Shown here in pieces: positions 1 through 64,000 of a stretch of 64,000 nucleotides of DNA; within the stretch, counting starts at the first letter, position 1; each line of letters begins with the position of its first letter. The notes beneath the pieces were generated by a model that made no database searches, had not been told where the DNA came from, and saw only the letters and a program-made list of their open reading frames with translations. The position numbers and the translations under genes were made by a program. The stretch is taken from assembly GCF_944390845.1 (NCBI RefSeq), contig NZ_CALXRM010000007.1, positions 1-64,000 on the forward strand. The letters run 5' to 3'. Origin of the DNA: an uncultured Brachyspira sp. Lineage in GTDB: Bacteria; Spirochaetota; Brachyspiria; Brachyspirales; Brachyspiraceae.

Positions 1-193
1 AAATCCATATAGTACCTTCGTATTCCCCAGTAGGGCATACAGAAAAATCAATATTTTCTTTAGTTTCTTTATTACTAATTTTTGAAATAAATCTTTGTAT
101 AGCATTCATGACAGTATTGGCTTCTGCTATATCATCAGACATAAAAGTTATGCCAAAACGGCCTTTATCTTCTATAAAGTTTACTTCTCTCAT
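1..193 (-). CDS. Hypothetical protein, 3' end outside window
   Basis: An open frame reads leftward from an ATG at 191-193 and runs off the window edge without a stop, giving the first 64 residues (begins MREVNFIEDKGRFGITFMSD). The fragment has no signal peptide or membrane segment and I do not recognise a family. It lies 49 bp downstream of another small unknown gene on the same strand, so it probably belongs to the same transcript as the replication-type genes to its right. Confidence 0.5.
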   Translation of the reverse strand, partial: MREVNFIEDKGRFGITFMSDDIAEANTVMNAIQRFISKISNKETKENIDFSVCPTGEYEGTIWI

Positions 194-242
194 TGTTCTT
201 ATCCTTTATTTATTGTTGCTCAAAATACTTTAATTATAAAAA

Positions 243-689
243 CTAATTTAATTCTGATTCTTCTAGCTTATGAAATAAATCTAAAGGCTTAGTCAAATCA
301 ACTTTTTTCATTCTGTAATTTTCTATATAAGATTGATGACTTACAACTTTAGCTTTAGCTTTTTCTGTATCTTCTATAGCTCCGTTAAAAATATATATAT
401 CGCTGAATATAATCCAATTGAATAATTGTACATTCTGCCATTTATAACAGCTTCTTGCATAACCGCAATCTTTTATCTCTAATTTTTCTTTTAATTCTTC
501 CTCTATGTAAACATCTTTAGCTTTATATTCTCCTACTTTTACAAATAGCTCTCTTTCATATATACCGTTTGAGTAGTTATCTATGATTTTTATTAATCCT
601 AGACTTTCAAATAACTCTATATCTTTTGTTATATTTCCATCCCAAAATATAGCAATTTCAGTATTTCTAATTTTTCTGCATAACTGCAT
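243..689 (-). CDS. Hypothetical protein, 148 aa
   Basis: A soluble 148-residue protein with no recognised domain, signal peptide or membrane segment. The start is well supported: AAGGAG lies 7 nt upstream of the ATG. It follows the DnaC-like ATPase gene after 16 bp, so the two are likely co-transcribed. That makes it part of the replication-type module by position only. The sequence is rich in Glu, Lys and Ile, like ordinary genes of this genome, with no obvious composition change. I cannot assign a function. Confidence 0.6.
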   Translation of the reverse strand: MQLCRKIRNTEIAIFWDGNITKDIELFESLGLIKIIDNYSNGIYERELFVKVGEYKAKDVYIEEELKEKLEIKDCGYARSCYKWQNVQLFNWIIFSDIYIFNGAIEDTEKAKAKVVSHQSYIENYRMKKVDLTKPLDLFHKLEESELN

Positions 690-705
690 AATGAACTCCT
701 TATTT

Positions 706-1572
706 TTATGATGCTAATTTATTAGATTTGATTTCAGATTTATACATTTCTAATTCAATAATATTTAGGTTTAATAATCTGCTTGTTAATCTGCCTTTGA
801 TTTCCTCAATATTATCTTTCCTTGTTTTTATATTTAAACTGTTCATTAAACTGCTATAACTTTTATTTGATGTAAGAATAACTGTTTTTTCCAATTCTCT
901 TATTTTGTCAAATAATTTATAATACCCTTCAGCAGCATAATGAAATCCCACGCTGTCAATATCATCAATCATAATAATATCAGCAAATTTTATATTCTCT
1001 ATTTTTGCATCTATGCTTGATTTCAAATCTCTATCCTGAGAATTTTTATTGAATAAGTTTTTATGCATATCTTCAAAAATAGAAGCTTTCATATACAATG
1101 CTTTGATATCATTAATAGCATATATCTGCCATAACATCTTCAGCATTGTAGTTTTTCCTGTTCCGCTTTCTCCCTCAATATATAGAGAATTCATACTTCC
1201 TAAGTCTAAATATTTTTTTATACTGCTTACTAGATTTTGATTATTAAACCTATCAGCAAAAATATTTAATGTCATGTCATTGTCCAATTGACTAAATACC
1301 ATATTATATTTTTTTATTTTTGTTTCCAGCTCATCTATTTTCCTTTCCAGCTTACTTTTTTCATCACTCACGCAATGACAGATAATAGGAAGTAGATTTT
1401 TTTTAGAAGATGTATCAGGATTGCTGCCTATAACAAATCCAAACTCATCGCATCTTGTGCAGTGCGGATCTTTTCCATCTCTTGCAGTTTTCTTTAATTC
1501 TTCTAAATGTTTTTTATAGCTCAGCAGGCAATAACTGCTATCCGCAATTTGCAATTTTAGCATACGCTTCAT
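706..1572 (-). CDS. DnaC/IstB-like AAA+ ATPase, probable helicase loader
   Basis: A 288-residue ATPase of the DnaC/DnaI type. The N-terminus has a candidate zinc site (C38, C41, C65, C67; CxxC then CxC) and a coiled stretch around 75-95. The Walker A is GESGTGKT at 134-141 and the Walker B is IIMIDDID around 199-206. Helicase loaders of this family deliver the replicative helicase to an origin; IstB transposition helpers share the fold, but no transposase is adjacent. GGAGG sits 8 nt before the ATG. The gene overlaps the 3' end of the winged-helix gene by 35 bp, a sign of translational coupling. The initiator-plus-loader arrangement is typical of phage or plasmid replication modules. Confidence 0.75.
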   Translation of the reverse strand: MKRMLKLQIADSSYCLLSYKKHLEELKKTARDGKDPHCTRCDEFGFVIGSNPDTSSKKNLLPIICHCVSDEKSKLERKIDELETKIKKYNMVFSQLDNDMTLNIFADRFNNQNLVSSIKKYLDLGSMNSLYIEGESGTGKTTMLKMLWQIYAINDIKALYMKASIFEDMHKNLFNKNSQDRDLKSSIDAKIENIKFADIIMIDDIDSVGFHYAAEGYYKLFDKIRELEKTVILTSNKSYSSLMNSLNIKTRKDNIEEIKGRLTSRLLNLNIIELEMYKSEIKSNKLAS

Positions 1573-2482
1573 CTATGTTTCCTCCTTTTTCTAATTCATT
1601 TAATAAGAAATCTAATTTATCAAGTCCTCGAGGTATTGAGTATTTTTTGTTATCTTCCTGTGTTTTATTTTTTTTGTTATCACTATTTTTGGGATTTTCA
1701 TTTTTTTGACATAAAGCCATTCTTAATAAGTCTTGAAGTTTTAATGAGTATCTTTTATTTAATGATAATTTTAAAAAATTAAACTTTACTATAGACAAGG
1801 CTTCATCAAAATTATCATGCACACGTTTTTTGAATATATCAATTAAAAAGCTAGTATATATTTTATGATATTTATGATTGATTTTAACGCCTATTAGTTC
1901 TTTATGAAGCTCATTATATTTTTCTAAAAACTCTTCCTGTTTTTTATCCTCTTCTTTTTCCTCAGGAGTTTTTTCTTCTTCGCTTTTTTCTTTTTCATCT
2001 TTGATTAATTTCGGAGGCTGTAAAGGTTCTGTGTTTATGTCTTCATTAAACAAGCTAGGCTCATCATATTTCTGGTCTACAGGTGCATCCATATTTTGTA
2101 TTGCCCTGTCTTCTTCAACAAGCATCTCTATAGCTTTTTTTAATCCTGAGAAATTATATACAGTTCCTTTTCCCCTGAATATATTATTTTTATATATATT
2201 CCTACTTGAAAAAGTCAAATACCCTTTTGCATATAGACTCTGTCTTTGTCTGTAATAATGCTGAGTCATCGGATTGATTTCTTTGTCTCTGATTTCTTTT
2301 TCTTTTCTCCAGCTAAGGCTCATTACAGCAATTATAAACTCAAACTCGCTTGCAGTAAGTCCTAGTCTTTTTCTGTAATAAATTAATGTGTTCGGTATCG
2401 AGGTAAAGCCTCTGTCAAGCATAGCATCGCCGTACGTTGCTATTAAGTATTCGCTTTTTACTTCTGGTGTTTCTGTAGTCAT
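1538..2482 (-). CDS. Winged-helix replication initiator-like protein
   Basis: A 314-residue protein. Residues about 10-110 resemble the winged-helix DNA-binding domain of phage replisome organisers and RepA/DnaD-type proteins (segment IPNTLIYYRKRLGLTASEF, then a basic helix rich in Arg and Tyr). A Glu/Lys-rich linker follows, then a C-terminal helical part that could contact the loader. I chose the ATG at 2480-2482 because CGGAG lies just upstream of it; the longer frame starting at 2497 has no ribosome site. It overlaps the downstream AAA+ gene, fitting an initiator/loader pair. The family assignment rests on pattern and context, so the function is inferred. Confidence 0.6.
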   Translation of the reverse strand: MTTETPEVKSEYLIATYGDAMLDRGFTSIPNTLIYYRKRLGLTASEFEFIIAVMSLSWRKEKEIRDKEINPMTQHYYRQRQSLYAKGYLTFSSRNIYKNNIFRGKGTVYNFSGLKKAIEMLVEEDRAIQNMDAPVDQKYDEPSLFNEDINTEPLQPPKLIKDEKEKSEEEKTPEEKEEDKKQEEFLEKYNELHKELIGVKINHKYHKIYTSFLIDIFKKRVHDNFDEALSIVKFNFLKLSLNKRYSLKLQDLLRMALCQKNENPKNSDNKKNKTQEDNKKYSIPRGLDKLDFLLNELEKGGNIDEAYAKIANCG

Positions 2483-2674
2483 AGCACTGCTCCGCATAAA
2501 TATTTTTTTGATTTGTTTTCAAATGATTTAAATAAATTTCTGATGTATTGATTTGTTATTTTTTTAACTGATGGATAGTTAAAAGATATGCTCAGATTTA
2601 TATTAAAAAAGCTGTAAAAAAACTTTTTATTTGCTGTTATTATTTTCGATATTTTGAAAAGTTGATTTTGTTTT

Positions 2675-2710
2675 AAATCTAGTATGGTGAGAACACATAC
2701 TAGATTTTTT
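2675..2710. terminator. Strong hairpin with T-run in the 5' region of the replication module
   Basis: AAATCTAGTATG (2675-2686) pairs perfectly with CATACTAGATTT (2696-2707), with a 9-nt loop and a T-run on the plus strand. No plus-strand gene feeds into it, so it may be a terminator left from a lost gene, a terminator for a short plus-strand RNA, or an origin-type palindrome. Apart from this hairpin the gap 2498-2775 shows only AT-rich DNA. Confidence 0.55.
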
Positions 2711-2937
2711 AATTTGTAGGTAAGTATTAATTTTGAAACTTGTACCGCTTTCCATTTTCTTTTTAAATTCGCTAAAATAATAATTTTAAAGAGGTAAGAG
2801 AAGATTTAAAAGTAGAAACAAGAAAATGCATAGAAGAAATAAATAATTTTTTAAGCAGTATTGATGCTGATAGTTATACTGATTTTGACAGCTTCAATAA
2901 AAAAATAAAAGCTTTTAATGAAGAACTAAACAGAATA

Positions 2938-4134
2938 ATGAAAGCAAGTGAAGATAATTTTGATACATATACAGATTTTATTAATAGTTTTTATTATGAT
3001 GAAAATAAATTTAATAATGCTAGTGAAAGAGATATAAAATACTTAAAATTGCTAGATAAGTATTTGCAAAAAATAAATTATGATTTTGAAATTTATAAAG
3101 AAAGAGGCGATTTAAAAGCAGAGCTTGGACTATATAATGATGCAATATACGATTATAAAAAGGCATTAGAATTAAACCCTAATTATGATGAAGCTAAAAA
3201 TGCACTAGAAAAAATTAATAAAAAAATAAGAAATATAAAAAACAAAAATATTTTCAATAGTGAAAGTGAAAAATATTATGCAGAGGGTATAAATTATTTT
3301 AAATATGAAAAATATGAAGAAGCCGTACAGTCTTTTAATAAAGCTATAGAATTAGATGATAGTAAATCAAAATATTATAGTGCAATAGGCAGAGTAAAAG
3401 AGTGCTTAAAACAATACGAAGAAGCAAAAAAAGATGCAGAAACAGCTTTAGAGTTAGATAGAAATAATGCTGAAATCTATTTAGTATTTGGAAATATAAA
3501 TTTAGATTTATATGAGTATGCTGAAGCTATTAGAGACTATGACAAAGCAATAGAGTTAGACCCAATTTTTTCAATAGCTTATTATAACAGGGGAAATGCT
3601 AAATATTGTTTAAGACAGCATTTTGAAGCTATTAAAGACTATGATAAAGCTATATACTTAGACCCTAATTATAGTGATGCTTATTACATGAGAGGATATA
3701 CTGAAAACTATTTAGAACAGTATACTGAAGCTATTAAAGACTATAACAAAGCAATAGAGTTAGACCCTAACAATAGCTATATTTATTACAATAGAGGAAT
3801 ATCTAAAGAAAATTTAACACAATATAAAGACGCATTAAAAGATTTTAAAAAGGCATTGGAATTAAACCCTAATTATAGTAATGCTTATTATATGAAAGGA
3901 TATGCTGAAAACTATTTAAAACAGTATGCTGAAGCTATTAAAGACTATAACAAAGCTATAGAGTTAGAGCCTAACAATAGTTATATTTATTACAACAGAG
4001 GAGTATCTAAAGAAAATTTAACACAATATAAAGATGCATTAAAAGATTATAAAAAAGCATTGGAATTAGACCCTAGTAATGGATACGCTAAAAATTGTAT
4101 AAAAAATATTCAAGAGATACATAGTTTTAATTAA
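2938..4134 (+). CDS. Tetratricopeptide repeat protein, start uncertain or lost
   Basis: A soluble protein of about 398 residues made almost entirely of TPR units (recurring A-x-x-D-Y-x-K-A-I-E-L-x-P). At least seven 34-residue repeats are visible, the last four nearly identical in pairs (YYNRG and YYMRGY/YYMKGY variants). TPR proteins act as protein-binding scaffolds; the partner is unknown. The start is odd. The ATG at 2938 has no ribosome site, while the same frame stays open and looks coding back to 2776. A GAGG at 2791-2794 precedes that part, but no ATG, GTG or TTG follows in frame. The real start may be lost or non-standard. Confidence 0.7.
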   Translation: MKASEDNFDTYTDFINSFYYDENKFNNASERDIKYLKLLDKYLQKINYDFEIYKERGDLKAELGLYNDAIYDYKKALELNPNYDEAKNALEKINKKIRNIKNKNIFNSESEKYYAEGINYFKYEKYEEAVQSFNKAIELDDSKSKYYSAIGRVKECLKQYEEAKKDAETALELDRNNAEIYLVFGNINLDLYEYAEAIRDYDKAIELDPIFSIAYYNRGNAKYCLRQHFEAIKDYDKAIYLDPNYSDAYYMRGYTENYLEQYTEAIKDYNKAIELDPNNSYIYYNRGISKENLTQYKDALKDFKKALELNPNYSNAYYMKGYAENYLKQYAEAIKDYNKAIELEPNNSYIYYNRGVSKENLTQYKDALKDYKKALELDPSNGYAKNCIKNIQEIHSFN

Positions 4135-4167
4135 ACTTTACACATAGTTAATAATATTAATTTTATA

Positions 4168-4573
4168 TTAAGCAAATTAAAAAATGGATATTAAAATTAT
4201 AAAGTTACTAATAAAGAATAAAGGGCGGGAATGTAATTAATTTTATAATTGAAGAATTATTTTGCATGCCCACCCTCTACCCTTTCAATAACTTCTGATA
4301 TTTATAAATTATTCTTCTTTAAAATCTAAACTCTTATTATAGCTGCCCACCCAGATTTTTTTAAATTTACAGCGTAAATACCGCACGGAAAATGAAGCTA
4401 AAAATATAAATCTGTTTGTAATTAAAATTTTATTATATTGTTAATTTTGTTCACCGTGCGGGAAAGAAATTTTAAAGTTAATCACCACTTGGGCGGGTGC
4501 TGAAATTTCTAATTAAGTAATTAAGAAATGGATATTAAAATTCAAAAACTTATAATAAAGAATAAAGGGCGGG
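4168..4573. repeat. Family 1 nested-palindrome repeat, full unit plus upstream tail
   Basis: A complete unit runs from GCCCACCC (4268) to GGGCGGG (4567-4573), 306 bp. Inside lie GCTGCCCACCCAGA with ACTTGGGCGGGTGC, and further in ACCGCACGG with CACCGTGCGG. A second copy of the tail alone (4168-4229, ending AAAGGGCGGG) sits 344 bp upstream, so this locus is a partial tandem. It matches copies at 53.4, 59.7, 59.9 and 63.8 kb. It has no coding frame. Confidence 0.8.
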
Positions 4574-4586
4574 ATATATAATAAAA

Positions 4587-4621
4587 AAGCCCTGCTATTT
4601 GTACAAAAAATAGCAAGGCTT
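4587..4621 (-). terminator. Terminator of the decarboxylase operon
   Basis: AAGCCCTGCTATTT (4587-4600) pairs with AAATAGCAAGGCTT (4608-4621). Read on the minus strand it ends in a T-run. It lies about 35 bp beyond the mmdB stop. Confidence 0.75.
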
Positions 4622-4656
4622 AAAATTCATTTATAAAAATAATTTAATAATCTTAA

Positions 4657-5784
4657 TTAATGAAAAAATGTCAAAAGTATTCCCATAACAACGGCACCTG
4701 ATATTATACCAGAAATATTAACTGCCATAGCATGAAGAAGCAAACAGTTAGAAGAACTATTCTCCTGACCATAAACATGGGCTCCCCAAGCAGGTACTGG
4801 AAAAGCACTTAAACCTGCAGAACCTATTATAGGATTAACTTTACCGCCGGATAATATATTTATAATCTTAGCAGTAACTATACCTATAGTAGTGCTTAAT
4901 ATCAATGACAATAAACCAAATACAAATATGATAAGAGTATTGAATGTCATGAAATATTCAGCAGTAGCAGAAGAACCTATAGCTATACCAATAAGCATTG
5001 TAAGTATTCCAGTTAATGACTTTTGTAAAGTAATAGAGAAATTCTTTATAATATCAGATTCTCTTAAAATACTTCCAAATAAAAGTGCAGCTATAAGAGG
5101 GAATGAATTAGCTAAGAATATACCGCAAAGCCCCATAGCAATAACAGCAAATATAATTTTCTCGCCTCTTGATACCTGTCTTAAATAATTCATAGGAATT
5201 TTTCTTTCTTTAGAAGTAGTTAAAACTTTTGTAAGAGTTGATTGTAATATAGGAAGAAGCTCCATATATAAATAAGCTGCCATAACAATAGCTGCAAAAT
5301 ATTTAGGCTCTGTAATTAATGAACTCATATACATAGCTAAAGCACCGTCAGCAGCACCTATAATTGAAGTAGCAGCAGATAAACCTTCACCCACATTTAA
5401 TGAACTCATAATATAGAATACAATCAATATTCCTATTTGTGAACTTGCCCCTATGAAGAAGTTCTTAGGGTCAGCAAGTACAAGACCTAAATCTATCATA
5501 GTACCTACAGCAAAAAATACCAATACCGGATAAACTCCGCTATCTGCCCCACTATGCAAAAAACCTAAAAAACTTGTTACAACATCTTCGGTAAGTTTAG
5601 GAAGCGGCATATTAGCTGCTAATATGGCAACACCCATAGGAAGAAGAAGTAAAGGCTTCTTTTTATAATAGATGGACATATATATAAGATATGCACCTAA
5701 AAGTATCATTATAATTTGGGCAATAGTTGGCGGATAAAAACCTGTAAGTAAATTGTTAAAATCCAAACCTAAAGCATTATTCAT
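4657..5784 (-). CDS. mmdB: Na+-translocating decarboxylase beta subunit
   Basis: A 375-residue polytopic membrane protein of the OadB/MmdB/GcdB family, with about nine to ten hydrophobic segments. In this family the beta subunit removes the carboxyl group from carboxybiotin and couples this to Na+ export across the inner membrane. Family-typical stretches include FFAVGTMIDLGLVLADP, SIIGAADGALAMY and the C-terminal NPIIGSAGLSAFPVPAWG, including the conserved Asp and Ser/Asn residues of the ion path. It is the last gene of a four-gene operon, 15 bp after the biotin carrier. The alpha subunit in the operon points to methylmalonyl-CoA as substrate. Oxaloacetate and glutaconyl-CoA pumps share this subunit, so substrate is inferred. 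Confidence 0.9.
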   Translation of the reverse strand: MNNALGLDFNNLLTGFYPPTIAQIIMILLGAYLIYMSIYYKKKPLLLLPMGVAILAANMPLPKLTEDVVTSFLGFLHSGADSGVYPVLVFFAVGTMIDLGLVLADPKNFFIGASSQIGILIVFYIMSSLNVGEGLSAATSIIGAADGALAMYMSSLITEPKYFAAIVMAAYLYMELLPILQSTLTKVLTTSKERKIPMNYLRQVSRGEKIIFAVIAMGLCGIFLANSFPLIAALLFGSILRESDIIKNFSITLQKSLTGILTMLIGIAIGSSATAEYFMTFNTLIIFVFGLLSLILSTTIGIVTAKIINILSGGKVNPIIGSAGLSAFPVPAWGAHVYGQENSSSNCLLLHAMAVNISGIISGAVVMGILLTFFH

Positions 5785-5799
5785 ATTTACCCCTTAATA

Positions 5800-6201
5800 T
5801 TACTTAATTTGTAATATAACTTGACCTTCAACTACAGATGAACCTTTTTCAACATGTATAGATTTTACTTCACCTGAAGCAGGAGCTGTAACTTCATTTT
5901 CCATTTTCATAGCTTCCAATATAGCTACAACCTGACCTTCTTGTACTTTGTCTCCAACTGCCACATTAAATGATAATATAGTACCAGGCATAGTTGCTTT
6001 TACTGATATAGCATTTTCATCTATAGCTACAGCTGCTTTTGGTGCAGGAGCTGCTGAAGTTGTAGCTGCTGGTTTAGGAGCTGCAGCAGGAGTTGCTGTA
6101 TTTACTACAGTAGCTGCCGGCTTACTTTTTTCAGATTTGATTTCCTCTACTGATACATCATATACTTTTCCATTAACAGTTATTTTATATTGTTTAATCA
6201 T
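5800..6201 (-). CDS. mmdC: Biotin carrier (gamma) subunit of the decarboxylase
   Basis: A 133-residue biotinyl carrier protein. A short N-terminal piece is followed by an Ala/Pro-rich linker (about residues 27-57), then a biotinyl/lipoyl domain with EAMKMEN at 96-102; Lys99 is the expected biotin site. It shuttles the carboxyl group from the alpha subunit to the membrane beta subunit. The Ala/Pro linker is the usual flexible tether in MmdC and GcdC. The gene sits between the delta and beta subunit genes in a tight operon. Confidence 0.93.
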   Translation of the reverse strand: MIKQYKITVNGKVYDVSVEEIKSEKSKPAATVVNTATPAAAPKPAATTSAAPAPKAAVAIDENAISVKATMPGTILSFNVAVGDKVQEGQVVAILEAMKMENEVTAPASGEVKSIHVEKGSSVVEGQVILQIK

Positions 6202-6222
6202 AATAATTATTTCTCCCTATTT

Positions 6223-6543
6223 TTAATTAACTTTATTTACTCTATCTACCATTCCCCATATAGGAGTTTTAGATTCTTTTATAGATGTAATAATGAATTT
6301 ATTATTAGACATACCTGTATAAGCTGATATTGAAGCTGTAATTACTGCTACAAGTTCAGTATCATCAAGTAAATCTTCTTCTTTAGTTTTGCTTTCTTCT
6401 ACTACTTTAATGATTTCTTCTTCTTTCTTTATATTTCTAGTTTTGAAAATCATACCCAAAATTATAGACAATATATAGAAAACTAAAGCAACAATCAAAA
6501 CAGACATTATACCAAATATGGCAATAGCCGCATTATGTTCCAT
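6223..6543 (-). CDS. mmdD: OadG/MmdD-like delta subunit
   Basis: A 106-residue protein with one N-terminal membrane helix (about residues 7-32), an acidic/basic linker, and a C-terminal part ending in the NNKFIITSIKES and WGMVDR region that is usual for OadG-type subunits. These small subunits hold the carboxyltransferase and membrane parts of Na+ pumping decarboxylases together. Its position between mmdA and mmdC matches the MmdD position in known operons. No separate MmdE-like gene is present. Confidence 0.82.
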   Translation of the reverse strand: MEHNAAIAIFGIMSVLIVALVFYILSIILGMIFKTRNIKKEEEIIKVVEESKTKEEDLLDDTELVAVITASISAYTGMSNNKFIITSIKESKTPIWGMVDRVNKVN

Positions 6544-6580
6544 TTTTAATAACTCCTTAATAATTATTAATCAAACAAAC

Positions 6581-8125
6581 TTATAGAGGTATATTACCAT
6601 GTTTTCTAGGAAGTCTAGTTTCTCTTTTGCTTGCAAGTAAATGTAAAGCATTAATAAGATAGCTTCTAGTATATTCTGGTTCTATTACATCATCAACATA
6701 GCCTCTAACTGCAGCTCTGTAAGGATTAGCAAATTCTTTTTTGTATTCTTCTATTTTTTCAGCTCTAACCCTTTTAGGATCATCAGCTTTATCTATATCT
6801 TTTTTGAATATAATATTAGCAGCACCATCTGGTCCCATAACAGCAATCTCAGCAGAAGGCCAAGCATAAACCATATCAGCACCTAAATGTTTAGAACACA
6901 TAGCTATATAAGCACCGCCGTAAGATTTTCTTATAATAAGAGTAATTTTTGGAGCAGTAGCTTCTGAATAAGCATATAAAAGTTTAGCACCATGTCTAAT
7001 AACACCATTATGCTCCTGACCTACACCAGGTAAATATCCTGCAGTATCAACTAATGTAACCAATGGAATATTGAAACTGTCGCAGAAACGTATAAATCTT
7101 GCTGCTTTATCTGCTGCATTAATATCTAATACTCCAGCCATAGAATTAGGCTGATTTGCTATTATACCAACAGATTTACCATCAAGACGTGCAAAACATA
7201 TAACTATATTAGTAGCAAATAAAGGCTGAAGCTCAAAAAACTCACCATTATCAACTACTCTTTTTATTATCTCTTTGACATCATAAGGTTTATTAGGGCT
7301 GTCTGGAAGTATAGCTGATAATTCTTCATCTGTTCTATTAGGATCATCTTCAGTATTTTCTAAAGGTACATCTTCCAAATTATTTTGAGGTATATAAGAA
7401 AGTAATTTTTTTACACCTTCTAAAGTAGAAATTTCATCTGGGAACATCAAAGAAGCAACACCAGAAGTTTTACTATGAACGAATGCTCCTCCAAGTTCTT
7501 CAGCTGAAACCTGTTCTCCTGTTACTGCTTTTACTACCTGAGGACCAGTAATAAACATGTTAGCAGTTTTATCAGTCATAAGTATAAAGTCCATCAAAGC
7601 AGGAGAATAAACTGCACCGCCGGCACAAGGTCCCATAATAACACATATTTGAGGAATTACACCAGAAGCCTGAACGTTTCTATAGAATATATCGCCATAA
7701 CCTCTTAAAGCATCAATACCCTCTTGTATTCTAGCTCCGCCTGAATCATTGATACCAATACAAGGACAGCCCAATTTGATAGCCATATCCTGTACTTTAC
7801 AAATTTTAGCAGCATGCATTTGTCCCAATGAACCGCCTATTACAGTGAAGTCTTGAGCATATACACATACTTGTCTGCCATTGATTTTACCGTATCCTGT
7901 AACTACACCTTCTCCAGCAACTTTGTTCTTTTCCATTCCAAAATCACTGCATCTATGCTCTATAAAAGCATCGATCTCACAGAAAGTATCTTCATCTAAA
8001 AGCTGCAAAATACGTTCTCTAGCTGTTAATTTACCTTTTTTGTGGCGTTCTTCTATTTTTTCTTTTCCGCCGCCTTCTTCTATTTTTTCTTTTCTTTTTC
8101 TTAATTCGTTAATTTTTTCTTGCAT
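6581..8125 (-). CDS. mmdA: Methylmalonyl-CoA decarboxylase alpha (carboxyltransferase) subunit
   Basis: A 514-residue acyl-CoA carboxyltransferase of the usual length for MmdA and propionyl-CoA carboxylase beta chains. Two crotonase-like halves are visible: NDSGGARIQEG and GPCAGGAVYSPAL in the first, DTAGYLPGVGQEHNGVI and RKSYGGAYIAM in the second, with glycine-rich oxyanion loops. It moves the carboxyl group from an acyl-CoA to biotin on the carrier subunit. Because the operon contains a membrane beta subunit and no biotin carboxylase, it should act as an Na+-pumping decarboxylase rather than an ATP-driven carboxylase. It is the first gene of the operon; AAGGA lies upstream of the ATG. Confidence 0.92.
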   Translation of the reverse strand: MQEKINELRKRKEKIEEGGGKEKIEERHKKGKLTARERILQLLDEDTFCEIDAFIEHRCSDFGMEKNKVAGEGVVTGYGKINGRQVCVYAQDFTVIGGSLGQMHAAKICKVQDMAIKLGCPCIGINDSGGARIQEGIDALRGYGDIFYRNVQASGVIPQICVIMGPCAGGAVYSPALMDFILMTDKTANMFITGPQVVKAVTGEQVSAEELGGAFVHSKTSGVASLMFPDEISTLEGVKKLLSYIPQNNLEDVPLENTEDDPNRTDEELSAILPDSPNKPYDVKEIIKRVVDNGEFFELQPLFATNIVICFARLDGKSVGIIANQPNSMAGVLDINAADKAARFIRFCDSFNIPLVTLVDTAGYLPGVGQEHNGVIRHGAKLLYAYSEATAPKITLIIRKSYGGAYIAMCSKHLGADMVYAWPSAEIAVMGPDGAANIIFKKDIDKADDPKRVRAEKIEEYKKEFANPYRAAVRGYVDDVIEPEYTRSYLINALHLLASKRETRLPRKHGNIPL

Positions 8126-8234
8126 ATTTATTTAAGTCCTTATTAGATTTTTTTATCTAACTATTAGATTTTAAACCAAAATTTAAATACCTCGTTAAAA
8201 CAACATATAATTATTTTCTATTTATTGCAATCCT

Positions 8235-8262
8235 ATTTTATCATTTTTGTACTTTTTAACAA
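8235..8262 (-). promoter_or_regulatory. Candidate promoter for the decarboxylase operon
   Basis: On the minus strand TTGTTA is followed after 16 nt by TAAAAT, about 110 bp upstream of mmdA. The match is moderate. The gap 8126-8463 is a divergent intergenic region and shows nothing else beyond AT-rich DNA. Confidence 0.4.
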
Positions 8263-8463
8263 TTTAGTCGAAAGTTAAAAAACATAAAAAATAACTTGCA
8301 AAAAAGTTAGAATACTCTTACAATCTGAAAACAATTAATAATTCAAATAACATTATAGCATATAGAAATAAATAAACAAAAACTAATTATTTATATAGTT
8401 TATTTCTATCGCAACTATAATTTACTATATAGATATATACAATTTTTTAGGAGAGAAAATACA

Positions 8464-9108
8464 ATGAAAAAATTTATTATAATAACAAGTATATTAGTAA
8501 TGAGCATAAGCAGCGGACTTATGGCAAAAACAGGATTTAGTTTAGGTATAATGGTGCCTCTTGGAGCAAGTTTCAGTCATTTTAGCGGTAATGATGCTAA
8601 AACTTTAAAGTCTGATGTTGGATTTGAATTTGGAGTACATGTTCAGCCTGCATATTACTTTGGTTTTGATATGTTATCATTCGGTTTAGGCTTAGATTTA
8701 GGATATAACAGAGATGTATTTGCATTCAAAGCTGCAATGGACGAAACTTTAAAAGGCGGAGTAACTTTTGACAGTTTAATGATAGGTGTACTTCCTAGAG
8801 TAGATATAGCTTTTGTTTCTATAGGTGTAGGTGCTGGTGTAAAAATACCTTTAGGTGGAAGCAGCTATTTTAATGAAGGAAATGGATCAGAAACTTCTGA
8901 AAAATATAATTTAAATAAAATAAAAGGAAACTTTAAAAATCCATATATACCTTATATTAAAGGGGTTGTTGACTTTATGCTTCCTTTAAATTTGGTTTTG
9001 GGAGTATATGCTGCTTATGATATACCTTTAATTGAATACAAAGATCCTGGCAATAATATCAAAATGTCATCTTTTGATTTAGGTGCTGAAATTGGATTAA
9101 GATTCTAA
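8464..9108 (+). CDS. Outer membrane beta-barrel-like protein, tandem paralog 1
   Basis: A 214-residue secreted protein with a cleavable signal peptide (about 1-21, ending LMA before KTGF), then alternating Gly/aromatic strands (FGLGLDLGYNRDVF, FVSIGVGAGVKIPL) and a C-terminal Phe (GLRF), the usual signature of an outer membrane beta-barrel. GGAGAG precedes the ATG. The next gene encodes a paralog with the same layout and a near-identical downstream terminator, showing a local duplication. The ligand or role is unknown. Confidence 0.75.
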   Translation: MKKFIIITSILVMSISSGLMAKTGFSLGIMVPLGASFSHFSGNDAKTLKSDVGFEFGVHVQPAYYFGFDMLSFGLGLDLGYNRDVFAFKAAMDETLKGGVTFDSLMIGVLPRVDIAFVSIGVGAGVKIPLGGSSYFNEGNGSETSEKYNLNKIKGNFKNPYIPYIKGVVDFMLPLNLVLGVYAAYDIPLIEYKDPGNNIKMSSFDLGAEIGLRF

Positions 9109-9140
9109 TCAAAATTAAATTAATAAAAAATAATACTTGA

Positions 9141-9178
9141 GGAATGCATATTTAATAATATGTATTCCTCTTTTTTTA
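9141..9178 (+). terminator. Terminator after outer membrane paralog 1
   Basis: GGAATGCATATT pairs with AATATGTATTCC, followed by TCTTTTTTT. It closely resembles the terminator after the second paralog. Confidence 0.85.
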
Positions 9179-9260
9179 TCATAATTTTTTTTATTATAAA
9201 TATATTATAGCTATTGTCGAATATATATGACAATAAAAAATATATAAAGGACTATAAAAA

Positions 9261-9902
9261 ATGAAAAAAATAATAACAATTGCAAGTTTATTAATCATTG
9301 CATTAAGCGGAAATCTGATGGCTAAAACTGGATTTGAGGTAAATGTATTATTTCCTTTCGGAGTAAGTTTAGGAACATACACTGGAACTGATGCTTCTAA
9401 ATACACTAAAGCTGATGCTGGTTTTGAATTTGGTATTCATGTTATACCTGGATATTATTTTGGAATAAGCAATATATCTTTAGGGATAGGTCTTGATATA
9501 GGTTATCAGAAAGATGTATTTGCTTTCGGATTAAAAGGAGAAAAAGGAAGATATGGTGCTTCTTTTGACAGCTTCCATCTTGGTTTGCTTCCTAGAATAG
9601 ATTTAGCTTTCATCTCTATAGGTGTGGGAGGAGGATTCAAATTCCCTATAGCTGGACTTATGTATGATAAAAGAGGAGCAAACGGCATAGCTCAAGCTAG
9701 TATGTATGATACAAAAACTATATATAGAGAATTTAATAAACCTTTTATACCTTATGTAAAAGTAGCTCTTGATTTCATTTTGCCTCTTAATTTAACAGCT
9801 GGTATTTATATTGCTTATGATATACCATTTATGGAAAGTAAAACTTATGACTTCAAATTATCTAGTGTAGATTTAGGTGCTCAGCTTGGTATAAGATTCT
9901 AA
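9261..9902 (+). CDS. Outer membrane beta-barrel-like protein, tandem paralog 2
   Basis: A 213-residue paralog of the preceding protein. It has a signal peptide ending LMA before KTGF, the shared core ADAGFEFGIHVIPGYYFGIS, glycine/aromatic strands (LSLGIGLDIGYQKDVFAFG equivalent) and a C-terminal GIRF typical of outer membrane barrels. AAAGGA lies upstream of the ATG. The middle loops differ most from paralog 1, as expected for surface-exposed segments. Function is unknown. Confidence 0.75.
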   Translation: MKKIITIASLLIIALSGNLMAKTGFEVNVLFPFGVSLGTYTGTDASKYTKADAGFEFGIHVIPGYYFGISNISLGIGLDIGYQKDVFAFGLKGEKGRYGASFDSFHLGLLPRIDLAFISIGVGGGFKFPIAGLMYDKRGANGIAQASMYDTKTIYREFNKPFIPYVKVALDFILPLNLTAGIYIAYDIPFMESKTYDFKLSSVDLGAQLGIRF

Positions 9903-9925
9903 TTGTAAAAAATGAATTTAATATA

Positions 9926-9962
9926 AAAGGAATGCATACATATAATATGCGTTCCTTTTTTA
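9926..9962 (+). terminator. Terminator after outer membrane paralog 2
   Basis: AAAGGAATGCATA pairs with TATGCGTTCCTTT (one G-U pair) and is followed by T residues. Confidence 0.85.
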
Positions 9963-9985
9963 TATGATTTCCCATTCCTAAATTA

Positions 9986-10002
9986 GGGGTGGGCGGGCGG
10001 GC
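9986..10002. repeat. Remnant of family 1 repeat (GGGCGGG cluster)
   Basis: GGGGTGGGCGGGCGGGC is an isolated GC-rich block of the kind that marks family 1 ends and arms. The rest of the unit is not recognisable, so this is either a decayed remnant or a chance likeness. Confidence 0.35.
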
Positions 10003-10097
10003 AGAATAAAACAATAAAAAAAATTTAAATGCCTTTATAATTCAGCACTATAAAATAATTTTATATTTCTTTTTATAAAAAATAATAAACTTCTTTA

Positions 10098-10126
10098 TTG
10101 ACTTTTACGATATTATCTTATATAAT
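10098..10126 (+). promoter_or_regulatory. Sigma70-type promoter of the lysine gene cluster
   Basis: TTGACT (10098-10103), 17 nt, then TATAAT (10121-10126). This near-consensus promoter puts the transcript start near 10133, ahead of a short leader ORF and the deacetylase/dapA/dapB/dapH genes. Confidence 0.8.
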
Positions 10127-10157
10127 AATACTATCAATAATTTTTAAGGAGTTTGGA

Positions 10158-10286
10158 ATGTACTCTTTGTTCACCTGTAATACAACCCAGAATAGTACTA
10201 ATTCTTCTAGCTATTCAAATATTTATTTTCAACTTTCTAAATTCTATAAATCTTTCAAACGCAACTTATCAAAATCTAAGAAGTAA
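10158..10286 (+). CDS. Probable Lys-rich leader peptide, 42 aa
   Basis: A short ORF starting 25 bp after the expected transcript start, with AAGGAG 6 nt before the ATG. The peptide is Asn/Ser/Thr-rich in its first half; its last part (KFYKSFKRNLSKSKK, then stop) has six Lys and one Arg in 15 residues. It precedes the lysine/diaminopimelate genes and is followed by a possible hairpin at 10342-10377. This layout fits a leader peptide that senses charged tRNA-Lys by stalling. Promoter, ribosome site and composition are seen; attenuation is inferred. It is not a known family. Confidence 0.55.
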   Translation: MYSLFTCNTTQNSTNSSSYSNIYFQLSKFYKSFKRNLSKSKK

Positions 10287-10341
10287 TACTCTAATATAAT
10301 TCTTTATTTAAATAATAAAACATATATAATAATTTTTTAAT

Positions 10342-10377
10342 AACAGTATTTTATATACAATATGGTATAACTGTTTT
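10342..10377 (+). terminator. Possible attenuator hairpin
   Basis: AACAGT (10342-10347) pairs with ACTGTT (10370-10375), and TATAC (10354-10358) with GTATA (10365-10369), with a 6-nt bulge, followed by a short T-run. It lies between the leader ORF and the deacetylase gene. It is AT-rich and only moderately convincing. Confidence 0.35.
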
Positions 10378-10403
10378 AAAAAACTAACAAGGCGTATAAA
10401 ATA

Positions 10404-11591
10404 ATGCAAAATAGTAATTCTATAATATCAGATGATATACTCTTATCTATGAGAGAGTTTTTAATAGATTTAAGGAGAGATTTACATTCTCACCCAGAGC
10501 TAGGCTTTGAGGAATTCAGAACTATGGAGAAAATATCTTCTATACTTAAATCACTTAATATAAATCATAAAACACAGGTAGCAAAAACAGGCATAATAGC
10601 AGATATTGAAGGAGAAGATAAAACTTTTACAGTAGCATTCAGAGCTGATATAGATGCTTTACCTATGGAAGATAAAAAAAATTGCTCATATTCTTCAAAA
10701 AACAAGGGTAAATGTCATTCTTGCGGACATGATGTTCATACTACTATACTTACAGGAATAGCAAAATATTTTTCAGAAGTTACACCTCCATGTAATATAA
10801 GATTAATATATCAGCCTGCAGAAGAAACTACAGGCGGTGCATTACCTATGATTAATGAGGGAGCTTTAGAAAATGTTAATGTTATTTATGGGCTTCATGT
10901 ACGTCCGGAAATAAGAGTTGGACAAATAAGTACTAAATACGGTTCAATGTATGCAAGTTCTAATATGTTTGAAGTGCATATAAAAGGCAAATCAGCACAT
11001 GGAGCAAAATCATATAATGGAATTGATGCTATAATAGTAGCTTCTCATATTATAACACAGCTTCATAGTTATATATCTGCCTTTACTGACGGAACTACAA
11101 GACTTCATATAGGCACTATAAATGGAGGAACTGCTAATAATATTGTAGCTGATAATGTAAAAATGGAAGGCATTATTAGAATGTTATGCGATGATGAAAC
11201 TAGAAACAAAAGATTAAATATAATAAAAAATATAGTTATAAATACTGGCAATAATTTTGGTGCTGAAGCTGAGTTTATAGATATACCTTCTTATCCTGCT
11301 TTAATAAATCATGATGAGGCAGTTAATATTATAAGAGAATCAGCATCAGAAATTTTAGGAAAAGAAAATTGCCTAGAAGAAAATGCCAATATGACAACTG
11401 AAGACTTCAGTTATTATCTTCAAAGAGTAAAAGGCTCATTTTTCAGTTTAGGTGTTTCAAATGATAAAATAAATGCACCTATACACAATGGACTTTTTGA
11501 TATAGATGAAGAAGCTATTAATATAGGAGTGAAAACACAATTATTAAATGTTTATAACACTTATAAAAATAAAAATAAGTTTATAAATTAA
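10404..11591 (+). CDS. M20D amidohydrolase, probable N-acetyl-diaminopimelate deacetylase
   Basis: A 395-residue metallo-amidohydrolase of the M20D family. Metal-site motifs are in order: SCGHDVHTTIL (Cys, His), QPAEETTGGA (Glu pair), GLHVRPE (His) and a C-terminal PIHNGLF (His). The family includes hippurate hydrolases, amino acid amidohydrolases and the N-acetyl-diaminopimelate deacetylase YkuR of Bacillus. Its position ahead of dapA, dapB and dapH makes the deacetylase role the best choice: removal of acetate from N-acetyl-LL-diaminopimelate. AAGGCG precedes the ATG. The substrate is inferred from context. Confidence 0.82.
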   Translation: MQNSNSIISDDILLSMREFLIDLRRDLHSHPELGFEEFRTMEKISSILKSLNINHKTQVAKTGIIADIEGEDKTFTVAFRADIDALPMEDKKNCSYSSKNKGKCHSCGHDVHTTILTGIAKYFSEVTPPCNIRLIYQPAEETTGGALPMINEGALENVNVIYGLHVRPEIRVGQISTKYGSMYASSNMFEVHIKGKSAHGAKSYNGIDAIIVASHIITQLHSYISAFTDGTTRLHIGTINGGTANNIVADNVKMEGIIRMLCDDETRNKRLNIIKNIVINTGNNFGAEAEFIDIPSYPALINHDEAVNIIRESASEILGKENCLEENANMTTEDFSYYLQRVKGSFFSLGVSNDKINAPIHNGLFDIDEEAINIGVKTQLLNVYNTYKNKNKFIN

Positions 11592-11660
11592 CATAATTAT
11601 TTTTTATAATTTACTATGGTAAAAAAATAAAATGCAATATATAATTAAAGGAGATTGAAT

Positions 11661-12542
11661 ATGTCATTATTTGAAGGAGCAGGTGTAGCTTTAATAACAC
11701 CATTTACAAAAGATAATCAGGTTAACTATACAAAATTAGAGGAGTTAATTGAATTTCAAATAGCAAATAAAACAGATGCTATTATTGCCGCAGGTACAAC
11801 AGCTGAAAGTGCAACACTTACTGCTGAAGAAAGAATGGAAGTTATAAAATTCTGTATCGAGCGTACTAAAAAAAGAACTTTGGTAATTGCAGGAACTGGA
11901 ACAAATAATACAGCAACCGCAGTAGAGTTCAGTAAAAAATCTTATGAATATGGTGCTGATATAGTAATGGCAGTAACTCCATACTATAATAAAGGTAATG
12001 AAAGCGGACTTATAGATTATTTCAAACAAATAGCTGCAAGTGTTAAATGTCCTGTTATAATGTATAATGTGCCTTCAAGAACCGGAGTTAAATTATCACT
12101 TAATGTTATAAAAACTTTATCTGAAGTTTCAAATATTAATGGTATTAAAGAAGCAAGCGGGGATATTAGTTATGTAGCTGATATAGCAAATATTGCACCT
12201 AACTTGGATATATATTCTGGTAATGATGATATGGTTACTCCAATGCTTGCTTTAGGTGCTAAAGGGGTTATATCTGTTACAAGCAATATTATACCTAAAG
12301 AAAATCATGACATGGTTATGAATTTCCTTAATGGTAATGTTAATGAAGCTATTAAAGCTCAAGTTAAATATATAGATTTAGTAAGAGCTATGTTTATAGA
12401 AACTAATCCTGTACCTATAAAAGAAGCTATGAACATAATGGGTTTTGAAGTTGGTGAATGCCGTTCGCCATTGGGACCTTTAAGTGATAAAAATAGAGAA
12501 TATGTAAGACAAATATTAAATAAATACGGATTAAAAAAATAA
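11661..12542 (+). CDS. dapA: 4-hydroxy-tetrahydrodipicolinate synthase
   Basis: A 293-residue DapA of typical length. It condenses pyruvate and aspartate semialdehyde in the first committed step to diaminopimelate and lysine. Seen are the TTAESATL loop (TTGE-type in relatives), the catalytic Tyr in MYNVPSRTGV, and the Schiff-base Lys in GIKEASGD. The start is the ATG at 11661, 7 nt after AAAGGAG; a longer frame starting with TTG at 11655 would begin too close to the ribosome site. It is followed by dapB after 21 bp. Confidence 0.95.
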   Translation: MSLFEGAGVALITPFTKDNQVNYTKLEELIEFQIANKTDAIIAAGTTAESATLTAEERMEVIKFCIERTKKRTLVIAGTGTNNTATAVEFSKKSYEYGADIVMAVTPYYNKGNESGLIDYFKQIAASVKCPVIMYNVPSRTGVKLSLNVIKTLSEVSNINGIKEASGDISYVADIANIAPNLDIYSGNDDMVTPMLALGAKGVISVTSNIIPKENHDMVMNFLNGNVNEAIKAQVKYIDLVRAMFIETNPVPIKEAMNIMGFEVGECRSPLGPLSDKNREYVRQILNKYGLKK

Positions 12543-12563
12543 ATATTTAAATCGGAGTAAAAA

Positions 12564-13259
12564 ATGAAAGTAATGATACATGGAACTGGAGTTATGAGCT
12601 CTATATTAAAAGAGGTTATAATGCAGGAAAAAGAATTAGAAATCACTGCTTTTGCTGATGACTTCACTAATGAAAAAGGAGATGTAATTATAGACTTCTC
12701 TCATTTCTCAAGACTTCCTGCTATGATTGAATATTCTATTAAAAATAATATACCGATGGTTATTTGTACTACTGGTTATGATGAAACTATGCTTGCTAAA
12801 ATTGTTGAAGCTTCTATAAAAGTACCTATAGTATTATCTTCAAATACTTGTATAGGTATCAATTTAATGAATGAAGTTGTTTCTAAAATTGCACCTTTAT
12901 TAAATGATTTTGATATTGAGATTGTAGAAACTCACCATAATAGAAAAGTGGATTCTCCAAGCGGTACTGCTAAAACTCTTTATAATGTTATTAATGATGC
13001 TCTAAATAATGAAATGACTGCTGTAAACGGAAGAAACGGTCTTCATGCAAGAGATAAAAAAGAAATAGGAATACACTCTATAAGAGGCGGTTCTGTAGTT
13101 GGAGAACATAGTGTTATTTTCTATGGAGATGATGAGATAATAGAAATTAAACATACTTCTACTTCAAGGAGAATTTTTGCAAAAGGTGCTATTAAAGCTG
13201 CTAAATTCCTTGTAGGAAAAAAACCTGGTCTTTACAGAATGAAAGAAGTATTATCATAA
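12564..13259 (+). CDS. dapB: 4-hydroxy-tetrahydrodipicolinate reductase
   Basis: A 231-residue DapB, of the shorter form. An N-terminal nucleotide-binding loop MIHGTGVMSS replaces the classic GxxGRMG. The conserved ETHHNRKVDSPSGTAKTL segment carries the catalytic His and the substrate-binding loop, and SIRGGSVVGEH follows. It reduces the DapA product with NAD(P)H. CGGAG precedes the ATG. It lies between dapA and dapH in one operon. Confidence 0.94.
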   Translation: MKVMIHGTGVMSSILKEVIMQEKELEITAFADDFTNEKGDVIIDFSHFSRLPAMIEYSIKNNIPMVICTTGYDETMLAKIVEASIKVPIVLSSNTCIGINLMNEVVSKIAPLLNDFDIEIVETHHNRKVDSPSGTAKTLYNVINDALNNEMTAVNGRNGLHARDKKEIGIHSIRGGSVVGEHSVIFYGDDEIIEIKHTSTSRRIFAKGAIKAAKFLVGKKPGLYRMKEVLS

Positions 13260-13297
13260 ATAATTTATATAAAAACTATAATTGAGGAGAAACGGAA

Positions 13298-14008
13298 ATG
13301 GACATGTTAGAAAAGTCAGAAGATATTATTGCTTATATTAAGAATTCTAAGAAGAAAACACCTATAAAAATATATATAAAAGGAAATTTACCTAATCTTC
13401 AAGCAAGTACTAATGCTAAAGTTTTTTCATCAGGTAATTTTCATTTTGTAGTTGGTGATTATGAAGATATACAAACTATATTAACTGAATATAAAAAATT
13501 CATAGATGATTACTATTTGGAAAATGACAGAAGAAATTCTGGAGTACCTACTTTAGATTATACTGCTGTTAATGCTAGAATAGAACCAGGTGCTATAATA
13601 AGAGATAAAGTAAAAATTGGAGACAATGCTGTTATTATGATGGGAGCTATTATCAATATTGGTGCTGAAATCGGTGAAGGCACTATGATAGATATGGGAG
13701 CCGTTTTAGGCGGACGTGCTATTGTAGGAAAGAATTGCCATGTTGGTGCTGGTGCTGTACTTGCTGGAGTTATTGAGCCTCCTTCTGCTAAACCTGTTAT
13801 AATAGAAGATAATGTTGTTATAGGTGCCAATGCTGTTATCATTGAAGGTGTTCATGTTGGCAAGAATGCTGTTATAGGTGCCGGTGCTGTTGTTTTAGAA
13901 GATGTTGAGGAAAATCAAGTTGTTGCTGGTAACCCTGCTAAAGTTATAAAGACTAAAGATGAAAAAACTGCTGATAAAACTAAATTAGTAGATGATTTGA
14001 GAAAATAA
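13298..14008 (+). CDS. dapH: Tetrahydrodipicolinate N-acetyltransferase
   Basis: A 236-residue acetyltransferase, the same length as Bacillus DapH. A short N-terminal alpha/beta domain is followed by a left-handed beta-helix of hexapeptide repeats (for example [20 protein letters not shown], then [19 protein letters not shown]). It acetylates tetrahydrodipicolinate, defining the acetyl branch of lysine synthesis. GAGGAG lies upstream of the ATG. About 100 bp of its 3' end occurs a second time at 15683-15783. Confidence 0.94.
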
Positions 14009-14042
14009 TAATTAAAAAACTTAATATTTAGATAAAATATTA

Positions 14043-14082
14043 ATTGCAGTTTATAATATTTTTTATAAGCTGCAATTTTTTT
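14043..14082 (+). terminator. Terminator after dapH
   Basis: ATTGCAG and TTATAA pair with TTATAA and CTGCAAT, followed by seven T residues. This ends the deacetylase-dapA-dapB-dapH transcript. Confidence 0.8.
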
Positions 14083-14225
14083 ATATTCATTTTTTTAAAA
14101 TATTAATATAAATAATTTGTATTTTTTGTAAAAAGTTTATTTTATTAATAATTTATGAACTATAATTTGTTTATTAATTTTTTTTTTTTATAATTTTATC
14201 ATATAAAAATACTAGGAGTTAAAAT

Positions 14226-14735
14226 ATGAAAAAATTTTTATCTATTTTTATGGTAACATTAATATTAATTAGTTTGCCATCATGCAGTAATGCAAAACCA
14301 ACAGATCCAAAACAAAATTTTGAGAGTTACAGATTAAATGATAATGTGACTCTTCAAAAAGAAAATGATAGACTTTCCTTGAATAATTCTAAGGAAGAAA
14401 ATATTTCTATAACATCAAGTAAGCTAGATAATAATTATATTGTTTCTGTATTTGCTAAAAAAGAAAATGTAAAAATTAATTTGTCGTATAATAATAATGA
14501 TTTATTTCCAAATAAAGTATCAATTAGTGATGATGAAAAAATATTAGATGGATATATAAAAAATTATGATAAAGTAAATGGTACTTTTGATATAATTTGG
14601 GATAATAATGGATTAACTGTTAATAATTTTTTGGATTTGAAATTAAAAGAAACAATATCAGAAATATTATATTCTAATTTAGATGAAGAAACAAAATATG
14701 AGGCTAATATAATGTTAGTATCATATACTGTATAA
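14226..14735 (+). CDS. Lipoprotein, apparently truncated by an in-frame stop
   Basis: A 169-residue lipoprotein with a signal peptide and lipobox (SLPSC, Cys about residue 20), then a hydrophilic Asn/Asp/Lys-rich domain of unknown fold. The stop TAA at 14733-14735 looks recent. The same frame continues for 36 sense codons to a second TAA at 14844-14846 and encodes a membrane helix. A single CAA-to-TAA change would explain it. AGGAG precedes the ATG. It belongs to the segment placed between dapH and the aminotransferase. It could be a pseudogene or a shortened functional form. Confidence 0.6.
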   Translation: MKKFLSIFMVTLILISLPSCSNAKPTDPKQNFESYRLNDNVTLQKENDRLSLNNSKEENISITSSKLDNNYIVSVFAKKENVKINLSYNNNDLFPNKVSISDDEKILDGYIKNYDKVNGTFDIIWDNNGLTVNNFLDLKLKETISEILYSNLDEETKYEANIMLVSYTV

Positions 14736-14846
14736 GATGCTATAAATGAATATATATCTTCTAATAATTCTAGATTTATGTGGATTTTTGCTGTTATAAC
14801 TTTTGGTGGTCTTATTATATGGGGATTAGGTCAAATTTTTGCTTAA
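14736..14846 (+). pseudogene. Orphaned C-terminal membrane helix of the preceding lipoprotein
   Basis: In frame with the upstream gene after its TAA stop, 36 codons encode DAINEYISSNNSRF and then a hydrophobic helix (MWIFAVITFGGLIIWGLG) before the next stop. There is no separate ribosome site. This is best read as the cut-off tail of the lipoprotein. Confidence 0.55.
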
Positions 14847-14930
14847 AGTTATTATAATATAAATATATTTTACAAATATATTTATATATATGTTTATTAC
14901 ATATATGATTTAATTTAAGGATTTTACATA

Positions 14931-15569
14931 ATGATTATATCAAAAACAATATTTTATATACCAGCATTGTTAATATTATTTTCTTTTAATCTTTTTGCTA
15001 ATTTTAAATTTGGAATAAGCCCTAGATTAGGTGCGGATATCAATATAGCTGAAACTAAAGATTATAATAGTGTATTATTAGATCCAAGATTAGATATAAA
15101 TTTTCAAATAGGATATGGATTTAAATTAAATAATGTTAATTTATTAAGTGGTATAGATCTTTTATTTGATTTTGGTATTAATGAGCATATGGTATCTGTA
15201 ATCGATAAAAATACATCTTTGATTAACAGAGTATCAGCATTCGGAATATATACAGGAGTAGCTTTAAAATTTGATTTAACTAAAAATAATCAAAATCTTC
15301 TTGTAGGAATATCTTCAGGAGTGCAGTTTAATCCCTTAATAAATATGAATTATAAATCAGTTCCAATATCTCCTTATGTAAGATTATCATTTGAAAGGAA
15401 ATTCTTTGAAACAGAAAAAACAGATTTCATTGCTGGTGTCCATTTATCTTATGAAAATATGATTTTTAATGCTAATGATATGAATAATCTATTTGCTTCT
15501 CATACTGTTAAACAATATCATTCTGTAGGTTTGATGTTTAGCTTCGGATTTTTCTTTGAGAATAGATAA
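14931..15569 (+). CDS. Outer membrane beta-barrel-like protein
   Basis: A 212-residue protein with an N-terminal signal (about 1-23, ending NLFA before NFKFG) followed by alternating hydrophobic/aromatic strands and a C-terminal strand rich in Phe (SFGFFFENR). Its size and layout recall the pair at 8.4-9.9 kb, but the sequence is clearly different. It follows the interrupted lipoprotein gene and ends in its own terminator. Role unknown. Confidence 0.65.
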   Translation: MIISKTIFYIPALLILFSFNLFANFKFGISPRLGADINIAETKDYNSVLLDPRLDINFQIGYGFKLNNVNLLSGIDLLFDFGINEHMVSVIDKNTSLINRVSAFGIYTGVALKFDLTKNNQNLLVGISSGVQFNPLINMNYKSVPISPYVRLSFERKFFETEKTDFIAGVHLSYENMIFNANDMNNLFASHTVKQYHSVGLMFSFGFFFENR

Positions 15570-15611
15570 TAAACAAGTTAATGATAATTAAATAAAGAAT
15601 ATAAACTAATT

Positions 15612-15646
15612 AAGGTGCTTACTTAAATAAAGTTGGCACCTTTTTT
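15612..15646 (+). terminator. Terminator after the outer membrane gene
   Basis: AAGGTGC and ACTT pair with AAGT and GCACCTT, followed by a run of six T. Confidence 0.8.
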
Positions 15647-15682
15647 ATTGCATTATAATTATTATGGGATGGTAGGCTACCT

Positions 15683-15783
15683 GAGAAAATCAGGTGGTTG
15701 CCGGAAATCCTGCTAAAGTGGTAAAAACTAAAGATGAAAAAACTGCTGATAAAACTAAATTGGTAGATGATTTGAGAAAATAA
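15683..15783 (+). pseudogene. Second copy of the dapH 3' end
   Basis: About 100 bp match the last 33 or so codons of dapH (13908-14008) with roughly ten differences, including the stop TAA; the stretch AAAGATGAAAAAACTGCTGA is identical. It has no start. Two short palindromes abut its left side: GGTAGGCTACC at 15671-15681 and CCTGA/TCAGG at 15680-15694. With dapH it flanks the lipoprotein/outer membrane cargo and lies upstream of the aminotransferase gene. Confidence 0.8.
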
Positions 15784-15796
15784 TTTTCATTAATTT

Positions 15797-15832
15797 AAAG
15801 CCTCTGTATTATAATTGATATAGAGGCTTTTT
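15797..15832 (+). terminator. Terminator after the duplicated dapH tail
   Basis: AAAGCCTCTGTAT pairs with ATATAGAGGCTTT, followed by T residues. It may be the original dapH terminator, now behind the duplicated tail. Confidence 0.8.
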
Positions 15833-15895
15833 ATAATCATTATAATTTCATTAAATATTTTTTATAAAAAATATTCTACTTTTCCATAATACAAA

Positions 15896-15923
15896 TTGAC
15901 AAATTAAATATTTTTGGTAAAAT
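15896..15923 (+). promoter_or_regulatory. Promoter of the aminotransferase gene
   Basis: TTGACA, 16 nt, TAAAAT, about 85 bp upstream of the ATG. The aminotransferase gene can therefore be transcribed apart from dapABH. Confidence 0.65.
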
Positions 15924-16007
15924 ATATGCATTATTATATATAATATTATTGTATATAATATTGAATCTGAATATATTAATTAAAAAAAACATCTATGGAG
16001 AATCGTT

Positions 16008-17141
16008 ATGGAACTCAATAAAAACATAGTTCAAGTGCCATACTCGCTTATAAGAGAATTAACTGAAAAAGCTCAAAAAAAAGAAAATGCTATAATGCTT
16101 ACAATAGGAGAACCTGATTTACAGCCTCCAAAAGAACTTATTGACTATGCATGCCAATATGCTCAAACTCATGCATTACCATATACACAATCCGGCGGAA
16201 GCGATCATTTAAGAGATTTAGTAGCAAAGCATTATAATAAATATTATGGTTCAAATATTAATGCAAATAATGTTACTATGCATATAGGTTCTATGGAAGG
16301 TATTTCATCTGTATTTAGAACTATATTAAATATTGACGATGAAGTTATAATACCAACTCCATTTTTCTCACCCTATGAACAGGCTGTAAAACTTTCTTAT
16401 GGAAAACCAGTATTTTTAGATACTAGACCTGATCATCTTGTACTTAAACCTGAGGCAATAGAAAAAGTAATTACAAATAAAACTAAAGCTATACTTTTCA
16501 GTAATCCGGGAAATCCATCTGGATATATGCTTAAAAAAGAAGAAATGGACGAGCTTGTAAAATATTTTGAGAAAAAAGATATATTCATTATAGCTGATGA
16601 AATATATTCAGCAATATCATTTTATCCATTTACTTCATTTGCTTCTTATCCGTCAATCAAAGATAAAGTTATAGTGCTTAATGGTTTTTCAAAATCTCAT
16701 TCTATGACTGGCTGGAGAATAGGATATAGTATAGCACCAGAGGAAGTTAGAAAATATTTGGTTAATGCAAGCTTTAACAATGTAGGAAGTATGGTTTCTC
16801 TTTCTTGTGCCATTGCTGAATATGCTTTAGAAAATTATCCTGTAATAGAAAGTTTCAGAGATATTTATAAAGAGAGAGCTTTCTTTATGGCTAAAGAATT
16901 AAATGATTTAGGTTTTGAAGTTATAGAACCTAGAGGAGCATTCTATTTATTTGTAGGGTATTCTAAATTCTCAAATGAACCTTCACTTGATTTTTCTATG
17001 CGTTTATTAGATGAAACTGGAGTTGCTGTTGTACCTGGTATTGCTTTTGGAAGTGAAAATTATTTTAGAATTGCTTTAACTCAAGATATACCTTTATTAA
17101 AAGAAGCTGCTAAAAAAATAAGAGATTTCGTTGAAAAATAA
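16008..17141 (+). CDS. patA: PLP aminotransferase, probable N-acetyl-diaminopimelate aminotransferase
   Basis: A 377-residue class I/II aminotransferase. Seen are the substrate loop IGEPDLQPPKE, the NPGNPSGYML segment, ADEIYSA (Asp that binds the PLP ring nitrogen), and NGFSKSHSMTGWRIGY with the PLP-binding Lys and following Arg; FRIALTQ carries the C-terminal Arg. In the acetyl branch of lysine synthesis a PatA-type enzyme aminates the DapH product. Its position just after the dap cluster supports this, though aspartate or aromatic aminotransferase activity is possible. TGGAGAA precedes the ATG. Confidence 0.8.
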   Translation: MELNKNIVQVPYSLIRELTEKAQKKENAIMLTIGEPDLQPPKELIDYACQYAQTHALPYTQSGGSDHLRDLVAKHYNKYYGSNINANNVTMHIGSMEGISSVFRTILNIDDEVIIPTPFFSPYEQAVKLSYGKPVFLDTRPDHLVLKPEAIEKVITNKTKAILFSNPGNPSGYMLKKEEMDELVKYFEKKDIFIIADEIYSAISFYPFTSFASYPSIKDKVIVLNGFSKSHSMTGWRIGYSIAPEEVRKYLVNASFNNVGSMVSLSCAIAEYALENYPVIESFRDIYKERAFFMAKELNDLGFEVIEPRGAFYLFVGYSKFSNEPSLDFSMRLLDETGVAVVPGIAFGSENYFRIALTQDIPLLKEAAKKIRDFVEK

Positions 17142-17326
17142 TCATTAATTTTTTTATTGTAATTTTTTCCTAATAATAAAGCGGAGCGGTGAAAACTGCT
17201 TCGCTTATATACAATTTTTATTACATACCCCTTTAAATTTTATACTTAATGTACACATTTTAACTTAATCAAATTTATTACTTTCTTAGAAATGTTAACA
17301 CCTATAAAAGATTTTGATTATATTTC

Positions 17327-18289
17327 TTAAATAGAAGAACTATAAGGTAAAGATTTTATATAATTTTCCATATATTCCCAATCAGGTTCATATTTATCAT
17401 TGATAAATTTTGCTGGTAGTTTAATAGTTGTTTTTTCCATTCTAGTAATTCCCCATTTCCTTCCATAATTAAATCTATATTTTTCTTTAGATATTACTGT
17501 TACCAAAAACAATGCTATATATTTATTTAGTTTCACATTTTTATCTTTTAATTTCATAATAGTAACATCAGAAGTTGCAGCATATTTTTTTTCTTGATAA
17601 AAAGTAGCGCCAACTGAACCATTATTTGCTATAGTTATAGTATTTTCTTCTTCTAATAAAAAATCTGGAATATCTAAATAATCATTAATACCATTATTAT
17701 CTTCAGTAGAAGTTACAACAGGCATTTTTCCAATATTAAAATCTTTTATAGAAACTAACTTACCCCTTGTAGGCTTTCTAAATATATCACTATAAATAAA
17801 ATTATTCCAAAAATTAGTATTTATAATAAAATTATTATCTTTTAATATTGGATTATTATTTGGAAATTCTAATTTATAATTATATATATAACTTGGTATA
17901 TCTTTTGTATCTGGAACAATTAAATTTTTTAAAGTCCTATTTGCTTGTCTTCCATAATTATATTTATACTTATTAGCTCTTATACACATACAATAAAATA
18001 ACATTTCTATATCACTCAATCTTAATTTTGGTTCTAAAATAAAAATGTGATAACCAGTATAATAAGGCTCTTTTTGTAAAAATGCTTCTAACACAGAACC
18101 AGATACTGCTACACTTATTGTATTAGGCTTATTCAATTTTATATTATTTAATAATTTTACTCTAGCAGTTACTCCATTATTCTTAGCTCCTCTAGATATA
18201 AAAGGAATCCCATTAGTTGAGAGTTCACAATCTTGTAAAGATAGACTATTACCATATTTAATATAAAATAATTCTTCAATTCTTTTCAT
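17327..18289 (-). CDS. Restriction-modification specificity subunit (S/B-type)
   Basis: A 320-residue DNA recognition subunit related to HsdS and to the BcgI B protein. Two target-recognition domains are visible, each ending in a similar motif: YKYNYGRQANRTLKNL near residue 112 and YRFNYGRKWGITRMEK near residue 274. Two half-sites are thus read, as usual for these subunits. It overlaps the nuclease/methyltransferase gene by 14 bp, so the two proteins are probably made together. Its length fits BcgI B better than a classic HsdS of 400 or more residues. Confidence 0.82.
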   Translation of the reverse strand: MKRIEELFYIKYGNSLSLQDCELSTNGIPFISRGAKNNGVTARVKLLNNIKLNKPNTISVAVSGSVLEAFLQKEPYYTGYHIFILEPKLRLSDIEMLFYCMCIRANKYKYNYGRQANRTLKNLIVPDTKDIPSYIYNYKLEFPNNNPILKDNNFIINTNFWNNFIYSDIFRKPTRGKLVSIKDFNIGKMPVVTSTEDNNGINDYLDIPDFLLEEENTITIANNGSVGATFYQEKKYAATSDVTIMKLKDKNVKLNKYIALFLVTVISKEKYRFNYGRKWGITRMEKTTIKLPAKFINDKYEPDWEYMENYIKSLPYSSSI

Positions 18290-20129
18290 CTATACTTCCA
18301 TTCATAATAGAAAAACTCAAATATTTTTTTATTGTATTTTCAAAATCTTTTTCTGTTAATGTACTATAATCTGTTTCCATATAAGCCTCAGCACACCATT
18401 CATCACTATCTTCAACATGATGTTGTATTGATATACCTACTTTTTCCTGTTTATTTTTTAATAAATGAATAAAATAATCTTTTATATTCTTCCATTTATT
18501 TTTTAAATCAACTCTACCTTTATGTTTTCTTTTTTCAAAACCATCATCTTTCAAATAGCCAAACCAAGTATTGTGATTTTTAGAATGTTTTATATGAGCA
18601 GTAAATATCATTATACAAGTAACTACACCAACAGGATAAAATAAATCATCAGGCATAGATATTACAGCCTCAAGAGTATGTTTTGATAATATTTTACTCT
18701 TCATTTGTCTTACTTTATTATCATTTTTTATCGCACAACTCATTTGAACAATAGCAGCACATTTTCCATTAGGTTCTAATAATTCTAATGATTTTTCCAC
18801 AAATTCTAATTGTTTAGCTGGAGATTCTTTTGCTTTATATGGTGGATTTAATAAAGCTTTTGTTATTTTTTTGCCATGCAAATATTTATCTTTACTAGCT
18901 TTAAAACAATCTAACTGTATAATATGACTTTTACCATCTCCATGTAGAATCATGTTTGCACATCCTAAAGCATGAATATTAGATTTTTCTTCAATACCTA
19001 TTATTTGATTTTTTTTTATATAGTCTATTTTTTCAGAATCATTTTTACAGTCTTTTATCATTTTAGTCATTGCTGCTATTAGAAATCCAGCAGTACCACA
19101 ACAAATATCTATTACTACATCATTTTTATTAATATCAATCAAATCACACATAAATTCTGTTATATGAGGAGGAGTTAATACAATACCCAATTTAGCTTCA
19201 TTATTAGCATATCTTAAAAATTCTGTATACATTTCTCCTATAGCATCTATGTATTTTTGATTTTTTGAATCTTCCAATGGTTTAGCTACATTTTCTTCTA
19301 TCTGTTCTATAATTCTTTTAATATACATATCATTATAATCTTTATCATTTTGTTCTATTAAGCTATGATGTGTTTTTATAAAGCTATATTCTAATGTTAA
19401 AGTTTCTTTTTTTATTGAAGCTATATTTTCATTATTTAAAATATCAGTTATAGAATTAACTAATGCATTTGCAAGACTATCAGGTTTATCATAAAATTTA
19501 TAAGAATTTCTAAATGCAGTATCTCTATTCAAAGCTAATAATATACCACTAAGTAAAAACGCTCTTTTATCTTCAGGTATACTATGATTATGTAAATCAT
19601 CATTAAGTTTTTTAGCAAAATCTCTTAATTGTTCCAAATCAAACTCTTTTTTATTTTTTAATTTTATGACTTCAAGACAATCTTCTAATATATATAATTT
19701 ATCATTCTCTAAATCTAAATTAAGTTCTTCATTTCCTTGTTTATAATAAAAATAGGATACTTTAATATTATCTTTAGCTTGACCACTCACTGCTATTGCT
19801 AAAACATCAAATTCTTTATTTAAATATGAAGCATATAATTTCACACCATCTACCGCATATTCAGAATATTTATCTCCATAAACACTTTTATGTTTCTTAA
19901 TATCTGCTTTGCATTCTATCACTATTACTAAATTATTAAATGGAAATTTAAACCCATGTATTATAAATTCAGGTTTACCAATACCAAAACCAGATTTTGA
20001 TGCATTTTTTAATAGCTTTTGAATTTTTGGATTATTTGTTTTTTGTTCTTCAAATATAATAGAATTGAACAATTTATCTTTTTTAAAATGCTCTCTAACA
20101 ATATCTTCAGTAATCCTCTCATTAGACAT
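18276..20129 (-). CDS. Fused restriction nuclease-N6-adenine methyltransferase (BcgI A-like)
   Basis: A 617-residue protein. The N-terminal part has a PD-(D/E)xK-type nuclease core (KPEFI with E54, then IECKAD with E72 and K74). The C-terminal part is an N6-adenine methyltransferase, with the SAM-binding motif DICCGTAGF at about 341-349 and the catalytic NPPY at 428-431. One polypeptide can therefore cut and methylate, with the overlapping S-type gene supplying specificity. This A plus B layout and both lengths match BcgI-type (type IIB) systems, which cut on both sides of the site. There is no separate hsdR. The cutting pattern is inferred. Confidence 0.82.
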   Translation of the reverse strand: MSNERITEDIVREHFKKDKLFNSIIFEEQKTNNPKIQKLLKNASKSGFGIGKPEFIIHGFKFPFNNLVIVIECKADIKKHKSVYGDKYSEYAVDGVKLYASYLNKEFDVLAIAVSGQAKDNIKVSYFYYKQGNEELNLDLENDKLYILEDCLEVIKLKNKKEFDLEQLRDFAKKLNDDLHNHSIPEDKRAFLLSGILLALNRDTAFRNSYKFYDKPDSLANALVNSITDILNNENIASIKKETLTLEYSFIKTHHSLIEQNDKDYNDMYIKRIIEQIEENVAKPLEDSKNQKYIDAIGEMYTEFLRYANNEAKLGIVLTPPHITEFMCDLIDINKNDVVIDICCGTAGFLIAAMTKMIKDCKNDSEKIDYIKKNQIIGIEEKSNIHALGCANMILHGDGKSHIIQLDCFKASKDKYLHGKKITKALLNPPYKAKESPAKQLEFVEKSLELLEPNGKCAAIVQMSCAIKNDNKVRQMKSKILSKHTLEAVISMPDDLFYPVGVVTCIMIFTAHIKHSKNHNTWFGYLKDDGFEKRKHKGRVDLKNKWKNIKDYFIHLLKNKQEKVGISIQHHVEDSDEWCAEAYMETDYSTLTEKDFENTIKKYLSFSIMNGSIDEKN

Positions 20130-20210
20130 AATATTACACCTATAAATTTATATGATCAAATTTTATATTATATTTGCATTTAATTCAATAAAAAAATAAA
20201 TAAAAAAATA

Positions 20211-20250
20211 ACGGCCGCCTACCCTATTAAAGAGCAAGCAGCCGTTTTTT
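20211..20250. terminator. Terminator between the oxidoreductase and restriction genes
   Basis: ACGGCCGC pairs with GCAGCCGT with one bulged base, and is flanked by A-runs and T-runs on both sides, so it could work in either direction. It lies 34 bp beyond the oxidoreductase stop. Confidence 0.7.
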
Positions 20251-20283
20251 ATTTATATTCTATAATTCTAAGCTATTAACTTA

Positions 20284-22548
20284 TTATAGAACTGGACTTT
20301 CATGCATAGCTTTTAAGCGAGCCCATCTTCTGTCAACTTCAGCTTGGAATCTGTTAAGAATGTCTTCATGTTTAAGAAGGTGTTTAGTTTTACCCATTAA
20401 TTTTAACCATTCAGTAACAGGCTGTTTTTTGTCATCAGCTACCATATTAGTGATAGTAGTGATACCTTGTTCAACCTCATATAATGGGAAGAAACAACAA
20501 TCAACAGCAGCTTTGATAATATCTTTACCCATGTCATCTGGAGTTTTCCAGTTTAATGGACAAGTGATAAGAAGTTTAACAAAAGCAGTACCAACATTTT
20601 TAGCATACCATTGAGCTTTAGCAGCTTTTTTAACTAAATCTAAAGGATAAGCTTCACAACCAGTAGCGATGTAAGGAACATGACAACCGTTGAAGATTTG
20701 AGCAACATCTTTGTGGTTGAATTGTTTACCAACTTCAGCTTTACCAACGTTAGAAGTAGAAGTTCTGTGTCCTAATGGAGTAGAGAATGATAATTGGTTA
20801 CCAGTGTTCATGTATCCTTCATTATCATATTCTAATATAATCATTTTGTGATTTCTGATAGCAGCACCAATAGAAGGTCCCATACCTATATCATGACCAC
20901 CGTCACCAGTAACCATTATGAAAGTAGGATCTTCTGGTCCTTCGATTTCACCTCTGCGTTTTCTTTCATGATACATTTCTACGATACCAGAAAGAGTAGC
21001 AGCACCATTTTGGAACAAGTTGTGAACATAAGTAGTTCTGTAAGAGCTGTAAGGATAACCAGTAGTAACAACCATAGAACAACCAGTATGTACTAAAAGA
21101 ACAACTTCACCTTCAATACCTTTCATGAAAGTATTGATACCAGAGAAGATACCACAACCGTTACAAGCACCATGTCCTTGAGCATAACGATAAGCTTTAC
21201 CAGTTAATTCTCTAAGAGGTGGAACTTTAACATCAAGTTTATGAGTTTGTTCATTCATAGTAACTGTGATGCCAGATTTTTGGCTTTCTAAAGTCAAAGG
21301 TTCATGTATAGGTTTCATTTGAACATTAGGATCACCCATATATTGTTCTAAGTAAGCATGTTTAACAACAGAACCAGGGTTAGCTAATTCTTTTAAACCT
21401 AAATCAAATAATTCTTTAGCTTTGTCAAGAGTAAATTCAGTACCGCCAAGACCATAAACTCTGCTTACAACAGCAGATTTGTTGTTAGGATCATTTTTAA
21501 GAGCAGCTCTGATTTCAGTAGACATGTTACCGCCCATACCAGAGTATGAATCTTGTCTGTCGCCTACTACAACTACTTTAACATTAGCTAATAATTTTTG
21601 TAATTCTTTTTCAGGGAAAGGACGAATTTGAGTAATAGCAAATGCACCTATTTTAAGGCTAGGATTAGCTTTTCTCATTTCATCAACAGCTAAAGTACCA
21701 GTTTCATAAGAAGAACCGCAAAGCATTAAAGCAACTTCAGCATCTTCCATTTTGTAAGTTTCTATTGGATGATACTGTCTTCCAGAAAGAGAAGCAAATT
21801 CTTCAAATACATCAGTAACGATAGCACGAGCATCTTCTAAAGCTTGAGAAAGTTGTAATTTACTACCAGTTAATTCGTCTTCGTTCATGTAAGGTCCAAT
21901 TGTAACAGGATTTTTTCCTGGTTCAACTGAAGTAACTTCTGGAGTATATTTACCTAAGAAGTTTTGAACATCTTCATCTTTTTTGAAAAGATATATTTTT
22001 TTCTTTTGGTGAGAAGTAAAGAATCCGTCAGAAGAAACTATGATAGGAAGTTTAGCTCTCTCAGCAATTTTTAATGCAAGAATATTGAAGTCGTAAACCA
22101 TCTGAGTAGTATGAGCCATAATGATGATCCAACCAGTGTTAAGAGCCATCATTATATCAGATTGGTCACATTTAATATCTAATGGACCAGAAACAGTTCT
22201 GTTTACAACGTTTAATACCATAGGGAATCTAGTACCAGCTTGAACAGGTAATTGTTCCATAGCAAAAAGAAGACCGTTAGCAGAAGTAGCATTGAATACT
22301 CTACCGCCAGCAGTAGTAGCACCATAACAGATACCAGCAGCACCATGTTCACCGTCACCAGGGATCATGCAAACAGTGTGTCTTCCGTTAGCTTTCATTT
22401 CATCTAAGTACTCAGCAATTTGAGTAGATGGAGTAATTGGGTAATAACCCATTACGTGATAATTGATTTGAGCGGCTGCAATGGCTGCTAATTCATTACC
22501 ACTTTCAAGTATGTTTTCTTGTTCTGCAAGATTATATTTGTTAGCCAT
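20284..22548 (-). CDS. 2-oxoacid:ferredoxin oxidoreductase, fused alpha-beta subunit
   Basis: A 754-residue fusion. The alpha part (about 1-410) has the YPITPSTQIAEYL substrate/PP domain and the domain II region. The beta part (about 445-754) has ACNGCGIFSG and the thiamine diphosphate motif GDGGHDIGMG with a following Asn. With the next protein it would make a complete pyruvate (or other 2-oxoacid):ferredoxin oxidoreductase, oxidising the acid to acyl-CoA, CO2 and reduced ferredoxin. In a fermenting anaerobe pyruvate is most likely, but branched 2-oxoacids cannot be excluded. Its codons favour C-ending Asn and Thr codons more than its neighbours, in keeping with high expression. Confidence 0.88.
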   Translation of the reverse strand: MANKYNLAEQENILESGNELAAIAAAQINYHVMGYYPITPSTQIAEYLDEMKANGRHTVCMIPGDGEHGAAGICYGATTAGGRVFNATSANGLLFAMEQLPVQAGTRFPMVLNVVNRTVSGPLDIKCDQSDIMMALNTGWIIIMAHTTQMVYDFNILALKIAERAKLPIIVSSDGFFTSHQKKKIYLFKKDEDVQNFLGKYTPEVTSVEPGKNPVTIGPYMNEDELTGSKLQLSQALEDARAIVTDVFEEFASLSGRQYHPIETYKMEDAEVALMLCGSSYETGTLAVDEMRKANPSLKIGAFAITQIRPFPEKELQKLLANVKVVVVGDRQDSYSGMGGNMSTEIRAALKNDPNNKSAVVSRVYGLGGTEFTLDKAKELFDLGLKELANPGSVVKHAYLEQYMGDPNVQMKPIHEPLTLESQKSGITVTMNEQTHKLDVKVPPLRELTGKAYRYAQGHGACNGCGIFSGINTFMKGIEGEVVLLVHTGCSMVVTTGYPYSSYRTTYVHNLFQNGAATLSGIVEMYHERKRRGEIEGPEDPTFIMVTGDGGHDIGMGPSIGAAIRNHKMIILEYDNEGYMNTGNQLSFSTPLGHRTSTSNVGKAEVGKQFNHKDVAQIFNGCHVPYIATGCEAYPLDLVKKAAKAQWYAKNVGTAFVKLLITCPLNWKTPDDMGKDIIKAAVDCCFFPLYEVEQGITTITNMVADDKKQPVTEWLKLMGKTKHLLKHEDILNRFQAEVDRRWARLKAMHESPVL

Positions 22549-22562
22549 TTATTCGCTCCTTA

Positions 22563-23594
22563 TTATTTTTTATAACGATGATATGTAAGTTCATCAACAT
22601 TACAATCAGCTTCTACTTCTACTCTTAAAGCTTGCTGATCTTTTTCAAATTTACCTGAATAAGGTCCTTTTGGACAAGCTCTAACGCATTTTAAGCAGCC
22701 TTTACAATATTGATAATCAATACCCATCATATTCATAGCTGTTTTGCTATTGTCTTTTCTGTCTGGTCCTTTTTCCCAAACAATACAAAGGTCTGGACAA
22801 ACAACTTCACAGTTAGCACAGTCTATACAGTTTTTAGGATTGAATACTGGTATTTTACCTGTACGAGTAACTTGTAAATCTTTTAAAGTAGAGTTACCAG
22901 CAGCATTGATATAACCGCCTGTTAATTGGTTGTTTTTACCATATACTGGTTCTGGTTTTTTATAAGGTATGTAAGGATATTTACCATCAGCAGGGAAATC
23001 TTTTACAACAGATTCACTTCCGCCTTTTCTGAAAGCTTCAATATTTGGCTCAACTAATTCAGCTTTTCTTCCGCCGAATTGTTTTCTTATTTGCTCTTCA
23101 AATTTAGCAGAGTCTATGAAATCAAGCTGATTAACCATAGCACCCATAATGATAGTGTTAGCTGCTTGTGAAGGAAGTTTTAAATCATTAGCGATTTTGA
23201 TAGCATCAACACAAACTACTCTACCACCATGTAATTTAGCAAAGTCTCTTGCTTCATCTGGAGTTTTATTAGTGTTAAAAATAACAATAGCATCTTCTTT
23301 AACACCAGCTAATGTCATAGGGTTTTTAAGAAGATTCATGTGGAACACTGCCACAACATGTGGTTCTTCTACTGTAGAATTCACTCTTACTTCTTCTTCA
23401 GAGAATCTTACGAAAGATTTTACAGGTGAACCTTTTTTTTCTGAACCATAACTAGAGAATGCAGCACCATAATAACCTTGTGATAATACACCTACTTCTG
23501 CAAGCATTTTACCAGCACTATTAGCACCCATTCCACCGATACTTTCGAGACGAATCTCGAAGAATCCTAAATCATTGACTTTTGGGAGTTTCAC
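22563..23594 (-). CDS. 2-oxoacid:ferredoxin oxidoreductase, fused gamma-delta subunit
   Basis: A 343-residue fusion of the gamma domain (about 1-185; starts with a glycine-rich SIGGMGANSAGKMLAE loop) and a ferredoxin-like delta domain holding two 4Fe-4S sites: CIDCANCEVVCP and CKGCLKCVRACPKG. The clusters carry electrons from the thiamine site to ferredoxin. It lies 14 bp upstream of the alpha-beta gene and is the first gene of the operon. Two near-consensus promoters precede it, suggesting strong expression. Confidence 0.9.
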   Translation of the reverse strand: MKLPKVNDLGFFEIRLESIGGMGANSAGKMLAEVGVLSQGYYGAAFSSYGSEKKGSPVKSFVRFSEEEVRVNSTVEEPHVVAVFHMNLLKNPMTLAGVKEDAIVIFNTNKTPDEARDFAKLHGGRVVCVDAIKIANDLKLPSQAANTIIMGAMVNQLDFIDSAKFEEQIRKQFGGRKAELVEPNIEAFRKGGSESVVKDFPADGKYPYIPYKKPEPVYGKNNQLTGGYINAAGNSTLKDLQVTRTGKIPVFNPKNCIDCANCEVVCPDLCIVWEKGPDRKDNSKTAMNMMGIDYQYCKGCLKCVRACPKGPYSGKFEKDQQALRVEVEADCNVDELTYHRYKK

Positions 23595-23654
23595 GATTTT
23601 TTCTCCTTTATATAATTAAAATGAGATTTTGGGAATAAACATTAAAAGCATACT

Positions 23655-23683
23655 ATTATAGTAAAAAAATAATATACTGTCAA
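23655..23683 (-). promoter_or_regulatory. Proximal promoter of the oxidoreductase operon
   Basis: On the minus strand TTGACA is followed after exactly 17 nt by TATAAT, an exact sigma70 consensus, about 60 bp from the ATG. Confidence 0.85.
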
Positions 23684-23692
23684 TGTTTATAT

Positions 23693-23720
23693 ATTGTACT
23701 ACAAAAAAGATAAAAGTCAA
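23693..23720 (-). promoter_or_regulatory. Distal promoter of the oxidoreductase operon
   Basis: On the minus strand TTGACT, 16 nt, TACAAT. It lies directly upstream of the proximal promoter, making a tandem pair. Confidence 0.55.
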
Positions 23721-23880
23721 ATTAATTATAATTATTTTATCAATATATAAATTAAAATTTATTTATTAGTAATTTATACTATTATTATAATACAATTAAT
23801 AATAACAATTTACGTTTTTTTTACATATTTTTACATAAAAACTAACGATAATAATACTACCAAAAATAATTGATTATTAT

Positions 23881-23909
23881 TTGACAATAAATATATAAAT
23901 GATTATACT
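23881..23909 (+). promoter_or_regulatory. Promoter of the chemoreceptor gene
   Basis: TTGACA, 17 nt, TATACT, about 60 bp upstream of the ATG at 23969. The sequence fits the vegetative sigma factor rather than a flagellar one. Confidence 0.75.
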
Positions 23910-23968
23910 ATACCGTAGTATGAATGTTATGAAAATATTTCAATTCTTAATATTTAAGGGATTTTTTT

Positions 23969-25813
23969 ATGAAAAAGAAATTTTCAAGCCTAGCCATACA
24001 AATTCCAATAGTAGTTAATATATTTATAACTTTTCTTTTAATTATTTCTATATTTACACTTGTAAGAATGTCAAAAAAAGCAATAGACAAAGCATCTTAT
24101 GATGGTTTCGCAACTACAATTAAAGGATATTCCACTTTTTTTGATTCTTTAGTAGAAAATCAATTAATACTATCTGACACATATTCATCATTTTCTACTA
24201 TTATCTCGTATATGCAAAATAGAAACCCTGAAGATGAACCAAACCTTATAAGTTCAATGAGATTTGTTTCTGACAAAAACCCATATATTACAAGTATTTC
24301 ACTTGTAGAAATAGACGGAACTATAATAAATAATTCACATGGAAATAATACTGATGTAGGTAAGAAAATATCTCAATTATATCCTGATTTATGGCAAAAA
24401 TATGATGCTGTAAAAAAACCTACTCTTTCTGATTCTATATATAAATCATCTAATGGAAAATGGATTACTGCTATAGTTTCTCCTATACATTCAAAAACAG
24501 ATAATTCATATATGGGTGCTTTAATTATGATACTTGATTGGCAGAAAGTCATAGATGAAGTATCATCAACTGCCGGAGAAGTACTTACTCATTGGATAAG
24601 ATTATGGGTATTTAATAAAGATACTTTACTTGTAATGCATAATGTACCTAGCGAAGTTGGTAAGAATGCTCCTGTTGAAATAAAAACAATAGTTAATGAT
24701 ACTGAAGGAAAATTGGAATTCCAAAATGATGGTATGACAAAGGTATGTTTATATACAAGCCTTAAAAATCAGCCTTGGAAAGTTGCTTTTTCTATGCCTT
24801 TAAGTTTCATCGAATTGCAAAGCACTAAAATACTAATTGCGGGAATTGTAATAGGTATTGTTGGAATAATATTAAGTTTTATTATAGGTTTCTTATACAT
24901 AAAGAATTTAATAGCTCCTTTAAAAATACTTGTTGAAGAAGCTGAGGAAATGTCTAATGGACAATTCATATTAAGAAAATTTAAATTCAAGAAAAATGAA
25001 ATAGGAAATATAGCATATTCATTTAAGTATATGAGAGATGCTATGGTAGAAATTATAAATGCTGTTAATGAAACTTCTGAAAAAATAAATAATGCTGCTT
25101 TATCTCTCACTAATGGAAGTGATGACTTATCAGCAAGAACAGATGCTCAAGCTTCAAGCCTTGAAGAAACTGCTTCTGCTATAGAAGAAATGGCTTCTAC
25201 AATTAAATCATCAGCAGATCATTCTGTTGAAGGAAATGACATGATGTTGGCTTCAAAAAAGGCCGTAGAAAATGGTGCTAATGTAATAGCTGAAACAACA
25301 AAGAATATAGAAGAAGTTTATGAAGCTAGCGAAAAAATAAAAAGTATTACTAAAACTATAGAAGATATTGCTTTTCAAACTAATATACTTGCTTTAAATG
25401 CTTCTGTAGAGGCAGCTCGTGCCGGAGATCAGGGAAGAGGTTTTGCTGTAGTAGCTTCTGAGGTAAGAAATCTAGCTCAAAACTCTCAAGCTTCTGCTAA
25501 AGATATAACTTTATTAATAGAAAATATATATGAAAAAATTAATAAATCTGCTGAAACTGCAAGAGAATCTCAAAGCATATTTAATGATATACAATCAAAA
25601 ATAGAAGGTACTGCAAAAATAATGCAGGAAATAAGCACTACTGCAGTAGAACAGCAAACTGGTGTAGATCAAGTAAATATTGCTGTATCCAAAATAGATG
25701 GTATAACTCAGCAAAATGCTATATTAGTTGATGAAACTACAACATCAGCTAAAGAATTATTGGAGCAGGCACAAAAACTTAAAGAAACAATGACTTTCTT
25801 TAAGATAAGCTAA
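23969..25813 (+). CDS. Methyl-accepting chemotaxis protein
   Basis: A 614-residue inner-membrane chemoreceptor. The first membrane helix (about 12-32) is followed by a periplasmic dCache-like sensor domain (about 35-275), a second helix (about 287-313), a HAMP linker and a long coiled-coil signalling domain. The conserved hairpin tip is visible as AFQTNILALNASVEAARAGD with GRGFAVVASEVRNLA. It would pass ligand occupancy to CheA/CheW at the cell pole. AAGGG precedes the ATG. The ligand is unknown; dCache domains often bind amino acids. Confidence 0.93.
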   Translation: MKKKFSSLAIQIPIVVNIFITFLLIISIFTLVRMSKKAIDKASYDGFATTIKGYSTFFDSLVENQLILSDTYSSFSTIISYMQNRNPEDEPNLISSMRFVSDKNPYITSISLVEIDGTIINNSHGNNTDVGKKISQLYPDLWQKYDAVKKPTLSDSIYKSSNGKWITAIVSPIHSKTDNSYMGALIMILDWQKVIDEVSSTAGEVLTHWIRLWVFNKDTLLVMHNVPSEVGKNAPVEIKTIVNDTEGKLEFQNDGMTKVCLYTSLKNQPWKVAFSMPLSFIELQSTKILIAGIVIGIVGIILSFIIGFLYIKNLIAPLKILVEEAEEMSNGQFILRKFKFKKNEIGNIAYSFKYMRDAMVEIINAVNETSEKINNAALSLTNGSDDLSARTDAQASSLEETASAIEEMASTIKSSADHSVEGNDMMLASKKAVENGANVIAETTKNIEEVYEASEKIKSITKTIEDIAFQTNILALNASVEAARAGDQGRGFAVVASEVRNLAQNSQASAKDITLLIENIYEKINKSAETARESQSIFNDIQSKIEGTAKIMQEISTTAVEQQTGVDQVNIAVSKIDGITQQNAILVDETTTSAKELLEQAQKLKETMTFFKIS

Positions 25814-25823
25814 TAATATAAAA

Positions 25824-25851
25824 TTGACATTAAATATATTTATAATATAAT
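25824..25851 (+). promoter_or_regulatory. Promoter just after the chemoreceptor gene
   Basis: TTGACA, 16 nt, TATAAT. Transcripts would start near 25858, meet a hairpin terminator at 25908-25945, and if they read through reach the gene at 25984. Confidence 0.65.
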
Positions 25852-25907
25852 ACACGCTATGAAATTTTTAATAATGTCAGCATTCACATTCTGCTGAATA
25901 TAAATTT

Positions 25908-25945
25908 AAGGGTATTAATTTCTATAAATTAATGTCCTTTTTTAT
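25908..25945 (+). terminator. Terminator between the chemoreceptor and the envelope protein gene
   Basis: AAGGGTATTAATTT and AAATTAATGTCCTT form a 14-bp stem with two G-U pairs and a CTAT loop, followed by six T. It can end the chemoreceptor transcript and any RNA started at the promoter just upstream. Confidence 0.75.
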
Positions 25946-25983
25946 TTATTAAATTTCTAAAAAAACAATTAATAGGATTATTT

Positions 25984-27111
25984 ATGAAATCACATCTTAC
26001 ACAAAAATATAATATAATTATATTAACTGTAATTATATTTATATCATCAGCTTATCTATTAAATGCCCAATCTAAATATACTAATGCTATAATGCCTCCG
26101 CTTCCAAATGCATTCGATATGTTTATAGGCAGAGAGGGAAACAATGAACTTCCTCAATATATAAAACCTGATCTTTTTAGAGATGACTATAAAAGAACTT
26201 TACCTAACCCAAATGATGAAAATTTAAGTTTCTTTCAAAAATATCCAATAGAGTTCCATTTAACTACCACTTTTTCTTATGCAGCTCATACAAATACTTT
26301 TAATTTGAGAGAAACTTTTGCAACTATTGGTCAAACTTTCCATAATAACTATATACAATTTACAGGATTCATCACTGCTTACGGATATTTTGATACACAT
26401 AATCCAACAACAGAATATGGATATATAAAAGGAAATGCAGGACTTTATGATGGAGGAGTACAAGCAATATTTATTGACAGAATATTAGTATCAGCAAGAG
26501 GCAGAGCTACTTTTGATATTAATACAACTACTTTCATGCTTATGCCTCACTATTATGATACTACATCAAATCCTGCCAATATTGATACTCCAGATTATTA
26601 TATACCTCAAGTATTAAACGGACCTGGAATAAGAGTAGGTTTTATCGGAAACCATTATGAGATAGCATATTCTCAAGGTGATTTCAGACATAGCATACCT
26701 AAAGCATTTTTATTTAGATTCAATATACCTAATATAGAATTCAGATTCCTTTATGAACATGAAAACAGAATGAAGCCGGAAGATTATCATATCACTTTAT
26801 TTGAATCATTGGTTCAAGCATCTGCTACATTCAGATTCCCTCTTATGAATGAAACTATTTGGCTTAATGCTATTGCTGAATATACTTGGAGAGAAAATGA
26901 TGCTCATTATATACGTTTGGAACAGGGATTTGAATGGTATATGTTAAATATAGCTTTAAGAGAAATGGTTCATATAAAAGACAAACAAGCTAAAGCTTAT
27001 TTAGAATATGCTATATTTGGAAAATTCAAAGCTGGTCCTGCCGAATTTAATGTTGGTTTCCAAGGTTCTACAGATGGAAGATACTATATAGCTGGAAATG
27101 TAAAACTATAA
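25984..27111 (+). CDS. Secreted envelope protein, probable outer membrane barrel
   Basis: A 375-residue protein with an N-terminal signal (about 1-29, ending LLNAQ) and no further membrane helix. The rest is rich in short alternating strands with Tyr, Phe and Asn (for example HNNYIQFTGFITAYGYFD; late WLNAIAEYTWRENDAHYIRL). That suggests an outer membrane barrel. I do not recognise a named family. TAGGA precedes the ATG. It is followed by a PepSY-like secreted protein gene after 64 bp. Confidence 0.65.
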   Translation: MKSHLTQKYNIIILTVIIFISSAYLLNAQSKYTNAIMPPLPNAFDMFIGREGNNELPQYIKPDLFRDDYKRTLPNPNDENLSFFQKYPIEFHLTTTFSYAAHTNTFNLRETFATIGQTFHNNYIQFTGFITAYGYFDTHNPTTEYGYIKGNAGLYDGGVQAIFIDRILVSARGRATFDINTTTFMLMPHYYDTTSNPANIDTPDYYIPQVLNGPGIRVGFIGNHYEIAYSQGDFRHSIPKAFLFRFNIPNIEFRFLYEHENRMKPEDYHITLFESLVQASATFRFPLMNETIWLNAIAEYTWRENDAHYIRLEQGFEWYMLNIALREMVHIKDKQAKAYLEYAIFGKFKAGPAEFNVGFQGSTDGRYYIAGNVKL

Positions 27112-27175
27112 AAACTTGTAGTATTTTCTTTATAATATATAATAAAACCTAATTTATTATTGGAGGAATAAGACT

Positions 27176-27595
27176 ATGAAAAAAATTATATACACAATAC
27201 TAACATTATCTTTAATGTCAATGTATGCTTTTGCTGGTTCAGTTGCTATGAGTGAAATTCCTGATGCCGCTATAAAATTTGCTGATAAATATTTTGCAGA
27301 TTATTATTTATTTAGAGCAACTGAAAGTACAGGTTCTTATACTTTAATATTTAAAGGCGGATTAAAAATATATGTTAATTCTAAAGGTGAATGGAAAACA
27401 ATAAGCGGCGGCGGTGAAGAAATATCAATAGACTATGTTGAAGACAAAGTAAAAAATGCAATAAAAAAAGAATTCCCTGAAGAAAAAGTTATACAAATTC
27501 AAAAAAAGAGCAAAAATTATAATATTCAATTCAAAAGCAGAAGAAAAATAAGCGTGGACTTTGAAGGCAATATTACTAAAAAAGGAAGAGATTAA
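27176..27595 (+). CDS. Secreted PepSY-like protein
   Basis: A 139-residue exported protein with a signal peptide (about 1-21, ending FAG). Two repeats of the PepSY-like (BLIP-fold) pattern are visible: IPDAAIKFADKYFADYYLFR with GGLKIYVNSKGEW, then VKNAIKKEFPEEKVIQIQ with RKISVDFEGNI. Such proteins are periplasmic or envelope-attached and of uncertain function. AGGAGGA-like sequence (GGAGGAATAAG) precedes the ATG. It lies between the envelope protein and tenA genes on the same strand. Confidence 0.75.
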   Translation: MKKIIYTILTLSLMSMYAFAGSVAMSEIPDAAIKFADKYFADYYLFRATESTGSYTLIFKGGLKIYVNSKGEWKTISGGGEEISIDYVEDKVKNAIKKEFPEEKVIQIQKKSKNYNIQFKSRRKISVDFEGNITKKGRD

Positions 27596-27632
27596 TACAT
27601 ATATCAAATCCATAATTGTTTAAGGAATAAAA

Positions 27633-28292
27633 ATGAGATTCTCTGAAAATGTTTGGAATAAAAACAAAGAACTATATCTAAAAATACAGAATATGCCTTT
27701 CAATAAAGAACTTATGGAAGGTAAATTGGATAAACAAAAATTTGCATACTATATAGAACAAGATGCTTTATATTTAAAATATTACTCTAAAGTACTGGCT
27801 ATAATATCTTCAAAAATTGATAATACAAATAATGCTATTACATTTTTAAGATCTTCTATAAACTCATATATAGTTGAAGAAGAAGTAGTTCATAAGTATT
27901 TTAGAGAAATATTTAATTTTGAAAATACAAATAAAATAACTACTGCAAATATTGGATATACAAGCTTTTTAATCAATACTTCTCATACAGAAGCAGTTGA
28001 AGCTGCGGCTGCTGCAATACTTCCTTGTTTTTGGATATATAATGAAATTGGAAAGTATATAAAAGAGCATGCTGAAATAAAAAATAATCCTTATGCAAAA
28101 TGGATTGAAACTTATGCTGATGAAGAGTTTTCTGAATCTACAGAAAATATGATAAAACTTGTAGATAATTTATATGATAATGCTTCAGAAAATACAAAAG
28201 AGAAAATGATAATTGCATTTGATAAAGCTTTTGTGTGGGAATACAGATTTTGGAATGATGCTTATAATTTAGATGATTTTTATAATGTATAA
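27633..28292 (+). CDS. tenA: TenA family thiaminase II
   Basis: A 219-residue all-helical TenA/THI-4 protein of normal length. The active-site Cys is in AAAAILPCFWIYNEIGKYI and the following NPYAKWIETYADEEF carries the family's Trp/Tyr/Asp/Glu set; a C-terminal Glu is in VWEYRFWNDAY. TenA releases or salvages the pyrimidine (HMP) part of thiamine. No other thiamine gene and no TPP riboswitch is present nearby; the gap upstream is only 37 bp, so it may be read with the PepSY-like gene. TAAGGA precedes the ATG. Confidence 0.88.
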   Translation: MRFSENVWNKNKELYLKIQNMPFNKELMEGKLDKQKFAYYIEQDALYLKYYSKVLAIISSKIDNTNNAITFLRSSINSYIVEEEVVHKYFREIFNFENTNKITTANIGYTSFLINTSHTEAVEAAAAAILPCFWIYNEIGKYIKEHAEIKNNPYAKWIETYADEEFSESTENMIKLVDNLYDNASENTKEKMIIAFDKAFVWEYRFWNDAYNLDDFYNV

Positions 28293-28359
28293 TAACATAA
28301 TTCAAAAATATAATGCTATCTCCGATAATATACTAAATTATAAAAATTAGGCTTATACT

Positions 28360-28788
28360 ATGAATAAACTTTATCTCATATCTATAATGACAATAATATT
28401 GATTATATCTTGTAATGACAAAAAAGAAGAAAGTAAGCAATATAGATTAGATATTAAAGAAGATGCAAATAAAAATATAGATATAAAAAGCAGAGATTTT
28501 GACGCTATAGACTTAATCAAAAAAAGTTCATTCACAAGCTACCCTACCATCACAATAGAAAATCTTATATCATCATTTAATACTGTAGAATGGCAGGATT
28601 TTATAGCTGAAGATGATTATATGCGTTATATAGATATAATAGGAAAATATGATACTAATGTATATATTATACAATTTCAAATCATAGATCCCTACAGATG
28701 GGATTTATACGCTTTTGAAATAAACAGCGAACCCTATTCTGTAGATCTAGTAGTAAGCAAATTATATGCTCTATACACAAATAAATAA
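28360..28788 (+). CDS. Lipoprotein, unknown function
   Basis: A 142-residue lipoprotein with a short signal and lipobox (IIISC, Cys about residue 18), a Lys/Glu/Asp-rich linker, then a compact domain with Trp and Tyr residues (WQDFIAEDDYMRYIDIIG). No family recognised. It follows tenA after 67 bp and converges with the next lipoprotein gene across a 20-bp gap. Confidence 0.65.
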   Translation: MNKLYLISIMTIILIISCNDKKEESKQYRLDIKEDANKNIDIKSRDFDAIDLIKKSSFTSYPTITIENLISSFNTVEWQDFIAEDDYMRYIDIIGKYDTNVYIIQFQIIDPYRWDLYAFEINSEPYSVDLVVSKLYALYTNK

Positions 28789-28808
28789 TTAACTCTTTAT
28801 ATTAATTA

Positions 28809-29348
28809 TTAATTAAAAGATAATGATATACTTCCTCTTTTGATATCTATAGGACCAGCAGTTCCTCTTGATAATTTTATTTGAATAGCCTGACTTCTGT
28901 CTATATCATCACCAACAGTCCAATCATTTTTCTGAGGCTCAAATAAACCAACAGTAGTACCTAAACCAGATCTTTTTCCTAAGAAAATTTTAACATCATA
29001 ATAAGTTACAACTATACCATTAACACCTTTAATATTTTCTTCTGTTACTTTTATAGGTGCAACCACAGATGCACTTTTTATTTCTTGTTCTGTCATAGAT
29101 TCAACGTCTTTTCCGCCTAATACATAGTAAGTTTTGCCATTAATTTCTACTGCCTGAACTTCCTTATCTGCTCCATAAACGGTTACTTTCATTTTAGAAG
29201 GATCGTCTCTAGTTACAGTTTCTTCCTTTTTTACTTCCTCTTTTTTCTTAACTTCTGTATTTCCTTTTGTATCATCTTTAGGCTGCATAGTCACACAACC
29301 AACCATCACTATCATCAAACCAACAGCAGCTAAAACTCTCTTAAACAT
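28809..29348 (-). CDS. Lipoprotein, unknown function
   Basis: A 179-residue lipoprotein: signal with lipobox (VMVGC, Cys18), a Lys/Glu-rich linker (about 24-50), then a globular region with strands (AVEINGKTYYVLGGKDVESM; VVTYYDVKIFLGKRSG). GGAGG lies just before the ATG. Monocistronic and convergent with the gene at 28360. I see no catalytic motif and cannot assign a role. Confidence 0.7.
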   Translation of the reverse strand: MFKRVLAAVGLMIVMVGCVTMQPKDDTKGNTEVKKKEEVKKEETVTRDDPSKMKVTVYGADKEVQAVEINGKTYYVLGGKDVESMTEQEIKSASVVAPIKVTEENIKGVNGIVVTYYDVKIFLGKRSGLGTTVGLFEPQKNDWTVGDDIDRSQAIQIKLSRGTAGPIDIKRGSISLSFN

Positions 29349-29532
29349 GAATCCTCCACAAATTGTTTATTAAATTAATAATAAAGTGTTTATTAATATC
29401 GGTATTATTTTAGTAAATTAAAACAATTTTTACATTTTCTACTTGAATAATACTATAATAAATCTATACTTATATGTATAAACAAATAATAGTAAAATTC
29501 ATAAAAAATATTTTTGATTGAGGATAAAAAAA

Positions 29533-30519
29533 ATGGAAATTTCTCAAAACAGATACGACAGTATGATATACAATAGATGCGGAAAAAGCGGTTTGAAATT
29601 ACCTATTGTATCTTTAGGACTTTGGCATAATTTCGGTGCTAACTGCGATTATGATAATATGAAAGATATGATAAAAACTGCTTTTGATAATGGAATCACA
29701 CATTTTGACCTAGCTAATAATTACGGCCCTCCTTATGGTTCTGCTGAAATTAGTATGGGTAAAATATTAAATGACGGGCTTAATAAATACAGAGATGAAC
29801 TTATAATAAGCACTAAAGCTGGTTACGATATGTGGCCAGGACCTTACGGAGATTTCGGAAGCAAAAAATATTTAATAGCTAGTATAAATCAAAGCTTAAA
29901 AAGATTAAATCTTGAATATGTTGATATATTCTATCATCATAGAATGGATCCTGAAACACCACTTGAGGAAACTCTTGAAGCATTGACTAGAATAGTAAAG
30001 AGCGGAAAAGCTTTATATGTTGGGCTTTCAAATTATGACGGCCCTACAATGGAAAGAGCTTCTAAATTACTATATATGGCAAATGTATCATTCATTATCA
30101 ATCAGAACAGATATTCTATATTTGACAGAACTATAGAAAATAACGGATTAAAATTAAAAGCTAAAAAATTAGGAAAAGGAATAATAGCTTACAGCCCATT
30201 AGCACAAGGATTATTGACTGATAAATATTTGAATGGCATACCAAGCGACAGCAGAATGGCAGCAGACGGAAGATATTTAAAGCAAGATGCTCTAAGCAGA
30301 AAGAAATTAGAAAAAATAGGCGAACTAAACAAATTAGCCAATCAAAGAGGCGAAAGTTTAGCTCAAATGGCATTAAGATGGGTTTTGAAAGATGAAGAAG
30401 TTACAAGCGTATTAATAGGAGCTTCAAGACCTAGCCAGATTATAGAGAATTTGAAAATCATTAACAAGAATAATTTCTCTGATGAGGAATTAAGAAAGAT
30501 TGATGATATTACTTTATAA
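29533..30519 (+). CDS. Aldo/keto reductase, YghZ-like
   Basis: A 328-residue NADPH-dependent aldo/keto reductase. The catalytic set is visible: Asp and Tyr in FDLANNYGPPYGSAE, Lys in ISTKAGYDMWPGPYG, His in FYHHRMDP. QNRYSIFDR and the C-terminal LIGASRPSQIIENL bind cofactor. The WPGPYGDFGS insert is characteristic of the L-glyceraldehyde 3-phosphate reductase (YghZ/GpR) group, so methylglyoxal or glyceraldehyde phosphate detoxification is likely. I placed the start at the ATG 29533, preceded by TTGAGGA; a frame beginning at TTG 29518 would place that ribosome site inside the gene. Confidence 0.88.
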   Translation: MEISQNRYDSMIYNRCGKSGLKLPIVSLGLWHNFGANCDYDNMKDMIKTAFDNGITHFDLANNYGPPYGSAEISMGKILNDGLNKYRDELIISTKAGYDMWPGPYGDFGSKKYLIASINQSLKRLNLEYVDIFYHHRMDPETPLEETLEALTRIVKSGKALYVGLSNYDGPTMERASKLLYMANVSFIINQNRYSIFDRTIENNGLKLKAKKLGKGIIAYSPLAQGLLTDKYLNGIPSDSRMAADGRYLKQDALSRKKLEKIGELNKLANQRGESLAQMALRWVLKDEEVTSVLIGASRPSQIIENLKIINKNNFSDEELRKIDDITL

Positions 30520-30540
30520 TATCAATTCCTAAAAATAATT

Positions 30541-30580
30541 TTTGTCAGCAAGTTTTATAATAAAAATTTGCTGACAAATT
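30541..30580. terminator. Terminator after the aldo/keto reductase gene
   Basis: TTTGTCAGCAA pairs with TTTGCTGACAAA across an AT-rich loop. The T-run after it is short. Confidence 0.65.
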
Positions 30581-30772
30581 TAATCATTTTTATTTTCATG
30601 CTTATAAGGCTTAATATTAATCTTAAAAAGCTCATTATCATATAGTTCATAAAACAGTTTTCAAATATTTTATTATATAAAAATTAAATCTTTTGTTGTT
30701 AGTATATTATTAAAATTCGATAAAGTCTAAAGTATACAGCAGAAAAATAATTATAACTAATAAATTATTTGT

Positions 30773-31036
30773 GGGGACTAGCCCACCGCTCTGCGTACTT
30801 CGTAACACCACCAGTTCTTTTGCGACCGAAGGAAGTCCCTGTGGTATTGCCACAAAGAAGCTTATATCCTCGACAAGCTCGGATACGCTTCGCGAAAGAC
30901 TGCATTTTTTAGCCTAAACTACAAGTATTATTTTATATTTTATTCATATTCCAAACATATAAAGCTAAAGTACTTGCACTTTTTGCAACTTTGACGAAGT
31001 CCACCTTTGGTGTGCGTCGGGAAAAAGTTGATAAAA
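30773..31036. repeat. Family 2 intergenic repeat, long form
   Basis: A GC-rich, hairpin-dense block in a 750-bp gene-free stretch. It shares with the 54.8-kb copy the runs AGTTCTTTTGCGACCGAAGG, GGTATTGCCACAAAGAAGC, TATCCTCGAC followed by GCTCGGATACGCTTCGCGAA, and near the right end GCAACTTTGACGAAGTCC and GGGAAAAAGTTGA. The left arm starts GGGGACTAGCCCACCG. No long coding frame. The end repeats seen in the other copies are not clear here. Confidence 0.75.
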
Positions 31037-31112
31037 AATTATTGTTTCAATATACACTGAAAATTTTAAAGCTTGTAAAAATATATTTTAAGTTTTTATT
31101 TGTTGTGGCTTT

Positions 31113-31195
31113 ACTACAATCGCACGTAGAATAAATTTTTTAATATTGAATTTCAGTTTAAATTATTGAAAAAATTTCATTAACTGTGCGTTTAG
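31113..31195. repeat. Degenerate inner core of family 1 repeat
   Basis: ACTACAATCGCACGTAGA and, about 60 bp on, CTGTGCGTTTAG keep the inner palindrome and spacing of family 1 units, but the GGGCGGG arms are missing. Confidence 0.5.
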
Positions 31196-31221
31196 TCTAT
31201 TAGAAAATTTATTACAATAAA

Positions 31222-31253
31222 AAAGTGCAAACCTTGTTTAGGATTTGCACTTT
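31222..31253 (-). terminator. Terminator of the serS transcript
   Basis: AAAGTGCAAACC pairs with GGATTTGCACTTT; on the minus strand it ends in a run of T. It lies just beyond the stop of the TfoX-like gene. Confidence 0.8.
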
Positions 31254-31271
31254 AATGTTTTTATTTATTTT

Positions 31272-31598
31272 TTACTTTTTAGCTTTTTTCTTTATAGAAG
31301 GAAGCTCATCATAAATCTCTTTGAATAAATACTCAAAGAAATCATTGTCATATTTATTGATATCTTCTATAAATATCATATCTTTAGCATTTTCATAAGG
31401 CGGCTTTAATATATAATCTTTTATTAAAATTTTTGCCTTATCAGTAGGCTTTATAAAAAGATGATTATCGCATACATAAGCTGTTATTTTTTTGTTACAA
31501 TAGATTATGTATTCCCCCATCATCTGTTTATAATCAATATCATCTAAAGATTCTAGTTTGTTTAATACTATATTAAGAAAGTCTTTAGATGACGGCAT
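31272..31598 (-). CDS. TfoX N-terminal domain protein
   Basis: A 108-residue protein matching the TfoX/Sxy N-terminal domain: KMMGEYIIYCNKKITAYV-type core (here QMMGEYIIYCNKKI), then VCDNHLFIKPTDKAK and PPYENAKDMIFIED. There is no C-terminal TfoX domain. In Gammaproteobacteria Sxy/TfoX promotes competence with CRP; single-domain versions are widespread and of unknown role. The ATG overlaps the serS stop by one base (TAATG), so it is translationally coupled to serS. Confidence 0.8.
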   Translation of the reverse strand: MPSSKDFLNIVLNKLESLDDIDYKQMMGEYIIYCNKKITAYVCDNHLFIKPTDKAKILIKDYILKPPYENAKDMIFIEDINKYDNDFFEYLFKEIYDELPSIKKKAKK

Positions 31599-32878
31599 TA
31601 ATTAACCTTTTCTATTTTATCAAAACCAGTAAATGGTCTTAAAGCATCTGGTATAATAACGCTTCCGTCTGCCTGCTGATAATTTTCAAGTATAGCTATC
31701 CAAGTTCTTCCAACAGCAATACCTGAACCGTTTAATGTATGTACTAATTCTGTTTTGCCGTTTCTTCTAGTTCTCATCTGCATTCTTCTTGATTGATAAT
31801 CCCAACAGTTACTTACACTTGATATCTCTCTGTACATGTTTTGTGATGGAAGCCAAACTTCTATATCAAAAGTTTTATAAGCAGCATTTCCTATATCTCC
31901 GGAAGAAAGAACTACTACTCTGTATGGAAGTTCTAATGCCTGTAAAATACTTTCTGCATCTTTAAGCATTTTTTCATGCTCTTCTTTAGATTTATCAGCA
32001 GCACAAATTTTTACTAACTCTACTTTGTCAAATTGATGCTGTCTTATTAAGCCCCTCATATCACGTCCGTAAGAACCAGCTTCAGAACGGAAACAAGGTG
32101 TATATGCAGTACAATATAAAGGAAGAATGTTTTCTGGTATGATTTCTTCTCTGTATATATTTGTAAGAGGAACTTCTGCAGTAGGTATAAGATATAAAGC
32201 AGGATCATCTGTAGTTTTAAATAAATCCTCTTCAAATTTTGGAAGCTGACCAGTACCTGTCATAGTTCTGCCATTAACAAGTATAGGAGGTACATATTCT
32301 GTATAACCATGCTCTGAAGTGTGTTTCTTTAACATGAAGTTAATTAAAGCTCTTTCTAATGCTGCACCTTTTCCTTTCATAAGTGAAAAACGAGTTCTTG
32401 ACATTCTAACAGCTCTTTCTATATCAAGAATATCTAAACCCATAGCTATATCAACATGGTCTTTTACTTCAAAATCAAATTTACGAGGTTCTCCCCATCT
32501 GATAATTTCTTTGTTTGCTTTTTCATCATCGCCATCTGGAACATCTTCAGAAAGCATATTAGGCAAATAAAGTATTTCATTATTAACAGCTTCTTCTAAT
32601 TCTGCTAATTTTTCTTCTTTTTTATTTAAGGATTCTGTGAAGTTTTTCATTTCTTCTTTTATCTTTTCGGCTTCTTCCTTATTACCAGCTTTCATACATT
32701 CGCCGATTTTTTTTGAAGATTCATTTTTCTTTGCTCTGTCCTGTTCTACTTCTTTTAAAAGGTTTAATCTTTCATGCTCTAAAGCTTTTAACTTGTCTAA
32801 AGATACTTTGCTTCTTCTCTTTCTCAAGTTCTCTTCTACTAATTCAATATTTTCTCTTATTAATTTTACATCTATCAT
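31598..32878 (-). CDS. serS: Seryl-tRNA synthetase
   Basis: A 426-residue class II synthetase of normal length. An N-terminal antiparallel coiled-coil arm (about 30-100, Lys/Glu-rich) contacts the long variable arm of tRNA-Ser. Motif 1 lies around the GRTMTGTGQLPKFEEDLF region, motif 2 is FRSEAGSYGRDMRGLIRQHQ, and motif 3 is NGSGIAVGRTWIAILENYQ. AAGGAC precedes the ATG. The coupled downstream gene is the TfoX-domain protein. Confidence 0.97.
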   Translation of the reverse strand: MIDVKLIRENIELVEENLRKRRSKVSLDKLKALEHERLNLLKEVEQDRAKKNESSKKIGECMKAGNKEEAEKIKEEMKNFTESLNKKEEKLAELEEAVNNEILYLPNMLSEDVPDGDDEKANKEIIRWGEPRKFDFEVKDHVDIAMGLDILDIERAVRMSRTRFSLMKGKGAALERALINFMLKKHTSEHGYTEYVPPILVNGRTMTGTGQLPKFEEDLFKTTDDPALYLIPTAEVPLTNIYREEIIPENILPLYCTAYTPCFRSEAGSYGRDMRGLIRQHQFDKVELVKICAADKSKEEHEKMLKDAESILQALELPYRVVVLSSGDIGNAAYKTFDIEVWLPSQNMYREISSVSNCWDYQSRRMQMRTRRNGKTELVHTLNGSGIAVGRTWIAILENYQQADGSVIIPDALRPFTGFDKIEKVN

Positions 32879-33065
32879 AATAAAGTCCTTAAATAAAAAT
32901 TTGTATTAATTATACAACTATTTTTAAAATAGTAAATTGCACTATATCTAAAATTTCAATAAAATAAAAGCATAAAATCACTATTTGTAAAATTATTTTT
33001 TATTTTGCTTTTATATGTATTTGTGATAATATATAAATATGCATTTTAATATGAGGTTTTGTTTT

Positions 33066-33311
33066 ATGAAGATTATGAAGAAAATTATATTTATTACTTT
33101 ATTATCTATAATATTTACTGTTTCCTGTACATCTTTTTCAATAACTACATCAAATGATAGAAAATCTTATGACAAAATTGAAAAAACAATAGATAAAGCA
33201 GAAAGGAAAACTGAAAGAAATATAGAAAAAGCTGAAAGAAAAAATGAAAAGGAATTAGAGAAAGCAGAGAGAAAAATTCAAAGAGAATTAGAAAAAGCTA
33301 ATAGAAAATAA
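33066..33311 (+). CDS. Small lipoprotein with charged helical repeats
   Basis: An 81-residue lipoprotein. Signal and lipobox (FTVSC) are followed by a short linker and then a long, highly charged helix with a recurring 8-residue pattern (EKAERKNE, EKAERKIQ, EKANRK). I chose the ATG at 33066, which an AGG precedes at a reasonable distance; a frame from 33039 adds nine residues ahead of the signal. It may form a coiled coil or long single helix anchored in the outer membrane, as Lpp does, but it is not an Lpp relative by sequence. Function unknown. Confidence 0.6.
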   Translation: MKIMKKIIFITLLSIIFTVSCTSFSITTSNDRKSYDKIEKTIDKAERKTERNIEKAERKNEKELEKAERKIQRELEKANRK

Positions 33312-33325
33312 TATTTTTATAATTT

Positions 33326-33373
33326 ACTACAGTATTAATAAATATTGGTAAATATATTATTTAATACTGTAGT
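33326..33373. terminator. Bidirectional terminator between convergent genes
   Basis: ACTACAGTATTAA (33326-33338) pairs perfectly with TTAATACTGTAGT (33361-33373). It sits directly between the helical lipoprotein gene and modA, which converge. Confidence 0.7.
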
Positions 33374-33374
33374 T

Positions 33375-34127
33375 TTATATATTAATATCAAATCCATATT
33401 CTTTAAATATATTCATACTTTCATCAAAAAATAAATAATCTATAAACTTTTTAGATTCTTCTTCTTTTTGACTTTTTTCTATAATGGCCAAACTATAAAT
33501 TATTTTTGAATAATCCAAATCTTTAGCTACTATTGTAACAGAATCATCATTAAGCTTTGCTTCTGTTTCATAAACTAAACCGCAGTCTATTTTATCCATT
33601 TTTACAAGCTCTATAATATGTTTAGCATCATTACCCAATATAATTTTATCTGCAATATATTTATACATTCCTAAATGTTTTAATAATTCTTCTGCATATC
33701 TTCCTATAGGCGAAGTCATTGATTCTCCTATAGCTATTTTCTTTATACTTTTATTAGTTAAATCTGCAAATGATTTTATTTTTATATCAGAATTTTTTGG
33801 AGCTATTAAAACTATTTTATTGCCTAATATATTTGTAATAGTGTCGTTGTACAATAATTCTTCATTCTTTAAAGTATTTATTTCTCTCCTAGAAGATGAA
33901 AAATATATATCCGGATAGCTACCTGATTCAATTTGCTCTCTTAATTTTCCAGATGAATTAAATATGCATTCTATTGAAACACCAGTATCAGACTCATAAT
34001 TATGGCATATTTCTTTTAAAGCTCTTCTCAAACTGCTTGAAGCAAATACTGTAATATTTTTGCTTTCTTGTTTTTTACAAGATAATAATAATACAAATAA
34101 TACTAAACATAAAAATAATTTTTTCAT
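33375..34127 (-). CDS. modA: Molybdate-binding lipoprotein ModA
   Basis: A 250-residue ABC-transporter solute-binding lipoprotein (lipobox LLLSC, Cys17). ModA features: FASSSLRRALKEI near the start, FNSSGKLREQIESG, a region SPIGRYAEELLKHLG, and DCGLVYETEA, where oxyanion-binding Ser and Tyr residues are expected. It should bind molybdate or tungstate at the outer face of the inner membrane. No modB or modC gene is adjacent, which is unusual; the transporter must be elsewhere or absent. Confidence 0.85.
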   Translation of the reverse strand: MKKLFLCLVLFVLLLSCKKQESKNITVFASSSLRRALKEICHNYESDTGVSIECIFNSSGKLREQIESGSYPDIYFSSSRREINTLKNEELLYNDTITNILGNKIVLIAPKNSDIKIKSFADLTNKSIKKIAIGESMTSPIGRYAEELLKHLGMYKYIADKIILGNDAKHIIELVKMDKIDCGLVYETEAKLNDDSVTIVAKDLDYSKIIYSLAIIEKSQKEEESKKFIDYLFFDESMNIFKEYGFDINI

Positions 34128-34337
34128 TGTTGATACCCAATTTAAATTATAACTTTAAATAATAAATTTACATTTGAAAAAATACAGAAAGAATTATATT
34201 CAATTTCTTTATTTAGTCTAGTATTTTATTATACATTTTGTATATTATTCATAAAAAAATATGAAAAATTATACCTAAAAAGCAGATTTATATATAATTT
34301 TAACCCAAAACAGCTAATTATTAATAAAAATATAATC

Positions 34338-35294
34338 TCAATTTGTTAAAACATTTATAGGATTTCCTTCCAAAAATGCTTTTATATTCTCATAAACTTT
34401 ATGCATAAGTCTGGTTCTTGCTTCTAAAGTATTGCCTGCAAAATGAGGCGTAATATAGCAGTTCTTTGCAGTTAATAGCGGATTATCTGCTGAAGGAGGT
34501 TCTTTTGAAAGCACATCTAAACCGGCACCTGCTATAATATCATTATTAAGAGCATAAGCTAAATCTTTTTCTACTATCACTCCGCCTCTTGAAGTATTAA
34601 TTAAGAATGCAGTTTTCTTCATCTTTGAAAGCAAATTAATATTTACTATATTTTCTGTTTCTTTATTTAAAGGAGCATTAAGAGATAAGAAATCGGATCT
34701 TTCAAAAAGTTCATCTATACTTGAAGCATTTTCAAAACCTTCTTTTTTGCTTCTTGAATAAATCAACACTTTCATTCCCATACCTAAAGCCATTTTAGCA
34801 ACTTCATTTCCAATATCACCGAAACCAAATATCCCCATTGTTTTGTCCTGAAGCTCCATTAAAGGATATGAACTAAATGAATAATCCTTACATTTTACCC
34901 ATTCACCATTATGAACTTGATTATTATGTTCTACAACTCTGAAAGAAAAAGATAAAACAAAAGCCATTACAAGCTGAGCAACGGATTGAGGGCCGTATTT
35001 TCTTACATTTGTAACAGTAATACCTAATTCTTTTGCAGCTTCAATATCTACAACATTGTATCCTGTAGCAAGCATTCCAATATATTTTAAATTAGGAAGC
35101 GACTCCATTAATTTTCTATCTATAACAACTTTACTGTTTAATATTCCCCAAGCATCTTTTGCAACTTCGGCTACTTTATTATAATCTGTTCTATCATAAA
35201 CTTTTAAATCTGCTACACTCTCTACTTCAGCCCAAGATATATCACCAGGATTCAATATAAATCCGTCAAGCACAACTATTTTTGGTTTATTCAT
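34338..35294 (-). CDS. D-2-hydroxyacid dehydrogenase (glycerate dehydrogenase-like)
   Basis: A 318-residue NAD-dependent dehydrogenase. The Rossmann loop is GIFGFGDIGNEVAKMALGMG; the catalytic Arg is in NTSRGGVI, Glu in LDVLSKEPP and His in ITPHFAGNT. The sequence fits hydroxypyruvate reductase/glycerate dehydrogenase best, but D-lactate or other hydroxyacid activity is possible. GGAGAAA precedes the ATG. The gene starts 28 bp after the stop of the RNA repair gene, so it may be the third gene of that operon, without an obvious functional link. Confidence 0.85.
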   Translation of the reverse strand: MNKPKIVVLDGFILNPGDISWAEVESVADLKVYDRTDYNKVAEVAKDAWGILNSKVVIDRKLMESLPNLKYIGMLATGYNVVDIEAAKELGITVTNVRKYGPQSVAQLVMAFVLSFSFRVVEHNNQVHNGEWVKCKDYSFSSYPLMELQDKTMGIFGFGDIGNEVAKMALGMGMKVLIYSRSKKEGFENASSIDELFERSDFLSLNAPLNKETENIVNINLLSKMKKTAFLINTSRGGVIVEKDLAYALNNDIIAGAGLDVLSKEPPSADNPLLTAKNCYITPHFAGNTLEARTRLMHKVYENIKAFLEGNPINVLTN

Positions 35295-35322
35295 AATTTT
35301 ATTTTCTCCTTTTAATATATTA

Positions 35323-37626
35323 TCATCTCAATTCCGACAACACTTCATTATAAGCATTTACAACTTCTTCTATTGATAATTTTCTCCACTCTTTTAATTT
35401 ATTCTCTCTTTTATATCTCAAAAATATTTTATTGCCCACAAACTTAGCATAAGGATTTGGATAATATATATTTAATGAATAACTAAGTCGGTTCAAACGC
35501 ATTGATTCAGTTCTTAATGCCTTCTTTATTATATAAAAAGGACATTTCACTTTTACCATAAATTTATTAGCATCTTCAAATACCACTCCCTCATAATCTA
35601 TACTAAAATCATCAACATATTTATGAATCATTTGTTCTACATATTTATTATATTCATCTTTTGAAATATCATCTTTAGGAGCTTCAAATATCTCTATTCT
35701 TTCCTTTACTTGAAATTGTTCTGTTATATCTTTACTTGATAATTCTTCATAGGAAAGTTTTCTGAAATTTTCTTCATTGTAAATTACATCAAGCAAAACT
35801 AAAAAAGATTTATCATAAACTATCGGATGTGCTGAATCTTTTAAATGTATGCATTCAAAAACAAATGTAGTATTATTTTTCTTACAATAATTTTTTATAA
35901 AGTTTTTATTTTCTTCAGTTAATAAACTTTCTGCCCAAGAAGCCATTGATGTGCCTATTGAACTTTTAGTAGCAAATATTAACTCGTCTCTTGTTTTATC
36001 TAAAAATACTAAAAATAAATACCCATTATATTTTTTATAAACACTTACAGGAAACTTTATATTATTTTGTAAGGCTTTTAATTTTGTTTCTTTTACTTCA
36101 TCATAATTGAAGAATTTATCATAACTTCTTCCTGCAATTTCATTTGTTTCATTGTATCTATATAATCCTCTAGCTTTGATAGTTTGTTCATTCCATAATC
36201 TTTTATAAAATACTCTGTCTGAAAAATTAGTAGAATAAACTGTATCATAATATTTATGTCGTACAAGTTCGCTGTCGTTTTTTTCTTTATCAAATAGATT
36301 CTCGATTTCCTTATCATTCTTATAGCCTTCAACAGACAAATCTTTTAAATTAAGAATAATTAAATCTTCTCCATATTCAACAGAATTTTCTATACAATAA
36401 ACATTATCATTTATTTTGCATAAATTATCTTCCAATTCTTCCTGAAGAACATTCCTATGTCCGAATATTTGAATAATATCCGAATGATTTTCTTTAAATC
36501 TATTTCCTACTTCTATATAAGATTTATAACTGTCATCATCTTCAGTATATCCATAAGTTACTATTCCATTTAAAATAGATGCTGGAATATGCTCATACAT
36601 TTTATCTATACCTGAATGGTTAATAAAAAACTTCTTTCCTTTAAAAGTGAAAAAATAATAAAGTCTGAACTTCTTATAAAAATTTCTTATTTTCTTTTTA
36701 TAATTATTTAATTCGCTTTCATTTAATATCTTTTCTTCTGCTGTGTTATTATCCTCTAATTGTTTAGTTACATTAGTTACAGTAAATGCTTTCTTAATTT
36801 CTTTGTATGTTGTTTTATAAAATTCCTGACTTGTAACTTTCATATCATTGGCAAAGAAATTTAAACTTACATCATGGTTGCCTTCGGTAAAATAAACATT
36901 GCTTCCTATATCATTATATAAAAAATAATCTAGTAATTCTTTTGATTTTGATCCTCTGTCTATTAAATCTCCTACAAATATATAAGCTGTTTTTTTATCA
37001 TTAAAATAATTTTCTTTCTCTAAAAACTTTTTAAATACATCATATTCGCCATGCAAATCTGGTATCACTTTTATATTATCATACTTTTCAAATTCTGTTT
37101 CATTAAGATAAAAACTATCCCATTTACTAGCTTCAAGCAAAGCAGTTTTGGCACTGTCATAATCTGAAGCTTTAAAAATATTAGCACCAGTTAATTTAAA
37201 ATTTTTCATACGCATAAAAAAGTCTTGTATAACTTCTTCTGGTATATTGCTTCCTATCTCTCTTTTTCTTACATTGTCAATGCATTCTTTTAATGATAAA
37301 TTATCAAATAAAACTGCTACAATTCTATATCCGTAACTTTTTGCAAGTTCTATTATATTATTTAAATTAAAAAGTCCAGTACTGTCTAATATAGTAAATA
37401 GTCCCAATCTGAATCTATTTTCTAATATGCTTGGTATTAAATTATTCCAAATATATGCATTATCTTTTTCATAAATAGAAAGTCCATTATAGCCATCTGG
37501 AAATACACCAGAATATAATATTCTTAAACTATCTGAACTTACACTATATTTATCAAGATTAGCTTTCTTTATAGTATAGCTTTTTCCGCTTCCAGGTGCT
37601 CCGACTGTGATAATTAATACTTTCAT
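35323..37626 (-). CDS. Three-domain RNA repair enzyme: kinase-phosphatase-RNA ligase
   Basis: A 767-residue multifunctional protein. Residues 1-165 are a P-loop polynucleotide kinase-like domain (GAPGSGKS at 9-16, DSTG at 81-84). Residues about 185-425 are a calcineurin-type metallophosphatase (DLHGEYD at 190-196, GDLIDRG at 219-225, GNHD at 249-252, GH at 389-390). Residues about 470-767 are a T4 Rnl1-like nucleotidyltransferase: ARGLYRY and SYDKFFNYDE ahead, motif I KYNG with K532 as expected AMP site, FVFECIH at 588-594, YEGVVFE at 678-684 and VKVK at 691-694. It should heal 5'-OH and 2',3'-cyclic phosphate ends and seal them. The layout recalls Pnkp, without a Hen1 partner nearby. A Nudix gene ends 2 bp upstream. 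Confidence 0.85.
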   Translation of the reverse strand: MKVLIITVGAPGSGKSYTIKKANLDKYSVSSDSLRILYSGVFPDGYNGLSIYEKDNAYIWNNLIPSILENRFRLGLFTILDSTGLFNLNNIIELAKSYGYRIVAVLFDNLSLKECIDNVRKREIGSNIPEEVIQDFFMRMKNFKLTGANIFKASDYDSAKTALLEASKWDSFYLNETEFEKYDNIKVIPDLHGEYDVFKKFLEKENYFNDKKTAYIFVGDLIDRGSKSKELLDYFLYNDIGSNVYFTEGNHDVSLNFFANDMKVTSQEFYKTTYKEIKKAFTVTNVTKQLEDNNTAEEKILNESELNNYKKKIRNFYKKFRLYYFFTFKGKKFFINHSGIDKMYEHIPASILNGIVTYGYTEDDDSYKSYIEVGNRFKENHSDIIQIFGHRNVLQEELEDNLCKINDNVYCIENSVEYGEDLIILNLKDLSVEGYKNDKEIENLFDKEKNDSELVRHKYYDTVYSTNFSDRVFYKRLWNEQTIKARGLYRYNETNEIAGRSYDKFFNYDEVKETKLKALQNNIKFPVSVYKKYNGYLFLVFLDKTRDELIFATKSSIGTSMASWAESLLTEENKNFIKNYCKKNNTTFVFECIHLKDSAHPIVYDKSFLVLLDVIYNEENFRKLSYEELSSKDITEQFQVKERIEIFEAPKDDISKDEYNKYVEQMIHKYVDDFSIDYEGVVFEDANKFMVKVKCPFYIIKKALRTESMRLNRLSYSLNIYYPNPYAKFVGNKIFLRYKRENKLKEWRKLSIEEVVNAYNEVLSELR

Positions 37627-37628
37627 TT

Positions 37629-38138
37629 TTATTCTCCATTATTTAATTTATCATAAATATCATAAAAATATCTTATAGAAGAAATTATCTCTCCGCTTTT
37701 GCACATCTCTAAATACTTTTCTCTGTTTACTATCATAGCATCACTAACTTCATTCTCCTGCAAAACTAAATCCTCAATATTAACATCTCTTCTAAACATA
37801 TAAGAATCTATTATAGTTTTTACTCTTTTCAAGATAAAAGAAGTTAAAAACACAGCTTCCTCTTTTTCAAAAGATAAACCGATTTCCTCTTTAAGTTCTC
37901 TGATAGCTCCATCAATACTTTCCTCGCCTGCAAGTATAGAACCTTCAGTACATTCCCATTTATTAGGACAAATTTTTTTACTCTTATGTCTTTTAGTAAT
38001 TATAACTTCATCATTACTATTAACTACCCAAGCATGTATAACTATATGATAATCATTTTTCTTTAAAGGTATTCCCCTCTTATGAAATCTTCCTGTTTTA
38101 TTTTTATTAATATCATATATATCCCAAATCTCTTTCAT
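37629..38138 (-). CDS. Nudix hydrolase paired with the RNA repair gene
   Basis: A 169-residue Nudix protein. The Nudix box starts GSILAGEE and continues through GAIRELKEEIGL, with the three metal-binding Glu residues in place. N-terminal WDIYDINKNKTGR and the HIVIHAWVVN strand resemble the IDI/YfcD-like group that acts on nucleotide or isoprenoid diphosphates. The ATG at 38138 is preferred; the longer frame begins with TTG. It ends 2 bp before the RNA repair gene, implying co-translation and a linked job, perhaps end-processing of RNA or removal of a nucleotide by-product. That link is inferred. Confidence 0.82.
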   Translation of the reverse strand: MKEIWDIYDINKNKTGRFHKRGIPLKKNDYHIVIHAWVVNSNDEVIITKRHKSKKICPNKWECTEGSILAGEESIDGAIRELKEEIGLSFEKEEAVFLTSFILKRVKTIIDSYMFRRDVNIEDLVLQENEVSDAMIVNREKYLEMCKSGEIISSIRYFYDIYDKLNNGE

Positions 38139-38171
38139 AAACTTTACCAAACATTAAATATATTTAACAAT

Positions 38172-38215
38172 AAAAAAAGCCTCCTTAAAAGAATGCTGCT
38201 TTTTAAGGGGGCTTT
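38172..38215 (-). terminator. Terminator of the D-aminopeptidase gene
   Basis: AAAGCCTCCTTAAAA pairs with TTTTAAGGGGGCTTT. On the minus strand a T-run follows. It separates the peptidase transcript from the Nudix/RNA repair genes. Confidence 0.85.
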
Positions 38216-38247
38216 CATAAGTTATCGGATTCCTATATTATATTATT

Positions 38248-39054
38248 TTATAATATAAATTTCAAGGCTCTTAGTATTTCATAATAGTCATTATTTTCAA
38301 AAATTACTGTAGTATCATTAATTTTTTTCGCTCCGGGGTAAAACGATACTTTATGAGCGTATCCATGTTCCTTATAACATACTTCTAATTTGAAAGTATT
38401 AGGCAATTTTAATAATTTACCCTTAAAATCCTGACTCAAAGCCTCTTTAGTTTTTTCTTTAATCATCTTAACCATTAAATTAGGTGAATAATTTATAGTA
38501 GAATAACCTATACCCTCTTTAACTGGAAGCGTTACCAAATTAGGGTGATTAGGCTGCATATTTTGTGCAACTTCGCATAATCCCTTATCGCCGGATAAAA
38601 ATACTGTAGGAACTTTTCTATAAGCTGCAGCATAACTAAAAAACATAAACTCGCTTGCCAAAACATCATTAAGCTTTACATAAACATTTCTAGTATTCAT
38701 GGTATGTGAAAGCGGATTGTTTCCAATAGAAGCAGCATTATGGTATCCGATAAACATTATAGCATCAAAACTTTCATCAATACCTTCTACCATAGAATAA
38801 GGATCGCCGCTCCATCTTCTATGTATTTTCACGCATTCAGGCAAAGCAGTTTGATCTATATTCATAGCAGAATCATGGGCGTCTTTTACAAATATTTCTT
38901 TTGCTCCTGCATCAATAGCTCCCTCACATGCTGCATTAACTTCTTTAGTCATTTGCAAAGTATGTTCTTTATAAGTTAAACTTCCTGCATCAGTATCAGG
39001 CCATTGTGTAGTTGTAGTAATTCCTTCGATATCAGCACTAATAAAAACTTTCAT
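38248..39054 (-). CDS. dppA: M55 family D-aminopeptidase
   Basis: A 268-residue zinc peptidase of the DppA family and normal length. Metal-site residues are present: Asp8 and Glu10 in SADIEGI, His60 in KDAHDSAMN and His104 in FIGYHNAAS. DppA frees D-amino acids, mainly D-Ala, from short peptides and forms a ring-shaped decamer. In this genome it may recycle cell wall D-peptides. It stands alone, ends in its own terminator and is not part of a dipeptide transporter operon. Confidence 0.92.
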   Translation of the reverse strand: MKVFISADIEGITTTTQWPDTDAGSLTYKEHTLQMTKEVNAACEGAIDAGAKEIFVKDAHDSAMNIDQTALPECVKIHRRWSGDPYSMVEGIDESFDAIMFIGYHNAASIGNNPLSHTMNTRNVYVKLNDVLASEFMFFSYAAAYRKVPTVFLSGDKGLCEVAQNMQPNHPNLVTLPVKEGIGYSTINYSPNLMVKMIKEKTKEALSQDFKGKLLKLPNTFKLEVCYKEHGYAHKVSFYPGAKKINDTTVIFENNDYYEILRALKFIL

Positions 39055-39242
39055 TTATCATTCCTCTAACATTAAAAAATTTGTTTTAAAGAATATATTA
39101 TATTTTTGATTTTATTCAAGATGCATTAACAAAACTTTATATCTCAAAAAATAATGAAAGCTATTTTTATTCATATTTATAACAAAATTATTCACTAACA
39201 ATATCTGTCAAATGAATTTAGCAGATGCTCATAAGTTTTTTA

Positions 39243-40115
39243 TTATAGTTTTTCTATTTCTTCTATACTCAATCCTGTATATTTAGAAATGGTATTAAAA
39301 TCTACTTTGTCATTCTTCATATTTCTAGCCATAGATATTTTTGTTTCTTTTATACCTTCTTTCATGCCTTCTTTTATACCTTCTTCTCTCTCTTTTTTTA
39401 ACATCAAATTTTGACCATATAAAAAAGCATCTCTTGCATTATAAACTTCCATTTCTTCTTTACTTGATATGAATCGCTCATATTTATCTATTACTTTAGG
39501 CATAATATCATTAACCTCCTTCAATTTTTCTTTGACTTTATCTAAATCTTTAACTGTAAAAAACTCTATCCAAGATAATATTTTATTTTTCTTAATATTA
39601 TCTATATTTGAATTATTAAGAATTTCTATAAATCTTGGAACTTCAACTATATGCATCTGCATCATATCCAACGATACATTATGGTTTTCAGTATCTATCA
39701 ATTTAAAACATCTATGCGGCTTACCTTCATCATAAAAGTCCATATTAAAGTTAACAAAATTAATACTTATAACCTGACTAATAATTTCATAAGGTTCATT
39801 TTCATTAATTTCGCTTACCACATTTTTTGATATATAATAAAATATTCTTTTTACAAAATCAATATTTCCAGATAATTGTATCTCTATAATAATCTTTTTA
39901 TTATCTTTTGTTCTTGCTTTCACATCAAGAACAGATTCTTTAAGATTAATATTTTCAGGCAGATTATGAGGATTTATGATTTCTAAATTATGAACTTCAT
40001 CAAATTTTGAATCTCTAAGTACACAGTTTACTATATTCTCTAATATATCTTCATTACCAAGAGAACCTAAAAGGTAACGTACAAAATAATCGTTCATTCT
40101 ATTAATATTTCTCAT
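39243..40115 (-). CDS. Rpn-type PD-(D/E)xK nuclease
   Basis: A 290-residue protein of the Rpn/PD-(D/E)xK transposase-like nuclease family. The nuclease core is LDVKARTKDNKKIIIEIQL (Asp, then ExQ in place of ExK). It is followed by a helical domain and a C-terminal tail with repeats EGIKEGMKEGIKE, a common and length-variable feature of this family. Escherichia coli RpnA is a DNA endonuclease that promotes RecA-independent recombination; spirochaetes carry many paralogs. Monocistronic, no clear partner. Confidence 0.85.
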   Translation of the reverse strand: MRNINRMNDYFVRYLLGSLGNEDILENIVNCVLRDSKFDEVHNLEIINPHNLPENINLKESVLDVKARTKDNKKIIIEIQLSGNIDFVKRIFYYISKNVVSEINENEPYEIISQVISINFVNFNMDFYDEGKPHRCFKLIDTENHNVSLDMMQMHIVEVPRFIEILNNSNIDNIKKNKILSWIEFFTVKDLDKVKEKLKEVNDIMPKVIDKYERFISSKEEMEVYNARDAFLYGQNLMLKKEREEGIKEGMKEGIKETKISMARNMKNDKVDFNTISKYTGLSIEEIEKL

Positions 40116-40405
40116 ATAAAGATTATAACAAAAAGACTATAAAAGTAAATGTTTTATATTTTAATTCATAAATATAAAGTTTATAAAAATTAATTATATA
40201 ATGAAACAATGACATTTTATAAATTCATATATTTAGATGTACCATTAACTTTTTTAGCATACGTTATAAAGACTTCACTAAAGTTGCAATTTTTACTATA
40301 TACCATTTAATGTTTAAGAAATAATTATAATCAATAAAAATTAAATATCTGAAATAATAAAAATATATTATAGAATATCGTTATATTATAATTAGGTTGT
40401 ATTTT

Positions 40406-40492
40406 ATGATAAAGAATTTTGAAATTCATGATTACAAACAATTTGAAAATGCTAAATTCATAAACATTAAAAAATTAATCATTATATCTTGA
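40406..40492 (+). pseudogene. 5' fragment of an AAA ATPase gene
   Basis: ATG to TGA gives 28 residues beginning MIKNFEIHDYKQFENAKF and ending KKLIIIS. This is the usual N-terminal start of RecF/OLD-type AAA ATPases, just short of where the Walker A would come. The rest of the gene is absent. The remaining part of the gap 40116-40543 is AT-rich with nothing else recognised. Confidence 0.5.
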
Positions 40493-40543
40493 CAATATTA
40501 TTATATATAATACCATTTCCAAAAATAAACGGAGGTTACATAT

Positions 40544-41272
40544 ATGCCTAAAGATTTTAAAGAACAATTTGATAAAGTAAAAGATTTATTAACACCTAGT
40601 TTTGATTTGGAAAGTGCTTTCAAAAATAAAGAATTTAACGGTACAAAACTAGATATACTTGAAGTTGGTGAAGTTAATCTCCCTAGCGGAAAAATAATAG
40701 CTTGCGATCCTTTGGCTTATCTTTATGATGATGTTAAGCCTTTTATTCAAACTGTAAAGCCTAATAAATATAAAGTTTCACTTCTTGTTATAGAGGAAGA
40801 AGAAAGAATAGCTATAACAAAAGTTTCTTTCTCTGATAAAGAACCAAAAAGATATGAGCTTGCTGTAACAGGAGAAGAAGATTTATCTGAAGTGGAAGAA
40901 GGAGAGTTTTTCGGTTATCCAGTAGATGCAGGTATGGGCTGCGTATGTGATGAAGAAACTGCCAAAAAATATTTAGCTTATGAGAAAGAATTAGAAAAAG
41001 ATAATGAAGATTTTGATAATAGATATGATGATTTATTCTCTGATTTGCTTGAAGAAAATGCTGAAAAATATCCTAAATATCAATCTGAATATGGTGATTG
41101 GCTTAATTGGAATATACCAGAAAGCGATTTAAATATAGTATTATTTACAAGCGGTTATGGAGACGGATATTACCCTTGTTATTTCGCTTATGATGAAAAT
41201 AATGAAATATGTGCTCTTTATACTGTATTCATAGATTTGCAAGATGAATTTGAAGAAGGCGAAGAAGAATAA
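40544..41272 (+). CDS. DUF4241 domain protein
   Basis: A 242-residue acidic soluble protein. It matches the DUF4241 pattern: EVNLPSGKIIACDPLAYL near residues 43-60, GYPVDAGMGCVCD in the middle, and the C-terminal LFTSGYGDGYYPCYFAYDEN. Some DUF4241 proteins are predicted immunity proteins of polymorphic toxin systems; no toxin gene is next to it here. GGAGG lies upstream of the ATG. A strong terminator follows. Confidence 0.8.
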   Translation: MPKDFKEQFDKVKDLLTPSFDLESAFKNKEFNGTKLDILEVGEVNLPSGKIIACDPLAYLYDDVKPFIQTVKPNKYKVSLLVIEEEERIAITKVSFSDKEPKRYELAVTGEEDLSEVEEGEFFGYPVDAGMGCVCDEETAKKYLAYEKELEKDNEDFDNRYDDLFSDLLEENAEKYPKYQSEYGDWLNWNIPESDLNIVLFTSGYGDGYYPCYFAYDENNEICALYTVFIDLQDEFEEGEEE

Positions 41273-41297
41273 TTAATAATTAGTTATAAAAGAAATT

Positions 41298-41334
41298 AAA
41301 GGCTTCATATAGTTTATGAGGCCTTTATTTTTTT
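41298..41334 (+). terminator. Terminator after the DUF4241 gene
   Basis: AAAGGCTTCAT pairs with ATGAGGCCTTT (one G-U pair), followed by a long T-run. Confidence 0.85.
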
Positions 41335-41421
41335 AATAAATAATAAATTAAATTTTTTTATACTATCCTAATTAATTTTTATTATATTATTAACAATTAA
41401 ATTTTAATTAGGAAAATAAAA

Positions 41422-41826
41422 ATGAAAACAATCTTAAAAACAATATCTATTATTATATTTATTTCAATGTTTATACTTTCATGTTCAAAAAATGAGCATG
41501 GAGGAATAGATTCTAAATATGCAGGCACTTATAAAGGAGATGCTACAATAAAAACTTTATCAGGTGTAACTATGTGTACAGGAACATTTAATGTTAATTC
41601 TGACGGTTCAGTAAAAGGCAATCTTTTTAATGAAAACTATAAAAAATCCTATACTGTATCAAAAAGCAATTTAGAAAAACAATCTGATAATAAATATACA
41701 GCAAAACAAAATCTTGGCTGTTATATAATTAATTATATTTTCACATTCGATGGAAACAATATGTCTGTAAATATAGAAGATATAAATGAAGGAAGCACTA
41801 CAGAAGGAACTTTTATAAAAGAATAG
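41422..41826 (+). CDS. Small lipoprotein, unknown function
   Basis: A 134-residue lipoprotein: signal and lipobox (FILSC, Cys about 21), then a compact beta-rich domain (YAGTYKGDATIKTLSGVTM; GTFNVNSDGSVKGNLF) resembling small lipocalin-like lipoproteins in layout. Two later Cys residues (in TMCTGTF and LGCYII) could form a disulfide. TTAGGAAAA precedes the ATG. No named family recognised. Confidence 0.7.
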   Translation: MKTILKTISIIIFISMFILSCSKNEHGGIDSKYAGTYKGDATIKTLSGVTMCTGTFNVNSDGSVKGNLFNENYKKSYTVSKSNLEKQSDNKYTAKQNLGCYIINYIFTFDGNNMSVNIEDINEGSTTEGTFIKE

Positions 41827-41878
41827 TATTGTAATAAAAATAAAATGTAAATTTATTTAAAAATTTATGTAAAAAAAA

Positions 41879-41907
41879 TTGACTTTGAGAAATAAATATA
41901 CTATAAT
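41879..41907 (+). promoter_or_regulatory. Promoter of the Asn/Tyr-rich repeat protein gene
   Basis: TTGACT, 17 nt, TATAAT, about 50 bp upstream of the start. Confidence 0.75.
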
Positions 41908-41961
41908 GTAAATATAATTATTAATTAATTTACACTATATTTACACTAAAAGGATATGTTT

Positions 41962-42951
41962 ATGAAAAAATCAATTTTAAAAGCAATACCTATTTTAGCT
42001 ATATCCGGCACTATGTTATTTGCACAGTATTATGATCAAAATAGTTATAATACTCAAAATAATTATGCCTCAGAAAATAGTTACGGCACTTATTATAATT
42101 ATTATGATGAGTTTATGAAAGTTCTTGCAAGGGAAGCTAGTAATCCAAACAGCATATATTACAGCCCAGTATTCTCTAAACAATATAATAATTATAATCA
42201 AATGAATTATTATAATCCATATCAGCAAACTATGAATGCTATGAATACTGCTTCAGAAACTTATAATAATGCATCAAAAAATTATTATGGTACATCAAAC
42301 CCTTATGAAGAATTGATGAAAATGCTAGAAATAGAATCTAAAAACCCAAATAGTCCTTACTATAGCCCTAATTACCAAAATAACAATTCATATCAAAATG
42401 ACTATTATCAGGGATACGAAAATAATAATGCATACCAAGATAACAGCTACTATCAAGGATATGATAATAATAATACATACCAAGATAATAACTATTATCA
42501 AGGATATGATAATAATACATACCAAGATAACAGCTACTATCAAGGATATGATAATAATAACGCATATCAAGACAGCTATTATCAAGAGTATCAAAATAAT
42601 AATGATTATGCTCAAACAAATGCATCAGAAAATCCTTATCAGGCCGCAGCTGAAGCTTTAATTAAAGCAGCTGAAGAATTAAGCCAAAAAGCTGATACTA
42701 CAGATAATAATTACAATAATTATAATACTCAAACTAATCAAAGCTATAATAATAATCAAAATTATGATTTTTATACTCCTTTCAAAGTTCCTAAAGCAGT
42801 TTTTAATACAGCAAATCAACTATATCCGGATGCAAAAATAATAGATATAGAAATGGAAAATATAGGAATATATGAAGTAAAATTAAACAATATGATGAAA
42901 CTTTATATAGACAGAAACGGACAATTATTAAATCAGCAATTTCAATATTAA
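41962..42951 (+). CDS. Secreted Asn/Tyr/Gln-rich repeat protein with PepSY-like C-terminus
   Basis: A 329-residue exported protein. The signal peptide (about 1-21, ending LFAQ) is followed by about 230 residues of very Asn-, Tyr-, Gln- and Ser-rich sequence. At 42403-42603 there are five near-identical units of the type YYQGYDNNNTYQDN. The last 50 or so residues (FNTANQLYPDAKIIDIEME, then MKLYIDRNGQLL) look like one PepSY-like unit. I use the ATG at 41962 with AAAGGA ahead; a frame from 41956 adds two residues. The low-complexity part is prion-like or adhesin-like in composition. Function unknown. Confidence 0.72.
   Translation: MKKSILKAIPILAISGTMLFAQYYDQNSYNTQNNYASENSYGTYYNYYDEFMKVLAREASNPNSIYYSPVFSKQYNNYNQMNYYNPYQQTMNAMNTASETYNNASKNYYGTSNPYEELMKMLEIESKNPNSPYYSPNYQNNNSYQNDYYQGYENNNAYQDNSYYQGYDNNNTYQDNNYYQGYDNNTYQDNSYYQGYDNNNAYQDSYYQEYQNNNDYAQTNASENPYQAAAEALIKAAEELSQKADTTDNNYNNYNTQTNQSYNNNQNYDFYTPFKVPKAVFNTANQLYPDAKIIDIEMENIGIYEVKLNNMMKLYIDRNGQLLNQQFQY
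42403..42603 (+). repeat. In-gene tandem repeat of 42-45 bp
   Basis: Five units starting at 42403, 42448, 42493, 42535 and 42577; units are 45, 45, 42 and 42 bp, with the last one partial and diverged. All keep frame and encode YYQGYDNN-type repeats, so copy number can change without breaking the gene. Confidence 0.85.
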
Positions 42952-42973
42952 TTATAATTTATAAGTAAATACA

Positions 42974-43009
42974 AAGGGGCTTTAATATATTATTAGAGCC
43001 CTTTTTATT
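42974..43009 (+). terminator. Terminator after the repeat protein gene
   Basis: AAGGGGCTTTAATA pairs with TATTAGAGCCCTTT with G-U pairs, followed by T residues. Confidence 0.8.
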
Positions 43010-43071
43010 TTGCAATATTTTACAAACAATACATATTAAATCAAAAAATTAAAACATAAGAAAGTAATAAA

Positions 43072-43100
43072 TTGACAAAATAAAATCATTTAATTATACT
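43072..43100 (+). promoter_or_regulatory. Promoter of the cysteine hydrolase gene
   Basis: TTGACA, 17 nt, TATACT, about 35 bp upstream of the ATG. Confidence 0.8.
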
Positions 43101-43135
43101 ATCAATAACAAATTAAATAATAAGGGGATTTAATT

Positions 43136-44047
43136 ATGTCAGTACAAATACCTTATGAACAAATAGTAAATGAAGATTATGTTGGTAAAGAAACAAACCC
43201 AATAAATCAGCAGGATATCTATAAGCTAGCAGACAAATACAGAAAAGATGTTATAAAAGAATTGCATGATGAAAGTATTAATCTGCTCATAGTAGACCCT
43301 CAAAGGGATTTTATAGATATGGAAAAAGGTGCCTTGCCTGTAAAAAATGCTGCAGAAGACATCAAAAAAATAATAAGATTTATATATGATAATATGGAAA
43401 AACTATCAAGTATTTATGTAACATTAGACACACATAGATACGATTCTATATTCCACCCTATTATGTGGGAAGATTATAATGGAAAACCAGTAGCTCCATT
43501 CACAGAAATAACATTAGAAAAAATAGAAAATGATGAAGTAGTACCTACTTATGATGATGAAATACAAATTAACTATGTTCAGGCATTGAAGGAAAGAGGT
43601 TCAGCTAATTTAATGATATGGCCTTATCACTGTATATACGGCACTGACGGCTGGCTTATAGATAAACAGCTTGCTAATATGTTATTATTTTTTGAAGCAG
43701 CAAGGAATCTGCATATAAATAAAATATTAAAAGGACAGGATTCTTTTAGTGAAATGTATGGAGTTATAAGACCTGAAGTTCCTACAGAATACACTCAAAA
43801 ATATGATATTTCTTGGACTTCTGATATAACTAATGCTGATAAAATATATATATGCGGAGAGGCAAAAGATTATTGTGTTTATGAAAGTGTAAAACAATTC
43901 TGTGAAATTTATGATAACGACAGAAAAGTAACAGAAACTATAAATATAATGATGAATTGCAGCAGTGCTATAGGCGACAATAAAATATGTGATGCCAAAT
44001 ATGAAGAATTATCAAAAAATTATGGAATAAAACTTATAAACGTTTGA
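43136..44047 (+). CDS. Isochorismatase-like cysteine hydrolase (nicotinamidase-type)
   Basis: A 303-residue member of the isochorismatase/nicotinamidase fold. Visible are the catalytic Asp in LLIVDPQRDFI, metal-type residues in TLDTHRYDS and WPYHCIYGT, and the nucleophile Cys in CGEAKDYCVYESV. It is about 90 residues longer than simple nicotinamidases, with an N-terminal extension and an insert around IWPYHC. It probably hydrolyses an amide such as nicotinamide, but the substrate cannot be told. AAGGGG precedes the ATG. Monocistronic with its own promoter and terminator. Confidence 0.82.
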   Translation: MSVQIPYEQIVNEDYVGKETNPINQQDIYKLADKYRKDVIKELHDESINLLIVDPQRDFIDMEKGALPVKNAAEDIKKIIRFIYDNMEKLSSIYVTLDTHRYDSIFHPIMWEDYNGKPVAPFTEITLEKIENDEVVPTYDDEIQINYVQALKERGSANLMIWPYHCIYGTDGWLIDKQLANMLLFFEAARNLHINKILKGQDSFSEMYGVIRPEVPTEYTQKYDISWTSDITNADKIYICGEAKDYCVYESVKQFCEIYDNDRKVTETINIMMNCSSAIGDNKICDAKYEELSKNYGIKLINV

Positions 44048-44082
44048 TTATAAGAAATTATTAAATTAATACATTAATAACC

Positions 44083-44113
44083 AAAAGGCTTAAGTTGAAA
44101 ACTTAGGCCTTTT
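44083..44113 (+). terminator. Terminator after the cysteine hydrolase gene
   Basis: AAAAGGCTTAAGTT pairs with AACTTAGGCCTTTT, then ATTT. Confidence 0.75.
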
Positions 44114-44205
44114 ATTTATAAATACTTATTTAATAAAATTTTTTGGTATTTCAATTTGATGATTTATAAAAATCAATTAATCAGCATATACCTAAACAAC
44201 TATAC

Positions 44206-44427
44206 TTTGTCAAAAATAATTTTTTAAATTTAAATATCTGCAGGGCTTTGCCCCGCACCCCAGTTCTTTTGGTGACCCAAAGAACCAAAAAGACTGCATT
44301 TTTAGGGTATATCCTATAATTTAATAGGAATGTTTTTTATATAAAGTTCTAGCAGTTGCGTTTTTTGCAACTTTTTTGTGCGGCAAAAAAGTTGATAACA
44401 TTTATATAAAGTACATCAGTTGACAAA
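44206..44427. repeat. Family 2 intergenic repeat, short form
   Basis: A 222-bp block bounded by TTTGTCAA (44206-44213) and TTGACAAA (44420-44427). The left arm holds GGGCTTTGCCCCGCACCCC and the hairpin GTTCTTTTGG/CCAAAGAAC; the right arm holds CAACTTTTTTG/CAAAAAAGTTG around TGCGG. It lacks the extra palindromes found in the 30.8- and 54.8-kb copies, so it may be the simpler ancestral form. Confidence 0.75.
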
Positions 44428-44472
44428 CTCTAAAACAACTTTCAATTTTTACATCATATAATTTTATAATAA

Positions 44473-44504
44473 AAAAGGCTTAAGTTGTAAAACTCAAGCC
44501 TTTT
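44473..44504 (-). terminator. Terminator of the RND efflux operon
   Basis: AAAAGGCTTAAGTT pairs with AACTCAAGCCTTTT; on the minus strand it ends in T residues. Confidence 0.75.
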
Positions 44505-44548
44505 ATTATGTATTTTTATCTCTTAATTATTTTCTATTTATTTGTTAC

Positions 44549-47500
44549 TTATTTTCCTGGAGTACTTAAAGCATCATTAATGCCTGTTTCAACACTAGCC
44601 AAGTCTTTAGCATCATAGTCTTTAAGAGGTATTCTGTTTCTAATAGCAGCATAAACAGTAGGTACTATAACAAGTGTAAACATAGTAGAAACTGTTAATC
44701 CTCCAAGTAATGCCAATGATAAAGGCTGATACATCTCATTACCTTCTCCGCTTGATAATGCCATAGGAAGAAGACCTAATATTGTAGTAAGCGAAGTCAT
44801 GAGTACTGGTCTTAAACGTCTAGGGCCTGCAAGCAATGCTGCTTTATCACCATTGATTTTCTTCTCATGCATAAGCTGATTCATATAGTCTATCAGTACA
44901 ATACCATTATTTACTACAATACCAATAAGTACTATAACTCCTATACCGCTGTATACACTCAAAGTCTGTCCTGTAATCAATAATAAAGTAAGTGATCCGG
45001 CAAAACCAAATGGTATAGCAAGAGCAATAACGAAAGGTGCTATGTATGATTCAAACTGACTTGCCATAATAGCATATACCAATACCAAAGCTAAGAACAA
45101 TGCCTGTAAAAGCTGACCGAATGCCTCTTGCATGTCCTCATAATCACCAGAATAAATAACACTGAAACCAGAAGGCATAAATACTTTTTCATTGATAGCT
45201 TTCTGTACATCATTCATTATTTGGTTCATAGGTCTGCCGTAACCAGCTGCAGTTATTGAAGTTATTCTGCTGTCATTTTTTCTTTCTATTTCTGTAGGAG
45301 CAAAATTCTTATCAACATTTGCAATAGCTGATACTGGAACCATTCCTGATGTTGTAGGAATAAGCATTCTCTTAACATCATCTATATTGATTCTATCTCT
45401 TTCATTTAACTGTACTATAACATCAATATCTGTAACTTCAGAATTTTCCGGAGTCATTCTTGTAGCTGTAGTACCGCCGAAACTTGTTTTAATAGAGTTT
45501 GCTACAGTATTAATATTAAGTCCCATTTTTGAAGCTAAATCTCTGTTAATAGTAACATTAAGTTCAGGACTAGCATCACTTTTTTTAAGCCTTACGTCAC
45601 GAAGACCTGGAACATCTTGTAAAGCAGCTATTATATTATTAGCCAATTCTCTAGCTCTAACTAAATCCTCTCCAACTATATCTATATCTATACCGCTGGA
45701 ATCTCCTCCGCCACCACCTTTCATACTGCTTACAGAGTCAACGTTAATAGTAGCAGGATAACTAGCTAATTTCTTTCTAACCATTTCTACATATTCTTCA
45801 GTTTCTCTAGTTCTTCCATCTGTTTTATCTCTTAATTTAACTCTTATTTGACCTTTGTTGGCATCAGAACCAGATCTTGATCTTGACTGTACTCTGCTTA
45901 AATCATCTCCAACTAATTCTACTATATCTTTAGTCATTCTGTCAATAAAAGCACCAGTTTGTTCTTTTCTTGTACCTATAGGCATAGTAATGCTTGCCAT
46001 TAACTGGCCTTCATCTGATTTAGGAAAACCTTCTTTACCTATAAGTGCTACACCTACACCTATTACTGTAAATACTATTATAATAACAGGTATTAATACT
46101 CTATTTTTATGATGAACTGAATAAGTTAATACTTTTTCATATACAAAATTTACTTTTGAGTGGAAATATTTATCAAAGAAATTCTCAAACTTAGATAAGA
46201 ATTTGGATTTCTTAGTAGTTACAAGTCTTGCCCCAAGCATAGGAACAATAGTTAAAGCAACAGCCAAAGAAGCTATCATAGAAACTGTAACTGTAATACA
46301 TAAGTCTCTGAACATCTGACCAGTTTGTCCTTCAACAAATAAGAAAGGCAAGAATACTGCTATTGTTGTAAGAGTAGAAGCAGAAATAGCAAGTGCTACA
46401 GTAGAAGTACCATCTATAGCAGAAGAATATTTACCATATCCATTATTCCTATAGAAGAATATATTTTCAAGTACTACAATGGAGTTATCAACCATCATAC
46501 CAATACCAAGTACAAGTCCTGAAAGTGAAATAATATTTAATGTAGTACCGAAGAAATACATCAAAGTAAATGTTACTATTATTGACATAGGTATTGATAT
46601 TGCTATTATTGATACAGTTCTTACATTCCATAAATATATCATAAGAATGATAACAGCGAATAAACCGCCCTGCCAAGCAGTATCAAGTACACCTTTTATA
46701 GCATTATTAACATTATCAGCACTGTTGAATAATACTTCATATTTTATACCTTCTGGTAAATTAAGAGTATCAAGTCTTTTCTTTATTGCATCAGAAACTG
46801 CTACTGTATTAGCACCAGATTCTTTGTTTATTGAAATTGTAACTGCAGGAGTACCATTAACTTTAATAACATCTCCGTCTTCATCATAGCCTTCATATAT
46901 AGTAGCTAATTCTCTAAGTCTTATAGGAGTATTATTATCTTTTAATGCCACAACAACATTACCTATATCACCTACTGTTTTGAATTCGCCTGTAGTTCTT
47001 AAAGTATATTTATAAACACCTTCATAAGTTTCACCGCCTGAAATATTTTGATTTTCTAAGGCTAATGTATTTACAATAGTGTTAATATCAAGTCCGTAAG
47101 CCTGAAGTCTGTTCATATCAACATCAACTTTAATTTGAGTTTTAAGACCTCCTCTTATTTCGGCCATAGCAACACCGCCTACCTGCTCTATACTTGTTAA
47201 TATTTGATTATCAACTAAATTATATAATGCAGATAAGTTTTCTGTACCATAGAAAGATATTTCCATAACTGGAATATTATCAGTAGAAAATTTATAAACT
47301 GCAGGGCTTTCAGCATCATCTGGCAAAGACTTTCTTATTCTGTCTATTGCCTCTCTTATATCAGCAGTAGCAGATGCTAAATCACTTCCCCAGTTAAATT
47401 CTATAAAAACTCTTGAATCTTCTTCTTCAGAAGATGAGCTTACCTCTTTAATGTTATTTACAGAAGAAACCGCACCCTCAATAATTCTGGAAACAGATTT

Positions 47501-47683
47501 TTCTACTTCCTCTGGACCGGCATTATCATAAGTAGTCCTAATACTAATAAAAGGCAATTCCATGTCGGGTAAGAAATCGACAGGAAGCCTTGACAAACTT
47601 ACAACACCGAGAATAACTACGGCAACTACACCCATAAAAACGGATACGGGTCTTTTTACTATTAACTCAATAAAACTTCTCAT
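44549..47683 (-). CDS. RND efflux pump permease (HAE1/AcrB type)
   Basis: A 1044-residue inner-membrane pump of the normal length, with 12 membrane helices in two halves and two large periplasmic loops. The start RPVSVFMGVVAVVILGVVSL, the helix 4 segment MMVDNSIVVLEN (one Asp of the proton relay, where AcrB has two) and the second-half VVNNGIVLIDYMNQ identify the HAE1-like group. It exports drugs, bile salts or other amphiphiles using the proton gradient. In a gut spirochaete bile tolerance is plausible. It follows the adaptor gene after 19 bp. Confidence 0.92.
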   Translation of the reverse strand: MRSFIELIVKRPVSVFMGVVAVVILGVVSLSRLPVDFLPDMELPFISIRTTYDNAGPEEVEKSVSRIIEGAVSSVNNIKEVSSSSEEEDSRVFIEFNWGSDLASATADIREAIDRIRKSLPDDAESPAVYKFSTDNIPVMEISFYGTENLSALYNLVDNQILTSIEQVGGVAMAEIRGGLKTQIKVDVDMNRLQAYGLDINTIVNTLALENQNISGGETYEGVYKYTLRTTGEFKTVGDIGNVVVALKDNNTPIRLRELATIYEGYDEDGDVIKVNGTPAVTISINKESGANTVAVSDAIKKRLDTLNLPEGIKYEVLFNSADNVNNAIKGVLDTAWQGGLFAVIILMIYLWNVRTVSIIAISIPMSIIVTFTLMYFFGTTLNIISLSGLVLGIGMMVDNSIVVLENIFFYRNNGYGKYSSAIDGTSTVALAISASTLTTIAVFLPFLFVEGQTGQMFRDLCITVTVSMIASLAVALTIVPMLGARLVTTKKSKFLSKFENFFDKYFHSKVNFVYEKVLTYSVHHKNRVLIPVIIIVFTVIGVGVALIGKEGFPKSDEGQLMASITMPIGTRKEQTGAFIDRMTKDIVELVGDDLSRVQSRSRSGSDANKGQIRVKLRDKTDGRTRETEEYVEMVRKKLASYPATINVDSVSSMKGGGGGDSSGIDIDIVGEDLVRARELANNIIAALQDVPGLRDVRLKKSDASPELNVTINRDLASKMGLNINTVANSIKTSFGGTTATRMTPENSEVTDIDVIVQLNERDRINIDDVKRMLIPTTSGMVPVSAIANVDKNFAPTEIERKNDSRITSITAAGYGRPMNQIMNDVQKAINEKVFMPSGFSVIYSGDYEDMQEAFGQLLQALFLALVLVYAIMASQFESYIAPFVIALAIPFGFAGSLTLLLITGQTLSVYSGIGVIVLIGIVVNNGIVLIDYMNQLMHEKKINGDKAALLAGPRRLRPVLMTSLTTILGLLPMALSSGEGNEMYQPLSLALLGGLTVSTMFTLVIVPTVYAAIRNRIPLKDYDAKDLASVETGINDALSTPGK

Positions 47684-47702
47684 AATCGCTCCTTTTTATA
47701 AA

Positions 47703-48989
47703 TTATCCTCCAATTGAATAAATACCGCTATCTTCTGTTGTTTTAGCAGCATTATCTGTTGTAGTATTTGGTTTTTCAGCTTCCGGCTTTTTTGTCTGCT
47801 GAGCTGTTGTATTTGGCTTAGCAGTAGCTGCCGGCTTAGAAGCTGTTGCACTATTATTTTTTACAGCAGCAGCTGGCTGTTTAGCTGTTGCTGTATTATT
47901 CTTCACAGTAGTAGTTTGTTTAGCTGTAGTAGAAGGTTTTGCAGTATTATTTGCTTTTACTGTATCACTATTTTGTGCATTAGTTTGTGCTGAAGCAACT
48001 GCTGTAGCAGGAGGAGTAATATATTCCAAAATAGTAGGATCATTTTCTATTCTATTAACCAATGAACCATTTTTCAAAAACTCTCTACCAAACATTACAA
48101 CTTCTTCACCATCTTCAAGACCGCCGCTTAAAGCTACTTTGTCTTTTGAAGTGAATAATATATTAACTTCTCTAGTATATGCTCTGTATTTAGTATTATT
48201 ACTTGTACCTGCTGCCACTTCTGCTGGAGGATTATCTGAATTATCCTCTTTTACTACATAAATATAGCTTTTACCTAAATCATCGGAAAATATTGAACTG
48301 TTAGGTATAACAAATACATTATCAGCAGAGTTCAAAAGTATTGATACATCTGAGAACATACCAGGAAGTAAAAGTCTGTCTTTATTATCTATTAAAGCCT
48401 TAACCATCAATGTACGTGTAGATGGATTAACTGCATAATCTCTTTTAGTGATAGTAGCTTCTATTTCTTTATTAGGTGCTGAAGGAATTCTTATTAAAAC
48501 CTTTTGACCTAATTCTATACCAGCAATAGAACGCTCTGGAACTTGTATTTCTACTTCTAATTGGCTTATATCAGCAACATTTGCTATAGGAGTAGAAGCT
48601 GCTATTGATGCCCCAACTGCCATATATGTAGTTGTAACATATCCGGCAATAGGAGTTCTTGCAGGAGCATAAGCATAATTAGCACCTATAACGAATCTGT
48701 CTATCAATGCTATTGTATCTCCTTTATTAACAAAGCTTCCTTCATATTTTAATATGCTGGCTATTTTTCCAGGAACATCAGAAGATATTTCTACTTCTTT
48801 TATTGCTTTTATTTCAGCTGAAAGCTCTAAATATTCATCTAATGATTGTCTTATAGGAGCTGCAACCAATACACTTATAGGATTTTCTTTCTTTTTCAAA
48901 TCTACCTGCTGTTTTTTACAAGAAATAGCAATAATAGAAAAACATAAAATTATTATTAATAGTTTAATTTCTCTCTTTTTTATCATCAT
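47703..48989 (-). CDS. RND efflux periplasmic adaptor lipoprotein
   Basis: A roughly 428-residue membrane fusion protein. A signal with lipobox (AISC) is followed by the usual lipoyl, barrel and membrane-proximal domains (IASILKYEGSFVNKGDTIAL; VLIRIPSAPNKEIEATI; VFVIPNSSIF). The alpha-hairpin is nearly missing, as in short adaptors. After about residue 335 comes a long tail of Thr, Ala, Lys, Asn and Pro repeats, not typical of the family. I start at the ATG 48989 (or 48986) because AAGGAG lies at 48993-48998; an upstream GTG start would enclose it. The gene is coupled to the outer membrane channel gene. Confidence 0.87.
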   Translation of the reverse strand: MMIKKREIKLLIIILCFSIIAISCKKQQVDLKKKENPISVLVAAPIRQSLDEYLELSAEIKAIKEVEISSDVPGKIASILKYEGSFVNKGDTIALIDRFVIGANYAYAPARTPIAGYVTTTYMAVGASIAASTPIANVADISQLEVEIQVPERSIAGIELGQKVLIRIPSAPNKEIEATITKRDYAVNPSTRTLMVKALIDNKDRLLLPGMFSDVSILLNSADNVFVIPNSSIFSDDLGKSYIYVVKEDNSDNPPAEVAAGTSNNTKYRAYTREVNILFTSKDKVALSGGLEDGEEVVMFGREFLKNGSLVNRIENDPTILEYITPPATAVASAQTNAQNSDTVKANNTAKPSTTAKQTTTVKNNTATAKQPAAAVKNNSATASKPAATAKPNTTAQQTKKPEAEKPNTTTDNAAKTTEDSGIYSIGG

Positions 48990-48996
48990 AATCTCC

Positions 48997-50379
48997 TTAT
49001 GCACCTAAAAGTTTTAATACTTGTAATGTGCTTGAAAAATATTCATATATAGCCTGTAAATATGCAAGCTGAGCATTCAAATAAGTTACTTCAGCATCAC
49101 TAACTTCTAATGTAGATATTGTACCGCCTCTGTATTGTCTTTGAGCCATTTGTAAGGCATAGGCAGCTGTCCTAGCATTTTCTGCTTGTGACTGTAAATT
49201 AAGTGCCTGTGATTTAGCTGTAGATATTAAATCTCTGCTGTTTACTTCTATAGTATCTCTCAATTCTTCATAACTTACTTCCATCTGCCTTATACTTAAC
49301 TCAATTTCTTCAGCCCCTTTAGCTGTAGATGAGAATGGAAGCAAAGAATCAAGAGCATAATTCAAAGAAACACCTACTCCCCAGTTAAATTCTCCTGATC
49401 TGTTTTTAGAGAATGTATTATTTTGCATCTTAATCTTATCAACTGTAGTAACTCCTACATTCGCACTAGCTGATAATGTAGGCCATAAATAACTTCTTGC
49501 TACCTTTCTATTATATTCCAACATCTCTAAATTACTGCTCATACTTTTTAATTCTATATTATTATTCATTATAATAGTAAGCAAATCATCATAAGGCATA
49601 TCTGGTAATGTTATATTTGTAGCATCTAATATGCTTCCTACCAAATCAACCTCATCAGCAACATTCGTAAGTCCGATCTGTCTTATAAATGATAATTTCA
49701 AACTTTGATATTGGTTGCTTAAAGTTACAACCTGAGGTTTTGTAGTTTCATATTGTACTTTGGCATTCAAATATTCATATTCTGAAACCTGACCATTTCT
49801 ATACTTTATATATGATTCTCTCATTCTATTGCTGTAATTAAGCTGCTGCTGTAAATATACTCTGTAATTCTCTTGTGCTACAAATGTATTATAAAAATTC
49901 AATTTTGTATTAAGATCAACATCTTTCTTTTTATCATAGTATATATCTTTTTGCATTTGCAAATTAACTGCCCTTGCTTTATCAGTATTCCAGTTTCTAA
50001 AACCTGTAAAAAGTGTTTTTGATAATGTAGCACTTGCTGACCAAGTATCCGGACTTGTTTTAATCCCTGTAGCTGCATTATTATATGTAATTTCTTTAGA
50101 CTCAGCTAAATTTAATCCGCCGCTTACACTTAAAGACGGCATAAATAAATCTGAAAATGAAGCATCTTTCTGAACTTGTGCTATTCTTACATCATACTCT
50201 GCCTGTTTTAAAGTTTTATCATTATCAAAGGCCATAGTTAAAGCATCTTCTAATGTTATAGCAATTTTATTATTAGTTACTGTTGCTTCTTCCTGCATTG
50301 TTTCTGCTAAATTTGTATCTTGAGAATATAAGGCTAAACTCAATATAAAACTTAAAATTAAAGTAGCATAAATCTTCAC
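48997..50379 (-). CDS. TolC family outer membrane efflux channel
   Basis: A 460-residue outer membrane factor with a signal peptide (about 1-19, ending LYSQ). The long helical hairpins occur twice (first half around LNYSNRMRESYIKYRNGQVS, second around MAQRQYRGGTISTLEVSDAE), which is the TolC internal duplication, with barrel strands between. It would join the adaptor and permease to form a pump spanning both membranes. It is the first gene of the operon; the adaptor's ribosome site overlaps its 3' end. Confidence 0.92.
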   Translation of the reverse strand: MKIYATLILSFILSLALYSQDTNLAETMQEEATVTNNKIAITLEDALTMAFDNDKTLKQAEYDVRIAQVQKDASFSDLFMPSLSVSGGLNLAESKEITYNNAATGIKTSPDTWSASATLSKTLFTGFRNWNTDKARAVNLQMQKDIYYDKKKDVDLNTKLNFYNTFVAQENYRVYLQQQLNYSNRMRESYIKYRNGQVSEYEYLNAKVQYETTKPQVVTLSNQYQSLKLSFIRQIGLTNVADEVDLVGSILDATNITLPDMPYDDLLTIIMNNNIELKSMSSNLEMLEYNRKVARSYLWPTLSASANVGVTTVDKIKMQNNTFSKNRSGEFNWGVGVSLNYALDSLLPFSSTAKGAEEIELSIRQMEVSYEELRDTIEVNSRDLISTAKSQALNLQSQAENARTAAYALQMAQRQYRGGTISTLEVSDAEVTYLNAQLAYLQAIYEYFSSTLQVLKLLGA

Positions 50380-50440
50380 TATCCGCTCCCTGCATAAGTT
50401 TATATTATCTTTTCATCTTCATAATTATATAAATTTTTAT

Positions 50441-50468
50441 ATTATAAACTTAGAGTAAAAAATATCAA
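50441..50468 (-). promoter_or_regulatory. Promoter of the RND efflux operon
   Basis: On the minus strand TTGATA, 16 nt, TATAAT, about 60 bp upstream of the tolC-type gene. The remaining gap to 50727 is AT-rich with nothing else recognised. Confidence 0.6.
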
Positions 50469-50727
50469 GTTATATTATGTAAAGTTTACATATATAAAAC
50501 TTTATATATTAGACGAATAAATATTTAAATAGTTCCCGATTATTTTTATATTATTTTAACAATATATTTATTATATAATTGTAAAAAATATTTACAATAC
50601 TACAAATAAGAATTTTAGAATAAATTTAAAAAAACAAGCATACTATATATTGATTATCATACATTTCATACGAATATATTTATAGCCTTGTTCATTTTTA
50701 TATATTTTCTTCATAATTATATATACA

Positions 50728-53274
50728 CTATAAAGTCTCTTTTATTAAATCGAAAACCTTATTATCTATACTAATAGCCATTTGCACTTCTTCAATAGAA
50801 GCATCAACTTCCTTCAATATTTTTTCTTTACTTGTACCATATATATTCGCCACAATACCTGATAAACGCTCCGTTTCTGTAGGACTTAAATTTGTAAATG
50901 CATATCTAAAATTAGGAAGCACCTCCAAAAATTTATCTTCATCTAATCTTTTTATAGTGCTGTCTATACTATTTATAATACTCTCATTAATAAATAAAAT
51001 ATCCCTTGCCACAAGAAGTATTCCATTCAAGAAATAAGCTACAACTTCACTATCCGATGACTCCAAGAAAGATGCTACTATATTAGAAAACTCATCTGCT
51101 GTTAATCTTCCAGACTTGTATTTTATAGCAAGACAAACTGCATATATATGACTGCTTCCAAAAGTATTATCAAGCATTAAATCTATCTTATCATTGAATA
51201 TATCTATATCACACCAATCAGGATTTTCTAAACTAAATGAATATAAATTTTTCATATATTTAGAATGTTTTAAAGCTTCTTCTTCATCTAAATTTTTCAT
51301 AGATTCCATATTAACAACAGCAAGTACAAATACTTGTTTAGCTATAGATTCTATCACCTGCATAATATCATAATTATCAAATAATGACTCTCTATCCTTT
51401 GAAAAATTATCATTGATAGTTTCCATATTAGCCAAATAAGATAAATTATTTAAGCATACGCAAAGATTGACAAAATTATTATCATTTAATATTACAGCTT
51501 CTATTTTTCTGTAATTATCAATAAAAAATCCATAAAGCCCCATAACATTAGCTTCTACTAAAAGTTTTGAAACTTCCATAGCATTTATATTATTATTAAG
51601 TTTTTCAACTATTAAATTTGATGCCAATTCTTCTATAGTAACACCGTAAACTGATTTATCTATCAATGATGCTTCTACTAAAGTTTTATATTCATATTTC
51701 CAAATTTCTCTTGCTAAATTTTTATTAACTTTATTTACATAGTCCGGCCCTCTAACTAATGAACAAAAGCCGACATCTAAAAATTTCATTTTATGGAAGA
51801 ATTTACTTTTTTCAAAATGATTCTTATCCTTTACAATATCAAGAGTTGATTCTATTTCTTCTGTTTTATCTATTTTTATTTTAAACTCTTTGCATTTATT
51901 TCTAAAATCTATTACAACCGGAGGAACTATACTTTTTGAAGATACCTGTCCATTCTCCATTCCTGAAAGAAGTTTAAGCATCAAATCAAGATTGCTTGTA
52001 TTTTCTAAAGATATTGCCCCTTTTACAAAAGCACTTTTAGTGGCATCTATAAGTTCATATACTCCTGCCGATTCCTTACCTCTTAACTTTGCAAGATTAA
52101 CAGCCATATAATAAGCATTTATACAGTCTGGTATAGTTACATTATGATTAACTCTGTCTATATTAGATGCCTTTATTATAAATGACATTACAACTTTCAA
52201 AAAAGTATCATGTAAATCATTCTTCTTATCTTTTTCACATTTTTCAAGTTCTTTATAAACCGAATCATAAAAAGCAGGAAATTCGATCCCAGCTCTATAA
52301 CCTCTCCTAGCATCAGCATCTCTGAACGAATATGGTATTAAATAATTTGATGAATTTGATACTATATACTTTTTTAATTTTTTATATTCTTTATCTAATT
52401 TCTTACTGTCTTTTTCATCTTCTTTTAATTTATCTATTATACCTTTTGTGTGAAAACTTCCAGTAACTACTAAAACTCTTTTATATTCTTCTAATGCCTT
52501 TTTAACATTTAAAGCCATTACATATTCTCTGTTTCTAGTTTCAAAGTCTTCATCTTCTATCAAACGCATATAATAGCCCAAAGCATAAACACTTCTTATA
52601 AACTCCTTGCTTTCTTTAAGTATTCCGTTTATCTCGAAATCTCTCTCCCAAAGCTCAGCAAATGTTCTAAGTCCCGCTTTTCTTGTAAGTTCTATTGTAT
52701 AGGCATTGACATTAAATCTATTATCATCATTATCATAAACTGATACTAATTTTCTTTTTTTATCTGCATTATCATTTTTTGTTTCTTCTGAATTTTCTTC
52801 TTCATTATTATTTTCTTTTTCAGGATCCGATTTCTCTATATCATTTCCTGTAGAATTCTCTGCCCCATTTTCTATCATAGAAGCATAATTCATATCTATA
52901 AAGCTGCAATGAATATTATTTTTTAATGCTTCCTTTATAGCTGTAAATTCCGGAGAATAATCCAAAAAAGGATAATAACATCTGTATCTTTCATCATCTT
53001 CATCTATATAACTTGAATAAATACAAAATGGGGCTTTGGTATCTTCTTCAATCATATACTTCATCAAATCATTACAGTCGTTTGGTCCTTCTATAAGCAC
53101 TGCATCTGGTTTGAAGCTCTCAAAAATATTTTTTAAATGGTATGAGCATGCTGGAGAATGGTGTCTTATAGGAAAGAATATTACATTATCTTTTATACTT
53201 TCTTTAAAACACTCGTCAAAGTTGTTATTATCTTTCATACTATCTTTATTTGTTTTAGTTGTTTTTTTCATCAT
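50728..53274 (-). CDS. DUF5682 family protein
   Basis: A large soluble protein of 848 residues. The N-terminal FFPIRHHSPACSYHLKNIF and AVLIEGPNDCNDL motifs are those of the DUF5682 family, with RVLVVTGSFHTKGI further on. An acidic, Ser/Glu/Asn-rich insert interrupts about residues 130-165. The rest is helical. In other bacteria such proteins are commonly encoded beside MoxR AAA+ ATPase and von Willebrand A protein genes, and are thought to form one complex. Here neither partner is adjacent, and the gene stands alone between the efflux operon and a repeat element. AAGGA precedes the start. Confidence 0.72.
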   Translation of the reverse strand: MMKKTTKTNKDSMKDNNNFDECFKESIKDNVIFFPIRHHSPACSYHLKNIFESFKPDAVLIEGPNDCNDLMKYMIEEDTKAPFCIYSSYIDEDDERYRCYYPFLDYSPEFTAIKEALKNNIHCSFIDMNYASMIENGAENSTGNDIEKSDPEKENNNEEENSEETKNDNADKKRKLVSVYDNDDNRFNVNAYTIELTRKAGLRTFAELWERDFEINGILKESKEFIRSVYALGYYMRLIEDEDFETRNREYVMALNVKKALEEYKRVLVVTGSFHTKGIIDKLKEDEKDSKKLDKEYKKLKKYIVSNSSNYLIPYSFRDADARRGYRAGIEFPAFYDSVYKELEKCEKDKKNDLHDTFLKVVMSFIIKASNIDRVNHNVTIPDCINAYYMAVNLAKLRGKESAGVYELIDATKSAFVKGAISLENTSNLDLMLKLLSGMENGQVSSKSIVPPVVIDFRNKCKEFKIKIDKTEEIESTLDIVKDKNHFEKSKFFHKMKFLDVGFCSLVRGPDYVNKVNKNLAREIWKYEYKTLVEASLIDKSVYGVTIEELASNLIVEKLNNNINAMEVSKLLVEANVMGLYGFFIDNYRKIEAVILNDNNFVNLCVCLNNLSYLANMETINDNFSKDRESLFDNYDIMQVIESIAKQVFVLAVVNMESMKNLDEEEALKHSKYMKNLYSFSLENPDWCDIDIFNDKIDLMLDNTFGSSHIYAVCLAIKYKSGRLTADEFSNIVASFLESSDSEVVAYFLNGILLVARDILFINESIINSIDSTIKRLDEDKFLEVLPNFRYAFTNLSPTETERLSGIVANIYGTSKEKILKEVDASIEEVQMAISIDNKVFDLIKETL

Positions 53275-53343
53275 TAATAATCCTTAACAATGAAAAGTAT
53301 TTTACTATAAAAACAGTATAATGCAATAATTACAAATTTAAAT

Positions 53344-53651
53344 CCCGCCCTCTATCCTTTTTACATCTTCTGTCACTTTTGTATTATTTTCTTTAAAATC
53401 TTAACAGTTATTTTAGCTGCCCACCCAAAGTGTTATTTAAACTTATAGCCCCATAACCGCACGGTAAATGAGTCTAAAAATATAGATTTATTTGAAATTC
53501 AAATTATACAATATTATAAAATGTATTAACCGTGCGTTGAATAAGCAAAAAATCTAATAATCACTTGGGCGGGTGCTTTAATTTCTGTTTTAAACTTAAA
53601 AACAAATAAAGTTTGATATTCCAGTATAAAATAATAAAGATAAAGGGCGGG
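53344..53651. repeat. Family 1 nested-palindrome repeat, full unit
   Basis: The clearest unit, 308 bp. Outside: CCCGCCCTCTATCCTTT with AAAGATAAAGGGCGGG. Middle: GCTGCCCACCCAAAGTG with CACTTGGGCGGGTGC. Inside: AACCGCACGGTAAA with TTAACCGTGCGTT. It sits between divergent genes, the DUF5682 gene and the ankyrin lipoprotein gene. No coding frame. Confidence 0.85.
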
Positions 53652-53719
53652 TTTTAAAATAAATTTTTATGATCGAATTTGAACAAAAGCCATACCCTAC
53701 AGGGCTTTAATATAAAAAC

Positions 53720-53747
53720 TTGAAAAAAATAATTTTCATAATATAAT
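53720..53747 (+). promoter_or_regulatory. Promoter of the ankyrin lipoprotein gene
   Basis: TTGAAA, 16 nt, TATAAT, about 30 bp before the ATG. Confidence 0.65.
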
Positions 53748-53778
53748 AATAAAAACTTGACTATAGGATATATTGTTT

Positions 53779-54774
53779 ATGAAATATTTGTTAATTCTTT
53801 TTCTATCCACCATAATATTTTCTTGCTCTAACGATAATAATAACGATACTAACAATAATAAAGAACTAAATAATAATGCAGATAAAGTAACTATAAATTT
53901 AGATGACAGTACAGATAATAATAAAGAAAATAATTCATCAATAAATACAAATCAAACAGAAGAAACAACATATTATTCATACACAGATAAAGAAATTATA
54001 TCTTTTATAGAATCAGGAGATTTTCAAACAATCAAAAAATTAATTGAATCAAAAAGTTTAGATGTTAATTATAATTTAGAGATAGATGAATATTCTAAGT
54101 CAACACCTTTAATACAAGCTATAAAATATAAACAAACTAATATCATAAATTATTTATTAGAAAATAATGCAGATGTTAATTTAACTTTAGGATATTCTAC
54201 TCCATTAACAGAAGCTATGTATGATGAAGAACTTGTTCGTAAACTTATAGATTTAGGAGCAGATGTCAATTTACCTGCAGAACTTACAGGCTTTACTCCT
54301 CTTATGGCTAGCCTTCATAATATTGCTATAACAGAACTTTTAATTGAAAAAGGTGCTGATATTGAAGCTAAAGATGATGACGACATTAATGCTTTAGTTT
54401 ATGCCTCAACTTATAATAATGAAGAGATGGTAAAATTTTTACTTGAGAAAGGTGCCGATGCCAATACAGTATGCGAAATAGAAAATGAACATATTGATAT
54501 ATCGCCTACTCCTTTAATGAATGCTGCTTATAGAGGGAATACTAATATAATAAATATGTTATTAGAAAATGGTGCTGATATTAATTATACCACTGATTAT
54601 GGAATGACTGCTTTAATGTATGCAGCAAGTTTTAATCAATTTGAAGCTGCAAAAGTACTTTTAGAAAATAATGCTGATACTTCAATAACTGATGAATATG
54701 GCAGGACTGCACTTGATTTAGCAAAATCAGAAGATTATAAGGATATAGTTGAGCTTCTTGAAAAATATAATTAA
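53779..54774 (+). CDS. Ankyrin-repeat lipoprotein
   Basis: A 331-residue lipoprotein: signal with lipobox (IIFSC), a long Asn/Asp-rich linker (about 19-70), then about seven ankyrin repeats (for example TPLIQAIKYKQTNIINYLLE, GFTPLMASLHNIAITELLIE, GMTALMYAASFNQFEAAKVL). Ankyrin repeats bind partner proteins; the linker suggests the domain hangs off a membrane. I use the ATG at 53779, since the longer frame starts with TTG at 53773. Brachyspira-like genomes carry many such genes. The partner is unknown. Confidence 0.85.
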   Translation: MKYLLILFLSTIIFSCSNDNNNDTNNNKELNNNADKVTINLDDSTDNNKENNSSINTNQTEETTYYSYTDKEIISFIESGDFQTIKKLIESKSLDVNYNLEIDEYSKSTPLIQAIKYKQTNIINYLLENNADVNLTLGYSTPLTEAMYDEELVRKLIDLGADVNLPAELTGFTPLMASLHNIAITELLIEKGADIEAKDDDDINALVYASTYNNEEMVKFLLEKGADANTVCEIENEHIDISPTPLMNAAYRGNTNIINMLLENGADINYTTDYGMTALMYAASFNQFEAAKVLLENNADTSITDEYGRTALDLAKSEDYKDIVELLEKYN

Positions 54775-54803
54775 TACTTTTAATATACACCTAAACAGCT
54801 ATA

Positions 54804-55166
54804 TTTGTCAAAATAAATTTATATTTTTGTTTTTATATCTGGGGCTTTGCCCTTACGAAGTACACAGCGTGCAATACCCCACTTCTTTTGCGACCGAAGG
54901 AAGTACTGCGACTGAAAGGAGTACCTTTAGGTATGGTATTGCCACAAAGAAGCTATATCCTCGACAGGCTCGGATACGCTTCGCGAAAGGCTATATTTGG
55001 GCTTTAATTTAATAAATTATCTTACTATCTTACATGTAATACGATTCCAGTATGATTTAGTACTAATTTTATACCTTGCACTTTCGCGAAGCGTGCTTGC
55101 GGCAGCAACTTTGACGAAGTCCGCAGAGCGTGTGCGGCGGGAAAAAGTTGAATAAAAAATGACAAA
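54804..55166. repeat. Family 2 intergenic repeat, long form
   Basis: About 363 bp between TTTGTCAA (54804-54811) and ATGACAAAC (right end near 55166). It shares the CCTAAACAGCTATA-type flank and GGGGCTTTGCCC arm with the 44.2-kb copy and the extra palindromes (GCGACCGAAGGAAGT, TATCCTCGAC/GGATACGCTTCGCG) with the 30.8-kb copy. The right arm has CACTTTCGCGAAGCGTG and GACGAAGTCCGC. A short open frame across it has no start support. Confidence 0.78.
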
Positions 55167-55270
55167 CTTAAAAATTCTTAGTATATATAAAAAAACTTGA
55201 TTATGGAATATATTAATGAGTAAATATTTTCCTGCTATAATGATACATTATTCATCAAATATAATTAATA

Positions 55271-55561
55271 CTATTTTTTATAAATAATTTTTCCATGATT
55301 TTTTATATCATTTATTAATTCTTGATTTTCTATATCATTATAAGAAATAACATCGAATTTTAAAAGAGTAGGAAGCTCTGATAATTCTTCTTTTAATCTT
55401 TCGCAAAATAGTAAATCAAACTTTCCTATTACAGCCAAATCTATATCCGAATTATATTTTTCTTTATCCATTGCCCTAGAACCAAACAGTATAACATGTT
55501 CTATATTATCATAAGAACTGCATATATTTTTTATACCTTCTTTTATCTTTTCATCAAGCAT
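55271..55561 (-). CDS. mntA: MntA-type nucleotidyltransferase antitoxin
   Basis: A 96-residue minimal nucleotidyltransferase. The motif GSRAMDKEKYNSDIDLAV contains the GS and DxD of the family, with a third Asp expected in FDVISY. MntA-type antitoxins add AMP groups to a Tyr in the HepT toxin and so silence it. ATG 55561 lies 9 nt after AAAGGA. It follows the HepT-like gene after 13 bp in the usual toxin-first order. Confidence 0.85.
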   Translation of the reverse strand: MLDEKIKEGIKNICSSYDNIEHVILFGSRAMDKEKYNSDIDLAVIGKFDLLFCERLKEELSELPTLLKFDVISYNDIENQELINDIKNHGKIIYKK

Positions 55562-55574
55562 CAATATTTATCCT

Positions 55575-55994
55575 TTAATCATTTATTTTTTCCAAAAAGA
55601 AACTATATAATTCATTAAGTATTTTCAAATAATTATTTTTTATCTTATTAATAATTTCTTTAAATTTAATAAAATCATAAGTATGTGAAAGTAAATTACG
55701 GCTAAGCATCATATCAATAAAATCATCTTGACTTTTGATAATCTTTGCTGAATATGCTTCTTTAAAAATATTTCTTGGGGATATATCTATATTGTTTAAA
55801 CTTCCATTATATTCTAAATAATCTTTCAAAGTTTTCCAAGCTAATTCATAAGTATATTCAAATCTTTGAACAACACCTTCCTGCTCTAGTAATGATAATT
55901 CGTTTATATCCTTTTCTTCAAATACACTTTTTAATAAATTAAAAGCTTTTTCAAAATTGTTAAATCTCTGTTTCCAGCGAATATTTTCTGACAT
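55575..55994 (-). CDS. hepT: HepT/HI0074-like toxin, nucleotidyltransferase partner
   Basis: A 139-residue all-helical protein of the HI0074/HepT family. It shows RFEYTYELAWKTLKDYLEYN and near the end MMLSRNLLSHTYDF, where the Arg...His pair is the RNase-like motif and the following Tyr is the position modified by MntA in studied pairs. I take the ATG at 55994, preceded by TTGGAAA; the longer frame adds a hydrophobic 25-residue N-terminus without a good ribosome site. Together with mntA it forms a type VII-like toxin-antitoxin pair. Confidence 0.82.
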   Translation of the reverse strand: MSENIRWKQRFNNFEKAFNLLKSVFEEKDINELSLLEQEGVVQRFEYTYELAWKTLKDYLEYNGSLNNIDISPRNIFKEAYSAKIIKSQDDFIDMMLSRNLLSHTYDFIKFKEIINKIKNNYLKILNELYSFFLEKIND

Positions 55995-56139
55995 AATATT
56001 TCCAATAATTTTAATTACAATTATATAATACAGAATATATTTATCAAGTTTTTTAATTTTCATCATCAAGCATATTATTATAATATTCTCTTTTTAATTT
56101 AATCTCTTTTAAATATTCTTCTTTAAACAATTACTTATT

Positions 56140-56889
56140 TTAACTATCCATAAGTTTTATATAATTTTTTATTATTGGGTTTTCATTATTATTAAAAATT
56201 TCATTGATCTTACCGCTTGATAAAATTTTACCGTCATACATAAATATCGCATTATCCGATATTCTTTTTGCCTGTGCTATATTATGAGTTACTATTATAA
56301 TTGTATATTTTTCTTTTAAACTCAATAATGTATCTTCTATCTTATTTGAATTGACAATATCTAAAGAAGAACAAGGCTCATCAAGAAGAAGTATATCAGG
56401 TTCCACGCTTAAACTTCTTGCAATACAAAGTCTTTGTTTTTGTCCGCCGCTTAATTTCAAAGCTGAAGTATTTAATTTATCTTTTACTTCATCATAAAGA
56501 CTTGTAAGTTTTAGTATATCTTTTACTCTTTCTTCTATTTGTTTTTTATTGAATCCATAATATTTTAAAGCATAACTTATATTTTTATAAATTGTCATCG
56601 GAAAAGGAGTTGGAGTTTGAAATACTATTCCTATATTTTTTCTCAATGTTTCTATTGGAATATTATTAGTATTTATATCATTGAAATAAATATCTCCATT
56701 TACAATGGCATCATTTTCTTCAAGTATTATTTTATTTATAGTTTTTAATAATGTACTTTTGCCGCAGCCGCTTGGCCCTATTATGGAAGTTATTTTATTT
56801 TTTTCAAAGTCTATATTTATATTATCAAGTATTTTTTTACTGCCATAATATACTGATACATCTTTTAATTGTAAAATAGAATTATTCAT
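56140..56889 (-). CDS. pstB: Phosphate ABC transporter ATPase
   Basis: A 249-residue ABC ATPase of PstB length. Walker A GPSGCGKST, the PstB-like FQTPTPFPMTIYKNISYALK around the Q-loop, signature LSGGQKQRL, Walker B ILLLDEPCSSLD and the H-loop His in IIVTHNIAQA are all present. It drives phosphate import with PstA and PstC. It is the last gene of the pst operon and overlaps pstA by 8 bp. No phoU gene follows. Confidence 0.94.
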   Translation of the reverse strand: MNNSILQLKDVSVYYGSKKILDNINIDFEKNKITSIIGPSGCGKSTLLKTINKIILEENDAIVNGDIYFNDINTNNIPIETLRKNIGIVFQTPTPFPMTIYKNISYALKYYGFNKKQIEERVKDILKLTSLYDEVKDKLNTSALKLSGGQKQRLCIARSLSVEPDILLLDEPCSSLDIVNSNKIEDTLLSLKEKYTIIIVTHNIAQAKRISDNAIFMYDGKILSSGKINEIFNNNENPIIKNYIKLMDS

Positions 56890-57718
56890 GTTTTATACCC
56901 GATTTACTAATTTTTAAAAATCTCAAAAATACCGCAAAAAAGTTTAATATTAAAACTATAGAAAGAAGTACAAAAGCGGTAGCATAAGCATTTGCCTCAG
57001 ATATACCCTGAGTAAGAAGTATATATAAATGATAAGGAAGAACCATAGAAGGTTTAAATATTGATGTAGTAAGAGGAGCATTTATGACAGCACCAGTAAA
57101 CATCAAAGGAGCAGCAGCCCCTATAGCTAAAGCACCAGCTAGCATCACTATAGATAAAGCCTTTATTCCTATTTCTTTTAATACTATATGAATTATTGTA
57201 TATGATTTGCTTATACCCAAAGCATAAGAACTATTTATAATATCTGTATTCAATTCTTTTAATACCTTCTTTATTCTTATTGATATAAAAGGAAGAATCA
57301 TAATAGACTGAGTTATTGCCATTGATAATATTGATTTTCCAAGTCCTAAATATAATACAAGCATAGCATATCCAAATAATCCCAACACTACAGAAGGTAT
57401 TCCTGCTATACATTGAAAAACTATATCAAAACAAGAATTAATATATTTATTTTTATTATAAAATACTAAATAGATTCCCGCTGATATTCCAAACAAAGAT
57501 GATATAACAGCTGATATTATAGATGTGTATAAACTTCCAACTATTGCAGGAAATATTCCGCCTTCCTTTCCAAGTATAATGCCTTCGGGCTTACCCAATA
57601 AAAAATCTAAACTTAAAGCATTTCTTCCTTTATAAAGTATAAAAACAAATATAAATACTGTTATAAAAATAATCACAGCAAAACTTATAAAAGACCATAT
57701 CTTAATTAAATTTCTCAT
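56882..57718 (-). CDS. pstA: Phosphate ABC transporter permease PstA
   Basis: A 278-residue inner-membrane permease with six predicted helices and the ABC permease coupling loop (near INSSYALGISKSYTIIHIVL). The early GGIFPAIVGSLYTSII segment and the IPSVVLGLFGYAML stretch are typical of PstA. It overlaps pstC by 4 bp at its start and pstB at its end, so the three are translationally coupled. Confidence 0.92.
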   Translation of the reverse strand: MRNLIKIWSFISFAVIIFITVFIFVFILYKGRNALSLDFLLGKPEGIILGKEGGIFPAIVGSLYTSIISAVISSLFGISAGIYLVFYNKNKYINSCFDIVFQCIAGIPSVVLGLFGYAMLVLYLGLGKSILSMAITQSIMILPFISIRIKKVLKELNTDIINSSYALGISKSYTIIHIVLKEIGIKALSIVMLAGALAIGAAAPLMFTGAVINAPLTTSIFKPSMVLPYHLYILLTQGISEANAYATAFVLLSIVLILNFFAVFLRFLKISKSGIKHE

Positions 57719-58647
57719 AATTCTAATTTAAGTAAATATTTTCTCAAAAAATGCACAGATATATTTATAATAGATAAAGTTACCATTAGTATAGCACCGC
57801 TTGCAAATAAAGCACTATAATGCAAACTTTTTACTTCAGCCATTCCTATTTCCAAAGCAATTAAAGAAGCTATAGTTTCAGCCTTTCCTAATAATCTAGG
57901 AAAAACTAAAGAATTACCTATCACCATCATAACCGCCATAGTTTCTCCCAATGCCCTAGATACTGCAAGTATAAATCCTACTAAAATAGCATTCTTTGAA
58001 TTTGGTAAAATAAGTTCTGATATCATGTACCATTTATCTATACCAAGAGAAAGCGAAACATTATTATAATCTTTTTTTAACATCATCATACTTTCTGTAA
58101 CTGTAGATATTATAAAAGGAAGTATCATAAAAGAAAGAAGTAAACTAGCTGCCAAAACAGATTCGCCTGCTGACATATTAAGTATTGGTATATGTTCAAA
58201 AAATTTTACTATTATTACCAAACCTATAAAGCCATAAATTACAGAAGGAACAGCAACTATTAAATCCATTAATGAAAGAGAAAATGAACGTACAAAATCA
58301 TTTGCCGCAAATACTAAAAATATACTGAATCCTATACCTATAAATAAACTTATTAATGTAGAAAGCATAGCAGTATATATTGTAGAAAGTATAATATAAA
58401 AAATTCCGTAACTCTCTGAAACTCCAAAAGCTAATGGACGCCATACTTTTCCGAATACAAAATTATATATACCTATATGTTTTAATATTGGAATACTCTC
58501 TTTTATTATAAAAAATATAATGAATGCTAATACAATAATACATAAGAAAGATATTATTGTTATAATAAAAGAAAAAACTTTTTCCTTTAAATCATTAAGA
58601 TTAGATTTATTATTTTTTTTGATAATATCAGAATATTCCAACATCAA
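57715..58647 (-). CDS. pstC: Phosphate ABC transporter permease PstC
   Basis: A 310-residue permease with six helices, the PstC-type VFGKVWRPLAFGVSESYGIF loop after the first helix, IPSVIYGFIGLVIIV, and the coupling loop with SLGIDKWYMISELILPNSK. It pairs with PstA to form the membrane channel for phosphate. It lies 22 bp after pstS in the same operon. Confidence 0.93.
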   Translation of the reverse strand: MMLEYSDIIKKNNKSNLNDLKEKVFSFIITIISFLCIIVLAFIIFFIIKESIPILKHIGIYNFVFGKVWRPLAFGVSESYGIFYIILSTIYTAMLSTLISLFIGIGFSIFLVFAANDFVRSFSLSLMDLIVAVPSVIYGFIGLVIIVKFFEHIPILNMSAGESVLAASLLLSFMILPFIISTVTESMMMLKKDYNNVSLSLGIDKWYMISELILPNSKNAILVGFILAVSRALGETMAVMMVIGNSLVFPRLLGKAETIASLIALEIGMAEVKSLHYSALFASGAILMVTLSIINISVHFLRKYLLKLEL

Positions 58648-58669
58648 AATTATTTACTAATTTAATATT

Positions 58670-59578
58670 TTATTCAACAGGAATATATCCATTTTCTTCT
58701 ACTATTTGTTTTCCTATATCGCTGAATACATAATCTACAAATGCACTTTCACTTTTAGAAAGTTCTGAATTTTTGATAAACATCAATGGTCTTTGTATTT
58801 TGTATTGTCCATTCAAAATATTTTCTTTAGTAGGCACTACTCCGTCAACTTTGAAAGCAAATAAATTATCTTTATTTTGATTATAAACTCCATAAGAAGC
58901 ATAACCTATAGCATTTTCATTTTCTACTATTTTTGTTCCCAAAGCACCCATTGAAGGTGATTGTATAGCATTAGGAGATATTTGTGTTTCGCCCATTATA
59001 GATTCTTGGAACACCTCATAAGCTCCGCCGCTTAAATCTCTTATTATTACAACTATTTCTTTTTGAGGTAAAGAAGCATCTACATCGCTCCAATATTTAT
59101 ATTCACCTGAGAATATTTTTCTAATAGTATCAGAATCCAAATTATCTTTAATTTTTACTATTGGATTTTTAGCATTAACTGATACTGTCAAAGCATCAGA
59201 AGCGACTAAAAATTCTTTATAATTTGTCATTTGTGATTTTTCATTATCTCTTATTTTTCTTGCAAGCATACCAAAACTAGCTGTATTATCTAATATGCTT
59301 TTTACTCCTGCACCGGAACCTGCTGATGATACATATATAGATATTTTTTCATTAGGCAAATCGGAAGATACTTTATCCCAAGTAACATATTCTTCCATAA
59401 ACTTATTTCCAATAGATGCCATTACAGGTGCTAAGGAAGAAGATCCGTCAAATGATATTTCTGCTTTAAAATCTGTACTAGATGAAGCAGCTTGAGTATT
59501 TGAAGCATTATCTGTTTTATTAGAATTGCAGCTGAAAAGTACAGCCATAATTGATAGAAAAAGTATAAATTTTTTCAT
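58670..59578 (-). CDS. pstS: Phosphate-binding lipoprotein PstS
   Basis: A 302-residue phosphate-binding protein anchored by a lipobox (LFSC, Cys17). Phosphate-site segments are FDGSSSLAPVMAS near residue 50, SSAGSGAGVKSILDNTASFG around 110 and RDLSGGAYEVFQES around 180. An unusual VTWDKVSSDLP insert follows the first site. It is the first gene of the operon; a promoter lies upstream, and family 1 repeats begin 38 bp beyond that promoter. Confidence 0.93.
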   Translation of the reverse strand: MKKFILFLSIMAVLFSCNSNKTDNASNTQAASSSTDFKAEISFDGSSSLAPVMASIGNKFMEEYVTWDKVSSDLPNEKISIYVSSAGSGAGVKSILDNTASFGMLARKIRDNEKSQMTNYKEFLVASDALTVSVNAKNPIVKIKDNLDSDTIRKIFSGEYKYWSDVDASLPQKEIVVIIRDLSGGAYEVFQESIMGETQISPNAIQSPSMGALGTKIVENENAIGYASYGVYNQNKDNLFAFKVDGVVPTKENILNGQYKIQRPLMFIKNSELSKSESAFVDYVFSDIGKQIVEENGYIPVE

Positions 59579-59611
59579 AGTACTATCCTTTAATATTTGT
59601 AATTGCTATGT

Positions 59612-59639
59612 AATTTAACATGTAAAAATATAAAGTCAA
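59612..59639 (-). promoter_or_regulatory. Promoter of the pst operon
   Basis: On the minus strand TTGACT, 16 nt, TAAATT, about 35 bp before the pstS start. I could not pick out a clear Pho box. Confidence 0.5.
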
Positions 59640-59676
59640 TAAATTAATATAAAATTATTTCAATTTGAATACTACA

Positions 59677-59872
59677 ACCGCACGCTAAACAAAACTATAA
59701 ATATAGAATAATTACAAATTAAAATTTAAACTACAAATAAAATTTCGCTCACCGTGCGTTAAATAGATTCTAAAGTTAATAAAAACTTGGGCGGGCATGC
59801 TTTTTCTAATTAAGCAAAAAAGTTAATTAAAGACTTATTTTTAATTAAAATAAAAAAACATAAAGGGCGGGG
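59677..59872. repeat. Family 1 repeat, truncated unit (inner core plus 3' arm)
   Basis: Starts at the inner stem ACCGCACGCTAAAC, then CACCGTGCGTTAAAT, ACTTGGGCGGGCATGC and a terminal AAAGGGCGGGG. It is almost identical to the matching part of the unit that follows, offset by 350 bp, so the two arose by a recent tandem duplication. Confidence 0.85.
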
Positions 59873-59912
59873 TTTTTAAATAAATTTATAAAGTAAAAAA
59901 TTATTTACATCT

Positions 59913-60221
59913 GCCCACCCTATAGACTTATTATTTTAATTTGATATTGCTGTTTAAATTTTCCTTAGAGTTAAAACAGAAATTACAGCACCCACCCTAA
60001 ATTTTATTAGATTTAAAAATTTACTAACCGCACGCTAAACAAAATTATAAATATAGAATAATTACAAATTAAAATTTACACTACAAATAAAATTCCGTTC
60101 ACCGTGCGTTAAATAGATTCTAAAGTTAATAAAAACTTGGGCGGGCATGCTTTTTCTAATTAAGCAATAAAGTTAATTAAAGCTCTATTTTTAGTGTAAA
60201 ATAAAAAGCATAAAGGGCGGG
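59913..60221. repeat. Family 1 nested-palindrome repeat, full unit
   Basis: A 309-bp unit: GCCCACCCTATAG at the left end, GCACCCACCCTAAAT with ACTTGGGCGGGCATGC, ACCGCACGCT with CACCGTGCGTTAAAT, and AAAGGGCGGG at the right end. It fills the space between the pst operon and the PhoH-type gene. Confidence 0.85.
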
Positions 60222-60267
60222 ATTTCTCCAAACCACTCTATGCTTTAATTTTTAATATTAAATAATT

Positions 60268-61623
60268 TTATAATACATTGGCAGCAAGTTCTGCAAGCTG
60301 TGAACGCTCGCCTTTTTCAAGTGTTACAGTACCGCTTAAAACTTCCGCTTTTGTGCGGTCTATTAAATAAGTAAGACCATTGTTTCTTTCGTCCAAATAA
60401 GGAGTATCTATCTGATGAATATCTCCTGTGAAAACTATTTTTGTTCCTTCGCCTGCTCTTGTTATAATAGTCTTTATTTCATGAGGAGTAAGGTTCTGAG
60501 CTTCATCTACTATAAAATAAATCTTGTTCAAACTTCTTCCTCTAATGTATGCAAGAGGTGAAATTACTATTTTTTCATTTTCAAGCATTTTTTTGATATT
60601 CTTACTTTCATCGCTGTCATCAGAATGAATATGCTGTATCACTGAAAGGTTATCAAATAAAGGCTGCATATAAGGATCTAATTTGCTGTTAACATCACCA
60701 GGAAGGAAACCTAAATCCTTATTAGAAAGTGCTACTACAGGACGTGCTAAAAGTATTTGTCTGTACTCTCTTCTTTTTGCCAAAGCGGCAGCTAATGCTA
60801 AAAGAGTTTTACCAGTTCCTGCTTTACCCATTATAGTAACCAAAGGCACATTATTATCAAGAAGAATATCTAAAGCCATAGCCTGTTCTTCATTTCTTGG
60901 TTTTATACCATAAGCATTTATATTAGAATCAACATGAACTATAGTATTAGTATCTTCCTTATATTTTCCTATTACTGCCTCATCATCTTCTTTTACTCTG
61001 TAGCAGAAATATGTATTAGGATAAATAGAATGCTCACCTTTAACTTCTATCTCTTTATTTTCGCTAAGTTCTTTTATATAGATCTTGGCATTATCACCTG
61101 AAATATTTTCTATACCAGTAAATAATGAAGATAGTTTTTCTATCTTGTCAGTATTATAGTCCTGAGTGTCTATTCCTAAACTCCTAGCCTTCATTCTCAT
61201 ATTAATGTCTTTAGTTATAAGAATGACTCTATGATTTTCACATTTTATATTATAGGCACAAGATAGTATTTTATGATCTGGAATATTTCCAGCAAATATC
61301 TTTTTGAATTCTTCTCTCTCTTCATTATTAACATCTATAAATACCTTACTTTTATTATCAAGCAAAGCACCTTTTTTAAATATATCTTTTACTCCTTGAA
61401 GCTCCTCATTTTTCTCTACAATGACATCAAGTTCGCGTATAAACTCTCTGGCATTGAAATTGATTGTATCACTTCCTTTTTTGAACTTATCAACTTCTTC
61501 CAAAACTGTAATAGGTATAACTATATTAGTTTCTTCAAAAGAAAATATTGACTTAAAATCATGCAATATAACATTTGTATCAAATACGAACACTTTTTTA
61601 TTAGGTATAAAATTCTCTGTCAT
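60268..61623 (-). CDS. phoH: PIN-PhoH family RNA helicase/nuclease-type ATPase
   Basis: A 451-residue protein. The N-terminal PIN domain (about 10-150) has FVFDTNVILHD, VLEEVDKFKKG and a later acidic set. The C-terminal PhoH ATPase has Walker A GKAGTGKTLL, RPVVALSNKDLGFLPGD, Walker B YFIVDEAQNLTPHE and FTGDIHQIDTPY. Mycobacterial PhoH2 with this layout unwinds and cuts RNA; the role here is inferred to be RNA handling. SD-like AAGGAC precedes the ATG. Its closeness to pst is suggestive, but the two transcripts are separated by repeats. Confidence 0.9.
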   Translation of the reverse strand: MTENFIPNKKVFVFDTNVILHDFKSIFSFEETNIVIPITVLEEVDKFKKGSDTINFNAREFIRELDVIVEKNEELQGVKDIFKKGALLDNKSKVFIDVNNEEREEFKKIFAGNIPDHKILSCAYNIKCENHRVILITKDINMRMKARSLGIDTQDYNTDKIEKLSSLFTGIENISGDNAKIYIKELSENKEIEVKGEHSIYPNTYFCYRVKEDDEAVIGKYKEDTNTIVHVDSNINAYGIKPRNEEQAMALDILLDNNVPLVTIMGKAGTGKTLLALAAALAKRREYRQILLARPVVALSNKDLGFLPGDVNSKLDPYMQPLFDNLSVIQHIHSDDSDESKNIKKMLENEKIVISPLAYIRGRSLNKIYFIVDEAQNLTPHEIKTIITRAGEGTKIVFTGDIHQIDTPYLDERNNGLTYLIDRTKAEVLSGTVTLEKGERSQLAELAANVL

Positions 61624-62021
61624 CGCAAGTCCTTAAAATTATTTTTAGCATAGTTTCACACTATAATATAAGTATAAAAATAAATGCTATATAATAAGTA
61701 TTGTACAAAAGAGACAAAAAAGCAAATTCATTAAACTCGTTTCATATTATAAATGTACAATTTTGTTATTTTTCACTAATAATAGTGTTCCTTTTAATAA
61801 CATAATAAAGCTATATAAATATGATTATATATAAATACCAATAAAAATTATAATACTAATTAAATAATAGTAAAAAACATAAAAAAATAATAATAAACTA
61901 AATTGAACTTCAAACATAATTACTATACTTTTTAGGCATAAAACTATATAACACATAAATATTTGATATAATTTATTTTTTCTGTAAAATACAAATAAAT
62001 AAAACAAAGGAAGCAATCAAA
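61624..62021. other. AT-rich intergenic region, nothing recognised
   Basis: About 400 bp between divergent genes. It should hold promoters for both, but I see only weak -10-like boxes (for example TATAAT at 61977-61982, without a good -35 box). No repeat, RNA gene or coding fragment is recognisable. Confidence 0.5.
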
Positions 62022-62588
62022 ATGAATATAGAAGAATTTATAAAACACTGTAAAGATGGCAATCCTATATCAAGCGAAGATAAAGAACTTTCACCGCTTT
62101 TATATGAATGCTCTCAAAATGCAATAAAAGTAACAATGGAAATCAATAACAGCTATCATACTACAGAGGAGATAAGAAAATTATTTGAACAATTAACAGG
62201 TGAACAAATAGATGAAAGTTTTACATGCTTTCCTCCATTTTATACAGACTTTGGAAGAAATATAAAAATAGGAAAGAATGTATTTTTTAACTGCGGCTGC
62301 TCATTTCAAGACAGAGGCGGAATCACTATAGGGGATAATGTATTTATTGGTATGAATGTAACTATATCAACTTTAAATCATGGAATAGAAATACAAAACA
62401 GAAGCACAACATATCCATCGAAAGTAACAATAGGAAACAATGTTTGGATAGGTTCCGGTGCCAATATATTACCCGGCGTAACTATAGGAGATAATTCCAT
62501 AATAGCTGCTGGTGCTTTAGTTAATAAAGATATTCCTTCTAATGTAATAGTTGGAGGAGTGCCTGCTAAAATCATAAGAAATTTATAA
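62022..62588 (+). CDS. Hexapeptide acetyltransferase, maltose/galactoside type
   Basis: A 188-residue acetyltransferase of the LacA/Maa/NodL type. A helical N-terminus (about 1-70) is followed by a left-handed beta-helix of hexapeptide repeats ([54 protein letters not shown]) with the catalytic His in TLNHGI and the closing VGGVPAKII. It moves acetyl groups from acetyl-CoA to a sugar or similar acceptor, which is unknown. AAAGGAAG precedes the ATG. The next gene follows after 38 bp, likely on the same transcript. Confidence 0.88.
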
Positions 62589-62626
62589 TAAACATTTAAA
62601 CTAAAATTAATGATAAGGAGATTTAT

Positions 62627-63718
62627 ATGAAAAAAATAATATTATCAGCAACTTTAATAGTAACTTTTTTAATATCTTGTAACAACAACCAATCACAAAA
62701 CAATAATTCACAAGGAGGAGATAACATGGATACAAGAGTTTTTAAAATTTATACAAATATAGAAATGAAAAAAGTAAGATTTAAAAACCGTTACGGCATA
62801 GAAATAGCAGGAGATTTATATTTACCAGAAAATTATACCAATCAAAAAAATCCGGCAATAGTTGTATCTGGCCCATTCGGAGCAGTTAAAGAACAAGCTT
62901 CAGGATTATATGCACAGGAAATGACTACTTATGGTTTTGTTGCTTTAGCATTCGATCCTTCTTTTACTGGTGAAAGCGGCGGAGATGTAAGAAACACTTC
63001 TTCACCTGATATATTTACAGAAGATTACAGTGCTGCTGTAGATTATTTGGGTTTACTTGATTATGTAGATAGAAACCGTATTGGTGCAATAGGTATTTGC
63101 GGACTTTCTGGTATGGCCATTACTGCTGCTGGAACTGACACCAGAATAAAAGCTGTAGCAACTGCTTCAATGTATGATATGTCAAGAGATATGAGCAAAG
63201 GACATCAAGATTATTATACTCCTGAACAAAGAAGAAAAATAAGAGAATATTTAAGCGAGCAGCGTTGGAAAGATGCTGAAAGTAAAACTTATGCTTTAGG
63301 TAATCATGAACCTACTTTTGATGCAAATAATAATATACAAGCTTCTGCTATGGTTGTACCGGAAGAACTTCCTGAAAATGCTGATCCTGTATTTGCTGCT
63401 TTCTACAACTATTATGCTAAAAGAGCTTATCACCCTAGAGCTATAAACTTTGTTACTTCTTGGACTGCTACAATGCCTGTATCATTTTGGAATTTCCCTT
63501 TAATGGCTAATATTAAAGATGTTTCTCCTACTCCTATACTTTTAATAGCAGGCGACAGAGCACATTCAAGATACTATTCTGAAGATGTTTATAAAGAAGC
63601 ATTAGAACCAAAAGAATTAGTAATAGTAGAAGATGCTGATCATGTTGATTTATATGATAACATGGAAAAAATTCCTTTTGAAAAATTATCACAGTTCTTC
63701 AAAGACAATTTGAAATAA
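62627..63718 (+). CDS. Alpha/beta hydrolase lipoprotein
   Basis: A 363-residue lipoprotein (lipobox FLISC, Cys18) with an Asn/Gln/Ser-rich linker and an alpha/beta hydrolase fold of the YcjY/dienelactone hydrolase type. The oxyanion loop is VSGPFGAVKEQ, the nucleophile elbow is GICGLSGMA with Cys158 in place of the usual Ser, an acid is expected in LIAGDRAHS, and the His is in EDADHVDLYD. A Cys nucleophile is known in dienelactone hydrolases. The substrate is unknown; with the adjacent acetyltransferase it could handle an acylated compound. Confidence 0.8.
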   Translation: MKKIILSATLIVTFLISCNNNQSQNNNSQGGDNMDTRVFKIYTNIEMKKVRFKNRYGIEIAGDLYLPENYTNQKNPAIVVSGPFGAVKEQASGLYAQEMTTYGFVALAFDPSFTGESGGDVRNTSSPDIFTEDYSAAVDYLGLLDYVDRNRIGAIGICGLSGMAITAAGTDTRIKAVATASMYDMSRDMSKGHQDYYTPEQRRKIREYLSEQRWKDAESKTYALGNHEPTFDANNNIQASAMVVPEELPENADPVFAAFYNYYAKRAYHPRAINFVTSWTATMPVSFWNFPLMANIKDVSPTPILLIAGDRAHSRYYSEDVYKEALEPKELVIVEDADHVDLYDNMEKIPFEKLSQFFKDNLK

Positions 63719-63742
63719 TTCGAGTCTATTAAAATAAAAAAC

Positions 63743-63780
63743 ACCCAAGTATTATTTATTAATGCTTGGGTAATTTTTTT
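63743..63780 (+). terminator. Terminator after the hydrolase gene
   Basis: ACCCAAGTATT pairs with AATGCTTGGGT with one mismatch, followed by seven T. Confidence 0.8.
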
Positions 63781-63976
63781 AACGCACGGTAAACAAAACT
63801 ATTTTTATAATAAAAATTATAATTATCAATTCATTTATCATATATAATTTTACTCAACGTGCGGTATCTTAATCATAAATTTAAATAAAGTTTGGGCGGG
63901 CTTTATATTTTCAGTGTAAACTATAAAGAAATAAAGATAAAAATAACTAATTAAATTAAAAAGCATAAAGGGCGGG
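63781..63976. repeat. Family 1 repeat, truncated unit at the window end
   Basis: Starts with the inner stem ACGCACGGTAAAC, then CAACGTGCGGT, TTGGGCGGGC and a terminal AAAGGGCGGG. The 5' third of the unit is missing, as in the copy at 59677. Confidence 0.8.
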
Positions 63977-64000
63977 CAAATGTAAAAAGATCTTAAAACT

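Follow-up and report, generated by a model that had tools for sequence, protein, structure and literature searches.

Can a single bacterial protein heal and seal broken RNA without the help of Hen1? The question is raised by a gene on the reverse strand of the window (the whole 64,000-nucleotide stretch of chromosomal DNA that was analysed, from the gut spirochaete Brachyspira), at positions 35323..37626, which starts with ATG, runs without internal stop, and encodes a kinase–phosphatase–ligase RNA repair protein of 767 residues (P0001). It is quite probably a self-contained, Hen1-independent RNA repair enzyme, in which Pnkp-like healing is joined to Trl1-like sealing, and which represents the Brachyspira branch of a mostly phage-borne family.

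Domain architecture and catalytic residues

The protein holds a polynucleotide 5'-kinase domain at its N-terminus (residues 4–140; 37207..37617, minus strand; AAA_33, PF13671, 5e-11), with the P-loop GAPGSGKS and residues K15, D32, R35, and R122. This is followed by a calcineurin/lambda-type metallophosphoesterase domain (residues 185–397; 36436..37074, minus strand; Metallophos, PF00149, 1.3e-13) bearing D190-x-H192, GD220, GN250H251, H337, and GH390, and by an ATP-dependent RNA ligase adenylyltransferase domain (residues 484–698; 35533..36177, minus strand; RNA_lig_T4_1, PF09511, 1.1e-29), whose residues include R486, K504, F506, the nucleophile K532 (KYNG), K554, E591, H600, E679, K692, and K694. 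The remaining residues, 696–767 (35326..35541, minus strand), correspond to an all-helical C-terminal subdomain of the Trl1 type, as assigned from the AlphaFold2 model, the profile alignment, and a table of alignment columns.

All three catalytic domains score above their curated Pfam cut-offs, and their key residues are conserved across the family. K15, D32, R35, D81, and R122 in the kinase and D190, D220, R224, N250, H251, H337, and H390 in the phosphatase are invariant in the 80 full-length viral homologues (80/80), as are R486, K504, K532, N534, G535, K554, E591, E679, K692, K694, and R705 in the ligase; F506 is shared by 77 of these 80. The catalytic residues are likewise invariant in a mixed set of 24 homologues, except for R122, H337, and N534, each present in 23. 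Between Brachyspira species, the dN/dS of the whole gene is 0.10–0.16 (about 0.11), and it stays below about 0.22, well under 1, for every domain and species pair tested; all three domains are thus under purifying selection. The invariance of these residues, together with the low dN/dS of each domain, means that none of the domains is degenerate. The initial annotation, made from the sequence alone, had proposed three domains with intact catalytic motifs, and the Pfam scores, the invariant residues, and the selection analysis all bear this out; no degenerate domain emerged from the profile searches, and the lead-in motifs that it had described are found at residues 485–491 (ARGLYRY) and 501–510 (SYDKFFNYDE).

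The AlphaFold2 model of the protein has a mean pLDDT of 82.9 and a pTM of 0.54, a value that leaves the relative placing of the domains unsure. Beyond residue 700, local pLDDT is about 56–74 and the region is modelled as entirely helical. In Foldseek comparisons, the kinase part matches the kinase of Clostridium thermocellum Pnkp (CthPnkp) with a TMt of 0.70–0.76, and the phosphatase part matches lambda phosphatase with 0.72 and the CthPnkp phosphatase with 0.65–0.67.

A family carried mostly by phages

The protein belongs over nearly its full length to the phage family phrog_8238, annotated as 'RNA ligase', whose profile (positions 1–695 of 737) aligns with residues 1–723 at 9.1e-122, and the catalytic residues are common to phage members and the Brachyspira protein. 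The phage collection contains 141 matching records, 112 of which cover 80% or more of the protein, from Staphylococcus Twort-like and other phages, as well as Lactobacillus, Brochothrix, SPbeta-like, and Fusobacterium phages. Among the matches listed in IMG/VR, at least 182 loci encode such a protein, and 80, all full-length, were retained; in this search of viral contigs, a single-protein query gave no match and an alignment was needed as query. A three-domain architecture unique to Brachyspira is rejected by these data, since phrog_8238, the phage records, and the IMG/VR loci share it. The distinct, self-contained system envisaged in the initial annotation therefore survives in part: the protein does lie outside Pnkp and has no Hen1 (see below), but it is not a one-off, given 112 phage records, at least 80 IMG/VR loci, and plasmid copies.

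Members such as Twort ORF008, Lb338-1 gp41, and Brochothrix A9 gp147 from Herelleviridae, as well as those from SPbeta-like and Fusobacterium phages, share the three domains and their order with the Brachyspira protein along almost its entire length. Unlike the Brachyspira proteins, which form a long branch of their own, they are phage-borne, with identities of around 30%; phage, viral, and plasmid homologues are about 22–33% identical to the Brachyspira protein. In the kinase–phosphatase tree, the Brachyspira branch is nested in the phage radiation, on weakly supported branches, and the gene may have passed from phage to host. Bacterial copies outside Brachyspira, among those reached, lie mostly on phage-like plasmids, and within Spirochaetota the full-length protein is found only in Brachyspira (393 genomes sampled). 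No paper characterising this family, nor any measured activity, was found in the literature searched, although an earlier in silico mention is possible.

In some Staphylococcus phages (S-CoN_Ph8, S-CoN_Ph15, Alsa_4, Romulus, and Remus), the repair gene is split or truncated; the split form appears in the annotation as a pair of RNA ligase ORFs, and Romulus and Remus match residues 349–705 only. On the Bifidobacterium longum plasmid NZ_CP084013 (L073:1475-3981), a separate metallophosphoesterase gene lies directly upstream of a kinase–ligase fusion of the same family, and the Aneurinibacillus plasmid NZ_CP116888 (L066:4001-5685) carries the kinase–phosphatase half without ligase, followed by an HD-domain gene. 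The repair gene is also present on NZ_CP084075.1, a Fusobacterium vincentii record entered as a plasmid that, at 2.1 Mb, has the size of a chromosome and is probably a mislabelled one.

A ligase closer to fungal Trl1 than to T4 Rnl1

The ligase belongs to the Rnl1 superfamily, as indicated by its PF09511 score (104 bits against a gathering cut-off of 28.3) and by the presence of motifs I, III, IV, and V together with the N-terminal R/K/F residues. Within this superfamily, profile comparison, fold, and tree all place it nearer to fungal Trl1 than to T4 Rnl1. The ligase profile of the family matches fungal tRNA ligases at 7e-36 and 8e-27, as against 3.5e-18 for T4 Rnl1, and the first of these matches covers residues 39–354 of C. 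glabrata Trl1, running through the helical C-terminal subdomain to the last residues of Trl1-LIG; a direct BLASTP comparison with T4 Rnl1 gives E=2e-7. The ligase part of the model matches Trl1-LIG with a TMt of 0.60–0.65, versus 0.54–0.56 for T4 Rnl1, and the ligase tree, despite long branches, splits the family and Trl1 from T4 Rnl1 with an SH-aLRT of 96%. The initial description of a T4 Rnl1-like ligase is thus not the best one, fungal Trl1 being the closer relative.

Chaetomium Trl1 binds a sulfate close to its active site through four residues, Arg334, Arg337, His227, and Asn150, of which two are essential in yeast (PMC6592678). Asn150, His227, Arg334, and Arg337 correspond by alignment columns to N534, H600, K702, and R705 of the Brachyspira protein, with a lysine for the arginine at 702. 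Across the 48 aligned family members, the columns of 702, 705, 600, and 534 always hold K (one R), R, H, and N, whereas T4 Rnl1 holds H, K, I, and D. A further motif, II-x-LRN-x-F, is common to Trl1 and many phage members and is degenerate in Brachyspira. The C-terminal domain of Trl1 was described in 2019 as having no relative elsewhere in its superfamily (PMC6592678); the phrog_8238-type family provides a relative for it.

Despite these similarities, the protein is not a Trl1 as a whole. Fungal Trl1 is also trifunctional, its ligase and helical C-terminal domain are the closest solved structures, and the quartet is common to both, but its order is LIG-KIN-CPD, with the ligase at the opposite end of the protein, and it has a 2H cyclic phosphodiesterase rather than a calcineurin-type phosphatase (PMC3400036). 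Likewise, T4 Pnkp and Rnl1 resemble the Brachyspira protein in having a P-loop kinase and an Rnl1-superfamily ligase, with equivalents of R54, K75, F77, and K99. They are, however, two proteins, with a DxDxT phosphatase, a T4_Rnl1_C domain (PF20819), and no quartet, while the Brachyspira enzyme is a single protein in which the Pfam search found no T4_Rnl1_C.

The affinity to Trl1 raises the alternative of a Trl1-like route, in which the phosphatase would stop at opening the cyclic phosphate, leaving a 2'-phosphate that the ligase would require, and KptA/Tpt1 would clear the resulting 2'-PO4 junction. The quartet, absent from T4 Rnl1, argues for this route, although the part of the sulfate site in 2'-PO4 recognition is a surmise of the source paper (PMC6592678). 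KptA is encoded in 12 of the 13 Brachyspira species that carry the repair gene and in 17 of the 18 species of their clade, but in none of the eight other Brachyspira species and in only five of about 172 other spirochaetes sampled (Fisher p=0.011 for KptA versus repair gene in Brachyspira, kinship uncorrected). In genome G000, KptA is an intact ORF of 186 residues encoded elsewhere than the repair gene. Against the coupling, all five non-carriers of the clade keep KptA (one as a pseudogene), so that the two genes were mostly lost independently and the correlation amounts to one clade, and RtcB exhibits a similar pattern. Furthermore, of 60 phage or plasmid records that encode the enzyme, only four also match KptA, two of these weakly and in part, and KptA as a general partner is therefore unsupported in phages; the 94 KptA-bearing phage records come mostly from other phage groups. 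Taken together, the clade-bound correlation, the RtcB pattern, and the phage records make a coupling with KptA possible in Brachyspira and unlikely as a general rule, and the Trl1-like route as a whole is considered unlikely. The KptA/Tpt1 pseudogene is that of G022 (G022:C12:9320-9825), with six stops, in a genome where the repair gene is lost as well; the other copies found in the clade are all open.

A fixed chromosomal site in Brachyspira

Within the genus, the repair gene is present in 13 of 26 species, with orthologues in 12 other Brachyspira genomes at 83–91% protein identity, which together with the low dN/dS speak against a chance match. In all carriers it sits after the genes of an M55 peptidase and a Nudix hydrolase, with two genes inserted between in one case. 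In the window, the Nudix hydrolase gene (37629..38150, minus strand; PF00293) lies directly upstream, separated by 2 nt, and both are probably co-transcribed; the M55 D-aminopeptidase gene (38248..39054, minus strand; PF04951) heads this M55–Nudix–repair gene module, whose synteny is conserved in the clade. The Nudix gene is present in 23 of the 26 species, whether or not they carry the repair gene, and is therefore regarded as a neighbour, its role as an obligatory partner being rejected.

Genomes G009, G022, and G017 exhibit a clean absence of the repair gene at the same site, G011 retains fragments of it, and the copy of G019 has one in-frame stop. On the tree of M55 and Nudix, the presence pattern requires at least four gain or loss changes and is best explained by one acquisition before the 18 species of the clade diverged, followed by repeated loss. 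The Brachyspira branch is old, chromosomal, and inherited vertically, within a family that elsewhere is borne mostly by phages.

On the other side of the M55 gene, the interval, bounded at its far end by a conserved MFS or asd gene, is an integration hotspot of Brachyspira with varying cargo (loci L030–L042 and L051; in the window, from 39243). This cargo comprises MmeI-type IIG restriction-modification, HEC-02A/B-like AAA proteins, an HTH-M78 protein with a DUF4411 PIN protein, and TPR-DUF2971 (PDC-S31) proteins, and the interval of the window itself encodes a PD-(D/E)XK transposase-type protein. Such cargo hints at a setting of conflict, but is not confined to carriers. The enzyme could accordingly be imagined as part of a defence system, for instance resetting RNA after the action of an abortive-infection nuclease encoded in the neighbouring hotspot, and 11 of the other 12 carriers do have defence-type cargo beyond M55. 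Nevertheless, this cargo varies and also adjoins M55 in the non-carriers G011 and G022, and the repair gene receives no PADLOC score. The ends left by PIN nucleases, moreover, do not usually call for healing, and a role in defence is accordingly held to be improbable.

It is still less probable that the gene is a recent phage acquisition, devoid of cellular role and retained only in cryptic prophage remnants. Its relatives elsewhere are indeed mostly on phages, but the fixed chromosomal site after M55 and Nudix in every carrier, the purifying selection described above, and the lack of any viral relative above ~32% identity argue against it.

Distinction from the bacterial Pnkp/Hen1 system

The profile of bacterial Pnkp (TIGR04075) reaches only 51.2 bits with the 767-residue protein, against a cut-off of 750, and aligns with residues 3–396 only, that is, with the healing half. 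The Pfam search did not find the Pnkp ligase domain (PNKP_ligase, PF16542) in the protein, and the ligase profile of the phrog_8238-type family gave no match to Pnkp ligase domains up to E=10. In the kinase–phosphatase tree, nine Pnkps form a clade of their own, separated by very long branches from the phage and Brachyspira family. As for Hen1, no match above the curated cut-off of TIGR04074 was found in the 26 Brachyspira genomes, so that it is missing from the whole genome and not merely from the neighbourhood of the repair gene. The initial statement that no hen1 lies nearby holds, and so does the suggested distinctness from Pnkp/Hen1, since no tree put the protein inside that clade.

A divergent bacterial Pnkp belonging to a Pnkp/Hen1 system, as the shared domain order and the distantly related kinase and phosphatase (residues 3–396) might suggest, is thus practically dismissed, with membership ruled out by profile score, ligase type, tree, and absence of Hen1. 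In C. thermocellum Pnkp and in the plasmid-borne pair of Leptospira noguchii, the kinase–phosphatase–ligase order and the related healing domains are the same, but the ligase is of the PF16542 type with an adjoining hen1, whereas the Brachyspira ligase is of the PF09511 type, without Hen1. The Leptospira example, on plasmid p3 (L065:2584-6550), is a genuine Hen1–Pnkp operon near an IS982 transposase gene; its Pnkp scores 1427 bits with TIGR04075, carries PF16542, and is adjoined by hen1.

Proposed mechanism and biological role

After cleavage by a metal-independent endoribonuclease, which leaves 2',3'-cyclic phosphate and 5'-OH ends, the calcineurin-type domain would open the cyclic phosphate and then remove it, wholly or in part, and the P-loop domain would phosphorylate the 5'-OH end. 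The ligase domain would then adenylylate itself on K532, pass the AMP to the 5'-phosphate, and seal the strand. In Pnkp, an insertion blocks the ligase, which depends on Hen1 for its activity (PMC4411300). As the 767-residue protein holds another type of ligase, Hen1 would not be required, and independence from it is a reasonable expectation.

T4 Pnkp and Rnl1 offer an analogue in tRNA repair (PMC3400036), by which tRNA is also a likely target of the 767-residue enzyme. The phage members probably repair tRNA cut by host defences, while the Brachyspira enzyme probably protects cellular RNA, with tRNA as its most likely target. The repair of tRNAs cut by ribotoxins, put forward in the initial annotation, is a putative role; no anticodon nuclease of the PrrC or RloC type was found in the Brachyspira genome of the window.

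The phage family is common in Staphylococcus, Lactobacillus, Bacillus, and Fusobacterium phages, where it is apparently uncharacterised and probably acts as a single-gene counter to tRNA-cutting defence. In bacteria, Tpt1/KptA is widespread, yet no bacterial pathway to RNA with an internal 2'-PO4 is known, a longstanding conundrum, and E. coli is without a yeast-like RNA ligase (PMC6333775). It is for this lack of a bacterial source that a coupling with KptA would matter. It is rather doubtful that the enzyme seals through a 2'-PO4, 3'-5' junction, giving bacterial KptA/Tpt1 its missing substrate; in that case, the ligase of Trl1 would be phage-derived or share its origin with that of the family, and the system would be a bacterial and phage counterpart of fungal tRNA-splicing chemistry. 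The occurrence of a Trl1-type ligase and an intact KptA in the same bacterium suggests a bacterial source for a 2'-PO4 mark that has no known bacterial maker, and makes the link between both directly testable.

Follow-up and report, generated by a model that had tools for sequence, protein, structure and literature searches.

A Brachyspira-only family of intergenic six-site repeats distributed around the predicted parS locus

The element and its copies

The window analysed here is a stretch of 64,000 nucleotides from an uncultured Brachyspira sp. (contig NZ_CALXRM010000007.1, positions 1 to 64,000). Within 50,728-54,774 of this window, an intergenic element of 308 bp is flanked by a DUF5682 gene on one side and an ankyrin-repeat gene on the other. 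It contains no open reading frame of at least 80 amino acids, as the first-pass annotation had noted. The three nested inverted repeats described in that annotation are present, with outer arms CCCGCCC/GGGCGGG, middle arms GCCCACCC/GGGCGGG and inner arms CGCACGG/CCGTGCG. The arms themselves are not the palindromes that they were taken for; the outer and middle arms share a single motif, GGGYGGG, which is directed outwards. On the plus strand, the general order of the six sites is A (CCCRCCC), B (CCCRCCC), C (CGCACG), c (CGTGCG), b (GGGYGGG) and a (GGGYGGG).

Table 1. Positions of the element, its sites and related features (window coordinates unless a genome or locus is named)
Feature	Position	Strand	Remark
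Right-end fragment (site a)	4168..4244	+	in tandem with next copy
Complete element, all six sites	4253..4590	+	
Solo G-run GGGGTGGGCGGGCGGG	9986..10001	+	related site type, not an element copy
Degenerate C-c core only	31098..31216	+	weak match, 28.6 bits
Complete element, reference unit A-B-C-c-b-a	53344..53651	+	orthologues in 8 other species
Site A, CCCGCCC	53344..53350	+	GGGYGGG on minus strand
Site B, CCCACCC	53420..53426	+	
Site C, CGCACG	53458..53463	+	
Site c, CGTGCG	53531..53536	+	73 bp from C
Site b, GGGCGGG	53567..53573	+	
Site a, GGGCGGG	53645..53651	+	
Half element C-c-b-a	59655..59889	+	first of tandem pair
Complete element	59894..60241	+	second of tandem pair; right end within terminator-like hairpin behind PhoH gene
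Half element, core and one arm	63742..63997	-	near window end
Solo G-runs at other loci	L112:12635; L115:17234; L134:6368/9590/14201; L129:8078; L070:6367		
Predicted parS pair, G019	1.676 Mb		
Predicted parS pair, G009	3.038 Mb		
Predicted parS pair, G012	0.015 Mb		
Predicted parS pair, G016	1.593 Mb		

We set 26 complete copies from the same genome to one orientation by iterated profile, and each scored clearly higher in one orientation, usually by about 100 bits or more. The six sites are near-invariant across these copies, with spacers about 30% diverged. Measured in 69 complete copies drawn from many Brachyspira species, the spacing between sites was 77.3 bp (SD 1.1) for A-B, 37.2 bp (SD 0.9) for B-C, 73.6 bp (SD 0.8) for C-c, 36.4 bp (SD 0.7) for c-b and 77.3 bp (SD 1.5) for b-a. 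Tandem copies are joined by a linker of 42-43 bp from site a to the next site A, and the ends of the element are fixed only as half of this 42-bp linker.

Most of 184 arrays, a set that still includes a handful of non-Brachyspira viral contig entries, follow the grammar (gg)Cc(GGggCc)n(GG), in which outward-pointing GG arms flank a C-c core and GG-gg joins adjacent cores. Among the array types are ggCcGG (53 arrays, corresponding to the unit in the window), CcGG (44), CcGGggCc (16) and CcGGggCcGG (10). One complete arm accompanies 100 of 219 cores, two accompany 74, and none is found with 14.

Seven copies had originally been proposed in the window. Those at 4.2, 53.4, 59.7, 59.9 and 63.8 kb were recovered, that at 31.1 kb is a weak core remnant, and the copy at 10.0 kb was not found by profile search, the site holding only the GGGGTGGGCGGGCGGG run. 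We additionally identified a right-end fragment beyond the places first listed (Table 1). The genome as a whole gave 79 BLAST matches to the element, and the stretches examined hold 75 non-overlapping profile hits in 47 clusters, every one of which is intergenic (47/47), in agreement with the proposal that copies lie only between genes. The family is much more abundant than chance would allow: the core pattern CGCACG-N60-76-CGTGCG was counted 146 times in this genome, against 0 for the reversed control pattern.

At 60,190-60,250, the right end of the second tandem element forms one arm of the terminator-like hairpin (AAGCATA...TATGCTT), and in G012, G005 and G018 a different repeat replaces much of the right arm of this element. 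A further terminator-like hairpin (CACCCAAG...CTTGGGT, then a T-run) stands beside the core of the 63.8-kb copy, at 63,744-63,783, where the inner arm site is expected. Solo G-runs, which are G-quadruplex-like and consist of three or four GGG tracts with single bases between them, were found between genes in these genomes of 27% GC, often preceding a AATAGATTTT-like stretch, as behind site c. Two more dispersed intergenic repeat families (window positions 54,763-55,194, taken as 54,740-55,210 for the control below, and 44,164-44,452) have many copies per Brachyspira genome, at about 70-91% identity.

Taxonomic range and conservation in place

We identified 146 cores in the source genome, 27-146 in 22 relatives, a fivefold variation in copy number, and 0-2 in three others (none in G006 and G021, two in G010). 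As three species have no or almost no cores, the role of the element is not essential to the genus. G010 lies at the root end of the DnaA tree, which has a midpoint root, a long branch and no G006 or G021.

An exact-pattern scan of one genome per species, across 84,980 prokaryote species, found the pattern in Brachyspira only. Plasmid, phage and viral collections hold no element copy; 90 hits of the pattern to viral contigs of higher GC content appear to be chance matches, with 0 profile matches among the 80 checked. We found no account of the repeat in Brachyspira genome papers available without subscription. The repeat family is undescribed, restricted to Brachyspira, intergenic, and present in almost every Brachyspira species.

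Close relatives of the 53.3-kb copy, 80-91% identical to it, occur in eight other species, and several of them share at least one flanking neighbour. Pairwise comparisons within three sets of orthologous copies show differences at 2.1, 2.0 and 0.0% of site bases, compared with 32, 27 and 26% for G/C bases and 12, 12.5 and 10% for A/T bases of the spacers. Change at the sites is roughly 13-fold lower than at spacer G/C, both classes having been chosen from the consensus so that the bias of that choice is limited, indicating that the sites are under selection where they sit. Without selection, GC sites would be expected to decay fast in an AT-rich genome.

In the relatives G005, G013, G015, G011 and G018, the gene on one side of the 53.3-kb element is swapped at the element edge. 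We considered and rejected a gene cassette: synteny breaks at element edges in several relatives, but the genes next to the element are either ordinary core genes or ankyrin genes in tandem duplication. The flanking genes are ordinary, and no shared family was found among them.

Distribution around parS and the position of the origin

We searched four complete genomes for parS, allowing at most one mismatch, and the reversed pattern gave 0 hits. Each of the four contains one close TGTTTCAYRTGAAACA-like pair, predicted to be parS (Table 1), and additional single hits in G012 (two) and G016 (one) look like chance. The window contains no parS at zero to two mismatches, and only chance hits at three (TGTTTCACGTGAAACA-like 16-bp palindrome).

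For locus lists made up of the best 40 candidate regions per complete genome, the circular mean of the element loci lies -0.01 Mb from parS in G019, +0.11 Mb in G009, +0.02 Mb in G012 and -0.01 Mb in G016, where it is based on six loci only. The parS-centred half of the chromosome holds 32/38 loci in G019, 32/36 in G009, 30/35 in G012 and all of the six in G016, giving 100/115 when pooled. The control repeat family at 54,740-55,210 is evenly spread in G009, with 19/36 loci in the parS half and a Rayleigh R of 0.06. The orientation of the elements relative to parS showed no significant replication polarity in the four genomes.

In G019, G009 and G012 the two parS sites enclose a C-c core, with a spacing of 72, 71 and 73 bp, respectively, and with a GGGYGGG-type site or run nearby; no core was found at the parS locus of G016. 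The three loci are apparently orthologous, and thus represent one event rather than three.

In each of the four complete genomes, 1.2-1.6 Mb separate the dnaA gene from parS, the parS-like pairs remote from dnaA in G009, G012, G016 and G019 being at loci L316, L318, L319 and L134. When 20-kb stretches were sampled for GC skew and gene orientation, the origin was placed close to parS in G019 and, with a less sharp signal, in G009, whereas the signal in G016 was noisy. The origin was taken at dnaA in the B. pilosicoli genome paper (PMC2897892), and skew support is stated, not displayed, in that of B. hyodysenteriae (PMC2650404). Against this published assignment, we argue from the sequence that the replication origin probably lies near parS and not near dnaA. 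Relative to the origin so predicted, sites in the four genomes are concentrated in the origin half and sparse at the terminus, as is seen for Noc and SlmA sites. If dnaA marks the origin after all, the element cluster would be a terminus domain.

A candidate origin-domain array and its alternatives

On balance, we consider it probable that the repeats form a protein-bound DNA array that marks the origin domain, acting like sets of Noc or SlmA sites. This reading follows from the invariant sites, the fixed spacing, selection in situ and the parS-centred distribution, which together lend good support to the protein-binding array listed among the options of the first-pass annotation. At least one putative DNA-binding protein would recognise GGGYGGG, and the CGCACG/CGTGCG dyad would be recognised by the same or another putative protein. 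The fixed spacing (7.0 helical turns for C-c, about 3.5 turns for B-C and c-b) would align the bound proteins along a defined face of the helix, from which they would bridge or wrap a single unit and connect it with its neighbours, and the arrays would in this way organise the origin half of the chromosome. The sequences show the anatomy, spacing and grammar of the arrays, the selection on their sites, the lack of co-variation, the clustering on parS and the core within the parS pair of three genomes; protein binding, bridging or wrapping, and the cellular role are what we infer.

The likeness is to the Noc sites (NBS) of Bacillus and Staphylococcus and the SlmA sites of E. coli, which also comprise dozens of sequence-specific, dispersed, origin-proximal sites that are sparse in the terminus; the Noc sites of S. 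aureus have the same kind of origin-biased distribution (PMC5540599). In contrast to these single short palindromes, the element combines two kinds of site, six sites in all, in phase across 300 bp and set in arrays, and its sites differ in sequence from both. It shares its chromosomal centre with parS, and in three genomes a core lies within the parS pair, but its sequence is unrelated to TGTTTCAYRTGAAACA. ParB_N proteins number one per genome.

The main rival is an ancient, non-autonomous MITE-like element with sites that bind a trans-acting transposase, and with insertion or retention favoured near the origin, which we regard as unlikely. The element is short and non-coding with inverted repeats as its ends and, like ERIC, Correia, RUP and BOX, it is intergenic, 100-300 bp long and taxon-restricted, with modular partial copies; it is also AT-rich, is present in more than 100 copies, differs in number between species (27-146), and several parS-side stretches have lower coding density. 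However, no enriched flanking direct repeat was found around 49 isolated copies, where the annotation had suggested looking for target-site duplications, although such repeats can decay with age. The Y1 transposase, the one type searched for, is absent from all 26 genomes (0/26, control genomes positive), and phage, plasmid and viral collections lack the element. The nearest non-tandem paralogue is at most 88.6% identical and tandem pairs reach 94%, indicating that local amplification is recent and dispersal old. Unlike MITE-type repeats, the element has ends set only by the tandem linker, internal sites kept by selection in place and a parS-centred distribution, which another repeat family of the same genome does not share. 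Of the mobile-element option that the annotation had also raised, what stands is a possible mobile ancestry as the source of the dispersal; the analysis turned up neither a target duplication nor a Y1 transposase, and neither a clean empty site nor a dispersed copy of recent age.

The second rival, a topological or transcription element of BIME type, whose arrays would bind gyrase or stop transcripts between convergent genes and downstream of operons, seems to us improbable. Of the gaps that hold an element, 18/39 lie between convergent genes, as against 28/160 of the long gaps without an element (p 5e-4), and the elements' median distance is 54 bp to gene 3' ends and 109 bp to 5' ends. This enrichment fits a transcription or supercoiling role as well as it fits the origin-domain array, for instance the relief of supercoils between convergent genes; it fits tolerance too, and insertion tolerance alone would yield the same gene context. 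The element resembles REPs and BIMEs, the latter of which bind gyrase and IHF, in its high-copy, regularly spaced, intergenic palindromic units and alternating arrays (PMC2817692). A scan of the element found no terminator-like site, and a BIME-type role alone does not account for the centring on parS. REPs are 20-40 bp long and spread by RAYT (Y1) transposases. Unlike them, the element has a unit of 300 bp with six sites and no co-variation, in a genus without a Y1 transposase, the search for RAYT (PF01797) having been negative in the same 26 genomes.

A long structured RNA, namely a three-stem hairpin of about 300 nt that is possibly a minus-strand transcript, is very unlikely. The strand at 53,344-53,651 folds far better than shuffled sequence, in line with the fold that the annotation had proposed (-80.5 kcal/mol, compared with -48.5 for shuffles, z -6.9), and A.C mismatches on the plus strand would be G.U pairs on the minus strand. 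Yet paired arm bases hardly vary among the 26 copies, the middle R/Y position alone varying, uncompensated, and no compensatory changes were found among 97 non-redundant complete copies, in which the arms of one copy are no more complementary than arms of different copies (spacer complementarity 0.535 for self and 0.537 for non-self, z -0.7). RNAalifold, run on both strands, gave a consensus energy of only -17 to -22 kcal/mol against a single-sequence mean near -77, and Rfam yielded no match at gathering or E-value thresholds. With invariant sites, no arm co-variation and no Rfam match, this candidate is largely refuted. The annotation had named a lack of both co-variation and fixed ends as evidence against its proposals: the former was found, and the latter in part, given the linker-defined ends. 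G-quadruplex halves, in which two same-strand GGGYGGG sites 77 nt apart would pair as a four-stranded structure in single-stranded DNA near the fork, are likewise most improbable: the fourth position is C or T about 95% of the time and the same genomes contain solo runs GGGYGGGYGGGYGGG that have four G-tracts, but a 70-nt loop is unusual and the invariant CGCACG dyad and the constancy of spacing to 1 bp are left unexplained.

To our knowledge, almost nothing is known about chromosome organisation and segregation in Brachyspira and most spirochaetes. Returning to the origin-domain array, we tentatively raise the possibility of a dedicated Brachyspira system of marking, in which a multi-site array related to the inter-parS core was copied many times over about 1 Mb around a centromere-like locus, is kept by selection, and would be read by putative proteins specific to the genus, which would fold or tether the origin half. 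A repeat that is centred on parS and reaches about 146 cores in a genome offers a handle on such a system, since element DNA may be used to fish out the putative binding protein, for which the near-coreless genomes G006, G021 and G010 may serve in phylogenetic profiling. Finally, the family is a case of a high-copy intergenic repeat, of a type usually filed as junk or MITE, that has measurable selection and a chromosomal address.
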